From the NCBI RefSeq assembly GCF_932294415.1, contig NC_065542.1, forward strand, positions 49,206,942 through 49,270,941: a stretch of DNA of 64,000 nt. Reading direction: 5' to 3'. The notes below the pieces were generated by a model. It was not told the DNA's origin. It ran no database searches and worked only from the letters and a program-made list of their open reading frames with translations. Below are positions 1 to 64,000 of this stretch, one piece after another (the first letter of the stretch is position 1; each line of letters starts with the position of its first letter). A program made the position numbers and the translations under genes. The stretch is from Quercus robur. Its lineage: Eukaryota > Streptophyta > Magnoliopsida > Fagales > Fagaceae.

Positions 1-1460
1 GCTGGATCTCCGCTTCGATGAACCCAGGCATGGCAGTCTCCATCGCACCCACTGCTGTGATTGACAGTGAGGCCATTGAGGCAACATGCACAGGGCCGGT
101 GGTGAGGCCGGAGGCACTGCGATCTAGTTTCAGCACCGTGACTAACACCGGTGACTCGGGATCTCCATCCCATCTTCCTCTTGAGCTCTCGCCTACTACC
201 CACGATGGCTAAGCATCAGACTTCACGTGATATAACTTGGGCTTGACCAAACTGCCCTTCTTTTTAAAAAACACTTGCACCTCGGGTTGGGCTTTGCCCA
301 GCCCACCTGTTTGTTTTGTGACTTCTAGCCCATCACTTAAAACCTTGGGCTAGCTGAGCTCCTTATCACCCAGCCAAGTCATAGAACGCCTCCCATTCTC
401 AAACTTGCACACTCCCAGAGCCAAAGTAGTAGGAATCAACTTAAATTGAAAAGCCCGCGTGGGTCTGCCATTAAAAGCTGAAACATTGCCTTTTATAACT
501 AAAACATTTTCTGTAGGTTTTCCATGAATCACGTTCTACCCCAAAAAAGTTCCAATTTTTTCAAAATTCCTGAACTTTTGCTAATTACCATAAACAGATA
601 AAAACTTCCCACTCCGGCCACCATCAGCAATCTGCCCACCACCACCACCACCACCACCACTATTATTGGTGTGATACTTTGACCATAGATACTGGTTTTG
701 CACCAGAGCCAAAAAACCTTAGCTCTTTCTGAAACGAAGACCAACTAGCACGATTAGAGCTTGCTGGTATCATTTTACAACCTCTCCTAGACCCTCCAAA
801 ATATACTGCAATAACAACAAAAAGACCAACTTTATTTGATCTCCCATAGAACTCTATCAACTTCCCATTATCCCTAAATCTCTTATGGGGCACAACATGA
901 CCAAGCACCCAATCTCATATATCTGCTAGACAAGTAAGTATCCACTCTTTGCCCCTACGTCCAACCCAAATAGAGCTCTTAATATTCCGACTTGTCTCAT
1001 GAATAGCATACGAATCAGACTGCCCCCCATCAAAAGAAAAAGAAAAAAGTTTAGCATCAATGTTAATGACCTCTTGCTGCCCCCAAGGTTAGAGGATTGA
1101 GGCTTAGGAGGGATGTTTTGTGAGGTTTCAAAGGAGGGAGAATTTGGTTTGGTTAAAGGTGTAGGTACAGGCTGTTTAGGCAAAGCATGGTTAGACCTCT
1201 AAGGTGTAGGGGAGGGAGAAGGCAGTGGTGGAGGAGGGGGATAAGGATGTGGGAAAAACCTGAATTGTGGAGGGAAGCATAGGGGAGAGGGAGGAAAATG
1301 TGGGGGCGCCAAAAGAGGAAAAAAAGATGGTGATGGATGAGGGTGAGGGAGAGGGAGAGGGAGAGGGAGAGGGTGAGGGAGAGGGAGAGGGTGGGGTGGA
1401 GGAAGGTGGTGGAGAGGATGAGGATGGGGTGGGGGGGAGGAGGGAGGTCAAGCTTCATGC
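1..1460 (-). mobile_element. LINE-like ORF1 remnant
   Basis: Read on the minus strand, several frames give pieces of a protein common in plant LINE-type elements. One block (about 740-1050) contains WVGRRGKEW-like and GSRRGCKMIP-like motifs, resembling the DUF4283-type ORF1 region. It continues downstream into a Pro/Ser-rich and low-complexity segment. No long single frame survives, no reverse transcriptase was seen, and the element runs off the left edge of the window. It is a decayed fragment. It lies directly upstream of the VPS45 exons, so it may have replaced or interrupted the missing front of that gene. The family assignment rests on remembered motif similarity only. Confidence 0.42.
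1340..1394. repeat. GAGGGA hexanucleotide repeat
   Basis: About nine near-perfect GAGGGA/GAGGGT units lie within the LINE-like remnant. They create spurious Gly-Glu and Pro-Ser open frames on the two strands. Confidence 0.8.
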
Positions 1461-1947
1461 TGATGTATACAGAATCTTAATCATAAAACCCAAAAAACCA
1501 CAAAACCAGATAAAGAGGGCAGAAATCAAGACATGTAAACTGAGATTGAAGTTGCAAAGAGTCTATCCTGAGCTGAGTTGGAGACAAGTTCATTATATTT
1601 GCACATCATGTTCATTCCCTTCAAGTTATTGTCTGAAACAAAGTGTTCGTCTACTGATATTGAGTGGTGCTACATAACACCGTTTAGAGACTTTTTCAAC
1701 ACACCCCACACCCCCCCCCCCCCCACCCCCCCGGCGGCGGCGGCATGTACACTTACATGGGCACACCACTAAACACTGGGGAGGGAGAGATGTGATAGTT
1801 GGTTCTTTTTTGGTGTCAATAGACTTCCCTACTGATATATGATTTGAGATTCCTGAATTTGACAGCTTGAAATTAGAGCTGGAAATATCTAATATACTGT
1901 TCAAATGTTGAGCAATGACATTCTTCCCTTTTCAAACATCAATGCAG

Positions 1948-4347
1948 GCAGTGACAAATCTTTTAAACAATGAAAGTGTATCTGATATTGACCGTTTACG
2001 CTTAGTGATGCTTTATGCTTTGTGCTACGAGAAGGAAAGCCCTGTTCAATTGATGCAACTTTTCAACAAACTGGCTTCTCGGTCTGCCAAGTACAAACCA
2101 GGGGTAAAATAAGCAAACCAGCATTTCTGTAATGCATGCTTTGATGCTTTAGTAGAGCAGCAAATATGTTGAAATTGTTGTGTTCCTTGCTAGTTGCTAG
2201 ATGATTCACTGGTTTCAAAAAATTGGCCATCATGGTATGACAGCTTGTCCAGTTCGTCTTGAAGCAAGCAGGGGTTGATAAGCGAATTGGAGATCTTTTG
2301 AATATTGCTCGTAACATGGCTTGTGGACTGAAGGTTAGTTAGAAACACTTCACTTTCTGCTTGCGGATGTGGTTAGATGCTTATAAATCATTTTCCCACA
2401 TGCTGTAGGAGGTTGAGAATGTTTACACCCAGCACCAGCCCCTTTTGTTCCAAACCATGGAAAGCATTTCCAAGGGACGGTTGAGGGATGTGGACTACCA
2501 TATGTTGGCAATCACTTTCAGCAGGGCAGGTTCGTTTTCTAAAATAACTGTTTCTTCCCAGGAATGTTGCAGTTTATCTCTTGCAAATTTTGGAATGTAG
2601 CGTGGTTTCTTTCCACTGTTTTAAAAACCTGAGCAGACCAGCTAATTCAACTGGTTCAATCAAGAACTCTATACCAATCCAAATATAGCCTAAAACGGTA
2701 AAACAAGATTTTCTGAAAAAACCGGGCTTAACTGAATAACCAGTGGTCAGACTGCAAAAACTGGTAACTGGAACTTGTTGTGCATGTGTGTGTGGTACAT
2801 GTTTATGTATGTGGGTAGGTTTGTATGTACATTTATGTGTGCATATTATCAGGAAGTAGTGCCAAGATAATTCTAGTTATGTTACTGATTTTACTCTTTA
2901 ATAATGAGAGGAGTTTATGAGGAAAAACCCACTTCATACAAATTTCTTAGTCTAAGGTTGTGCTTGTTTCAGTGTAAAATATTTTCCGGGTGTAAAATAT
3001 TTTCAGGTGAAAATATTTTCGGGAAAGGAAAATATTTTCTTGTGTTTGGTTGTATTTTAAAAATTATATTAGAAAACAATATTCAGTGTTTGGTAATATT
3101 TTGAAAATGCTATTTTCCTACAAATTTTTCACACTTTCTCAACCATTTTCTTAGCTTCCAAATAAATTTTATATCAGAAAATCCACCAGCACCCACACAC
3201 TAGCACCCACAGAAAATCCACCACTATCCACACAAAACCCACCACCACACAACACAGAAACCACCAAAACGCCACCACCTACACCACCACAACAACAAAA
3301 AAATCAGAGATCAAAGAGATCAAGCAGATCGGCGAGAGTGTTCGGCGAGAGAGTGATCAGCGATGATCAGACCCGGTTCAAAAGGGAGAGGGAGATTGAG
3401 AAAGAGAGAGATCGGCGGCGCAAACTGAGAACTTAGCAGCTTGAACTCGATGGCGCGATCTCGCCGCTATGTTTGGGGTTGGGGCGCGATCTAGCTCTCT
3501 CTCCCTACTTTCTCTTCTTTCTCTCTCTCTCTCTGCCGTTTTGCGCGTCTGTGAGTCCTTCTTTCTCTCTCTCTTTCTCTCTTTGCGTGTCTGTATTTTC
3601 CAGAAGGGATTTGAAGGTAAAATAAAAACAGAAATGCTTTTACGCCCGTGAGCCCTTATTTTATGGTCAACGCAGAAAACAATTTCAGTTTGACCCAAAT
3701 TTCAGTAACTACCAAACACACACGTTTACGGAAAAGCATTTCCGGAAGTGTTTTGAATCTCTCATCAGATATTTGATGCTAATGTCTAACTTTCAGCACT
3801 TGTTAAAGAACGAATGCTGGTCCGTAACAACCCCCCCCCCCCCCCCCCCCTTATCCCCAAAAAAAAAAAAGACAAACAAACAAAGAAATCAAGGTATGCT
3901 GGTCTGCTTATGGCTCATTTGAAGCAAACCACATTATATCAACATAGTTTATGGCAGGTCACACACCAAAGGTATCAATTAGGGATTTCTTATCTTTGGG
4001 AGTTTGGCCCTGTGCATATTTTGGGCAATGATGCTTCACCCTGACACTATGCTATATTTAGTCATAGGGATTGATATGAGTAAACTGAGGTGGGTGTGTC
4101 CCCTCAATTTGTTGAAGACAGTTTTTAAGCCATCTAGCCTACCCCCAGAGCTTAGATTATTGTTCATTTAATGGAAACTATTACTGTTTCTGCGTAGCTT
4201 CTTGATTACCATGCATCCAAATTAGATATATAATTTTGATAAGTAATAAATTGTATTTAGATTAAAAAAAATAAAAAGAAAAAAAGAGAAATCCTAGTGC
4301 ATGGGAGGTATGCAAGGAAAACACTAAAAAAAAAAATTTATATAATA

Positions 4348-4380
<33 letters not shown>

Positions 4381-5665
4381 AAAAAATTGCAAAAAGGGGC
4401 ACAATCCTAGTTCATGGGATGACAAAAAGAAGACCCAAAAGAAATAAAATTAACATGTACAAAAGAAAAACTAAAACCAATGAGGTCCAGCTTAAAGGGA
4501 ATCTCCTCCCCTTGTAAGAAAATACTAAAAAGAGGGGGGAAAAGGACTAAGATATGAAATTAAAAATGTCTATAAATTCCAGAAACAAAAGTAATGGTAA
4601 GCTAGAAGTAGATGTTAACGTCAAAATCAGATATATATGCCCCTGATCACCTATCCTCACAAGTTTTTCTACCATTTTACTCAAGTCTCCTATCTTTCCC
4701 CTTCATTTTGCTGTTACATCCTATAGTAAAGGCTTTTCAAGCATGGACAGACTATTGTAGGATTGAACGTTAATTTATATTTGAGATAGCCATAGCCTTT
4801 GAAGTGAAAGTTATAGCCTTCAAATAAAGATTTTTAAAAGGCTTTGGATAATATAGCTTGAATGATAAACACTTCATTTTTGAGCAGGCCACAGGAAGTA
4901 GTCATATTCATTGTTGGAGGGACGACATATGAAGAGTCACGTTCTGTTGCTTTACAAAATGCCAGCAATTCTGGAATTCATTTTATACTTGGTGGTTCTG
5001 TGGTTCTGAATTCTAAGAGGTATGTATGCTTTTGAATCATCGTTGTGATTTTTGAAGCACGGTATTGCTGTGCTAGCTGTGGTTCATGCTTGGCACACAC
5101 TAGCTTTAAATGCTAAATTCTATGGCCTTCATCTTTCTTGCATCAGCTGCAAATTTGAGAATGTAGTTGTGGGTTGGATTGCATCATGTTAATTTGACAC
5201 TTGGTGAAACTATGTTGGGCTTGTGGATTTTGGTTTGGCATTATTCATCCCTTGTAGGTTGCAAGCATGCAATGATTTGTGGCTACTTAAAATCTACAAA
5301 TCAAAATTCTTTTGAAGTTCCATTTTTAACCCAATCTCAACCCAAGCCTAGAGAATGGAAGGTTGTTATAAGCCAGACTTCTATAACTTCAGTCACACTT
5401 TACTGAACTTATATCTCAACTAATACAAATATCCATAAATTGTATTTATTTTATACTTTTGTCATATTTATAGGATACGTTTAGTTATATAGTGATAATT
5501 TGAGGCTAGTTTAGTTATTTGATGGAATGTAGTTAAAGTGGAAACTATACTTGCTTTACACGATTTCCTCTGATCCAATAATCATTTTGGCAAAAAAAAA
5601 GTAGGTTTCTGAAAGACTTGGAAGAAGCTCAAAGGATAGCTCGTTCTAGCACAGCAGTGATTTGA
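1948..5665 (+). pseudogene. VPS45: VPS45 (Sec1/Munc18 family) C-terminal exons, pseudogene
   Basis: Five blocks encode the C-terminal part of vacuolar protein sorting 45, the SM protein that controls SNARE fusion at the trans-Golgi/endosome. Exons: 1948-2103 (VTNLLNNESVSDIDRLRL), 2244-2333 (LVQFVLKQAGVDKR), 2409-2529 (EVENVYTQHQPLLFQT), 4888-5019 (EVVIFIVGGTTYEESRS) and 5605-5665 (FLKDLEEAQRIARS, stop at 5663). All have GT/AG borders. Exon 3 lacks one base near 2499 (expected Asp-Tyr-Pro), which shifts the frame. Exon 2 appears about six residues shorter than family members I recall. No earlier VPS45 exons are visible in the 1.9 kb upstream. I call it a 5'-truncated pseudogene. A sequencing error in exon 3 is the alternative. 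Confidence 0.82.
2530..4887. other. Enlarged VPS45 intron holding repeats
   Basis: This intron is far longer than its neighbours. About 2935-3760 looks like a small non-autonomous DNA element. It opens with repeated AAAATATTTTC motifs after a 'gtttgg'-type start and ends with CCAAACACAC and GGAAAAGCATTTCC, with a CT-rich centre at 3495-3590. Homopolymers follow: C at about 3831-3850, A near 3860 and T at 4350-4376. No coding sequence is recognised. Confidence 0.4.
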
Positions 5666-6580
5666 AGGGCCCATCATATGGGTCTTGAGAGCCAATAGAT
5701 AACTTTTATGGCTTTATACGGAGCTTTTTGACTTGGTGACTGGCAGTGGTAAGATTGTTAATGAATATTGGGAAGAGGAACTTGATGTTCATCAGAATCA
5801 ACCCACCTTTCTTGCATAAGACATCCAATATTCACCAATTTGCAAAGGAATAAAAACTAAATAGGTTTTTTGGAGACTAAACGCATTACATATTAGAATA
5901 TGAGAGACATGACTTATTCGCAAGAAACAATTTGCAGATAGCCTTATTGCTTATTTAACAACACTACCTTGCCTTGTGAACGAAAATGTAAAATCACACT
6001 CAATTTTTTTTCTCTTTTTTGGATTGTATAGATACTTGATTTATCCTAGGTAGTTTTGTACTTGGACCATATTGTGAAAAGTTACAGCTGAGCATATGGT
6101 TGGGCCAGGGCCAGGGGTTTTGTTTATACTTTAGCAATCAATGTTCTGGTGACATGGGAAGTTTATGAATATTTGTGTGTGCATAACTGGTATTGAAAAT
6201 TTTGCTATTACATATATTTTGATCATGTTTTCTGGTGAATTATATTATCAGGGAGAATCTTTTGCTTTTATTAATTGGTGTTGTGTCCAATTATGCTCCT
6301 GTGGACCTTGATCTTCTCGATTCAGTCGAGTCATCTTCCAAATTACACTATCTTTGCTTGCTTTGCCTGAACACAAACACAGACAATCTTTCATATAACC
6401 AAGCTGTTAGTAGATTGGCATCAAAATGTACTTGCTGATGCTTTATACTTGCTAATGAAGGATGGGTGTGATCAGTTTAAAATTTTAAATAGTGAGCTAC
6501 AAGTTCTTAAACCCTTAAACTCTTTTGTGATATCAAACTCTCAGCATGCTCTCTCTATCTCATGAAAGCATACACACAAG

Positions 6581-6624
<44 letters not shown>

Positions 6625-7306
6625 GATCGGGTCACTTCATTTTTTTTTTTTTTTTAATGTATAAAAATCATATCATGTATGGATTTAAACCGCCCAAAAA
6701 ATTATAAAATTTAAGAAATTTTTTAAATTTTTACTTAAATTAGAGAAGTAAAGTAATTTATATCTTTTTCTTATCTGTTGGTAAAGAGTGTTACATACGT
6801 AATGACACACCTTAACAAATACTATCAATAGATTCAATACTATCAATAAAAGTAATGAAGTTGAAATATTTGCACATTAGTTGAAATATTTGTGAACAAG
6901 TATAGTATGAAAAATGTTTGATATACGTTATATACGTTTAATTATAGTTCATTGTATTTTTGTCTGATATGATAAATTGGATATTTTTTTTTAAAGGTAA
7001 TTTAATAGAACACTACAAAGGATATATTATTATTTATTTATCATCGTTGGGCTATCATTTGAACCTTAATTGTTGACTGTTTGGCTAAACAATCACTTTT
7101 AGACAAACCCAATAACAATTATTTTACCACCACAACTTTTGCAATAACCAGTGAAGTAGACCACAATTTTTGTAATCTTATTATTGAGATAGATGGATGA
7201 TGGGAGAGGAGGTGATATAAAAGACAACAAACGTTATATAATTATTTATTTATTATCATTGGGTTATTACTTAAATCTTGAGTGGGTGACTGTTCCATGA
7301 TAAACA
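5666..7306. other. Intergenic, no gene seen
   Basis: AT-rich DNA without recognisable coding. A run of 40 A lies at 6581-6620 and may be the tail of an old retroposon. Two diverged copies of a block reading 'tatttatttat...gggctat...gactgtt' occur at about 7025-7085 and 7240-7292. Confidence 0.6.
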
Positions 7307-7311
7307 GTCCC

Positions 7312-7944
7312 TGTGGGGCCTAATAATTTATGGGCCGGGCCCACTTACTCATGGGGAGTCCAAAGGGCCAAACCAAAAAAGGCTACGGCCCAAGCTCAAT
7401 AACATAAAGCCCAAAATGGCCCAGAGATGTTGCCGAGAACAGTTCAGTCCTCGGCAGACCCAAAATTCCACCGAGAAGAAGGGCAAAAACGGTATAGGAA
7501 CAAGCCTGAAAGAAAATCCAAAATATCTAGGAAAAGCTGCCCTTCCCATGCAAGGCTCTGACCTAACAGAGCCGTATTCTTCAGCTTTATCAACCATCCC
7601 CAACGACTTTGGGTTTGGATTGACGGGACAAGTATCAGTCTTGGAAAGGTCGACCCTACACGTGGACGAAGGAAAGCGAACGCAGGCTAGTATACAAGAA
7701 AAGTAAATAATCTGGATAAAGGAGGGGAAAAAATGGCCAAGAAAGACGAAGGCCTCCCATCCCACCTCCAAGAAAAGACTCCAAGGGCGAAAACACCCTA
7801 ACCATGCATGAACACCATAAAGAACCCACCGCCGGGTATCCAAGGCCTAGCCTTTCAAACCCACTCTCTACAAATGATATTGTCTGGGCCCTTTCACGTG
7901 CGAGCTCAACACTGTTGTGGTTCGTTGCGTATTGTGTCCTTACA
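7312..7944 (+). repeat. 5' LTR
   Basis: Left long terminal repeat of the LARD-like element, TG...CA. The long open frames on both of its strands recur in the 3' LTR and are not treated as genes. Confidence 0.9.
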
Positions 7945-8173
7945 ATTGGCGCCGTCTGTGGGGAAGGGCTTGTGCGTTGGCTCAGGTGACAGTGGAGTTA
8001 GGCGTTTGTCGAGCAAGAGTCTATGAGTATGCCTGTATGACTGGCGACACATTGTTGTTGTTCCAACATAAGTTCCCACTAGGGGCTACGCCCCGCAGTG
8101 CCAATGGCGTGGGCAAGTCTAGGGGCTTCAAACGTCAAGCTGACTCCCTCCACCCTATTCGAGGAGCTAACCC

Positions 8174-8905
8174 TAAGAAAATACAAGTTTTGGACAGAAC
8201 CAAGGCCTTGCATGGTCCTCGGACCCAAGCCTCTGGGGAAACCAACTACTTACAAAGAAAATACAAGTTTTGGACAGAACCAAGGCCTTGCATGGTCCTC
8301 GGACCCAAGCCTCTGGGGAAACCAACTACTTACAAAGAAAATACAAGTTTTAGACAGAACCAAGGCCTTGCATGGTCCTCGGACCCAAGCCTCTGGGGAA
8401 ACCAACTACTTACAAAGAAAATACAAGTTTGGACAGAACCAAGGCCTTGCATGGTCCTCGGACCCAAGCCTTTGGGAAAACCAACTACTTACAAAGAAAA
8501 TACAAGTTTTGGACAGAACCAAGGCCTTGCATGGTCCTCGGACCCAAGCCTCTGGGGAAACCAACTACTTACAAAGAAAATACAAGTTTTGGACAGAACC
8601 AAGGCCTTGCATGATCCTCGGACCCAAGCCTTTGGGGAAACCAACTACTTACAAAGAAAATACAAGTTTTGGACAGAACCAAGGCCTTGCATGGTCCTCG
8701 GACTCAAGCCTCTGGGGAAACCAACTACTTACAAAGAAAATGCAAGTTTTTGACAGAACCAAGGCCTTGCATGGTCCTCGGACTCAAGCCTCTGGGGAAA
8801 CCAACTACTTACAAAAAAAATATAAGTTTTGGACAGAACCAAGGCCTTGCATGGTCCTTGGACCCAAGCCTCTGGGGAAACCAACTACTTACAAGGAAAA
8901 ACTAC
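8174..8905 (+). repeat. 80-bp tandem array, about 9 copies
   Basis: A unit of 80 bp (one copy 79) runs through the 5' part of the LTR element interior. It carries the landmarks CAAGTTTTGGACAGAACC, CATGGTCCTCGGACCC and GGGGAAACCAACTACTTAC. Copies are nearly identical. Because 80 is not a multiple of 3, the unit is read in all frames in turn and gives long artificial open frames. Confidence 0.93.
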
Positions 8906-9417
8906 ATTACATGGACCTTAGGATCTATCCGAGGAAAACTCTCCACTAACAATTGGGTTAATTCCTAAATTGCGAGGATTCTCAAGTCTGCTTTCGGATC
9001 TTCAGCACCAAAGGGATCGATGCAATATAGAGCAATATGTTGCCTGAAACACAATCGAAGTTCCCTACTGCTCAGTCAACTCCTCGGATGGATTATTTAG
9101 AGATTATCATTCTCGGACGGTATTCTCGCACTTATCACAGAATATTCAACTGTTACCTCAGTTAGTTTCCTAAGTTTAACTTACTATGAATTATCGTCAT
9201 AATGCCTGGTAGTGTTGGTAAATCAGAATTGGTTGGATTATGTTTCAAGGTTTCTTGCTCTAAGTATCATTGAAGAAACACACACATGGAGCACACGCCT
9301 TCACAAAGTAGTGTTGCAAAAAGAATAGTATTCAAACAAGTAAATAAATTTCCATTTTTACTAAAACAAAGAAATAGTACAGCGTACAATGAAAAGCTGG
9401 AATCAGCTCATGTCAAA

Positions 9418-9583
9418 GCTCACTACATAATCGAAAAGAAAGATACAGGAGAATAAGATAAAGCCGAGGAGGCAGTACAGACGAGAGGTTGGCTTCTAAA
9501 GCTAACCACATAATCAAAAAGAAAGATACAAGAGAATAAGATAAAGCCGAGGAGGTGGCACAGAGGAGAGGTTAGCTACTGCT
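9418..9583 (+). repeat. 83-bp direct duplication
   Basis: Two copies with an 83-bp period, starting at 9418 and 9501. They share CATAATC-AAAAGAAAGATACA and GAGAATAAGATAAAGCCGAG. Confidence 0.8.
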
Positions 9584-9639
9584 TCAAGACCTTGTTCTTC
9601 CTCAATGCTTTTACATGCCCATAACTCAGGCAGCAAAAG

Positions 9640-9775
9640 AACCCAGCTTGGGGCCTGCATCATCGAAGAAAAGGTGCAGAGAGAGCCCAGCTTCAGGCTA
9701 GCGTAGCTGAAGAAAAGGTACATGAAACCCAACTTGAGCCTCACACCGCTGAAGGAAAGGTGCAGGGAGCCGGAA
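9640..9775 (+). repeat. About 43-bp tandem repeat, three diverged copies
   Basis: Three units begin with 'cccagctt' or 'cccaactt' at about 9642, 9686 and 9728, each ending in 'gaagaaaaggt' or a close variant. They lie in the LTR element interior. Confidence 0.7.
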
Positions 9776-10477
9776 GTTGAGGAGCCTTCACCAAAAATTT
9801 GCCTGCAACAAGGCAGAGGCGTTGATGGCGGAGAATCTTTCTTCTGACACACCAAAATTCTGGCATGAACAGAACCTACTTTGGATTTTGACTAAAAGAG
9901 GGAGAAACATCCTTTCCCCTCTGTCGAAACGGAATATTCTCTTGAATTTATGCCTCCCTTGCCCGTACCTCACTACTTTGAGTCTCAGGAGGACACAGTA
10001 CCTCTGTGGCGGAGAGAGTTCCTTCACCCCAACCTTCGCCTCAAACATGTTATACTAAGGGAGGATAGCACCGAATATGGGAGTTGTGATTTGGGAAGAA
10101 ACTGAAGGATTTGTGCGTAGGTAAAGCAATTTTCTCTCCTATTTATTTAAAAAGATAAGGAGGTGGCATTTAATTCACGCAGCGTCCCAAGGAACACTAC
10201 AGACAAAATGGCTCCGGCTCAATTTCCAACGCCACCTGCAACCATGAGATTAAAGGAGTCTCGTGAAGGCGCACCTCTAACACTGGGACGCCAAAGAGTA
10301 CCACGTGACCAAAGACTACAGAAATACCTCTTAATTTGTGGGCCTAATGAATTCGCGGCCCAGGCCCGTTCTGCATGGGGGCCCAGGGACTACGGCCCAC
10401 GCCGAGGAATAGCCGTGGCCGAGGACAACCTCCTGCTCGGCACCTCATGAAATACCTGAGGAAGGGGAGAAACTGAA

Positions 10478-10760
10478 CTATGGTCCTCGGACTCAAGCCT
10501 CTGGGGAAACCAACTACTTACAAAGAAAATACAAGTTTTGGACAGAACCAAGGCCTTGCATGGTCCTCGGACCCAAACCTCTGGGGAAACCAACTACTTA
10601 CAAAGAAAATACAAGTTTTGGACAGAACCAAGGCCTTGCATGGTCCTCGGACCCAAGCCTCTGGGGAAACCAACTACTTACAAAGAAAATACAAGTTTTG
10701 GACAGAACCAAGGCGTTGCGAAGTCCTCGGACTCAAGCCTATGGGGAAGCCGACTACTCG
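10478..10760 (+). repeat. Second block of the 80-bp array, about 3.5 copies
   Basis: The same unit as at 8174-8905 reappears 1.6 kb further on inside the same LTR element, starting within the unit at TGGTCCTCGGACTC. The last copy is diverged. Confidence 0.9.
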
Positions 10761-12299
10761 GATGGGGAAAGTCCTCGGCTCAAATACTGTAAAAGGTTAA
10801 GGCCAATAAGAGTGTTAGGATGATGGCAGGACGCCCCACTATTCAGTAGCCTAAGGGGGCTGTTCATTTTTACGGGTGATATGTCTTCGGATGATTACTT
10901 CCTACACCGCATAGAGCATCCAGTTCTCATCTCGGCATTGTTTTGAGTAAGTATCGTTCTTCACAGGTAGGCATTGTTGTGTCAAACAATTCTATTAAAG
11001 TTATGGTGACATCTTTTTATTAGCAAGTATTTTGGCCTTAGTTGTCATTGATTCAAATGCTATATTATTGTGCCGAGCAGCGCTTGCAAATTTGTAAAAA
11101 CATAGAGATAGAACATGCGAAGTAAAATAACAACAATTTTTATTAATATGAAGATGTATTACGACGTACAAAGAGGGGCTTAAACAAGCCTATACAAAAG
11201 GTGAATTGCCGAAACAATACAACAAAAAAAAAAAAAAACAACAACAACAACATCAGCAATACAAATAAGTAAACGGTCAGGTGTCTTTTAAACTCGTCTC
11301 CGAAGTCCCTCCTAACTCTGCCTCAGTATTGCCCATATTGAGAGAAGGACCTTCTTTAGAAAAAGATGGAGGAGATGAATGAGGAAGATGGAGGACATGA
11401 GTAAAAAGAAGGAGGAGAAGAAGAGGGAAGAGATGAAAAGAAAGAGAAAGGAGAAAAAGAAGGAGAAGGAAAAGCACCAGGATAGATCTGGTGGTGGAAA
11501 GAAGAAGAAAGAGAGGCAAAAGGAGGCGCCAGTGAACAAAGAGAGGAAGAAGCAGGGGCACTTAGTCCCTGCCTCGTCCTGACTCCTAACACACTGGTGC
11601 CATATTAGATATGCTCATGAGAGAGCGGATGGTACTGATAATGGGTGTCCTCGGCTCAATCATGCCGAGAGTGTGGCATGACGAGTCCCTGCTTCGGATT
11701 TTGGTTGAAAGGAAATTGAGACAAATCTTGAGTCTCCGCCATCCTTGCCCTGACCGAGCCATTTCGAGCTTTATTAAAATATGGTATTTTTGGTAGGGGA
11801 ATGGCTCCTTCATGGCTTATGACTATGGTGAACGTATTACAGGATGAGGTATAATCAGAGGGCAAAAATAAACTCTGGGAGGAATCTAAGGGTTTCAGAC
11901 TTCCTGGGGATTAAAGGGATTCATGTATGGGAGAAACAACTCCTGTCTTCTCTCTTTATATAGGGGACGAAGAGGAGGGTACTTAATGTGTTCAAATCTC
12001 CAAGGAAATCTGCAAACAAGAATATGCCCGTTCCGCTTCCCCACACCATCAGTAACCGTTGAATCTGAGATGTCTCGTGAAGAGAAACTATTAAAGACAC
12101 GCTTCGGATAACCAAACGGCATGAACGTATCGTGAACAAATCAAGAAGAACATCTCGTAGACCGGTACATCTCTTGGGCAGGTGGAGAATTGCCAACGTC
12201 AGTGAGAATATGAATTAAATGAGCCATAATAAAGGTTCGGTGTTATCAAAACCCCCCTCTCCAACCAGAAGGTCGGACAGCAGGGTTTTGAGGGGCTAT

Positions 12300-12932
12300 T
12301 GTGGGGCCTAATAATTTATGGGCCGGGCCCACTTACTCATGGGGAGTCCAAAGGGCCAAACCAAAAAAGGCTACGGCCCAAGCTCAATAACATAAAGCCC
12401 AAAATGGCCCAGAGATGTTGCCGAGGACAGTTCAGTCCTCGGCAGACCCAAAATTCCACCGAGAAGAAGGGCAAAAATGGTATAGGAACAAGCCTAAAAG
12501 AAAATCCAAAATATCTAGGAAAAGCTGCCCTTCCCATGCAAGGCTGTGACCTAACAGAGCCGTATTCTTCAGCTTTATCAACCATCCCCAACGACTTTGG
12601 GTTTGGATTAACGGGACAAGTATCAGTCTTGGAAAGGTCGACCCTACACGTGGACGAAGGAAAGCGAACGCAGGCTAGTATAAAAGAAAAGTAAGTAATC
12701 TGGATAAAGGGGGGGGGGAAATGGCCAAGAAAGGAGAAGGCCTCCCATCCCACCTCCAAGAAAAGACTCCAGGGGCGAAAACACCCTAACCATGCATGAA
12801 CACCATAAAGAACCCACCGCCGGGTATCCAAGGCCTAGCCTTTCAAACCCACTCTCTACAAATGATATTGTCTGGGCCCTTTCACGTGCGAGCTCAACAC
12901 TGTTGTGGTTCGTTGCGTATTGTGTCCTTACA
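12300..12932 (+). repeat. 3' LTR
   Basis: Right long terminal repeat, 633 bp, about 98% like the left one. It is followed by the target duplication GTCCC. Confidence 0.9.
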
Positions 12933-13029
12933 GTCCCTATTAAAAGAACCACCCAATAATTTTTCTTGAACTGTCACTCTGTCATTGTACATCTAAGTTC
13001 TAGGGTCAAAATTTGTTACCTAAGACTTA

Positions 13030-13306
13030 GGGTCCATTTGGATTGAACTTATTGTTGCTTAAACTGAAAACTGAAAACTGAAAACTGAAAACACTATAGT
13101 AAAATAATTTTTAAATGTGTGAATAGTGTCGTGGGACCCATGAACAGTACATAAACAGTGCGTGAACAATGCATGAACAGTATTTTTTGTTCCCTGCACA
13201 GTGATTTTACTGTTCACGTGCAGGAAAAAAAAAAAAAAAAAAAGCATGAAAACGCAGTTTTGGTTTCAGCAACTTTCAGCCCAAAACGCCTAAAACAAAC
13301 GCTCAC
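13030..13306. mobile_element. MITE, PIF/Harbinger-like, 3-bp TTA duplication
   Basis: A 277-bp element opening GGGTCCATTTGGATTG and closing AAACAAACGCTCAC, with TTA on both sides (13027-13029 and 13307-13309). Inside are the family landmarks 'aataatttttaaatgtgtgaa' (split by view) and TAGTGTCGTGGGACC. A sister copy lies at 63008-63248, also flanked by TTA. A 3-bp TTA target fits the PIF/Harbinger superfamily. Confidence 0.68.
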
Positions 13307-13376
13307 TTAAAGTTGCCTGAGAAGACCGGAGTTTTCGTTAAGTATCTCTCAAGGTACACGTGATTGAGTAGGTCCT

Positions 13377-13640
13377 TGACAAATGGACGATAGCTTGCAT
13401 ATGTCAAATAACTCGTTTAATTTTTTTTTTAAAAGAAGAACAATTGACTTTTTTTATATGGCTATCAAGCTCTCTATACCAACCAGTCAGCCACAAGTCC
13501 TATTACTATACTCTTCATTAGAAAAAATGATGAATCCTTCTACAGGGAATACATCATTGCTTCTTCTCTCCCTTCTTGTTTGCCCAATTTGCACTTCCCT
13601 TGATACCATAACACCAGACCAACAAATTGTTTCTATTTAG
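13377..13640 (+). pseudogene. Duplicated 5' head of the lectin receptor kinase gene
   Basis: This stretch repeats the promoter, leader and signal-peptide coding start of the kinase gene at 14637-14893. Shared blocks include GGCTATCAAGCTCTCTA and codons for NTSLLLLSLL and SLDTITPDQ. The similarity stops soon after the DTITPDQ codons, and an in-frame stop follows. It is a tandem-duplication remnant with no lectin domain. Confidence 0.8.
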
Positions 13641-14636
13641 ATATTTTGTATATGAAGATCTTGAACGTAACAAACTGTGATTGAGTTAAACAATTCCATG
13701 CATTTATCTCCATTCAATTTAAGAAATACTATTGAACAAATTTATTCTTTTATTTTGTGTTGTATTTAGTAGAATTTCACGGACAAAGATAGTGAATTGA
13801 TATAGTATATGTAGTGTCTAATATAGTGTCTAGTAGTGATTTTCAAAATTATATATATAACAACAGTTTAATGAGAAATTTGGCATAACCAATATCATTA
13901 AAATTACAAGGAAAAATCATTTTAGTACCTTTAAATTTCCTGGTCGAACTAATGTTCTATATATTTAGTAACCCAAATTAACATCAATAATACAACAACA
14001 ATTTATCATTTTTGTGCCTAAGCACAGGTTACATACTAGTGAAAGTTATGGACGCAACAGTATCACAAAAATCACAATAAAGTCTATGTACAAGTTGTTA
14101 AAAGTAATGCTATAGTCACAAAATATTTTATAATATTTTTACAAATTATTGATGTGACTAATTTCTTATTGATTTTCACCGGCCCACCCTTAATATCACT
14201 TTTTAATTTATCCTATTTTGACAGCCATGACTTAAGGGATATTTTGCTTGTTACGTAAAACAAGACGGTCAAAACAGGGTATCAAGTATCAACGTATGAA
14301 TTAGGTAAAAAGCTAAATGACAAACAGAGCGGAAAAATAGAAAAATCTTTTGAGTGTTAAACACGATGGAAATTTATCATGCACCAGAACAAGTTCATCC
14401 AAATATGGAAAACCAGGAAAGTGGAAAACTGGGTAGGAAAATGTTAATATCCAGTGAAGTGTCAAACACGGTGCAAAAAAATCCCCTTCCAAACATCCAA
14501 TGTGGAAGTGGAAGTGCCATCAATCACAGTCCAAGCATCCAAGTTGGAATGTGAAATTACTGATAACATTAACCAAGAGTGGACACGTGCCTGCAATTTC
14601 TGGTTTTCAAGGTAAACGTGTGGATCCTTCTCCGTG
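13641..14636. other. Intergenic, no gene seen
   Basis: AT-rich. Around 14100-14220 lies a diverged copy of a dispersed module ('taatgctatagtcacaaaatattt...') also met at 22.1-23.6 kb and 32.64-32.75 kb. Confidence 0.55.
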
Positions 14637-14683
14637 ACAAGTGGACGACAGCTTGCATACATTGAATAACTCATTTAACTTTA

Positions 14684-14691
14684 TTTATAAA
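14684..14691 (+). promoter_or_regulatory. TATA-like box of the kinase gene
   Basis: TTTATAAA about 105 bp before the ATG at 14794, in the region conserved with the duplicated head upstream. This is position and motif only. Confidence 0.35.
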
Positions 14692-16149
14692 AGAAGAAGA
14701 ACTGATTTTTCTTTTATATGGCTATCAAGCTCTCTAAAGTCTATGCTAGCTGGTCCACCATAAGTCCTATTACTGTTCTCTTCATTCGAAAAAATGATGA
14801 ATCCTGCTAAAGGGAATACATCATTGCTTCTTCTCTCCCTTCTTCTTATTTGCCCAATCTGCACTTCCCTTGACACCATAACACCAGACCAACCCCTCAA
14901 GGATGGTCAACTTCTACTCTCAAACCAGAAAACCTTTGCACTTGGGTTTTTCAGCCCCGGTAGTACCAGTCGTCGCTATGATGGAATTTGGTATAACCAA
15001 GTCACCGAACGAACCGTTGTGTGGGTTGCAAATAGAGACGCTCCTCTCAATGATTACTCCGGAGTCCTCTCCATCAACGGTAAGGGAAACCTTGTACTCC
15101 ACACCCAAAACCAAACCACTCCTATTTGGTCCACCAATGTTTCTTTTTCTGTCTCATCCACAAATAATTCTATGGCTAAGCTCTTAGATATAGGAAATCG
15201 TGTTTTGGATCAACAAGACAGCCAACGTGTTACACATACATGGCAAAGTTTTGATTATCCCACCAATACTCTGCTTCCGCTTATGAAACTTGGGCTGGAC
15301 CGGCGGACTGGGTTGAATCGGTTCCTAACATCTTGGAAGTCCAAAGATGACCCGAGAACTGGCAACCATTCATTTCGAATGGTTCCAACTGGGTACCCTC
15401 AGGTGATGTTATACATAGGTCAGACTTTATTATGGCGTATGGGATTTTGGAATGGCGTAACATGGAGCGGTGTACCCAAAATCGCATCACCGTACTTCAG
15501 AGTTAGCTTTGTGAATGATCAAGATGAAAGCACCTTTATTTACAATATTATTCCAAATTTACCCACCAAAGTTATTGTTAAAATGGTGGTGGATGAATCA
15601 GGAATTGTGAAACAATCCTTATGGCAGGAGACTACATGGGTCGACTATTGGTCCGCCCCACAAGGGTCGTGCGATAAGTATTTGAATTGCGGTCCAAATA
15701 GTTATTGTGACCCACACAATAATATGGTCATTTTTGAGTGCAAGTGCTTTCTTGGATTTGAACCCAAGTCATCTCGTGATTGCATGAGGGAAAAGTAAGG
15801 AGTGTCCATGTGCAACGACGGAGAAGGGTTCGTGAATTTGGCACATATGCAGGTGCCGGATACTTCAATAGCACATGTGGACATGAGTTTGAGTATGAAA
15901 GAGTGTGAGCAAAAGTGTTTGAGGAATTGTTCTTGTATGGCTTATGCAAGTGCAAATGTGAGTGAGGGAGGGATTGGTTGCTTGACATGGCATGGGGACT
16001 TGGTGGACACAAGAACATCTCTTGAAGGAGGACAAGATTTATACATACGTGTGGATGCGGTTGTATTAGGTACCCTTAATTAATTTTTTCTTTAAAAATT
16101 TGGTAAAAATTTTTATGAAAATACACAGTGACTTTTCTCCCTACATTTG

Positions 16150-16460
16150 ATGGTTAGGCCACCGGTTCGATGAGCTAGGCAAATGACGTTGGTAGTCTGG
16201 TGGTTAGAGCCACTACTTCGATGATCAGCACCAACATTTTGGTAGCTAGAGCCATCACTCTAGCAACCGATGCTGGCAATCCGATAACTGAAGCTATTTG
16301 CTAGAGGTTTGATATCCCAAGCCACCATTCTGGTGGCTGGAGACATCGCTCTGGTAGCAGTTGTCCTCTGTCTGGTTGTAGAAGACATCGTTCAAGCTAC
16401 AATTACGACAGTCTGGTCACTAGACCTCCTACACCAGCAATTCTGGTGACTCAGCTACTG
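16150..16460 (+). repeat. Diverged minisatellite in intron 1 of the kinase
   Basis: Repeated variants of 'ctggtggctagagccatc' with spacings of about 30 bp, much richer in GC than the surrounding intron. The copies are degenerate. Function unknown. Confidence 0.5.
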
Positions 16461-17964
16461 ATTTTGTTTGTTTGCTTGAAAATATTTATTTGTCATACTA
16501 AATAGCTGAAATTTTTATTTATTTTACTTCAAAACAAATAGAGAATTAGTCAAAGTTCATGTCTATTGTATTATATTAGTTTGAAATTAACTTAGTTCAA
16601 CATCTAATTTGCCCTATGGTACTAACCTTAAAGTTGATTTAGGTCATACTATTGAAAAATGATTTTCTCTATTTAAAATAGATCTATTTCATATTACAAA
16701 TCTAAGTATTACATTCCATATGGGAAAGAAATTATATATGGTTTTTTTTAAATTATCTAAAAATTATCAAATTTTTCACAATGCTGCCTTATTTATTTCA
16801 TATAATTCAAAACTCAAATGATGTGTGGAGAAGTCGAAATTATTTAAGAGTTGTATACCCCTAACAACACAAGATTTCTACAATTATATTCATCACTCGT
16901 AGTAGGTCCTACTATGTAATACTTGTTTTATTTTATTTTTATATAGTTACAATAATAGGAGAGAGAGAGAATTTGAACTGTGATTCTGCTTATATTAATA
17001 AGAAATACTCTCTTGGCTGTTGACATTGTTGTTACAAAAATAGGTTTGCAATTTTTGTTTTTCGTTTCTTCTTTTAACATGTTTTCGGCCTAAAAAAAGA
17101 GAATCACATATGGACATGACATTTTTGTGAGAACATGTTTGTCTTTTTGTTTTGTTCTTTTGATATGTTGGACCTCAGAATGAGAAACACATTTTCTCCT
17201 TTTTAAAAAAAATTATAAAATCACATATTTTCCTTAAATCCATTGTTTCATCCCTACTCAACTGCATCAATAAATATTTATGTTCAATTAACTTCTGAAA
17301 TTTATGATGTCATTTGAATATTTTATTTATTTTTTTTTTACTCAGCTCAATATGCGAAGAAAAATGGTCTTACTCAAAAAAAGAGAATGCTGGCAATTCT
17401 AGGAGTTTCTGTTGCTGTAATGTTCCTTTTTATAGTCCCAATTGTGTATTGTTTTGTAATGAAGAAGAAGAAAGGTAAGGAAGTTTAGAGCAATTTTTTT
17501 AAACCTATTTTTATACTTCTAAGGCTAGTGAACAAATGCTCCCAAGATTACTCCAACACTATGTTTCAAAGTTTATAAAAGAATATACAAAATGTGTAAA
17601 TCATGAAATAAAATTGAATAAAATGGAATGGAACTTGATATATTTTTCAATTGTAGAAGTTGATAAAAGAAAAAATGAAAAAGAACTGGATATATTTTGT
17701 TATTATCCTCATAATCATTTCTTTGGATCCAAAGATGGTATACTGAAGTAGCCAAGGAAATTTTTCAAATGCTATTCTTAAACTTCTTGCCTTTCAGCCT
17801 ACGAATAAATGCATTAGCTCATTCCACTTGCACATTCTTATGTCTACCATACCCAAATGTCAAATTCAAAAGAAAGAACACTCGATCTCGAAGACGACAT
17901 GATCAAAAATCCCTTTTGACTTCTACAAAAAACATACATGAGCACCATTGTACCCCATTTTACA

Positions 17965-18240
17965 AGCCTTTCTTGGAAGGGAAACCTGCCCTTCACTGCC
18001 AGCCAGGATATGAAGGACTTGTTGGGAAAAGTTGTTTTAGACCATACCAGTTTCTACCATTCATTGAGACATACATGTTTTTTATTTAATTCTACTCTGA
18101 ATTGCAATTTGTCCTTCACTGCTAGACAAAGACAAAGCATTAAATGCTTAGAAGCAGCTGCTTTAGACCATACCACTTTCCACCATTCAGTTGTATCCAT
18201 CTTGTTTCTTATTTCACTCCAGGTTGAAATTCATGTGACT
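17965..18240 (+). repeat. Imperfect duplication of about 130 bp in intron 2
   Basis: Two adjacent copies share 'cccttcactgc', 'tttagaccatacca', 'taccattca' and 'tttcttatt'-like blocks, in the order found at about 17980-18100 and 18108-18235. Confidence 0.5.
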
Positions 18241-19515
18241 TTTCCATATTTAGATGAAGTTCGGTACATTAAGTTGTCTTAGCTATTTTAATTGATGAAA
18301 ATAAGCTTGTAGGGTAGTATCTTTTGATTTGATAGGTTTCCAAGGCTACTGCATTTCTTTTAGAATACTGGATACTTTTGCAAACTCAGAAATTGCAGTA
18401 TCATACTCCCCCTTTTGGACAAAGTTGGGGATCAAAACACCTTCAGGGTGTCAATTCTCATGCCACATGGATAATTTTTTCACCCTTTCAACTAAAAGCT
18501 TGATGAATGGCCCAACCAATTCCCTGACATCTTAAGATTTTCTCTTGCCCCAGTAGGCCTGAAGAACTTTCATCACCCATAAGCACTTACCTCTTAGAAA
18601 AGTGCATTTTAACCAAATGGGATTTCCTGTCAATGATAAATAGAAAATTGTAAACTTCAATTTTTCCTCATATTTTCCTCTGTTTCATTCTTTTATTTTA
18701 GTGTGTTTCTCAGTTTTATTAAATTAGGCTTTTGTGTGAGAATTCCTAATTGGACAAATATGGTTACCAGCATTATTAATAACTTGTTTTATTACAGAGA
18801 AGAGGCATAGCACATATTCATATAGTGCTGACTCCACTTTACAATACTTCGAAGACTCTCCAAGTAGAAGGGACCTCGATGGAACTAGAAGAAATTCAAA
18901 TTTGCCCTTATTTGATCTAAGAACCATTATTGCAGCTACAAATAACTTCTCTATTGCTAACAAGCTTGGCCAAGGTGATTTTGGCCCAGTTTATAAGGTA
19001 GTCTCATTGAACGAGTCCCAGAATTTGCATTATCTCATTCCAAGTGTGTTTATGCATCATAAATTCCATCATTGATGTTTATAGGTACTCATTGAGTATG
19101 AATTACAATTCACCAAGTTGAGTTTCTTTCAACAATTGTGCACAATGACAAAATGATATTTGGACTTTAATTGCAGGGTTTGCTACAAAATGGAATGGAA
19201 ATAGCAGTAAAAAGACTATCAAAATGCTCTAGACAAGGAATAGAACAATTCAAAATGGAATCTACACTAATTGCTAAACTCCAACATAGGAACCTTGTGA
19301 GAATTTTAGGTTGTTGCATTCACAAAGAAGAGAAGATGTTGATCTATGAGTACTTGCCAAATAAAAGTTTGGACTTTTTCATTTTTGGTATGTCTTCTTT
19401 TTCACATTAACCTCACCCATCATCATTAGAAAACAATCCTCCCATTACAAACATATCAGTTCCAAATAGCAGGATTTATACATAAGTAAGAAAGCACAAA
19501 TGCAATATAATCTAA

Positions 19516-19776
<261 letters not shown>

Positions 19777-20564
19777 TAGTAAGTATGCTAGAAAACAAAG
19801 ATATACTTTTTTAACCGATTACTTGACTACCATTTTTACATCTAAGGAGAGTACAAACTACATGCCTATGTAAGAAAAAAAAAATACTAAGGATATCTTT
19901 GTAATTTGCTTTCATATTGTGATACTTCAAATTTTACATGTATGTTCGTGCCCAGAGGGCTATCTTTGATCATTTTATGTTGAGGTTCAATATCTTCCTT
20001 TTCATTGTGCTATGACAGTGGTTATATGTCACCTGAGTATGCAATGCAAAGACTTTTTTCAATAAAGTCTGATGTATATAGCTTTGGGGTATTGCTATTG
20101 GAGATCATTACTGGGAAAAGCAATGGTACTTACCATCATGATGGCCCTTCCTCAAATTTGATTGGACATGTAAGTACATGTGAAAACAATGATTGCAAAA
20201 TTAAGCATATATTGTTGAGCCTAATATGATTAATATCTGGTCTCAGGTTTGGGACCTATGGAGAGAAGAAAATTCCATGGAAATTTTCGACCCGTTACTA
20301 GATGAGACATACCCTACTAATGAAATTTCAAGATGCATTCAAATTGGACTTTTGTGTGTGCAAGAACATGCAAGAGACCGGCCAACCATGTCAACTGTTA
20401 TTTTCATGTTGGGTAATGACACTCCTCTTCCTTCTCCAAAACAACCTGCATTTATTTTGAAGGGTACTTACAATAGTACAGATAGATCAACTGGTGCAGC
20501 ATCTAATTCTATAAATGAAATAACACTAAATATTCCATTACAACATAGGATCGAGTTACTCTAA

Positions 20565-22068
20565 GTCTACTCTACATTACTATTTTTCTTTTTCTTTTTT
20601 TGTATGAACAATTGAACATAATGTATGCACTGCAAAATTATTACAAAAAAGAAGATAATATATAATATTACACAAACAGTTATTGTCCAAAACTTGTGAT
20701 GAAATCACTACTATCTCCTTTAGCTTTTTTTTCAAGTGGTTTCTGAAATTAATAAATAAAAGTTAACTGTGTATATATGTTCTGTAGAGATAACTTCATT
20801 GGTTTTCAGAACAAGATGTCCAAAGTTACAAAGATCTTTTCTTTTGGTGTGAAATTTACTAAGTTTAACCGTGAAGATTTAAAAGAGGAACGCTGAATGC
20901 ATAATACTGGAATTTAATTTGGATTTCAGGGTGTTTTACTCAAAATGGAACCATTGTATTTATGAATTGTGCCAAGCCTATTGATATGCTTGGGTATGGC
21001 TAATATTTTTAAGTTAAAGAACACTTCAACCAAGACAATGTTACAAAATAAGTTAGAGCAACAGTTTATAACTTTGATGGCAGATCCTCTTGTACAACAA
21101 GGAGAAGTTTGAAAAAATGGGTGACAAAATGTTGTAATCATTTCCTCATTTTTGCTTACTAGTGTGGGTTGCACGTGCATGGCACGTGCTGACCCTTTAG
21201 TGAGAAAATTAATATAGATTTTTTTTGTTGAATAATAAGTATGAAGTCATGTATTTAAATTTAAAATGGCTATTTGAATATCTATGCACTATGACAATTT
21301 CTTAGAACTTATTTACTAAATGTAATATCTACTCACCAAAAAATGATAATAAATGTTATCATCTTTCTACAATATTTAAATTTTCGCAATGAATGATAAT
21401 ATATGCTATAATTTTTTGAAGATCTTCATTAAATTAAATATTTGCAATCATCTACAATGAAGATTTTGTTATTCATATTTCATTCTTTATTATCTTATTT
21501 TATGAGTACAATGTTTAGCTTACTTATTTTTAATGAATACCCTTTTAAGCAGGAAAATAAATTAAAAAAAGAACAAAATAACAAAAGGCATATGTTATCA
21601 AAGTTGTTATTAGATAAAATTATAAGTGTAGAAGATTTAAACATAATAAATTAGCGTTCTCTAGGTAACAAATAGAACACCATATATCATCATTCTAACT
21701 TTCCAAGTATGACTACCAGTCTACCACATAAAATTCAAAATACACAAAGAAATTTTTTGGGACATTAAAATTTAGTAGGAGTATATTAGACATTGCACAA
21801 TGGAATATTTTAGGAATTATAAGATTTTGTTAGGGTTTAACTAAGAGAGAAACAATAGGGGTATATGCTCATTTACAAAATATAAATGATGAAATTATTC
21901 AACTTTAGTTTAAGGGGGGAATGTAACTGCCTCGAACATAAAGGAGGAAAGTGTTACTTCGTCAATTTGTGTGTGTTATGTGTGTGTAAAACAATATGTG
22001 TGTGTGTTTTTGTTTTTACTTTTTAAAAAAACTTGAAACAATGTGTAAAAAAAATCAACCTAAAAAAA
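20565..22068. other. Downstream of the kinase, no gene seen
   Basis: AT-rich intergenic DNA. Apart from a TG-rich run near 21970-22010, nothing is recognised. Confidence 0.6.
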
Positions 22069-22069
22069 T

Positions 22070-22960
22070 TATGCATTAAACAATGAATTTTAGTTCAACA
22101 ATTTGAATAAACCAAAAAAGAAGTCTAGAAACACAACAAAAGTCACGATATTTTTACAATACCTTTATTTTTAGCTATGGTGGGTCATAGTCTAATATTT
22201 TATTTTTTTTATTTTAGAGTAATGTTATGTCCACAATATTTTTATAATAAATCTTAGGTGGTAAATTGCTACTAGTTTTAAATTGGGTTAACCACTTTTA
22301 ACCTTGCATTTAAAAATAAAATAAAAAGCCAGCTGAAGAAAATTGTGCCTAAAACAATGAGTTTTGGCTTACTAAATTTGACTAAACAAAAAAAGAAGCC
22401 TAGGAACACAACAAAATGTCACACAAAAAAGAAGTTTAGGAATATAACAAAATGTCACAACATTTTCGTAATATTTTTTATTTCCAGTTGTGGTAGGTCC
22501 CAGTTTGATATTTTATTATTTAATTTTTACGTCCACAGCATTTTCACAAAAAATCTTAGGCAAAAATTATTACTGTTTTTAAAATTATGCATTAAAAAAA
22601 AGCAAAGAAACAAAAAAACAATACAAGAAAATTGTGCATGAAACGTATGGTGAATTTTGGCTCATCCAATTTGACTATATATACTAAAAAAGAAGTCTAA
22701 GAATACAAACAAAATATTAAAACATTTTCACAATACTTTTATTTTTAGGATCCGAATAGATATAGTTTTATTTTATTTGAGAGAAATGCTACATCCATAA
22801 TATTTTTAGAATCACCTCAAAAAAATAACATTTTTAGAACAAATTATAAATGATAAGTTGTTATTAGTTTTAAATGGAACCCACTACTGATATCACTTTT
22901 TTATCCTTCAAAAATACCTTACTACATAAAATTTGTTACAAAATTATTGTGAAAACGTTG
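22070..22960 (+). repeat. Three diverged direct repeats of about 270-295 bp
   Basis: Units start near 22081, 22354 and 22650. Each carries 'tgaattttggctca...aatttgac', 'aaaaaagaagtcta' and a block near 'caatacttttatttttag'. Some also carry the dispersed 'acgtccacaatattttcac' module. They are probably overlapping copies of one AT-rich MITE family. Confidence 0.55.
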
Positions 22961-23608
22961 TGGATATAGCATTTCTTTTTTATTTTATTTTATTTTGATT
23001 TATAAGGAACTGAGATCTCGTGATTGTGAAAATATTGTGACGAGAAGAAGATGTTATAACATTTTCATAATATATTTATTTTTAGTTGTGATTAGTCTCA
23101 GTCTCTTATTTTATTATTTTATTTTGACCTTTAAAAAATTGACACCTCAATAATGATGAAAATATTGTAAAAATTTTTTGCGTCAGTGTAATTGTGTATG
23201 CACATATAATATTTAAAAGCACAAGAAAAACCAACGTATTGTGAAAAAAAAAAGGGCCAATGAACAGTGCAAATTGTCAATAATTGTGAAAATATTGTAA
23301 GAATTTGTTAAGTCAGTGCAACTGTACATACACATATAAATATTTAAAAGAATAGACAAAAACAGCACAACCAAAACTGGGCGAACTGTGGTTTGTGGGG
23401 GGAGGAGGGGGGGGGGGGGGGGGGAAAGCCTAATGAACAATGTTGTGAAAGTGTTGCGAAAAAATATTGTGGATGTAGCATTTTTTTTTCATAATACCTT
23501 TAGTTTTAGTCGTGGATGATTCTAGTATGATATTTTATTTTAACTTATAAGGAATTAACATATCAACAATTGCAAAAATATTGTGACAATTTATTGTGTT
23601 AACTAACA

Positions 23609-23646
<38 letters not shown>

Positions 23647-23991
23647 AGTGGACATGATGATATTGTGCCGAAAAAAAAAATAGAGTAAAAATAAAAGAAA
23701 AGAAAAGAAAGCAGCAACAATGGAGAGTTTGAAACCAAAGCACTGTAGATACAGTGCCAATTGAACAAACTAAATTGGGATTGTAGCAACTGTTCAAAAC
23801 TCGAAAAAAATAAAATAAAATAAAAAGATAAAAAAAGATAAAGGGACTCAATAAACCAAATGTGTACTGTAGGGACATTGGTGCTTTTTATATAGTTAAT
23901 AAATAATAGAAATAGATATAGCTAATAGAAATCTATGTACACAACAATAATATTATGGACATCCATTTTTTTACATCTAATTTTAGAGCAT
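22961..23991. other. AT-rich repeat remnants and simple repeats
   Basis: More degenerate copies of the preceding module (near 23040-23170 and 23450-23600), a G run at about 23408-23424 and a TA dinucleotide repeat at about 23613-23643. No gene seen. Confidence 0.55.
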
Positions 23992-24210
23992 TAGCGTCGA
24001 GTGTTTTAAAACTCTCAAAATGCTATTTTAGCACACCAAATGCTGATGACCTCCATCTTGTGTGCTAGCTACATTTTTTAATTGAAAGCTGTAAAAGAAG
24101 TGTGTTGACTGTATTGTTAAGTAGTTTGTTAAAATAATAAAAATAATTATTTTGAGTGCTAAAATGTATATTTTTTAACACATAATAAGCTAATGGGTTT
24201 ACTCTTGCCA
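23992..24210. mobile_element. MITE-like element
   Basis: Opens GAGCATTAGCGTCGAG. The reverse complement of its right side begins GAGTAAACCCATTAGC, so the ends are loosely inverted. Target duplication not resolved. Confidence 0.33.
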
Positions 24211-24363
24211 AATTTTTTCATTTTCATTGAAAAAAAAAATGCACACTGAGCATTACCCCCATTGTTTCAATTGTCAGTTGTCAAAATTGCATAGTTTGGG
24301 GCCTTTGGAAAATCACAAAATTTGAATATTATGTTTTGTGTGCACACATACACCCAGCTTCTA

Positions 24364-25842
24364 AAGCATCCACAGCAGTAGTGGAGCTAATTAATTATTT
24401 GGCACTACAAAAAGTTACTTTATCTATTTTACCTATTCACATGCTGCAGCAGTGGATCTATTTTAGCTTTTAACACAATAAAATAATATAAATATCAATA
24501 AAATAATATAAATATTAATAAAATAATATATCCACTACAATAAACAACAATCACAACCACTCGCAACCGCTACCGCAGCCACTACCGCCACCACCACCGA
24601 CTCCGCTAACTCTTCCACTGCCACTGCAATCGCTACCTCTGCCACTATTGCCGCCGCCACCACCGCTGCCACATGTAGCAAATAATCGTCAAGTATTAAC
24701 AAGTGATTTTTTTAACCCCAAATTATACTTATACATTTTTTTTTTTTTTACTAAAACAATTTCACAATCATCATGATAGCAAATAATCATCTAGTGTAAC
24801 AATAATATTTTTTTTTAACCCCAAATTATATATATACAAATTTATCTTTTGATTAAAAAAAAATTTCAATCATCATGATAGCCTATTATCGTCTAGTATA
24901 ACAACATTATTTTTTTAAAAACCAAATTATATATATACAAATTATTGGTTTATTTTTCTTCTCTCTCTCGTTATTCATTTTAGTCTCTCTCTCTTCCTTC
25001 TCTCTTTTGTTATGCTCTCTCCCCTTCAAACCCAAAACCCATGGTGAAACACCATCACCAAGCCACCACGACCGAACCATTGTCACAGGCCACTGCAACC
25101 TACCACCATCACAAGCTATTGCAACCCACCACCATCACAGGCCAAACCTTCGTCTTCTCTCCGTGGGTTGATTTGTCGTTGGTCTCTCAAGTCCGGCTCT
25201 TTCCTTTAGCTCATGGGTCTCTCAAGTCCACTTAGTCCGGTTATGGTTCATGGGTTATGACTCTCTCAGTGATGGATTTTGGTCGTGGGTTTTGGTGATG
25301 TTTTGGCTGTGGGTTTTACCGATGTTTGCTTTTTTTTTTCTTTTTTTTTCCTTGGTAGTGGTGGGTTTGATGAGTGTGGGTGTGGTTGGGTTTGTGACTA
25401 ATATGGGGGTTGCCGTGGTGGTGGGGGTTGCTGTGGTGGTGGAGGTGGTGGGTTTGATGAGTGTGGGTATGGTTGGATTTGTGACTGATGTGGTGGTGGT
25501 GGTGGTGGTGGTTGCCATGGTCGGAGCTGGGTCTGTGGCGATATGTGTCGGCGGCGTGGGTCAAGGGGGTGGCAGCGTGAGAGGTCTGAAAGTTAAGAGA
25601 GAGAGTTGAGAGATTGTGAGAGTTCTGAGAAGAAAAGAAAAAGAAAAAATAATATTTTAATCTGGCTGGAGGAATATTTTTTTTTTTAGCTCTCAGCTAC
25701 AATGCACATCCATAGATAGATGTGCACTATAGCAATGAAGGTAAAAAAAAAACCTTTAGTTCTACTGCTGTATGGTTGATTTTTGTGTTTTGGTGGAGCT
25801 AAAATAGCTATATAGCTATTTAGCTCCATTGCTACAAGTGCT
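24364..25842. mobile_element. Non-autonomous TIR element, about 1.5 kb
   Basis: The left end reads AAGCATCCACAGCAG...GGAGCTAA. The reverse complement of the right end reads GAGCACTTGTAGCAATGGAGCTAA, giving inverted ends of about 25 bp with small gaps. The interior has a CCG/CCA-rich stretch (24545-24670), a TCTCTC-rich stretch (24958-25020) and a GGTGGT-rich stretch (25355-25520). These produce low-complexity open frames on both strands that I do not count as genes. No transposase seen. Confidence 0.5.
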
Positions 25843-26038
25843 CCAACAATACATAGAACCCACAAACTTGGGAGATCAACTTTCTTCTCATTCTCATCCA
25901 GTTGTAGAATCTGAACTTTCCCATATTAATAACTTGATGCTTATTGTGGGAGGACTTTCGTCTCGGCCCCCAATCAGGCATTGTTCCCTTTGGGATGGGC
26001 AAGGATCAACCAACGTCCCACCCGCACGAATTTGCTCA

Positions 26039-26080
26039 GTCCCACATCGGGGAGAGACGCCTCTCATTCATACCTTATAA
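26039..26080 (+). promoter_or_regulatory. snRNA-type USE plus TATA pair
   Basis: GTCCCACATCG at 26039-26049 is an exact match to the plant upstream sequence element (RTCCCACATCG) of U-snRNA genes. TTATAA follows at 26075-26080, with 25 bp between, close to the spacing of Pol III-type plant snRNA promoters. The downstream DNA does not resemble U1-U6 or U3. It may be a decayed snRNA promoter or part of a repeat that carries one. Confidence 0.4.
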
Positions 26081-27730
26081 GCCTTTGGCCTAAGGATGAG
26101 TGTACCACTACTACACATGTGTATTGTTCAATCAAATGTTATGAATTGTAATGAAGCCAAATGAAAAGCTTCAAAAACTTATGTAATCATTTTTGTGGGA
26201 GGTCATAAATGCTCATTTCTATAATTGAGATAGACCACTTGACTTAGTACTAGTTGTGTATGACTTGATTAAATTGATCATTAAAACTTCACTTTAGACT
26301 ACTGACTATTCCACATTTGATACTCACACACAACACACAAGACTTTGTTCAATGAATACTTATTTCATTTGTGTGATTGTATGTGTTCAAATGTGATGTG
26401 TATGCTCAATTACTTGTCGATCAAACCCAAAAAGATTTTTGAGTATTTTATATGTTTTTGAAAGTGTTTTTATACTTTCGTGTTTTAAGTTTTTGTGCAA
26501 ATTGCATTTTCAATGTTTTCTTCAAAAACTTCTTCAGAGGCATTTTCATGAGAAGCTCACGACTAAGCTTTTCCCGCAAAAATGGGTTTAGGCAAAATTG
26601 TGAAAACACAAAATTCAAATAGAAACTTTCACGACTGTCTCGTGTCTAAAGACTTCCCGCGAAAAGTTTTGTGCTTCAGAGGTGTTTTTCGCGAGTAATT
26701 TCGAAAGATGGTTACCCGCAAAAAACGCATGTTTTCAGTTTTAAAGGGCAAATGTAGACAGTTTTTCAAACATTCACTATTCCCTTCATTTTGCCTCCCT
26801 TAAGCCTAAACAACCCAAAACTGATTTTCACTCAAAACCCCAACAAGTTTCAAGTGCAATCACTTCAAAATCATTTCTAAGGTATGTTTTTAACATCTTT
26901 TCTCTTTATTTCCTTAGATTATGCAAAAAGGTTTTAGGGTTTTACTTGAAGTGGGGGTTTTTTTGAAAAAGGGTTGGGAACACTAAATTTTGTAAAATAT
27001 TTTTTTCAAATTTTTGATTGGGCTATGTCCCATTTGATCTATTTGTGTCTGTGTTGGCCCAATGTGGCATTTTTTAACATGTATTTAGGTATATTTTCAC
27101 ATGTTCATGCATTGCCCACATGTTAAGTATAGTGTTGCATATCAAGTGTTTGATAAAATGCTCAAGTGGCATTTTTGAGTTGTTTTGGACTCCAATGAGT
27201 TCCAAATTTTGGGACTTCCCTTGATTGAATTTGTTTCTCATGTTTTGATCATTGGGTGTGTGATTTACACACTTTGACCCAGCTGTGCCTATTCATGCCT
27301 TGCCATGCATCACCTCATGCACTCTTGATGCACACACTTGCACTTGTCATGCTTTTGCATTGCACTCATGCTAGATATATGTTGTTACATGTTTAGCATC
27401 TTTGACATGATCTTGTGTCTTTAATTATGTTCTTTTTAGGACTATGTGCTTGTTTAATGAACTAACTTGGGTTCTAATCAAGTTTGTGTTCGTGTTTTTG
27501 TGTTTTTTTTTTTTGGCACTTGTTTCTTTGTCTTGTGTCTATTTTTGCAGATGTCTCCAACTAAACACTCTACCTCCAAAAAGAAATCATCAAAGTGTCA
27601 ATGCACGGATTTAGAAAATTTCTGTAGCATTGAGGTAGACATAGCCTACAATGATTTCTACAAAAGGGCAACAATCATCATGAAGAGGGTTGTGAAAATG
27701 GAGACCCTTGAAAACACTTGCATTCCATAA

Positions 27731-28657
27731 GTGTTCAAGGAGATGACTTGGAAAAAGTTGCTGAATCCAAGTAGAACTGTCTTTGACGAAATTATAAGGG
27801 AATTCTTTTCAAACGCCATTGTGGAAGGAGATCGCATTAACTGTTGGGTGCAGCAAAAGGAATTCTTTATCACAAGGGATTCCATTCAAGAGTTCTTGGA
27901 AATTCGTCCACCATCTCAACAAATCTCCATCCAATATAATGACAGATTGGATTCTATTGAACCAATGGTTAGTCTCCTCGGTGGTACTCTCAAGAAGAAA
28001 AATTCAATGAACACCATCCCTTTCAATCCGGAGATGAGGACATTGGCCTATATCATGATTCACAAACTCTACCCGGTGATAAATTTGACCACACTGGCAG
28101 CACCAAGAACTACATTTCTTTATGATATCTTCACACATAAGGAGATTGACATCTGCGGTCACATCTTCTACCTCTTTAGAAAAGCCATCTCCAAGAGGAC
28201 TTTGAGAACTGTAATGCCATTCCCTAGTTTCATCATGGTTCTCATTGCAAAGACGAAACTAAAATTTCTGAGTGGTCTCACTGTGGTACGAAGAGACTCT
28301 CCTATTGGTGCTCCAACAATGTCCCAAAGCAAAGCTCATATCACCGAACCAAAAACCGACATGTCTCAAATCCCAAGGGACAATATTGAGGAAGAAGGTG
28401 GGGATACTGAAGAAGAAATTGACAGAGTCACCTCAGCACCAGAGAATTCTGCTCAACCATCCTCCCAAGCACAAGCACGAGGATCCGATCGTCTTGATCG
28501 CCACCTTGCAAGGGTAGAGCAAATGTATGGCATGCTTGAATCCCATGTACAGCACACCGTGGATCAGTTTGCTTACATCCAAGGCCAAAACATTGCATTA
28601 TCATCGCAGATTGAAGATATGACGATGGCACAAGGATCTGATTCAGAGTCTGACTAG
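27731..28657 (+). mobile_element. Envelope-like region of the SIRE-type fossil
   Basis: An open stretch of about 308 codons resembling the extra 3' protein found in SIRE-type plant Copia elements (landmarks EIDICGHIFYLF, RTLAYIMIHKLYP, SGLTVV). The end is acidic and Gln/Ser-rich. It belongs to the truncated element and is not a host gene. Confidence 0.6.
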
Positions 28658-29474
28658 TTCCAGCATTTAGCTATTCGTGCCAAAAAGGGGGAGAGCAAAC
28701 TCATTGTATAGTTTGGACGATAGCATATAGTAAGGGGGAGAGCATCACAAGAAGGGAAGTGTGCATAGTGAAAAGGGGGAGTTTTGTGAGCTCAAAAGGA
28801 TAAGCTGACACACACACCACTTTTGGTCACATACTTTTGGATAGTCTAATCATTGTTTGGCTAGTCTAGTTAATTTATAGCTTTTATTTACTTTTTACCT
28901 TGTGGTTGTTTACATTGCTTTCTTTTAAAGCTTTAAGTACTTCAGTTTAATATTCAGTACTTTATATCACTGCTTTGTAGCATTTTTTTTTTTGGGTACT
29001 TTTAGATGTGTTGAATTATCTTGAGTACTACACACTTGTACCCTTGTTGGATCTTGTATCCTTGATGCAAATACTTCTTGTATTTTGCATTGGTTGTGTG
29101 TTGGACATGCAATTGATCTTTGTATTGATCTTAATTGCATTGCATGTCTGGATGATCATTTACTAGCTAAATGATCATTGTAGTCATTCTGTAATGACTG
29201 TTCTTGTATGATTAAGATATGCTTAATAGTTTATATTACGTTTGTTACCTTGATCGCACTTTACTTTCTTATATACGTACTATGTATTCAACTTGTCATA
29301 AGCTTAATGAAAGTTTTGTTTGTGTGCGAGTGTTTCAGGTTACAAGTATATACATGCAAGTGCTTCACAGCTTCTAGATTAGGTGTGAGTGAGTTTTTCC
29401 ACTGTTCCCAAACTCACATTTAAGTCTAGAGTCTGTTTTAGGGGTTTTGTCACAGAATAGCCAAAGGGGAAGAT

Positions 29475-30596
29475 TGAAAAGTTGTAATTTATAACTATTT
29501 TGTGTTGGCTTTAATTCCGTGCTAAATTTGATTGTAATTATATTCAATTTTATGTACCCCGTATTATGTGAGATTTCATTGTAAGGGTAATGTGTGGATA
29601 TGGATAGGGTGTATTAGATATGACAAATTAGCAAAACAGACTATTTTGCTAATTAGCAAAACAGGCTTTACTCGCAAGACAGTAGCAAAAACCAGTTGTC
29701 TCCATCCTGTCATGACTCTTTGCATTCTAGTTATTTGCTGAGCACATGCTTCACTTCGCGGGAAGTATACTCGCGAACTACCAGTGAAACAGCTTTGATC
29801 TTCAATAGCCTTGAGTCGTATCAGATATGACAAATTAGCAAAACAGTCTGTTTTGCTAATTTGTCATATCTGATACACCTTGTCCATATCCACACTATAT
29901 TTACCCTCATTACCCACAGATATTGAGGAGTGCTTTTTAGAGAGAAAACCCTAGCCATAAACCCTTGAGAGTGAGAGATTGTTACACCCACAATTCTCTA
30001 CACAATCCATTGTGATTTTCCTGAACTCCTACCTCTCCATTTCCAAATCCATGAGAGGTTGATAGCCCAAACACTTACCACACCCATCCTGAGTGTCAAG
30101 TGAGGTTTTGGTGCTGCTAGGAAGCATTGGAAGAAGCCAAGCTTTGGTAGATGCAATCGGGCGCATTGCTGGATTCGGAAAGCTAGACAAGACACGGTTC
30201 CGAGAAGCCTTGTTGGAGTAGAAGTTTGAAGGGCTTAGATGCATTGGGTAGATTACACTTGGAGAGTCTCTTGCTATTCGTGTATCCCAACTTATTGTCT
30301 AATAGATCGATTTACCGCTTGGAGGGCGGCAGAGAGGTTTTACACTGAGTATTTCGGTTTCCTCTTCGATAACATATCAGCGTGTTATCTTGTTTTTGCA
30401 TTCTTCTTCCCTACTCTTTTAGCTTTCATTTTACTGCCGTGTTTTAATGAATATGGCTTAGAGTAGTTTTATTGTTTATCCGCTCACATTTACTCTATTT
30501 CGCATTTAGATTAAGTTAGAGTAAAATCAACCAAGCCGTAATTTTGAATTTTGGGTCTAAACAGCTCTTGTGTTTTAATACATAATCGAGCTTTCA
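29475..30596 (+). repeat. SIRE-type 3' LTR
   Basis: Opens TGAAAAGTT and closes GAGCTTTCA, giving short inverted ends. It shares the block GCATTGGGTAGATTACACTT through CGCTTGGAGGGCGGC and TTCGATAACATATC with the minus-strand LTR at 60030-61162. Confidence 0.7.
29818..29876. repeat. Perfect inverted repeat inside the LTR
   Basis: Two 28-bp arms separated by 3 bp. The left arm begins GTATCAGATATGACAAATTA. A related direct copy lies at about 29615-29640, so the region looks like a local inverted duplication. Confidence 0.85.
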
Positions 30597-30603
30597 TAGT
30601 TCA

Positions 30604-31322
30604 TACTATGAAATAAAAGTATACTCAACTCTCTAACTGTCTTCCACTCATCGATAGTGCGACATTAAGACATGGTGTGAGCAAGTGTATATGCATGTGT
30701 CTTATAGATGATTTAAAATTAAACCATAGTAGAATATGACTTTACATTGCACACCAAATATTCTCTCTACTTATATACCCAAAACAAAAACTAACTAACC
30801 AAATTACCTAAACCTAAATTATATTTAAGCCCTTAATTTAAAAAGAAAAAAAGATTACCCTAGGGGTTTCGGCGTCTTGATGGTGGTGGGAGGCTAGTAT
30901 AACAGAGGTGATGACCCCTCAGATTCCTCCTTCTCTCTCTTTCAAATGTTTTGTTAGTTTTAGGTCTTTTATTTTGGTAATATATAATGAAATAGTATCT
31001 TTTATTTAACAATCCACAACATTTTCTATCTCTCTCTAGAGTCTTGTTAGTTATTACTTTTTACTATTAATCCTTACTTTTTTTTTTTTGTTTTTTTTTT
31101 AAATACTAAACCAATGGGTATGCTAAAAGACATGAAGAATATTGAAAAGTGTGGTGTAAGTTTAGGGAATTAATGAGATATTAATGAGATAATAGTAAAA
31201 TAAGATAATGTGAAATTTTGGGTAACAATAAAAAAAGCTTAATAAAAGAGGTAAAAAAAGGCTAAATGCAAAATTAGAGTGGCACTTGGCAGGACCTCAT
31301 GCACTCTCGCATGAGGTCTTTG
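30604..31322 (+). repeat. Duplicated repeat unit, copy 1
   Basis: First of two copies spaced 990 bp apart. It starts TACTATGAAATAAAAGTAT and ends at a hairpin GACCTCATGC-ACTCTC-GCATGAGGTC (31293-31318). About 270 bp, including a 35-base T run (31478-31512), separates it from copy 2. Confidence 0.75.
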
Positions 31323-31473
31323 AGAAAGAGACATTTTGTAACAACTTTTATTCTACAATATTCCTTAATTTTTTTTTTTTTTTACTCATTCCTTGAACTG
31401 AATAATTATAATGGTTATGTGTGTACAATTTATAATTGTTGTTTTGCTGCATATTTAAAGTCTTCTCAAGGTA

Positions 31474-31518
<45 letters not shown>

Positions 31519-31593
31519 TGAAACCAAAAATAAATGCAAAAGAGTAATGGGACCATGAAAATTAAATAATTTGCGTTGTGTTCACATATTAAA

Positions 31594-32316
31594 TACTATG
31601 AAATAAAAGTATATCCAACTCTCTCACTGTCATCCACCCATTGATAGTGTGATATTAAAACATGGTGTGGGCAAGTGTCTTATAGATGATTTAAAACCAG
31701 GGTAGAATATGGTTTTACATTGTGTACCAAATATTCTTTCTACTTATATACCCTAAAAAAAAAATTAGCCAACCAAATTACCCAAACCTAAATCATATTT
31801 AATCCCCTAATTTAAAAAGAAAAGAAAATACCCGTAGGGGTTTCGGCATCTTGATAGTGGTGGGAGGCCAATGACGGAGGCAACGACCCCTCAGATTTCT
31901 CTTTCTCTCTCTTTCAAATATTTTGTCAGCCTCAAGACTTTTATAGTGAAACAATGCGTTTTGATTTTGTAGTGAAATAATGCGTTATATTTAATAATCC
32001 ACAACATTTTTGTGTCTCTCTATCTCCCTCCATACCTTATCTGATTAGTTATTATTATTAGTTCTTAATTATTATTATTTTGTTTTTTTTTTTAAATATT
32101 AAAATAGTGGATATGCTAAAAGACATGAAAAAGAGAGAAATGTGTGATGTAAGCTTAGACAATTAATGAGAGACTAATGAGATAATAGTAAAATAAGTTA
32201 ATGTAAACTTTTGAGTAATTGTAAACAAATCTTAATGAAAGAGGTAAAAAAAATGCTAAATGCAAAATTAGAGCATCACTTGGCAAGACCTCATGCACTC
32301 CCGCATGAGATCTCTG
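31594..32316 (+). repeat. Duplicated repeat unit, copy 2
   Basis: Second copy, sharing GGGGTTTCGGC(A/G)TCTTGAT, GTGGTGGGAGGC and the terminal hairpin (32286-32312). It is followed by a CATA tetranucleotide repeat (about 32330-32353). A third partial tail lies at 61195-61320. Confidence 0.75.
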
Positions 32317-32326
32317 CTTATATATA

Positions 32327-32359
<33 letters not shown>

Positions 32360-32499
32360 TGTATATATTGATGATTATTCCTTTATAACTCCTAATCACT
32401 AATCAACATGAGTCTCAAAAAACTTTGTGATATGACTTTATCATACGTACAAAATAAGCATAGATTTTTTTTTTTTTTAAAGGATATTGCTATTGTATT

Positions 32500-32610
32500 C
32501 ATCCCAAGGGAGTCAATCTCGTACCGAGAGTTGTACCAATTTGGCCAGCGGAATGATATATTTCGATATCGATCAATACCGGTGTATCGTTTCGAGTTTA
32601 CCGCTATTTT
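32500..32610. repeat. Fragment of a dispersed 'ATACCGGTAT' repeat
   Basis: Contains CTCGTACCGAGAG, TTTCGATATCGATC and ATACCGGTGTATCG. A longer relative lies at about 55605-55790. This is a common interspersed repeat type; superfamily not determined. Confidence 0.4.
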
Positions 32611-32639
32611 ATATATTTAATATATATATATATATATTA

Positions 32640-32755
32640 TAAATGTGCTACGTCCACAATATTTTCTCGACACTTTTATAAAAAATCATATGTGGCTATT
32701 TTTTATTGGTTCTAATTTGAATCTACCACAAAAATAACTTTTTTGCCCCACCAAT
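32640..32755. repeat. Dispersed 'GCTACGTCCACAATATTTT' module
   Basis: One copy of the MITE-like module also seen in diverged form at 14100-14220 and 22.1-23.6 kb, with 'aaatcatatgtggct' and 'attggttctaatttgaa' as landmarks. Confidence 0.45.
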
Positions 32756-32767
32756 AAAAACCCAGAA

Positions 32768-32982
32768 GAGTATCCACATCATTGGATGCAAAAATTTTGC
32801 AAATTTACACATTTAAAACCTACTTTTTTCTATTTTACACATCCATTTATCCAAAACACTCACTTCAGTTTATCTATTATACACACTATTTTCTTTAAAT
32901 AATCATTTTATATTCTTTTTTTTTTTTTTTTTCAACAACCTTACTAGTCAAACCCACTTTCTCACTTTCCTTTTCTAAACAC

Positions 32983-33024
<42 letters not shown>

Positions 33025-33702
33025 GAGTTTTCTTTCTTTTTCTTCTTTCTCTCATCTTTCTTCACCGATCAAGTTTTCTTCTTTCGCTCATTTCTTCACT
33101 GGAAAACTCCATTAACAAACCAAAAAACTCCATAAACAAACCAAAAATCTTCACTTCAACACAAACCCATGTTAATCTAAGTCCATTTGGGTTGGATTTG
33201 GCGATGGCAGCAAGGTAGATGCAGTGGGTTTAGACTGGGTTTTTTGGTGGGTTTGTATTGTTTTTGGGTTGGGTTTCCCGGTGAGTTTTGATTGATTTTG
33301 AGTTGGGTTTTCCAATAGGTTTGTCTTGATTTTGAATTGGAATTTCTAATTGCTTTTTCGTTGATTTTGGGTTAATTTTCTGTGCTAGGTTGCAGTGTTT
33401 GGTGGTGGCGCTAGGTTTGGTGGTTATTTTCTTCTTCCTTCTTCTTATTCTGCCGTGCTGGGTTGTTGTAGAAGTTGGGGAAGAGAAGTAGGTCAATAGA
33501 GGAGAGAGAGAAAAAGAATAAAAAAAGCATTTACAAATGAACAGTAACCGTGTATATATACACGGTTGCTGTTCATTTACAAGGCCGGTGTGTATATTTA
33601 GACATTTTTACAAAGACTGATATGGATGTTTTTTGGGTTAAGATGTGCAAAATAGCACTTTTTGCATTTTACACATTCTTGCAACCACTGATGTGGTCGC
33701 TC
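32768..33702. mobile_element. Non-autonomous TIR element, about 0.94 kb
   Basis: Left end GAGTATCCACATCATTGGAT. The reverse complement of the right end is GAGCGACCACATCAGTGGTT, so the terminal inverted repeat extends beyond 25 bp with mismatches. The interior has a CT repeat (about 32986-33019). It also has a palindrome at about 33541-33575 (AACCGTGTATATATACACGG core). No transposase. Confidence 0.55.
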
Positions 33703-34029
33703 TAACAACTTAAAACTTGTTGTGAAAGTGTTGTAAAAATATTGTGAAGATTTTTTTTTTTTTTTGGGTTTTGGTACACGTGTCTCAATTTTCGACTACC
33801 ATCTGCCAATAAATTGCTTTTAATAACTCACTTTTTTTCAACTCCACTCATTCTCTTTTACTTTTACAATTTATCTTTCTTTATTTTTATCTTGATTTTA
33901 TCTCCTCCACATGTTTACCTCCACTGTGTCTTATCTCATTTCAAATTTCAAAAAGCTAGTCTTATCTCCTTACCTTTGGTCAGTCATCACGTGGACACCC
34001 AAAGCAAAACTATTTGAGAAACAATAAAG

Positions 34030-34131
34030 GGATCCATATCTCATGCAATACCTAGGGTATTGCACGGTGTGCAATTCCTAAATTCTCAGCCATAGATTTA
34101 ATCTAATGGCTTAAATCATTGACACCTCACC
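34030..34131 (+). repeat. Outer MULE left TIR
   Basis: 102 bp, inverted match to 55321-55422. Contains a near-palindrome, GCAATACC-TA-GGGTATTGC. Confidence 0.85.
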
Positions 34132-34339
34132 AAATAAGTAAAATACTACTTTAGCCTTAAAAAGCCTCACAGCCCGCCCACTGTTTCAGTTTCAGGCTGC
34201 CCACTGTTTCATAAAACATAAACTCAATTTTTTTTCTCTCTCTCTCTCCCCTGCGCAGCTGCCTCTCCTTCAATCCATTGTCACAGTAGCCCGGTACCAA
34301 TCCACACAAGGCCAAGCCTCTCTCTGTGCCATCACTGTT

Positions 34340-34969
34340 GCTTCGATGAACCAATTCTCTAAACCTCCATAGCTTCGAGAACCCAGTAGAGTTACTATTC
34401 TTCCAAAGCTCCAGTGAAGCTTCAAGCTCGTCCGATTCCAACGCTGTCAACAAATCCCCAAAATCCCCTTTGTCCTCCTCTTTCTGGTACCTTTTTTCCC
34501 TCTTTCACTTCCTATATGTTTGTGTGTGTTTGTTATGTATAAGATTTTTTTTTTCTTTGAGAATCATTATGTATAAGATAATTTAATGGTAGTGAAGAAG
34601 AATTTCAAATAGGCAATGAAGTTTTTGGAGTCTAATTAAGTGGAATCTTTAATTTTTGAAGTGTCCCATGTGATAAAAATTACTCTATTTTCATTTTTTT
34701 TGTCCTACCTAACAAAACAGAGTATCAGTAGTGGTTGGCCATTTGGGTTTTATGCTAAAAATTCAATTTTTGCTTTAAGAAAACTAAACATAGAAAATAT
34801 AGGCTTTTGCTGTAAATTTGATAAATTTTCGTAAAATGAAGCTTAATTGCTTTAAACTTGAAGGTTAATTTCTTTAATCTTAATTGCTTAATTGTTGTGA
34901 TGTAGGAATGGAGGATGTTTTGGCGAGCTATGTGTTTGGGAAGAAGAAGACAACAGAAGTTGCTCACTT
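34340..34969 (+). pseudogene. Captured fragment of a YtqB-like methyltransferase gene (tentative)
   Basis: A short exon-like block at 34906-34969 encodes MEDVLASYVFGKKK and TEVAH, ending at a GT donor. It resembles the start of the conserved domain of plant YtqB-like RNA methylases. About 420 bp upstream, 34350-34486 encodes a Ser-rich stretch (SSSEASSSSDSNAVNKS) that ends at a GT donor and could be the transit-peptide exon. The reading phases of the two blocks do not join cleanly and no catalytic part follows. I read it as host exons picked up by the outer MULE. The family assignment rests on one short motif. Confidence 0.4.
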
Positions 34970-35997
34970 GTAAGTACTTAAAGATTGGAATCCTTGAAAT
35001 ATTGATTTTTTATAGTTGTATATTTGGTTTGCTATTTTGATTCTTTACAAAGATTTTAAACCTTGCTAATTCGGATTAAGATGTAGTTGATTAGAATGAA
35101 ATAGAAAAAATCGCTTCACCACCTCTTTTGGCTGAGTGCAAAACGGCTAAATTGATAACTATATTATTAGCATTATAGTGGGAACTACAGAAGTAAACAA
35201 AGTGAAGTATATAAGTGCACTCTAAATACAACAGAGAATAAGTTCTTACAAAAATAGATTGCAATTTTGCATGAGAATCTCTTTTCTGTATGAAATTGAA
35301 GCACTTGATGCGAGTTTTAGTTTTTGGGGTTGTGTGTTCTTACATGTGCATGTGTGGATAAGTTTTTTATGAATCTTTGTTTGATATAAGCATAATTTGG
35401 AACATTAGGCAGGTTGGATCACTCTCTACAATTTTCTTATCTTTTTTATCAACCTAATAATTAACGGAAGCCACTTTTAAGGTCCTAGGATATCTTTTAT
35501 TGACACTTCAATGGCATACTCAATGATGAGATGTTTGCCATACATATTCCATGCTTACTTTACTTCCTATCTTGCAAGTGATCTGCTCATCCTTAAAATG
35601 AAAATGAATTGCACTAGATCATGCTGCCGTTTATTATTAATTGCTCCTTCCTAGGTTCTAGGTGGTGAACTATAAAATGCCATTTTATACACTGGTGTAG
35701 ATGATTGCAGAACTCTTTTGCGATTAACCATAAACACACACACGCCCTTTTTGATACTTAAGTTTATGAGCTGTTTGCTACTTGTACTTGGTGGGCCAAC
35801 GAAATGAGCTTGTTTTATGGACCTTGTATGATGCTTTATAGGAATGCGCTTCTTATATATGATAAGCACAATATTGGTACACAAATTTTCAGCTTTTATT
35901 TTTAACGAAAAACATTCATTCTTCTATATTTATAATAGTTGATATTTTGTACATTTGTTTGTTAATTACAGGAGTATTCATTAATTCATTGCATAGT

Positions 35998-36745
35998 ATG
36001 GCCAGAGAATACTCTCAAAACATGGATGCCAATGAAGATTTGAGTCCTAGATTTGGTATGGAATTCGATACATTAGTAGATGCATGAGAATTTTGGCTAA
36101 AATATGGAAGGCAAATGGGCTTTGATATTAGAAAACATTACATAAATATAAGTAAGAAGGATGGAAAGAAAACATCAAGGGAATTTGTATGTGCAAAGTA
36201 GGGCATTCAAGGTTCAGAAAAAGAAGATATGATTCGCACTCGTAACCAAGATGATACAAGGACTAATTGTCCTGTAAAGCTATATTTTTCATTAGTGCAA
36301 GAAACTAGAAAGTATAAAGTGACTGATTTTATTGAAGAACATAATCACACTCTTCATCTATCAGAAACAGTTTATATGATAAGATCTCAACGAAAAATCT
36401 CAGAAGTTCATGCAGGATTGATTGAGTTAGCATCCTCTTCTGGAATCAAGCCAAAAGCAGCACATGAGTTAATGAGTAGAGAAGCTAGTGGGAGAGCTAA
36501 TCTTGGATTCACTGAGCTTGATCAGTATAGTTATCTTAGAACAAGACGGCAAAAAATATGATATATGGTCAAGCTGCATGCTTATTAGGATACTTTCAAG
36601 AACAATTGATTACAAATCCATCCTTTCAATATGCAGTACAATTAGATAATGTTGAGTACATTACAAACATTTTTTGGGTTGATGCTAGAATCATTGCAGA
36701 AATAGGAGCCATAATGGTAGAAAACATTGTGAGTCTTGTCATTCT
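35998..36745 (+). pseudogene. FAR1/FHY3-related protein, broken
   Basis: The frame from 35998 reads as the N-terminal part of a FAR1-family protein, MULE-derived proteins that include light-signalling factors. It has an FAR1 DNA-binding region (EFWLKYGRQMGFDIRK, TNCPVKLYFS, EEHNHTLH) followed by the start of the MULE transposase region (FQYAVQLDN, TNIFWVDAR). There are in-frame stops at 36085 and 36199 and a frame change near 36558. The DDE core and SWIM finger are missing. It may be the remains of the outer element's own transposase or a captured host FAR1 gene. Confidence 0.72.
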
Positions 36746-37259
36746 GTAAAATCTCAGTAATGAGCATGTGCATGCAATGGAAACCAATCCACTTTGAAAA
36801 TTATGAGAACACAATGAGCTTATCAAAATTCTTAAGTGTAACATGGTGCAGTGGTTTCTTTTCATCAAATGTTAAAAAATGCTTATATAAAAGGCACAAC
36901 CAGAGCGCATAAAAACTAATAATTTCTTCTCAAAGACAAGCTAATAATTATGGTTCTCATACCATCTAGTAATAACAAAAGGAAATAACCATTTATGCTA
37001 GTAGTAGGGCCACCACATTCACTTGTTATAAATAACAAAAATTCATTGAAATTTTTATCCACAACCAAATGAACAAAACCTAAAACAAAAAGCCTTTAAA
37101 GCTTAGCTAAATTAGCTTCACAATATAAATAAGTGATTTTAGTGTTTCAAGAAAGCCAAAATAGCTACATCTTCATTATGATCCCAACTAAAATAGATAT
37201 GAGTCATGTTCTTTATATCTAAAATTTCATGAACAATTTCTCCCAAAAAAAAAAAAAAT

Positions 37260-37352
37260 TCATGAACAAAGCCAGCTTCATGGTCTTCACTAATCCCTCC
37301 AGCACCTGCCTTTTCATGAACAAAGCCAGCTTCATGGTCTTCACTAATTCCT
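37260..37352 (-). repeat. Short tandem duplication, open in frame
   Basis: Two copies of a block containing CATGAACAAAGCCAGCTTCA, period about 57 bp. On the minus strand both read ISEDHEAGFVHE, so the duplication keeps frame. Protein not recognised. Confidence 0.5.
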
Positions 37353-37464
37353 AAAATGATTACATTAGAGTGTAAGAAACTAAGAATACACCCTTAAAAT
37401 TTATTACATAACTGAGCAAGACTGAAATTTAAAGTTCCGTTAAAGTTTAAAAGCAAGACCCCAC

Positions 37465-37649
37465 CTCCTTTAGGATATTGGAAAACAAATGTTTCTGTAG
37501 GGAGGAAGGAATAGTCCTAATTCATGTCCCTCAATCTGCATAAATTTAGCAACATGGTAATCCTCCATGGGATGATTAGCTTTCCCTTTTACTTGGCTGA
37601 AACCAAACTTGATTAACCCTTCATGGCATCTTCCTTTGCCAGAGCTAGA
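37465..37649 (-). pseudogene. Captured PP2C phosphatase fragment
   Basis: The minus strand encodes SSSGKGR, KFGFSQVKGKANHPMEDYHVA and HELGLF, then KHLFSNILKE. This is the N-terminal part of a clade of small plant protein phosphatase 2C enzymes. The metal-binding 'YDGH' stretch that should lie between LGLF and KHLFSNILKE is missing, and the rest of the catalytic domain is absent. Inside the outer MULE it looks like a captured, partly deleted host exon pair. Confidence 0.7.
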
Positions 37650-37679
37650 TGAGGAACGCCCTCCTACAAGCTACATAAC

Positions 37680-39039
37680 AAAACTATAAATAACAAAAAC
37701 CTCAATATTAATCTTACATGTTTTAGAGGCAGTTATACGGTACAGATGCAAACAAAAGTACTTGCAAGTTGCAACTTTGAAAACCATTTGCATGAGGCTG
37801 CAAGAAGAAGATTAAACGAAGAAATTACTATATTTAATCAACAACTATCATTACAAACAAATGAAGCATTGAAAGTTAGCAAGATAGGAAATTTTTTTTT
37901 CTTTTTCTTTTCCTTCTTATTTTCTATTAGTCTATTTTGCTATGTTTATGATGGTTCTTTTTTGTTTTTCTTTTCTTTAGAGGGGGGAGACAGGATAAAA
38001 GAAGAGGATCACCAAAAGTTAGTTATATAAACTGCAAGTCAGAAAACATGCAGTTGGTTCAATTCCGATCATCAGTTCTTCCTAAAATATGTGGCCTAAC
38101 AGTGTAAAAATGTCAAAATCTCTTATACCCAATTTCAGCAACCCTGCAAATATCAGTCCAATTCTGTGCTAAAAGTCCCCCATCAAACTCACTAAAGAAG
38201 CAAGAAGATAACTTGAACAGTTGAGCCACTCAAACTAACTAGATGTGCCATCATCACCTTCAAAGCCCCCCGATTATCCATTCTATACAATTGATTATAC
38301 AAGAAGGAATGATCAATAATCTCACTAAGAACCTGCAAACGTTGAATAATTCAACTGAATAACATCACAAAATTATCATATTCACTCAAGAGTCTATACC
38401 CCTACTAAGAAAATTGGAGACACAAATCAATCACACAACACAAATAATCCTCTAACAAACAATTAAAGACTATACCTTTTCAGCTTATTGGTTAACCTTT
38501 TCACAACACAGAACATATTGATTGGTATTAGAGACAAACTGATAGACACATGAAGTTAAAAAAAAAAATCCTTTCCTTAGAGTAGGAACCACTAAAACAG
38601 CAGAGCCTATCCATAAAAGGAATTCAACAGCCACTTCAACTTCTTCAACTAAAATTTCAACATCCAACCCCTGTAGCCACTTCCAACCCAGATTTCAACC
38701 AAACCCACCTCCCCAATTTCACAAACTGCACAATCAAAAACAATAGTTGATCATTATAATATGAAATGAACAAAAACCCTTCAACTATTAAAACCCTAAA
38801 GCCTCAAAGCCTCCCAAGAAAAAGCCACAAAAGCTAAAAACAAGTAACAAGAACAAACCAAAACTGGGTTATTGAGAATTTCCTCCTACCGATCCAACTG
38901 AAAGCCAAAAATGGCTGAACTTTGTTGTTTTGGCTGTGATTTTTATGCTTGCTCCTCTTGTTGTTATTAGCTTGCACACAAGCTATTGAATAAAAGAATG
39001 ATAATTTTTATTAATAAATAAAATAAGAAAAGAAAAAGG
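37680..39039. other. Outer MULE interior, no gene named
   Basis: AT-rich sequence with exon-like minus-strand blocks. One is near 38210-38335 (open, containing LYRMDNRGALKVMMAHL, preceded by an AG acceptor). Another is near 38560-38720. Neither is recognised. They may be further captured exons. Confidence 0.4.
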
Positions 39040-39049
39040 GAGAGAGCAT

Positions 39050-39215
39050 GAACACCCTTGCTAAATAAACTCAGTACGGCAACAATTTTGTTAGTTGGCC
39101 GGATTCGGAACAATTTGTAATAATAGCATCTCGAGTTTCTGAAACTCGAGATCTAATTAGAACTCGAGTTTTAGAAACTCGAGTTCGTTGTTTTCATTCT
39201 ACCTTACGTGGACAA
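39050..39215 (+). repeat. Inner MULE left TIR with palindromes
   Basis: Inverted match (diverged) to 53240-53409. It holds two palindromes: 39128-39152 (arm ATCTCGAGTTTC, 1-base loop) and 39160-39186 (arm GAACTCGAGTTT, 3-base loop). A third lies just inside at 39238-39262 (arm AAATCGAGTCT). Confidence 0.75.
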
Positions 39216-39417
39216 AATTTCCACGTGGAGCCACGGGAAATCGAGTCTATAAGACTCGATTTCTTGCAACCAGAAACACAAAAACCAGAAGCACTTTCAA
39301 ACGGCACATTTGAAAGTGACAGAACCTTTCAACCTCACTCACTCTAAGACTCCGCCCTCTCTCACTCTCAAACTCACTCTAAAACTCCGCCCTCTCTCAC
39401 TCTCAAACTCAGTCTGA

Positions 39418-39515
39418 AGCCGTTCGTAGCGCCGTTCGTAGCCCGCCGCTCGTAGCCCGCCGTTCGTAGCGCCGTTCGTAGCCCGCCGCTCGTAGCCCGC
39501 CGTTCGTCTGCCGTT
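39418..39515. repeat. 40-bp GC-rich tandem repeat
   Basis: Just over two copies built from CCGTTCGTAGC and CCGCTCGTAGCCCG sub-units, in an otherwise AT-rich leader-like region of the inner MULE. Confidence 0.75.
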
Positions 39516-39519
39516 CGTG

Positions 39520-41440
39520 CTCTCTCTTTTCAGGTTCTGGGTTCTCTTCTTCTCATTTTTCTTTATGCAATTTTTTGATCTGTGTGATGGGTATTGTAAA
39601 TTTGAGTTGTTTTCTGTTTTGGGTTCTTGAAATTTTGGGTTTTTGTAGCTCAGTGTTAGTGGTAGCACATCTCATGAAAGAAATAGAGATTCACTGCACC
39701 TAATAATCTTTTCTCACTTTCTCCTCTAATTTCTTCTTCTGTTTCTTTTACTTTAATGTCTTGGTATTTCAGGATTTTTTGTCCCTAAAAAATCTGGATT
39801 GGGTTATATAAAATACCAATAAAGCTATTTGATTTCCATGGACATTCAGTGTTTCCCCCTTAAGTAACTGTCCGGTGTTAGGCAGATGATTTAAAAAGCC
39901 AAGGCTTGGCATGTATATTTAGAGAAATTTATTTTTCTTTTTTGGTGAAATATACAGGTGATACCTTGAATCATATTTGTTATTGAGGGCTTATTCTGAA
40001 CTAATTGTTGATGTCTTTTTGCTGGGTCCATTTGTTGTAATTGTGTTAGAAGGCTTGTCCGTTCTGTTTATGGGAACAGGTTATTGAAGAAATTCTAAAT
40101 TATTTAAGTAGTTTGTTCTGAGATTCTTCAAAATTTGGTGCTTATTAACTCTTTCCGTAGTGGTATATCTAATGACTCATTAAAGCATATCTTCCCATTT
40201 TCTAATGATAGCAACATCTTTTAAAGAAATAGAAACCTGGTTATGCAGTGATTCATATATGCATTTTTTTATGCTTGTTTCTTTTTACTTTATTGGGTAT
40301 GCTATTTCCAATTTTGGTTCATCTATTGTGATAGTTTATAAAGTTTTTTGTGTGTTTGTTTATGTTATTAAATATGGGGTAATTGAAAAATGTTTAATTG
40401 GAAATGCTAAAAAGTTTTGGAACATTATGGGTGAGTTATTGTAGGACTAATGTTGTATAGGTTTTTTCACCTTTTAGTTGCTCATAGCTTGTTGAGAGAA
40501 TAAGAAGGGTTAAAATTTTGGGAATTGGAATGAAAAATTTTGATGTTTAGCTTAGCTGAAATCATCACCCTTAGATGGAGCAGGCCCATACATCAAAAAG
40601 AGTTGCTTACTAATAAGAAAAATGTTTTCCATTTTGACCAATGGGTTGTCTGGAATTCCTATAGTTTTTTACTGACTCTGTGCATTTGGTAATTCGTTGA
40701 GCAGGATATATGTGAATTAGGGACCATTTTTGCTCCTGCTTGTATCGGTCATAGTTGGTATTTGTTGGTCGGTTTAAATGAATGAGAAAAAGTCATTATT
40801 AGATGGTATCTGATCATATGAAAGTTCCAACACACCATTTTAGGATATAACGATCAAATCACTTAATGTGCTCATTGACCATGAGATTTCCATAGTGCAA
40901 AGTGGGTTCTTGTTAGCTTTGATTATTACTGTTGTGTTGTTGGTTTGCTTAGATTATAAGTTGTGTGATGGCTTTGCGTTGTGTACTTGTATAGTCTTGT
41001 CCGAAGGTACTCTCTCTTTCTTCTGAGTGCTTTCTCGTTTTTGCTTCTTAGACTCCTCTCTCTCTCTCTCTCCAATTTTAGATTTATGAATTTCATGATT
41101 TGACCTAGGGTTTGGATCTTTTTGGGTTTTTTTGATTTTTTTATTATTTTTTTTATTAATTGTGTTTTTTTTAAAATGATTGAATTTGATGTAATTGGTT
41201 TTGCATCATGTTTGAATTTGTTGGTTTGTTCTACAAGTTGATGATTTAGTGGTTTTGCATGATTTGCTATAGCTATTGTCTAAGTTTAGGTTTTGGGTTT
41301 CTGGGTTCTTTTCTCTCGGCCAAACTGTTGAACATATTAGAACATAATAAACTAACCAAAAGTAAAAGTAAGTTCACAAACTCAAATTCTCGGGAAATTA
41401 CATGAGGTTACCCTCTGTTGGGGCGAATTGTAAGTGGTTC
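39520..41440. other. Inner MULE left arm, no gene seen
   Basis: Leader- or intron-like T-rich sequence. Open frames are short and Phe/Leu-rich. No protein is recognised. Confidence 0.5.
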
Positions 41441-41457
41441 ACATACCCTCTGTTTAA

Positions 41458-41596
41458 GCCTTACAGTGACATTTTAAAGCCCTATAGTGGTGTTTTCCTG
41501 CAAATTTTTTTTTATAAGTATCAGGTTTAGGGAGCCATATAGTGGCGTTTTTAAGTCCTATAGTGACGTTTTAAAGCCCTATAGCAGCGTTTTTCT
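41458..41596 (+). repeat. About 22-bp motif repeated five times
   Basis: Variants of CCCTATAGTGRCGTTTTAAAG start at about 41458, 41480, 41532, 41554 and 41575, three of the four gaps being about 22 bp. They could be subterminal protein-binding repeats. Confidence 0.6.
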
Positions 41597-41703
41597 GTAA
41601 TTTATGGAAATTGAGTCTTTAAAACTCGATTTTTACGTCAATTTTTTCTCACTTTAAACCCATCCTCTTATAAATCGAGACTTAAAAACTCGACTTTTAT
41701 ATT

Positions 41704-41790
41704 GGAACTCGAGTGGAGGAACACTCGAGATGCTAGTTTTCAACATTGTTTTGAAACGTGACAACTAACTAAATTTTTTAATATTTATTG
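41704..41790. repeat. Internal copy of the MULE right terminus
   Basis: ACTCGAGATGCTAGTTTTC followed by ACATTGTTTTGAAACGTG and 'aactaact' parallels the right end of the inner MULE at 53322-53370, in the same orientation. With the left TIR it would bound a 2.7-kb sub-element. It is preceded by degenerate CTCGAG palindromes at about 41610-41730. Confidence 0.6.
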
Positions 41791-41863
41791 TTATTTAGAA
41801 AAAAAATTCTGTTCTTATCTAGTTTGTATGCACTTGTAATGTTTAACTGTCATTTGAATCTTC

Positions 41864-41894
<31 letters not shown>

Positions 41895-41985
41895 GAAGGT
41901 GATGGAATGAAAATATATGAACTCTTATCAAACATTGGCACAGAGAAATTGGGGTTTTCATAACCTTTTTAATTGTCTTTGCAAT

Positions 41986-44900
41986 ATGGAGCCTCAGATC
42001 GATGAGGAGCTACAGTGCTTGCACCCCGGTCCGCTACAGGATTCAGTGTTGACGCGACAACCATATCACCGATCAGAGGCCATTTGGAATGGCGAGGTGA
42101 AATTTCTAGTTCTAACAACCGCTTTAATTTTTACGTTGACTTTGACTTTTAGTTAGCAAGTTCTTTCAAAGTTGTATTTCTAGTTCTAACAACCGCAAAA
42201 ATTTTTATTGAATTTATAGGACCCGGGCCCACTTGTGTGCCGTGGTCGCACTAAGGAGATGGCAAACGTTCAGATGGAAGATAATCGGGTGATTGACATT
42301 ATCAAATTGCTAAGGTTGGAAGGATTGTTTAGAGCCCCTTCCAAAGAGATCGATAATTGCCTAATATCGGCCTTAGTTGAGCGATGGCGGCCGGAGACTC
42401 ATACGTTTCATCTTCCACATGGTGAGATGACAATCACCCTACAAGATGTGGAGGTAATTTTCGGACTTCCTATAGACGGTGAGGTCTTGGTTGGACTGAC
42501 TGCTGTGGAGGATGGGACTTGGAGGGATGTGTGCGGGGAGTTGCTTGGATTTACTCCGCCGAATGACAATAAAACTTTGGTGGGCCAAAGAATTCTCATC
42601 AGCCGACTTGTTGAGGCCATTGCAGCACCACTGCCTGAGGACGCAACAGAGATTCAGATACACCGGTATGCCCGGTGCTATATTTTAGCGCTAGTAGGGG
42701 ATAAACTTTTCATGGACAAGTCAGGAGATAGGGTGCATCTGATGTTCTTGGAGTTTATGCGCAACCTTCGTGATCTGCGGCAGTATAGTTGGGGTAGTGG
42801 TTGCTTGGCCTGGTTGTACAGGGAGTTGTGTCGAGCAAGTGAGAAAGGCGCATCGCAGATTGGTGGGGCGTGCACCTTGGTCCAGTATTGGGCATGGGCA
42901 AGGTTGCCATTCTTGTGCCCGAGGATAGAGCCCCCACCTGGATGTGATTATGGCCCATGGCCATATGCTCCACTTGCATTTAAGTAAGTGTTTTCCTAAT
43001 ATTTAATTTGTTATGCAATGTACTCTTCTTAATAACTAAATTGTATTATCGTTCTTATGTTATTTGCTCATAATTGTAGGTGGGTGCGGGTGCGAAGCCC
43101 GAAGAGTAGGCCAGGTGGCACGGCCTTGATCCGCTATCGCGAGCAATTAGTGACAATGCAGCCAGACCAGGTAATAACATTCAAAAATTCGGTTTGGTTA
43201 TAATAATTTCCCTTAAGAATATGATTGCTTCATCCTTTAACATATCTTTTGTTAAAATTGTGGTTTTTCCTTTTATCTATGTATTCTCCCTTCTTTCACC
43301 TTTTAAGATGCTATGATAATTGTTTTTTGTTTCTATTGTAGATTGTGTGGCAGCCATATGAGGCAGACTTCGGCCACCTTCCTGAGTTCTGCGTTGCAGG
43401 GAGGGATACGTGGACAGCCAGGGTGCCGCTTCTGTGTTTTTGCATAGTAGAGAGACACTACCCGGACCGTGTCCTTCGACAGTTTGGGTTGGCGCAGCAG
43501 CAGCCTGACGATGTTTTCTACGAAGATAGACTGCATAAAATTGACTTACGTGGGAAGGTGGAAAAGAATTGGAGGGAGGAGCATGGACCGTATATCATTT
43601 CATGGGAAATGAGACGACAACAACTTTGTCATGCACCTCCTCAGATTGGTGAGATGCCCCGCGATCATGCCTATTACGTCTGGTACCGTCCGGTCACTCG
43701 AAAGTATGTCGACCGCAACAGCGCTAAATTAGATATAATGGTAATGTGTTCTAATTAGATTTTATTGCCTATTTCGTTTTACTTGAGTACATGTATGAAC
43801 GTAGAATCAGTTTCTATGAATTATAAAAACATATCTGATTAAAGAGTTTCTGTTACATATAGTACTCTAATAAAACTGTTAGTTTCTAGTTGAGTATTTG
43901 AGTAGATTAGTAAGTACTATATTGCCTATTTCATTAATTTATACATAACTGTCTCAAATATGATTGTACTGGTTCTTTCTCCGTTTCAGATTCAAAGCCA
44001 TTTAGCGCTGTTGGCGATGCTTCCTGAAGGCAGCGAAGCTCACAACCATGTTCGGCGTGTCCTAAATAATGTGGTTGGCCTTGGTCGTGATCCTGTAGCA
44101 AATGAGGAGGCAGACAATGGCCATGAGACTGAACCAACAGCTACTGAAATCCCAAGCACAAGCGCAGCACCCATAAGTACACGGACCCGTGCTCAGCGTG
44201 CTATTGCAAGCCCAAGCACAAGCGCAGCTAGGGGCCGTGGTCGGCCTGCTACAGCAAGCCCAAGTACAAGTGCAACCAGGGGTCGTGGTATGCCTGCTAC
44301 AGCAAGCCCAAGCACAAGTGCAGCTAGGGGCCGTGGTCGGCGTACAACAACCCCTCGGGTTGTAACTAGTCCTGAGATGCCTGCACCCATCCCGCACTCA
44401 TCTCCTCAGCCTGAGGTCCCTCCACACATCCCAGATGCATCTCTTCAGCCCGAGGTCCGTTCACCCAGCCCACCTTCGCAGCCCAATTTTGATCTCGGTA
44501 TTGATTACAATGTGACCCCTCCTATACTCCCCGAGACACCCTCTTACCCACCTACCAGCTCTACTGCACCCACTCCTGGCCTCTACTTAGAGCATCATTA
44601 CCCACCTACCGCATCCTCATCTGACCCTCTAGGACCTCCGGTTGGGATTGACACTGTACAGCCACATACTGATGTACCAAACGAGCAACCCCCTCATCAG
44701 CCCTCACCTCCACGAGGTAGACCACAGCGCACTAGAAGAGCACCCACTTGTGGGACAGGTGGACACAAAATAGGACACCGAGGTAGCTCTATGGTATGAT
44801 AACGTTAATTAGAATTCAAATGCATATATTTTGTAGTTCACTTTCTTCTAATGATAACATTAATTAGAATCTTGATTGCGGAACTTCTAATGGAATTTGC

Positions 44901-44995
44901 AGCATGATGATGAGCCTAAGGATGATGCCCCGCAGCCGCCTCCCTCGCCCAAACATTACACAAGGGTTAAAAAACGCAAAATTGGCGAACCTTGA
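41986..44995 (+). CDS. Plant mobile domain (PMD) protein carried by the MULE
   Basis: Six exons with GT/AG borders and no break: 41986-42096, 42220-42983, 43080-43170, 43342-43740, 43990-44793 and 44903-44995, giving about 753 residues. The mobile domain of the MAIN/MAIL1 and 'PP7 long form' families spans roughly residues 15-460. Landmarks are HPGPLQDSVL, HRSEAIW, GEMTITLQDVEVIFGLP, WAWARLPFL, WQPYEADFGHLP and DHAYYVWYRP. The tail is Pro/Ser-rich with three 16-residue repeats (44206-44349, ASPSTSAARGRGRPAT) bearing AT-hook-like GRGRP cores. An in-frame ATG at 41917 is an alternative start; 41986 is chosen because family N-termini begin close to the HPGPL motif. PMD proteins occur as host silencing or development factors and inside transposons; here the location says transposon. 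The biochemical role is unknown. Confidence 0.85.
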
Positions 44996-45650
44996 GTAAG
45001 TGCTAAAGTCATAATATTTTAGCATTTTTCTTCTTCTTCTTCTATTATTCTTCTCATAGTTTCTTAATTTTTTGCCTCATAATTGTTTATTATCAATTTA
45101 TCACTAGAGAGTAGAGAGCTTGGGTTGTGTTGTGTTGGAGCAGAATTTGAAAGATTGATTCATGTCAAATTTCTTATCTTAAAAAGTTAATATTTCTAAT
45201 GTAGTGATTCATCAATTAGTTAAATGTCAATGTTTTGCCAAAGATCCTTGTAATAGAAACTTCATTTTTTTTTATTGAAATTATTGCTAATTTCGTGTTT
45301 GTGAGGCATGATTAGTTGTATGTTGAAGGCTTAGGCAGATTGGAAAAAAGAATGATGTAGGTCATTTTACTTATTGCATCTTTTTGTACCATTGCCTGGT
45401 TTTCTCAACTGTGCTTAAAAAAAAATATTATAAAGGACCTATATAAACAAGATGATGCATATGTATGAATGAGACTTTCCACTTGGTACTGTTTGGGAAA
45501 TTTCGGTTCAAATATGAATTAGTTTCATGGACAATCACCCCCCCACCCCACCCCCAGGCTGGGTGTCCCCCCTAAATTGCACCACCTTTAAGTTTTGCTG
45601 CACGGATACCAAATTTAATGATTGAGAGATTCTTCATTTCCATGATGCAG
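44996..45650. other. Between PMD and the lysyl-tRNA synthetase fragment
   Basis: Non-coding as far as I can see. A C-rich run lies at about 45537-45555. This is probably the PMD 3' region plus captured intron sequence. Confidence 0.45.
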
Positions 45651-45937
45651 CAAGTCAGATTTGAATGAGGAAGAATTTTCTGGGTTCCATTCAACTGTGA
45701 AGCATGGTGATATTGTTGGTGTCAAAGGGTTTCCACGTTTGTGATGTTACTACAATTGGGTAGTTACTAACACCTTTTGAATTTTATATATATATATATA
45801 TATATAGCTGCTCCTTATTGTATCAACAACGCTATTTAGATTTGATGTTGAATATGGAGGTTCGACAAATTTTTGAGACAAGAACTCGGATCATTAAATA
45901 TATTCTGCACGTTCTTGAAAATCTTGATTTCTTGGAG
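45651..45937 (+). pseudogene. Captured lysyl-tRNA synthetase fragment
   Basis: Two exon blocks. The first (45651 to about 45737, after a CAG acceptor) encodes SDLNEEEFSGFHSTVKHGD and IVGVKGFP, matching the anticodon-binding OB-fold region of plant lysyl-tRNA synthetase. The second (about 45822-45937, ending at a GT donor) encodes RYLDLMLNMEVRQIF, TRTRIIKYI and DFLE, the start of the catalytic domain. Sequence that should lie between them (GKTKRGELSIFP region) is missing and the first block runs into a stop. A TA repeat lies in the gap. It is a non-functional piece of a host gene inside the inner MULE. Confidence 0.78.
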
Positions 45938-45994
45938 GTTAGTTGAGTAAACTTAGGAAATGAAGGAAAGTGTATGATTTTACATTTTGAGCGC

Positions 45995-46033
<39 letters not shown>

Positions 46034-46477
46034 TTCATCTTTCATGTGTTTTATCTATGTTTGGTGGTTGAGAAAACAAAGGAAAGTAATAGGAACATAC
46101 AGACAAAGAAAAGTGTAGAATTGTACATTTTGAGTGTTTTATTTCTTTACTTTAAATTAGTTCATTTTTTTGTGTTTTTCTCTGTTAGTTGTTTAGAAAA
46201 TAAAGGGAAGCGTGCTTTTTGAGTGCTTTGATATTTTAGTTTTACTGTGGAAAAGATCTTTGAAAGAATGCCAGTAGTTGCACCCTAGGTATATATGAAT
46301 CTAGGTTTTGCTAGCTAGGTCCCAATTTTTATAAATATATATAAACCCATGATTCGCAGATTCAGTATCTGAATTTTTGTTTTTTGGTTTTCTGTAACAC
46401 TTGTAGTCCCTGATTACTGTAAGATTTAGCTTAATTTATTTTTGGATGAATAGATTTAGCTTAATTTTGTTAGTTGG
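45938..46477. other. Spacer inside the inner MULE
   Basis: AT-rich, with a TA repeat at about 46000-46030. No gene seen. Confidence 0.5.
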
Positions 46478-47591
46478 ATGATGCACAGTACTGATTTTTC
46501 ATTGATTGAATCTATGTCAAAGGCAAAGGGTACAGAAAAAGAGGAGCTTGCTGAGACAATGGATAAGCTAAATATTGAGGGATCATCATCTGGCCAGGCT
46601 GGGACTTCGTCAACCAACTTCAAGAGAAAACCAGTTATCATCATTGTTGTAGGGATGGCAGGTGATTAAATTAACCCTAATCGGTTTTGTTTAAAAGTAT
46701 TATTGGTTGTCTTTTCGTTGATTTATATGGGTTTGGATTTTTGGGAACTTTGTGGTATGTTTACTGTTTGGAGATAAAGACTGAAAGATGTTATACGGAT
46801 TTTCTTATGTTGGATGTTGCCTCTTGTGCTGGCATTCAACAAGACTGATGTGGCTCAACATCAATTTGCCTTGGAGGTTTGTTTTTACTTGACCCTTCAA
46901 GTACATAATTTTCTGAAAATGCTATATTTGACTCTTCCTTTTGCCTCTTTTAAACCACGTATTTGGTATGATGGTCTAAATCTGATTCTGCAGCTGTTTT
47001 CTCACCCTTTGCTTGGGACACTAATTTTTTCTCCATTCCCTTTATCGTCTAGTTAACTTGCATATATATACTAGCAGATTTTGTTTTGTATTTATATCCT
47101 TGTCTTGAATGCTGATGTGCATGCAGTGGATGGATGACTTTGAGGCCTTTCACGCAGCAGTAAGTTCAGACAGCTCATACACATCAACTCTAACTCAGAG
47201 CCTTGCCCTTGTGCTGGATGAGTTCTACAAGAATTTACGGTCAGTTGGTGTGTCTGCTGTTTCTGGTGCTGGAATTTACGGTCAAGGCCATTGAAGCAAG
47301 TGCCGAGGCTGATCTTGACAAGAGATGGGCAGAGAAGCAACGTTTGGAGGAAGATCGCAGGAAGGAGAACTTCGATAAATTGAGGAAGGATATGGAGAAA
47401 TCTGGGGGAGAAACTGTTGTCTTCAGCACTGGTCTGAAGGACAAAGGAGATAGGAGTAAAACCATGATGGATGAGGAAGATGAAGAAATAGAAGATGATG
47501 ATGATGATGATTATGAGATCCCTATGATGATGAAGATGCTATAGATGAGGATGAGGATGAAGATGAAGAAGTTTCCAAATTCTCCTTTTAG
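46478..47591 (+). pseudogene. GPN1: Captured GPN1/QQT2 GTPase gene, internally deleted
   Basis: The blocks encode the two ends of GPN-loop GTPase 1, an RNA polymerase II assembly factor. 46478-46661: KEELAETMDKLNIEGSSSG to KPVIIIVVGMAG, stopping right before the P-loop GKT. About 46817-46876: LPLVLAFNKTDVAQHQFALE, with the G4 motif NKTD. 47127-47591: [40 protein letters not shown], then after a frame change near 47275 [20 protein letters not shown] and an acidic tail ending VSKFSF. All exons for the P-loop, GPN motif and G3 are gone. It cannot make a GTPase and looks like a captured fragment. Confidence 0.85.
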
Positions 47592-48032
47592 TACAGCTAC
47601 AATGCTAACAAAATTTTCTTGAAGCAAAACTTTGTATAGAATTTTCACTAGTGACTAATGTACTAAACACTGATTTAACGGCATATAGTTTTGCATAACG
47701 TGTGATTTTAGACTTAAATTAGTGTTTTAATAATGTGTAGAGACTTTGCCTCTAGTAATTTCCAAATGTAATCCAAAGGCTAAGATTTTAGACATTTGCA
47801 AAAATGGTGGTTGAGAGAGTGAACATTTCATTGTTGCTAATCAAAATTATGTCAATGTTGATAGTCATATGTTCTCTTACATTTATATATATATATATTT
47901 TTTTTTTCCTTCTTCATAGATGGTTTTTATTAGTTTTCTTAACAAAATATTGTGCTTTGCATTGCAAGAATGTTTTAGGAATTTTGCACCAAAATGTGTC
48001 ATGCTCTGTGGATCATCTTTCTTGTATATAAA
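47592..48032. other. Spacer between GPN1 fragment and hairpin array
   Basis: Probably captured 3' UTR of GPN1. No gene seen. Confidence 0.5.
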
Positions 48033-48391
48033 TGGAATTTTTTTTCCCCAAATCCCCTATTTTTGTAGGCTCTCGGCCTAAACAGGGGATTTGGGGAAAA
48101 AAAATTTCCCCAGCTGGAACTCGAGTCTTTAAGACTCGAGTTCCACTGGGGAAATTTTTTTCCCCAAATCCCCTGTTTTTGTAGGCTCTCGGCCTAAACA
48201 GGGGATTGGGGGAAAACAAAATTTCCCCAGCTGGAACTCGAGTCTTCAAGACTCGAGTTCCACTGGGGAAATTTTTTTTCCCCCAATCCCCTGTTTTTGA
48301 AGGCTCTCGGCCTAAACAGGGGATTTGGGGGAAAAAAATTCCCCAGCTGGAACTCGAGTCTTAAAGACTCGAGTTCCAGCTGGGGAAATTC
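48033..48391. repeat. Array of three long nested hairpins, about 117-bp period
   Basis: Units at 48080-48178, 48196-48296 and 48314-48391, preceded by a half unit at 48033-48060. Each of the first two is an inverted repeat with arms of about 48-50 bp. An arm runs AAACAGGGGATTTGGGG, A-run, TTTCCCCAG, then GGAACTCGAGTCTT at the centre with a single unpaired base (T, C, A in the three units). Units are joined by TAGGCTCTCGGCC. The array sits between the 3' ends of the convergent GPN1 fragment and the transposase gene. Confidence 0.92.
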
Positions 48392-48694
48392 TAAACATGC
48401 CCAACCACGCTTAATTTGCAGTTCTAACCATACTACTCAAATCACAATCTTCATAAAGGTACATTGGATTAAGAATTACAAGTACATTCAACAAAAGCCA
48501 AAAAGTTCACATAGCCAATACAACGTAGTCACTTTTCCTAACATCGTCGGTCCACATGACAAAAACGTCATCCATGGAAGCATGCCTGAAAAACATAGAG
48601 TAATCACGTTAGGAGACAATATACTAAACAATAAGTAAACATGGAATGAATAACAATTATTTAACCGATGCATAACTTTTTGCCATCTACCTAC
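48392..48694 (-). other. Transposase 3' flank
   Basis: Probable 3' UTR of the minus-strand transposase. No further gene seen. Confidence 0.45.
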
Positions 48695-51490
48695 CTAGTC
48701 TGGAACATGACCGCTGGTGGAAGCGCCACGGGACTGCGGACATTTTCTGCGGTTATGCCCGGAAACATGACACAGTCCACATGTCTGCTTGGGTTGACTC
48801 TCTATGAAATCTGCATCCTCCCTCCGCCATCCCGGTTCTCGATTCTTATTCCTTACCCCATCCATCTCATTCCTTATTCTCGACTTCACTGGTCGACCTT
48901 TAGCCCGCAACAATGCTGGATTAGGCAACCACTTTGGCCCTATGGGATCCCGCCACAACGACTGCGACTTTGGAATCACAAATGCATGCTCATAAGTGTT
49001 AAGGGCATTGTTCAAGCCATAACATGGGTGAATATATGTGGTCGAATCAATATGTAAATAGTCACATACTCTAATTGCATGTGAACAAGGGATCCCTATG
49101 TTTTGCCATTTCCCACAACTGCATTTTTTTTCCTGTAACCGAACTTCATAACTGTGGTTTCCCCCTCCTGCGCTACATGTGTTGAGTTGGGTAACTACTT
49201 GAAATATCAGCTCTTCATTGCTAAATGGCTTGAGATAATGTTTCTCGGATTTACACTTATTTGCATCCCACGTACGATTGGCATATTCACTCCATTTCTT
49301 ACCCTCTGAGAACTCAAAATGGTATTCTTTACGCCGGTCATGGAAATATTGAACAACTTTGTTCCAAGTGAACTCAACTAATGCGGCAATAGGAAGACCT
49401 CGTGCACCTTTCAGTACACCATTGAAACACTCTGATATATTGGTTGTCATTGCCCCAAAACGTCTCCCACCATCATGTGACTGGGTCCACATATCCACAG
49501 ACTCGCCCATTAGGTATGTGTATGGAAGATAATCTTGATTCTTTTCCTTGTCATCCTTCCCCGTCACCTTCTTCTTATTCCTAATGGCCTCAATTTCCAC
49601 CTGCTTAATGGACTCCATTATGGCATCAAATTTCACCACCTGAGTAGCATATCCCGCTTTCAACGCCGTTGACTTTAGAGTTGAGTTCTGAAAATGGGTG
49701 TTGAAGTTGCTAACAACATGTCGAAGGCAATATCTATGAAATACTGGTGTACTTCCATCTTCCCTTCTAGGCCAGTTTGCAATGGCGTTTTTGATACCGA
49801 GATGTCGGTCAGAAATTATGCAAATTCCTTCCTTAGGTATCACGTGGCCAATCGTATCTCGGAGGCACTGTAAAAACCACCTCCAACTGGACCCTGACTC
49901 ACAATCCACAACAGCAAACGCGAGAGGGAATACCTTGTTGTTAGCGTCAGTTGCCATTGCGACCAACAACTTTCCCTGATATTTACCATACAGATGGGTC
50001 CCATCAATACTGATAACCGGCTTGCAGTATTTGAATCCTGATATGCATGGACCGAAAGACCAAAACACATAATGCAACAATACGGCGTCATCTTCATCGG
50101 TGGATGTGATACGATAGAACACTTGGGTAGTCGGGTCCTGATCAATATATGCCATTAGCAATTTTTGCAATCTTTGGTAAGACTCTTCCCAATTCCCAAA
50201 CATCATCGCAATCGCCTTTTGTTTCGCATCCCATACCTTGTAGTAAGAAGGCTTCTGCCCACTATATTTCGTCTCTATCATGGATCTGAGATGCTTAACT
50301 GGGGTAGTGTGATCCTCACATAACTTCTTATGGATGTCTGATGCAATAAAATTACAACTCATCATTCTACCATCATTTCGCACCCCAGTCGCTATACACG
50401 TGTGAGGACCCACATACACGGTGACCATCCATAGTTTGTGGAGATCGGGCTTCATAACTGCGCAGACATACCACTTGCATGACTCATGCACGCATTTTGC
50501 ACAAAGTTTTTTCGTCGTCGACCTAATGATCGTAAAATGTTTGTTTTCCTTGAGGGCACAAATTGTTAATACGTACTTCACCTCCTCTTTATTGGCAAAA
50601 GCCAACCCTTTGCACAAATTCATCCCCTCTCTCCAAGTAGACACAAATGGCATATCAATATGTGAAGGATCAACCATATGTTCCCAAGTATTTGCAGAGA
50701 ATGACAATGCAGGAGGTGCGTAGGCAGGGATTGTATTCGTAATGTTTTGGACACTAATGACATTGTCTACATAAGGTTCACTACCATCCAATGTCTGATC
50801 GTCAACAATGTCCCTCTCAAAGTCCCCAAGGTCTCTGCCAATCGTGTCTTCATACTCATCTCTATCCACAAAATCTTCACCATTAATGGCAATATTCTCA
50901 TCAACATAGTCGTCATCATCATCGTCATCATCATTGTTAATGGCAGTAGTCTCATCAACATAGTCGTCATCATCATCATCATCATCATCATCACCATCAA
51001 CATGAACATCACCATCGGCATGAACATAATCATCCTCTACATGTGTAGAATACTCATATTGAGCATCTGGAACCATAACCTGTAAGCTTGTAGTCGTTTG
51101 TTGGATATCCTCTTCCCAAACTGCACGCGGCTCCAATTGTATGTACAACTCAATGTTAGTTACTTCACCTATTCTTTCCAACTTGTCAAACATGATCTTT
51201 ACATGTTTGTCTGTTTCTATCACCATATACTTGTAATTAATCCGATGCTTCAAGATTTCGTTTGGCATACGATAAGTAATTTGTATGTTGTGTATAGCAG
51301 GATTCTCACACAACTCTTCCATGATAATCTTCTTCAATTCGTCAAGGGTCTTCAACCTACGATCAATTTGGGTATAATAGGTCTTTATACCCGGCCCTTC
51401 AAATGGCAATCCCTTGTTCGCATTGACATTCTTAAGCGGACCACCGTGGTATAGGATTATATCAATTTCAGGCATTGTGAACCTGTTCAA
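48695..51490 (-). CDS. MuDR-type MULE transposase, open and complete
   Basis: 931 residues in one uninterrupted exon. The N-terminal region is PB1-like (DIILYHGGPLK). An Asp-rich linker covers about residues 155-240. The MuDR DNA-binding region lies at about 275-385 (VKYVLTICALKENKHF, CKWYVCAVMK, HTC). The MULE DDE domain has candidate catalytic residues Asp496 (SIDGTHLYGKYQG), Asp561 (IISDRHLGIKNA) and Glu687 (NISECFNGVLK). A SWIM finger follows at about 790-804 (CSCGKWQNIGIPCSHA, CxCx9CxH). A C-terminal zinc knuckle is at about 904-917 (CGLCHVSGHNRRKC). It would cut and join the element's TIRs in the nucleus. A second Met lies five residues in (51475) and could also be the start. No broken motif is seen. 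Confidence 0.93.
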   Translation of the reverse strand: MNRFTMPEIDIILYHGGPLKNVNANKGLPFEGPGIKTYYTQIDRRLKTLDELKKIIMEELCENPAIHNIQITYRMPNEILKHRINYKYMVIETDKHVKIMFDKLERIGEVTNIELYIQLEPRAVWEEDIQQTTTSLQVMVPDAQYEYSTHVEDDYVHADGDVHVDGDDDDDDDDDDYVDETTAINNDDDDDDDDYVDENIAINGEDFVDRDEYEDTIGRDLGDFERDIVDDQTLDGSEPYVDNVISVQNITNTIPAYAPPALSFSANTWEHMVDPSHIDMPFVSTWREGMNLCKGLAFANKEEVKYVLTICALKENKHFTIIRSTTKKLCAKCVHESCKWYVCAVMKPDLHKLWMVTVYVGPHTCIATGVRNDGRMMSCNFIASDIHKKLCEDHTTPVKHLRSMIETKYSGQKPSYYKVWDAKQKAIAMMFGNWEESYQRLQKLLMAYIDQDPTTQVFYRITSTDEDDAVLLHYVFWSFGPCISGFKYCKPVISIDGTHLYGKYQGKLLVAMATDANNKVFPLAFAVVDCESGSSWRWFLQCLRDTIGHVIPKEGICIISDRHLGIKNAIANWPRREDGSTPVFHRYCLRHVVSNFNTHFQNSTLKSTALKAGYATQVVKFDAIMESIKQVEIEAIRNKKKVTGKDDKEKNQDYLPYTYLMGESVDMWTQSHDGGRRFGAMTTNISECFNGVLKGARGLPIAALVEFTWNKVVQYFHDRRKEYHFEFSEGKKWSEYANRTWDANKCKSEKHYLKPFSNEELIFQVVTQLNTCSAGGGNHSYEVRLQEKKCSCGKWQNIGIPCSHAIRVCDYLHIDSTTYIHPCYGLNNALNTYEHAFVIPKSQSLWRDPIGPKWLPNPALLRAKGRPVKSRIRNEMDGVRNKNREPGWRREDADFIESQPKQTCGLCHVSGHNRRKCPQSRGASTSGHVPD

Positions 51491-51808
51491 GTCAAGTTAC
51501 TATGTTAGTTAGTTGATAACAAGAACACAATTTAATCAACTAACACACACAGACAATTAAAACTAACGAACCATCCAGTTATTTCACCAGTACATGCCCA
51601 CAGGTCCAGACAACAGCAATAACCACCCAACCTTAGTTGCAAAACATTGGAGTCGCCTATTGATACTCAACAAACTAATTAAGGTAGATCTTATGTAAAC
51701 ATATGGTTCTGATCCAGACTTTAGAACAGAAATATAAGTTACCACACTCAAAACCTTAGACCATCGCTTGGCAAGTAATATACCATAATACAAGTTAAAA
51801 ACATGGTA

Positions 51809-52055
51809 TGAGCATTACTCTAAACTGTTTATGATTAGTCATAAGGCAGAAAACAAATGATATCTAAACTGGATGAGCATTACTCTAAGGCAAAAAACAA
51901 TTCATGATTACTCTAAACTGTTTATGAGCATTACTCTAAACTGTTTATGAGCATTACTCTAAACAAATGAGCATTACTCTAAACTGTTTATGAGCAGAAA
52001 ACAAATGAGCATTACTCTAAACTGTTTATGATTACTCTAAACTGTTCATGATAAC
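51809..52055. repeat. 23-bp minisatellite upstream of the transposase
   Basis: Repeated GAGCATTACTCTAAACTGTT units, about eight, some interrupted by GCAGAAAACAAATGATAT. It lies 320-570 bp before the transposase ATG, in its probable promoter or leader region. Confidence 0.85.
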
Positions 52056-52800
52056 AATTCCAATGTTAAGATTTTCATCAAAGGCAGAAAACAAATGATA
52101 TCACCTAATTCCTTTACCATAGTCCGTACAATTCTAAATAAAACTTATATTTCTTAGCTTTCAAACAAGCCTTAGTTTTCCACTAACCTTATCAACATAA
52201 AAAGATCAAATAATTCTCAAATGTCATTTCCAAATACCAAATCGTTTCCAAAATGACCAATTCCTTATACAGTCATGTATTGTAGGTAACCACATTTTAA
52301 GATATTATGATACCCATTCATTCCATTCAATCACTACCCATTTCATACCCAAAATAATGATGAATAAAGTCAAAAATAATTGTAACACACAAAATGGGCA
52401 AATAAATACTCAAAAAATTAACACTAACAAAACAAACTTCTATAACACACAATATAAGTAAATTAACTAAGTTATGTCAACTATGTACAAAATAATTAGT
52501 CAAACTCTTTAACCCACACCCATAGACAACTAATACCCAACTACAATGACAATCAAATTATGCAAACCCTTACCTGAGATATCAATTTGTTGAGAGGGAA
52601 GAGCAGTGAGAGAGGCAGTGTGATGAGTGAGAGTGAGAGGCAATGTGGTGTAGGAGTTATGGGTGAGTGAGAGTTAGTGAGGGTAAGAGTTAGTGAGGCT
52701 GAGAGACTCAGTGAGGATACTCTGTTTTTGGGTGAGAAGGCTGTGTAGAATGTTAGAAAGTGTGTTATACGGGCTGAGTGTTCAGAGTGTTCTGTTTTAA
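52056..52800 (-). other. Transposase upstream region
   Basis: AT-rich non-coding DNA. 52590-52760 is rich in GTGAGAG motifs (CTCTCAC on the minus strand), as in plant 5' leaders. Confidence 0.4.
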
Positions 52801-52816
52801 TAATTTTCCCCAGTAG

Positions 52817-53335
52817 AACTCGAGTCTATAAGACTCGAGTTACTTGCATTTTTACCCCACGAACGTAAAGTGCTGTAGCTGTAGTGGGTAATTTAATTTT
52901 TAGGATCTCGAGTCTTTAAGACTCGAGATCCTTGTATTTTTATTTAATTTATTTAGTACACAAAATAAATTAAATAAATTTGGTTAAATAAAATTTGTTT
53001 AAAAACTCAAGGATCTCGAGTCTTCAAGACTCGAGATCCATGTATTTTTATTTAATAAATAAATTAAATAAAATTTGTTTAAAAATTCAAGGATCTCGAG
53101 TCTTTAAGACTCGATATCCTTGTATTTTTATTTAATTTATTTCATACACAAAATAAATTAAATAAAATTTGGTTAAATAAAAGTCGGAATAAAATTCAAG
53201 GATCTCGAGTCTCAAAGACTCGAGATCTAGGTGGCAACAGTGTCCACGTCAGTTGGAATAAAATAACGGAAAGCGAGTATTTGAAGGTCGAGTTTTTTAA
53301 GTGGATCTCGATTTTTTGAAACTCGAGATGCTATT
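52817..53335. repeat. Right subterminal palindrome cluster
   Basis: Five strong palindromes: 52817-52841 (arm AACTCGAGTCT), 52903-52931, 53011-53039, 53091-53119 (one mismatch) and 53201-53227. The middle three have arm GGATCTCGAGTCTT and a 1-base centre. A weak sixth lies at about 53304-53330. Four are embedded in repeats of about 80-108 bp with 'cttgtatttttatttaa' and 'aattaaataaa'. Confidence 0.9.
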
Positions 53336-53409
53336 TTCCAAAATTGTTTCAAACGTTGTCTAACTTACAAAATAGAAAGGCTGAAGGAGGTTATTTCGCT
53401 CAAAACCTC
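53240..53409 (-). repeat. Inner MULE right TIR
   Basis: Inverted partner of 39050-39215. On the minus strand it opens GAGGTTTTGAGCGAAATAAC and carries TAGCATCTCGAGTTTC. Confidence 0.75.
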
Positions 53410-53899
53410 GAGAGAGCATATTTGAAACCTTTTTTCTTAAAAGAAAAAAAGTTTGTGAGACGAAGGAATTGAAGGAGAGCTATGTGTTTCTTTATGGAGG
53501 TGATTTTTTTTTAGAACCGTTCGGAGGAGACTTGGCAATGAGAAAGATAGATCACTAGTAGAAGTATAGAACAAATCGATTCGATGCATACAAAAGACAG
53601 AACTCACCTCCTTGCGAAGTCCGATGTAGGAAGCGGTGATTTTAGGTATTTCCGATGAGAAAAAGGCTAGTATGTTCGGAACCGGAGATCCGGGCTAGTA
53701 GCTGTGCCGTGAAGAGAGAGCTTCATCAACTTCTCTACACCCGATTCTCTCCAACCTCAACCTTGCTCTCTGATCTGGGTCTAAAAAGCGCTCTCCGAGG
53801 CGTGGGGGTTTGGCTTCAAATGGTGAGTTGATGTTTTGGCTTCGATTCTACTGATGGGTCTGAGTTGGGTATGCTGGCAGCGGTGACGATGAGGTTGAA

Positions 53900-54431
53900 C
53901 AGGGTCGGCTCTAGTCATTTTCGGGTCTCAGGTGAACAATTAAAAAAGGCATTTTTTATATTTATGTATTAAAAAATTAATATTTTTATATTATAATATA
54001 TTTATTTTAAATTTGTTTTCTGCAAAACGTAAAATATTTAATTAAATTTTGTTTTTAAGTTTTTCTAACATTTATTTTTGGAGATGCAAAAGGGATAATT
54101 TTTCTTTTTTTTTTTTCATTTTTTTTTTTTTTTTGATAATCCTTTAGTAGTATTATTATTATTTCCCTTTGTTTTTGTTTTTGATTTTGTTTTTTTTTTT
54201 TTTTTTTTTTTTTTTTTCTTTTAGTTACACATGTGTTCCATTCCCTTTTTGAATTGAAGTCTTTTGTTGTAGTAATACACAACTAATAAAATAAAACCAA
54301 AATGCAATTGAAGTCCATTCCATTCTAACGTTGGATTTGGAATAAAAATAAAACTTATCCCATAAAAAAAAAAATAAAACCCAAGTTTAAAAAATATATA
54401 CTGTAAAGTAAAACCAAAATGCAAGCCCACA

Positions 54432-54467
<36 letters not shown>

Positions 54468-55170
54468 AGGAAAAGCCCACAAGTCTTATTAACAGCAATG
54501 TCAACCACAACACATATTTAAAATACTGCGTTAAAGAAAAAAGCAACGAACCTAAAATACAAGAGTCAAGACTAGCAGCAACAGAGAGTGTGTGTCAAAG
54601 AAAGAGATATCAGATCTTAGATCATAGAAGAGAGAGGAAAATAAACTCATATTAGAGAGGAGAAGACTATACCTCAATCGATATGTTGGGGAAGGGATTC
54701 AAATTAGATTAGTAGTGATTAGTGGAGAGGAAGAATGAGATTATGCAAATGGCTAAGGCAGAGCTAAGAGAGCAAGACAGAGAGAGAAACAGTACGGGTA
54801 AAAAATTTTGGGATTTGGGATTTTTGATTTGTAATTGTTTTGTGTGTAATTTTTTTAGACATAGCTTATAGTTATTGTTGGTTTGTCTAGAGGTTAAATA
54901 ACTTTATTTTTGGGACAACTGATTTTGTTTAGACCAGAGGATTTTCTTCTTGTTCTTGGGTCAAAGGGATGGAGTAGATTTTATTTACTTCTTCATTTTT
55001 TTTTTCCGAGATTCATTAGGGGCCAAAAATAATTTGTTGATATGTTGGGGAAAAGTTTAATTTTTTAGGCTATATATAGGCTACTCATTTTTTTTCAAAA
55101 TTTTGGGGCCTCCTTCTACTAGGGGGCCTTAGGCCATTGTCTAATTGGCCTAGTGGAAGGGCTGGCCCTG
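53900..55170. mobile_element. Non-autonomous hAT element in the outer MULE arm
   Basis: Opens CAGGGTCGGCTCT and closes GGGCTGGCCCTG, an inverted repeat of hAT type. The flanks AGGTTGAA (53892-53899) and AGGTTGAG (55171-55178) are an 8-bp target duplication with one mismatch. The interior is AT-rich with long T runs (54110-54135, 54191-54219, 54435-54466) and no transposase. Confidence 0.78.
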
Positions 55171-55320
55171 AGGTTGAGGGAAGCGTGGAAGTTGAGAGAG
55201 TGGTGGAGGCAAGAGAGACACCAGTTGAAGTGGGAGAGAAAGAGAGAGGAGAGAGTGTTATATTGAAAAGTGAAGCGAAAATGAAAAGAAAAGTGAGCAC
55301 ACGGATTGCGAGCGTGGATT

Positions 55321-55422
55321 GGTGAGGTGTCAAACGCTTAAACCATTAGATTAAATCTATGCCTGAGAATAGAGCTATTGCACACCGTGCAATACCCTAG
55401 GTATTGCACGGGATATGGATCC
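55321..55422 (-). repeat. Outer MULE right TIR
   Basis: 102 bp, inverted match to 34030-34131. Followed by the target-site copy ACAATAAAC. Confidence 0.85.
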
Positions 55423-55604
55423 ACAATAAACACATAAAAAAGCGAATAAGAAGAAGATTAGAACAACACAGACATTGCAGAGACCACAAAGAAAAACGGA
55501 AAGCTAAGCAGAAAAGAGACTGAGATACAAGAGAGATGCATCAGACCATGAAATTTGTTGAGAAATTATCTTAGGTAAGTGAAAAACTACAAAAAAATCT
55601 ATGT

Positions 55605-55790
55605 TTTTGTTTCGGGCCGGTATCCATTTTCCAACCGAAATTTGGTATTTCGGTCGATACAGCCGAAACGCTCCTAGTACTGTCGGTATTTAAACCGGTA
55701 CGAAATGTGGATGTTTTTGTACCGTTTTAGGCACCGGTATGGAAAATAACAGTCGTACTGGCCGATATGGTACGAAACTAACTACCTTGG
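55605..55790. repeat. Dispersed 'ATACCGGTAC' repeat
   Basis: Rich in paired GGCCGGTATC, TATTTCGGTCGATAC, AAACCGGTAC and GGCACCGGTATGG motifs. Related to the fragment at 32500-32610. Probably a short interspersed DNA element. Confidence 0.45.
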
Positions 55791-57066
55791 TTCATCCTTA
55801 TAAGAATTTAAGCATAGATTAAATTTTCATTATTTTTGACAATTTTTATTTGATTCCTTTTTAATTTATATATTGTGTTGGTTTAAATGAATTTTTTCTC
55901 AAGTTTTCAGATGATAGACTTTAGATAAGATGTTCAACTTTTAGACGCCAAGCATTGATTGTAAGTCTTGTAAATGGAACAAATAGAGATAAGAAATTAA
56001 GAATATGGTCCATTTTGGTCGGCCTTAGCTTGATTTGTCTAGACATCAATTTTCTCTCTTGCCAAAAGTCTTACTTATTTTAGGTGGAAGTTTCCTTGAT
56101 TATTACTTGTATACAAAATTCCAGGATCATTAAATTGGAATAGGTCCCTTACTAACGTAACCAATTGGAATAGGATGAAATTTCTTCCCATCCACACTAA
56201 ACATTGTGTACACTCCAAATTTTTTCTACATCTCATAATTATACGTTGTTGATGGGTGTCATCCAAGTCAACCATGATTAAGAGTTGTAATTGAGACTAT
56301 GACCCAGAAGCTTTACTATTCAATACTTTGCGAGAAAAATTAAACACTCATTTGATGTAATAGGAGACTATGGAATTTGACAATGTATACACTGGGATTT
56401 GTTCTTGATGTTGTGAAATTACTATAGGTACTAAAAACTCTAGTTTGATTAGTTGGCAAGTCATGTTCTTTAATCGTGAAAAGTATACAATGGAAAACTT
56501 TTATATTCCTACAATAAATGTTTTGGAGAGAAAATTGTTAGCCCCTTCATCCCATTGGGACCTCCCTATTTATACAAAGGAAAAAGGGTCCAGTATTCCT
56601 AAATGTGACTTAGTTACATGGAATTTTTCTGTAATTGTGCCTAGATTTCTTTTAGAATTTTAATTATAATTTTAAACTCTAATTTGTTGATTTTTATATA
56701 ATTTTTGTGGTTTGATTTTGATTTAGCAAAGACATATTAGCCAAAAGAAATGAAGGTAGAGCTATTAAAGAAATTTGTACTTTTGGATTAGCAATTATAG
56801 ATGGCTAATGCTGCATTGTCATTTGCGGTTGTGGTATGAATAAGCGATATATTGTTTGGGTAACTGATTGAGGCAAAGTAATTAACCATATTAAAAGGGA
56901 TTAGCATCTTTTTCTTTCTCCTTTACCATTTGTGGTATGTATCTGCCTTTTTCACATATGCTCAAGTGAAGTACCCATTAGGATTTCCCTTAATTATGAT
57001 AAACATATTAATTTTCAAAGTTCTATATTTATTAAATGAGATATATATATATATATATATATATCA
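55791..57066. other. Intergenic, no gene seen
   Basis: AT-rich. A 72-codon open stretch at 56445-56663 has no recognised relatives. It has no further exons, so it is not called. Confidence 0.5.
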
Positions 57067-57067
57067 A

Positions 57068-57175
57068 GGGCCATGTAACTGAATTGGCACCTCTCCATAC
57101 ACAAAGTGTCTGGGGTTTAAGGGAGAAAAGGTTCAAATTGCAGGAGTCAGGGAAAAAATGTTCAAATTGCGGGAT
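57068..57175 (+). mobile_element. tRNA-derived SINE-like sequence
   Basis: Contains a box A-like TAACTGAATTGG (one mismatch to TRGYNNANNNGG) at 57075-57086. About 43 bp on lies a box B-like GGTTCAAATTG, followed by a diverged duplicate TGTTCAAATTGCGGG. No poly-A tail is obvious. Confidence 0.4.
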
Positions 57176-57199
57176 TAGCAGCACATTATAATTATTTCT

Positions 57200-57202
<3 letters not shown>

Positions 57203-57271
<69 letters not shown>
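57203..57271. repeat. Compound (AT)n(AG)n microsatellite
   Basis: About 14 AT units followed by about 20 AG units. A shorter AT repeat lies at 57041-57063. Confidence 0.9.
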
Positions 57272-57275
<4 letters not shown>

Positions 57276-58124
57276 TATTGTTTTCCTTGAGCTAAAGCAG
57301 TTGCGATGGAAGTGTGGAGTGGATGGTTTTTTTTTTTTAGTCCTTAAGTATTTTGTATTGTTTCAAATGAGTAATGGCTCCTCTTAGGCTCTTACAATTT
57401 TTGGTTTATTGATTTTGCAATCTATAACTTTGATTCTTCTTTACCTAATAAAGTTTGGAATTTTCTATAAGTATATTTTTTCTTCAAGAAAATGAATAGA
57501 AATCTCCCTTCATGTTCATGCTCATGTTAAAGTTCATATTTGTATCTTTTGCAATACTCAATAAGTTGTTTACTCATTTTGTGAATTATCAATTGTAGTT
57601 AAGAAAAAAAGTATAAACACAATACTATTCAATTAAACTAACGTGAAAAAATTAAATCTATTAGATTACAAAAATGGACATGAAAATAAAAATTGCACAA
57701 AAAATTTCTTAAATAGAATTAAAATAATTTTTACTAAATATTGTTTATCAAGCAATCATGTACTAACTAACAACATTCTAAACATTACGTGCATAACGGG
57801 GTGATGAAATGGTTGTTCAATTTATTTAAGAAATGTGATCTAGCTAATAGAAATTAAAAAAAAAAAATACAATAACTTTCATGCACAGTCATGAATTACA
57901 CGTTTACATATATCTTATGCATTTTATGAGTTTTATTTTATATAAATGTATTTCATAAAATTAACAAAATTTATCATAAAACCCTTCATTGTATTTTTTA
58001 AAATCACTACATAAAAATGAAAGAAGATTTTTTTCCCAAAAAAATGTTCTCCAGTCATAATATTTACCAAAAAAAATCATACCAAAAAAAATCGTGCAAT
58101 GCATAGGCCAATAACCAGCCTATA

Positions 58125-58690
58125 TATATAATTAAAGCCAAAACTGAGAGAAAATCCAATTAGATTCTAAATTAGATTCCAATTGTTGTCTAATTTTACG
58201 CCACGTGTCCAATTTTAGGTTTTTTTTTTTTAACATTGATTTCCAAATACCGATGGACTTACTATTCCAAATACATTGCAATATACTAGCTTTTCTTTTT
58301 TATGAGATAGTTTTTGTGATGAGATAGTGGCTCGTAAAAAAGGGCCATATATGGGACTGTGATTTCATGAACAACATGTAATTTAAAATAGAGTGATGGT
58401 AGGTAGCTATACATACATACATATATATATAGCTAAAACTAAAAGAAAATTTAATTAAATTCTAAATTTGAGTCTAATTTTGTGCCACATGTCTCATCTA
58501 ATTTTTAAATTTGTGTGTCAAGTGAATTGTTAGGTGTGAAATTCAAAGAGTCTAAAATCAATTAGATTCCAAATTGAATTTTAATTGGAGTTCAATTTTG
58601 CGCCATGTATCCCATCCAATATTTTAATTTTTGTAGTTGGTGAATTATTTGGTACAAAAACCAAAGAGTCTAGATCCAATTAGATTCTAA
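58125..58690 (+). repeat. Diverged direct repeats of a MITE-like unit
   Basis: Three copies (about 58135-58220, 58430-58545 and 58550-58690) share AAAATCCAATTAGATTC, CTAATTTTGCGCCA and TGTCCCATC-like blocks. A CA repeat follows at 58698-58714. Confidence 0.55.
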
Positions 58691-58714
58691 ATCATATACA
58701 CACACACACACACA

Positions 58715-60029
58715 TAATTGTGATTATTTTTAAATGTACATGTGCATATGCTCGGGGTTATACACTGCTTTTATTAAATGAATGTATCAATTTTTAAACA
58801 CAAAATAGAAAAATAATTAGGAAATTGATTTATTACCTTTTGACATGACACTAATTATATTCATTACCATGTTTGTTTACAAGATTTTTATAATATAATT
58901 GGTAATAACTTCAACTTCTTAAAAAAATGATAATGTAAAAAATTGACATTTGGCTTTTTTTTTTTTTTAATTTCATTTTAAAATTAGGTAAATAGTATGT
59001 TTTTTAGATGATGTTCATGAGCACTTTAACTAAAAAGTCAAGACTTAAACCTCATTTGGTTGCCAAGAAAGCATAGGAAAAGAAAAGAAAAGAAATTTTC
59101 AATTTCTGCTAATAAAATGACATCTCATTTACTTATGGAGATGCAATTAATATATTTTCAAATATTTTATTTTATTTTCTAATTAAGGACACGTGATAAT
59201 TCAAAGGATAGCTTAGATGTCATAAAAATGTTATTTGGTATTAATGTTAGATACATCAATTCTTTTCATGTACCGCTTAATAATAAGGATTATTTTGACA
59301 CAATACCAAAAGTTTAGAAACAAAATTGACACATTTAAGATGTTAAAAACCATTTTGATACATAGTACAATTGTGCAAGTGTTAAAGACTAAAACGGTAA
59401 TTAAACATGTTTTTTACATATTTTTATTAAAGATTAAATTCTATAAGGACGTGGTTTAAAGCTCAAGTTTCACACCCTCCGAGTCCAACATGTTACATCA
59501 TCTTATCATGTATAAAAGAATAAGAACAACCATACTCAATCAATTATAATACTCATCTGAAAATTCAACCAAATTGAGAGTTTATTAAGATGTTATTAAT
59601 TGTGGTATGATGTAATGAGTTTTAAATAAAACGTTGATGTGATATCTCTTATTGGATGATGTAAAATATGAATTTTACATCCTATTCTTACCAAATTCAA
59701 ACTCTTTTTATTAATATCCTCAAAACACTTTTTTTTATTAGCTGAATTTGGAAACTAATATCCTATTTGGTTGTAAGGGAGATGAAAAGGAAAGAAGGGA
59801 GGAAAAAGTAAGGGAAGGGAAAGGGAAGAAGAGAGAGTTGTACATAGAAGGATTGCACTAAACAATTTCTTCAAAAGAAAGGTCTTTTTTGAAAAAATAA
59901 TGGGACCGTTTGAAGGATTGTGCTAAGAAAATTTCTAGAACACAAACTTTTCTCAAAATTATGGGTTGTGAGAAAAGTACGAAATTTCATCAAAAAAGAA
60001 AAAAAGTATGAAATATTGGCGAATCGGTC
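58715..60029. other. Intergenic, no gene seen
   Basis: AT-rich. Around 59050-59100 and 59755-59830 lie 'catttggttg' and 'ggaaaagg' motifs typical of small plant DNA-element ends, not resolved further. Confidence 0.5.
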
Positions 60030-61162
60030 TGAAAGTTCAAAAACGTGTACAAAAACACTTTTGAACGTTTAGACCCCCAAAAACCAATTTAATCAACACA
60101 AGCAATATGTTAAACAACTAGTGTGCGGAAACTTAACATATGCTATAACATGGAATTGATTAAACAACTATCTAAGCCACAACAAAATAAACCACAGCAG
60201 ATAATGTAAAGGCAGAGATAGAAAGGAAGGAAGATGCAAACACAGCGATAACACCAGATATGTTATCGAAGAGGAAACCGAAGACCTCGGCGAAAAAACC
60301 TCTCCGCCGCCCTCCAAGCGGTAATCAATCCACTAGAAAATACAGTTGGGATACAAGGACAGCAATAGACCCTCCAAGCCTAATCTACCCAATGCACCTA
60401 AGCCCTCCAAGCTTCTTGCTCCAACGAGGTTGCGCCGAACCTTTTTCTTTTCTAGCTTTCCGGATTCCGCTACTACACCGTAGCATCAACCAATGAATAT
60501 TGGCTCCTTCCTAACTGCTTCCCAGAACTCCAAACGTCTGTCTCACAGAGATGATAATGGTGAGAACCAGGTTTGGTATAAAGGCCTCTCAAGGATTTGA
60601 CAATGGAGAGGAAGAGAGTGAGGGAATTTGATGAGACTCTAAGGTAGAGATTGTGGGTGAAACAATCTGGTTTTTCTTTAGGGTTTCTCTCTCAAAATTC
60701 TCTCTGGAAGCTCTCTTTCAATCGCGGGTTAAAAGGGTATTTATACTGAAGTGGAGTGGAATGCGAAACGTCAGGTTTTTCCAAAACAGGGGTGGCTCGC
60801 GGCTTGACCTCGCGGCTTGACTAAGTCGCGAGTTCCAGTCGCGAGATAACCGTATGGCCAGTTGTCCTGTTTTGTCCTGTAGTGCTCCAGCTAGCATGAC
60901 TGTTCATCTTCCAGCATGCTTGGCACGTGTGCAGATTCTGGCGGGTTGAAGCCGCGAGTCCAGTCGAGAGTACCAGCCGCGACACTCTGTTTTCTTGCAC
61001 ACTCTTGAGCAATCTTCACACTATCTCACTCACTACCCTTACAACAATCCCACCTAAATACAGGGTTACTAAATGCTGAATTACAAGCAAATTTGGCACG
61101 GAATAAAGCCAATTAGATGGTTGAATAAATTCAACCTTACACGGTCAAATTGTGTATTCTCA
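60030..61162 (-). mobile_element. SIRE-type LTR, solo or truncated
   Basis: About 1.13 kb related to the LTR at 29475-30596, on the opposite strand. On the minus strand it opens TGAGAATACAC and closes GAACTTTCA. No primer-binding site or coding region adjoins it and no matching target duplication was found, so it is a solo LTR or a truncated remnant. Confidence 0.65.
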
Positions 61163-61194
61163 CTTTTTAATAGGAAACTGAAAAGTAAAAACGC

Positions 61195-61325
61195 TTGGAA
61201 CCATCACAGCACTTATTAATATAGAAAAACTTAATGAAAGAGGTAAAATAGGCTAAATGCAAACTTAGAGCGCCACTTGGCAAGATATCATACACTCCTA
61301 TATGAGGTCTCTACTTTTATATATA
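61195..61325 (+). repeat. Third, partial copy of the 30.6-32.3 kb repeat tail
   Basis: 'cttaatgaaagaggtaaaa', 'ggctaaatgcaaa' and GCCACTTGGCAAGA, then a degenerate hairpin, as at 31240-31320 and 32230-32316. Confidence 0.65.
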
Positions 61326-63004
61326 TATATATATACTGATATTGATTTCTTAACAACATGCATAAAAATCTGGATGTTCTAGATGTGCTAAACATCCTAT
61401 TCAAACCTTCATTTAGTTAAAAGGTAGAACTAAATATTATACAATGTTTTGTTTAAGACATTGTTTTGAATGATATTATTTTGAAATGATATTATTCTTA
61501 AGACCTTACTTTGATGATTTTACTTTGTCTTCAAACAAGAAGTGATTCAGTGAAGCCAATTTTTTTATTATATATATATATATATATATTTTTTTTTTTT
61601 TATCAATGTGAATTACACTATGTCAGGTAATCAAAAGGAATGCCAAATACAAATTTTTTTTTTTTTTGAAGAACCCAAAAATGTAGCCTGCTTTCCAAGC
61701 CCTTCACTGAGAATGGGCTTAGATATCAAAAATGGGCTTTTAAAAGGTACTACCATACCATACACGTAATCATGTACAACACTATTTCACAGCACACAGC
61801 TGAGGTTTGTATTTTATATCTTAAAGTGCAAAACATATCTTTAGGAATGTTTGGATTTTACACCTTAAAGTTTTGGAATTTAGATTTTACCCCTAACGTT
61901 ATTTGCTGTTTTGATTCGCAACCTCTCTGTTAGGTTTTTACTAGTGTGTCCATTAAGTGACATTAAGCTTATGATATGTATCTATTGATTCAATCAAATC
62001 ATGACACATGGATTTCACTATTCCATGTCATATGAATAGCCAAAATAAAAAACAAACTTTAATTATTAAAATAAATTCTTTAAAATTCAAAATTGCATAA
62101 ACTAAATAAAATAAAATAAAAACTGAAATAATACATTTTTTTCTTTGATTTGTACCCTTTTTTTTAGTATCCCTTAGATTTGTACCTAAAATAAAGGAAA
62201 GAAACCAATTGGATTGATCTAGACCTTAAAACACAATCCCTCATTTATGAGTCACCTTTAGCCAACTTAAAAATAAAGAACCCTAATATCAAACATATTT
62301 GTTGGATCTAGACCTCAGATTTCACAACCCGTGTTTCTGAGTTTGTAGATTTCGAGTTGTGCAGGGTGCCCCTGCTTGTCACCACTCTTCACCACTATGT
62401 ACATATTAGTTTTTTGTTTTTAATTTTTAATTTGATGAAAATAAATATTTTTTATTTTAATAATTAAAGTTTTTTTTCGCTATTTATATGACGTGGAATA
62501 GTGAAACCCACGTGTTGCGATATAATTTAATCAATCAATACACACCATAAGTTTACATGTCACTTAACAGACACATCAGCAAAAAATTAACAAAAGGGAT
62601 GCTAATTAAAACTGCATATAATATTAGGGTGTAAATTCAAATTCTGAAACTTAAGGCAATGTAAAAAAAATTTGGTGATGGCAATGACAATTGACAATGG
62701 CAAAGTATGTGGCAAGTTGGTGTCTAGTAACTACATGATAGTTGAAAGGACTATCGAGTATCGATATGTACTTTTAGTCATATGAACATTTTAATGAATC
62801 CAATGACTTGTTTAAATAATACACGTGAATTATAATTCTTAATGTAATGGCTTAGAGGAGATTTCATCAAATTGGTTTGGAGTAAAATTTTGTATTTTTC
62901 GTAATCTCTTACTAATCACTTTATTTAAATTGTCAATCAATTTCAAAAAATTTCTTATTAATCATTGTCGTTGACTCATCAAAAACTATTATGTGTTGAT
63001 TGAT
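61326..63004. other. Intergenic, no gene seen
   Basis: AT-rich. About 61960-62060 and 62480-62600 form a diverged inverted pair: 'catgacacatggatttcactattccatgtcatatga' against its complement 'atatgacgtggaatagtgaaacccacgtg' (each split by view). This may mark another small TIR element of about 0.7 kb. Confidence 0.45.
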
Positions 63005-63007
63005 TTA

Positions 63008-63248
63008 GTGTGCATTTGGAAACCGCTTATTTTGCTGAAAATTGAAAACACTGTAGCAAAATAATTTTTAAATGTGTGAATAGTGTCGTGGGACCAATTT
63101 TTAAGGAAAATTTTGTTGGAAAAAGGGGTTTGTGGGTCCCGTGAATAGTGCACGGTACCCACTGGAAAAGCTGAAGAAAAAGAAAAAAAGAGAAAAAGAA
63201 GAAGGCAGATGCAGATGCGTGAACATGGTACGCAATCCAAACAAAGCC
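63008..63248. mobile_element. MITE, PIF/Harbinger-like, second copy
   Basis: Opens GTGTGCATTTGGAAACC, closes GCAATCCAAACAAAGCC and is flanked by TTA (63005-63007 and 63249-63251). It shares the TAGTGTCGTGGGACC core with the copy at 13030-13306. Confidence 0.65.
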
Positions 63249-63775
63249 TTAGTTCAACAAGGTAGCTTTTAGTTAGTGTAATCTGTGACTTGAATAGCCC
63301 CTAAGATTTTTCAAAGCTTACTCATCTCAAGCTTACTTATAATGTTCGAGCTTAGACTAGTTAAAAATTCAAGTAAGGTCATCTTACTTCATTAGTTAAG
63401 CACAAGCTTTTTTGTTCATGTAAAATTTAAAAGAAGAAGAATATATTGCATCTTAAGAGCATACAATTGAAAACTAATAATTTAACATAAAAAAATAAGG
63501 TTGTAAATGAACCAAATTGAGTTGTATGCCTACAAATTAGGTAGGTTATTTTTTATTTTTTTTATTTTTTTTTCATGCCAAGTCCATAACAAACTTTAAA
63601 CCTAGTCTAGGCTCTCAACCTTGTTCATAAACAAAATAATTTGCTAAATTCAACTTGTTTACTAGACAAACCTCAAAATTATAGTCATGCTTTCCTTATT
63701 TATAAACATACAAACAAAAATAAGTTTATTATATATTAAGCTAAGTTTGATTTGTTAAAAAACAAATTCATTCGG
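63249..63775. other. Intergenic, no gene seen
   Basis: AT-rich DNA with no recognisable gene or repeat. Confidence 0.5.
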
Positions 63776-64000
63776 AGCATTAGCATTGGAGAATGCTAAT
63801 GCCATATCTAAGGGAAATTTGGCATTTGTAGCCTTAAAATCATCTGCATCAGAGAATTGTAAAGGCAAGTATTGCAAATTTTTTTGCAATACTGCAACAG
63901 TGCAATTCTAAAGATAGAATTGCACTGTACAGTATTGTAAAAAAAAATTAATATTTTATCTCTGACTCTCTCTCCTTTGTCTCTCATCTCTCTCATTTTT
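63776..64000. mobile_element. Start of a GAGCATTAGC-type TIR element, cut by the window
   Basis: Opens GAGCATTAGCATTGGAGAAT, like the element ends at 23992 and 32768. It holds an inverted pair, CAGTGCAATTCTA-AAGA-TAGAATTGCACTG, at 63898-63927, then a CT-rich stretch. The right end lies outside. Confidence 0.45.

Follow-up and report, generated by a model that had tools for sequence, protein, structure and literature searches.

A two-gene MULE of oak with open transposase and plant mobile domain genes and a possible fold link to VANC21

The plant mobile domain (PMD) has been described as a domain of unknown function; proteins that carry it include silencing factors of the host as well as products of Gypsy elements and MULEs. 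In the passages of Dupeyron 2019 (PMC6446971) used here, MUDR group 50 is characterized by target-site duplications of 9-10 bp, TIRs of 30-320 bp, a SWIM domain and, in most cases, an antisense PMD; the same passages report that the PMD is often antisense in MUDRAVI2, and that PMD and/or DUF domains occur in half of VANDAL members. According to the excerpt consulted of Ikeda 2017, grasses and Amborella have MULE transposases with a fused PMD-C domain. The pairing of PMD and MULE, including an antisense PMD, is already on record in these portions of both sources, and the oak element reported here adds a further example to a known MULE layout. The place of its cargo and its motif array were not met with in the literature examined, and a search of that literature for papers containing both 'plant mobile domain' and 'Quercus' returned none.

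The duplication, TIR length, SWIM domain and antisense PMD of MUDR group 50 are all present in the oak element, a likeness of traits rather than of tree position; the passages on this group are silent about cargo, palindromes and the PMD fold. PMD-MULE fusion proteins (23 of 120 listed proteins, drawn from nine genera; the search had a fusion as its query) also bring PMD and transposase together, the transposase preceding the PMD in 7 of the 9 fusions scanned. However, they are single predicted proteins, whereas the oak element has two separate convergent genes. VANDAL21 of Arabidopsis, with VANC21, likewise joins a MULE to a second protein of what is predicted to be the same fold and has motif arrays in non-coding DNA. 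Its motif differs from that of the oak element, TCGAGTCTNNNAGACTCGA; the likeness is one of arrangement. Sequence identity between PMD and VANC21 is 9-11%. In the cited passages of Dupeyron 2019 (PMC6446971), VANDALs also carry vanB and have TIRs that are absent or short and degenerate, in contrast to the long TIRs found here.

Maize MuDR has two opposite genes, mudrA and mudrB, between its TIRs. A reading made earlier from the sequence only had noted that the oak layout recalls MuDR, and the convergent arrangement of two genes supports that comparison; the second gene is mudrB in one case and PMD in the other, and the two are likened by layout alone, not by mudrB sequence. The part of Gao 2022 seen describes Abermu with an opposite ORF that is unlike MURB. 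Finally, Pack-MULEs and KI (Ulp1) MULEs contain captured pieces of host genes, as does the oak element. Pack-MULEs have lost the transposase, as stated in the same portion of Dupeyron 2019 (PMC6446971), but the oak element retains an open transposase frame, and its pieces lie between its two genes.

Structure of the oak element

The window, that is, the whole stretch of Quercus robur DNA analysed, is 64,000 nucleotides long. Features of the element are as follows (coordinates in the window, strand, description).

39050-53409: MULE element, 14,360 bp, delimited by TIRs and 10-bp duplications
39040..39049, +: left copy of the 10-bp target-site duplication (GAGAGAGCAT); the TIR ends are in register with it
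39050..39259, +: left TIR (L), with three palindrome sites
41599..41809, -: third, internal TIR-like end (M), pointing left, with two palindrome sites
41986..42096, +: PMD gene exon 1, with ATG
42220..42983, +: PMD gene exon 2; PMD domain in the exon's ORF, E 1.2e-51
43080..43170, +: PMD gene exon 3
43342..43740, +: PMD gene exon 4
43990..44793, +: PMD gene exon 5, encoding a tail of low complexity that has tandem repeats and the motif GRPxR..CGTGGHK
44903..44995, +: PMD gene exon 6, with stop TGA
45646..45741, +: weak match (best E 0.012), probably a fragment of a lysyl-tRNA synthetase (LysRS) gene
46460..46666, +: probable N-terminal piece of a captured GPN1-type GTPase gene (open frame)
47109..47291, +: captured GPN-loop GTPase 1 (GPN1) fragment (E 7.8e-15)
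47194..47541, +: probable C-terminal piece of GPN1, in another frame (open frame)
48034..48390, no strand: tandem/inverted repeat between the convergent genes, three exact palindromes
48695..51475, -: MULE transposase, 926 aa, single open frame (ORF and Pfam domains)
52799..53204, -: sub-terminal repeats adjoining the right TIR, four palindrome sites
53205..53409, -: right TIR (R), with two palindrome sites
53410..53419, +: right 10-bp target-site duplication, GAGAGAGCAT

The limits first proposed, an element of about 14.4 kb with a perfect 10-bp duplication, hold: GAGAGAGCAT lies on both flanks, and the TIRs are in register with it. Aligned inward from the 11th base, L and R score 129.5 (the best of 300 shuffles reaches 36.5) and are 71% identical over 179 bp; the outermost ten bases of the two TIRs agree poorly. 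Because GAGAGAGCAT occurs four times in the 64-kb window (the two flanking copies and two minus-strand copies, at 6546 and 25012, in CT-rich DNA outside the element), it is not unique, and its treatment as a rare 10-mer was dropped. The ends are convincing because the TIRs start in the same register on both sides, rather than because of the rarity of the 10-mer. As in the MULE superfamily, where duplications range from 8 to 11 bp, the element combines TIRs and a duplication of 10 bp with a DDE transposase that has MULE, DBD and SWIM domains.

The sequence-only reading had neither the third TIR-like end at 41809 nor the host-gene pieces at 45646-47541, and it also lacked the palindromes and the array of inverted repeats that lies between the genes. 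The third end aligns best with L when it is set at 41809; with R, positions 41809 and 41811 score equally. That register could reflect a composite origin, in which a 2.76-kb TIR-bounded unit (39050-41809) fused to a larger element and the two now move jointly. Such an origin is rather doubtful, since no matching duplication was found beside 41809 and the perfect duplication pairs the outer ends; it would be compatible with every reading of the PMD discussed below.

All Pfam matches of the transposase are above cut-off (MULE 9.8e-18, DBD_Tnp_Mut 4.2e-7, SWIM 8.3e-7). Its frame is open, as had been claimed, and measures 926 aa from the ATG instead of 931 residues. The SWIM domain claimed earlier is thus matched in Pfam; the triad, which we take to be D491-D556-E682, and the presumed CCHC knuckle were located by motif. 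A search for relatives gave 187 matches, and the 120 listed include Q. suber proteins with 79% identity over 90% of the length and 90% over 57%, as well as two proteins at 60% across the full length.

The PMD gene model, whose exon ends were picked by eye, has six exons, five GT-AG introns and a product of 753 aa. Its best protein match, Quercus robur P0001, is 99% identical over 753 residues, with ten differences and equal length, as expected of an oak host of that kind. The ORF of exon 2 matches PMD (PF10536) with 176.4 bits, compared with a Pfam cut-off of 34.9; the domain is near neutral in charge (pI 6.9). PMD (plus strand) and transposase (minus strand) are both directed inward, so the earlier description of a complete, intron-containing PMD gene facing the transposase, with both frames open, is correct. 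We conclude that this is a potentially autonomous two-gene oak MULE with both genes open, and we infer that it may be mobile at present. In a search for further copies at the DNA level, viral contigs scanned with the transposase and with P0001 gave no relative.

The palindrome TCGAGTCTNNNAGACTCGA, with up to three mismatches, has 14 sites (nine exact) compared with 0.07 expected. All are within the element, in non-coding DNA: L has three, M two and the stretch separating the genes another three, and the remaining six are at the right end (two in R and four in the adjoining repeats). The shorter motif CTCGAG has 23 matches in the window versus 3.17 expected, 22 of them wholly inside the element and one (53407) across its right edge, with none elsewhere. 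The non-coding DNA of the element holds a candidate target array. Folded as RNA, the stretch 48030-48400 is predicted to form strong hairpins (-275 kcal/mol, z -32).

Captured host-gene pieces and relatives of the PMD

The LysRS and GPN1 pieces are fragments, in PMD sense, sited between PMD and transposase. For 45646..45741, 12 of 12 PDB matches with E up to 1 are LysRS. The fragment at 47109..47291 matches Pfam ATP_bind_1 with E 3.7e-5, yet this lies below the Pfam cut-off. On either side, 46460..46666, with no Pfam match, is presumably the N-terminal piece of GPN1, and 47194..47541, with no supporting Pfam match, is what we take to be a C-terminal piece.

A search for PMD relatives yielded 930 matches. 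Among the best 120, other Pfam domains occur in 22 of 68 proteins from Quercus, Lithocarpus and Castanea versus 2 of 52 from Fagus and others (Fisher p 6e-5). Independent captures number fewer than 22, since P0024 is an isoform of P0025 and the HisRS, MGS, copine and AAA domains each appear twice. In all 21 scanned (P0024 was left out), the host domain follows the PMD part; P0100 also has one before it. Three of these proteins (P0052, P0059 and P0084) match the PMD by BLAST only, with no Pfam PMD match, and two (P0040 and P0100) have a Pfam PMD score below cut-off. The PMD match of 14 of the 22 stops either where two PMD exons join or inside the final eight residues: seven at residue 723 (five of these after three residues were added by eye), two at residue 322 and five within the last eight. 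Many attached domains are partial, for example, positions 93-159 of 277 in glutamate synthase and 108-182 of 266 in NAP, and P0047 and P0059 carry domains resembling two host genes each.

The sense orientation of the cargo is partly a matter of ascertainment, because a gene finder fuses only pieces on the same strand, and some PMD-host domain fusions may be annotation errors with neighbouring genes, although the partial domains and the proteins with domains resembling two host genes speak against this. One Q. robur gene is the source of both P0024 (named isoform X6) and P0025 (X4), whose PMD match runs up to the exon 3 junction and is followed by NOG1; isoforms named in this way generally rest on transcripts. 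On our reading, the stretch between the genes is where copies of the family pick up pieces of host genes, here GPN1 and probably LysRS.

The PMD tree, made by a quick method, has 91 rows, from 94 hand-chosen proteins and the window less four PMD-MULE fusions with too little PMD, including Lithocarpus P0266. The Fagaceae PMD proteins and that of the window form one branch (46 of 47, support 99); the remaining one, from Fagus, falls elsewhere. Within this branch, a group of eight rows that includes the oak MAIN-like proteins is the sister of a group of 38 that includes the window. No PMD-transposase fusion (0 of 19) falls in the Fagaceae branch, and most (16) group with Arabidopsis PMD-PP7 proteins, which we take to be MAIL3. 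Judged by this separation, the Fagaceae PMDs seem to have been acquired, or to have descended, independently of the fusions in the tree, although deep placements are weak because long branches meet. In Lithocarpus, a diverged PMD (SO802_015458) and a diverged transposase (SO802_015460) have locus tags two apart and are recorded on contigs of equal length, at one of the six Lithocarpus transposases listed.

The PMD domain diverges less than the rest of the protein in nine of nine comparisons (p < 0.05 in six). For the transposase domain, divergence is lower in four of seven, equal in one and higher in two (p < 0.05 in three of seven). Because part of this difference in the PMD may stem from the low-complexity tail, we prefer a test by site that keeps residue type. 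Site variation in the window's subclade tracks that of distant PMDs beyond residue type, the observed value being reached in 1 of 2000 shuffles with eight rows and 0 of 2000 with 19 rows; this test depends on proteins from databases, where intact genes are over-represented, and it assumes that the subclade is carried by elements. At the protein level, as opposed to dN/dS, the data support continued selection on the PMD protein. The suggestion that the PMD may be useful to the element is accordingly strengthened by a gene that is complete while captured pieces decayed, by a large Fagaceae clade and by conserved sites that vary less. AT-hook-like GRP motifs in the tail occur in six of six proteins listed in the window's subclade and in none of seven in the other element-type subclade; in view of this difference, they are not put forward as a mechanism and were set aside.

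Possible roles of the PMD protein

The predicted fold of the PMD protein matches VANC21 in a DNA-bound structure (9lnj). In Foldseek, a second PMD model gave low TM-scores to 9lnj (0.33 and 0.41; rmsd 12.7), and the matches of the first, 753-aa model did not include it. VANC21 was also absent from the results of three PDB profile searches, two made with PMD alignments and the third with a single PMD protein. P0001, 99% identical to the window's protein, has no match to DUF1985, and the listed matches of other PMDs to it have 12.9-19.4 bits, below the cut-off of 35.1; a DUF1985 match above the Pfam cut-off, which marks VANC proteins, is thus absent from the element's PMD. DUF7745 is matched by 5 of 42 PMDs, with a best E of 0.0031 versus 0.014 for DUF1985. 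Our literature search found no report joining PMD to VANC; the paper behind 9lnj and Babu 2006 were outside its scope and may hold the link. An unpublished VANC21 crystal structure is mentioned in the part seen of a meeting report.

In the passages cited of Hosaka 2017, VANC21 sites in VANDAL21 are dense in non-coding DNA, often in tandem repeats. We tentatively favor the reading, quite possible though short of probable, that the PMD works in the manner of VANC, countering silencing through the palindromes of its own element. The transposase would move the element via its TIRs; the PMD protein would bind the repeated palindrome at the ends and between the genes; and this binding would relieve silencing of the element and its relatives. 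The anti-silencing role suggested by the sequence-only reading thus gains support from the predicted fold match, and DNA binding, the palindrome as target and anti-silencing itself are what we infer. Several points count against the VANC-like reading: proteins of one fold can differ in function, the palindrome might have a role only for the transposase or in TIR structure, and the near-neutral PMD charge, the identity of 9-11%, the low TM-scores, the profile searches without VANC21 and the better E for DUF7745 point away from it. Also, the host PMD proteins MAIN and MAIL1 have the opposite role, promoting silencing (excerpts of Ikeda 2017 and Nicolau 2020).

A different route to the same end, which we consider unlikely, is that the PMD, as a mimic of MAIN/MAIL1, competes with them for their partner PP7L and so loosens silencing while leaving the element's DNA unbound. 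Element-type PMDs are sister to the oak MAIN-like proteins in one Fagaceae clade, and both end in a related CGTG stretch; the host status of the MAIN-like proteins rests on their names. In the excerpt cited, Ikeda 2017 offers, as speculation, the tempting idea that a captured PMD serves anti-silencing, which would suit this interference. However, the palindrome array and the match to a DNA-bound structure would be left unexplained.

Less probable still is a helper of transposition unrelated to silencing, as MURB is thought to be for MuDR insertion. The convergent layout is that of MuDR, MURB is described as needed for new insertions in the part seen of Gao 2022, and 11 of 14 palindromes lie in L, in M or at the right end, the expected places for a transposition complex to work. 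Nevertheless, three lie between the genes, far from the ends; PMDs also occur in Gypsy elements, which move without TIRs; and the likeness is to MuDR's layout, not to MURB's sequence. Passive cargo, a host gene captured more recently than the LysRS and GPN1 pieces and intact by chance, is very improbable: MULEs do capture host genes, and this one holds decayed captures, but its PMD is complete with all splice sites beside fragments, a many-PMD Fagaceae clade persists while attached domains differ, the protein is constrained, and the diverged Lithocarpus PMD and transposase stand two locus tags apart.

Many genes of Fagaceae that carry the name 'serine/threonine-protein phosphatase 7 long form homolog' probably belong to this mobile element, and some are probably joined to unrelated pieces of host genes. 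More broadly, and a shade more tentatively than the VANC-like reading itself, PMD and VANC (DUF1985) domains could be one ancient family of sequence-specific DNA-binding proteins, by which MULEs escape silencing via their own motif arrays and which plants turned to the opposite use in MAIN/MAIL1.

The main gain is the fold link, with which an old guess about the PMD becomes testable. Because the predicted fold is that of a DNA-bound anti-silencing protein, PMD function becomes a binding question with a defined protein and a candidate site. With an open PMD, an open transposase and 14 palindromic sites, the oak element is a natural test outside VANDALs. If true, the fold link would join host silencing and transposon anti-silencing through one fold.

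Noncoding parts of the element

Two stretches of the element that lie outside its two coding regions carry repeats:

39050-41809: left part, 2.76 kb, bounded by TIRs, with CT-rich repeats at 39337-39518
48034-48390: tandem/inverted repeat separating the convergent PMD and transposase genes (RNA fold z -32)

No coding sequence was recognised in the left part, and the 5' leader of the PMD gene may lie inside it. The repeat between the genes could act as a terminator of both transcripts or, alternatively, as a source of small RNAs.

Features outside the element

7312-7944 and 12300-12932: direct repeats of 633 bp, 98% identical, ~5 kb apart
8175-8900 and 10480-10758: 80-bp tandem repeats
14764-15795: open frame coding for a B_lectin domain and an S-locus glycoprotein domain
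27731-28654: open frame matching Pfam Transposase_32

The direct repeats, which enclose the 80-bp tandem repeats, are perhaps LTRs. The first open frame is perhaps the beginning of a receptor-kinase-type gene, and the second is a remnant of another transposon.

Relatives of the two encoded proteins

Like PMD, DUF7745 (PF24924) is a domain of unknown function. Five PMD proteins out of 42 matched it weakly, the best at E 0.0031. It may be a member of the fold family to which PMD belongs.

Among 42 aligned MULE transposases, one, assigned by eye as the Lithocarpus database protein P0129, matches Bet v 1 weakly (E 0.039), possibly representing a further captured gene.

When a PMD-MULE fusion was itself used as the query, 23 of the 120 matches listed, from nine genera, combined PMD and MULE-transposase domains within a single predicted protein. 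Such fusions were named for grasses and Amborella in 2017 (Ikeda 2017); compared with the range given there, the nine genera represent a broader distribution.
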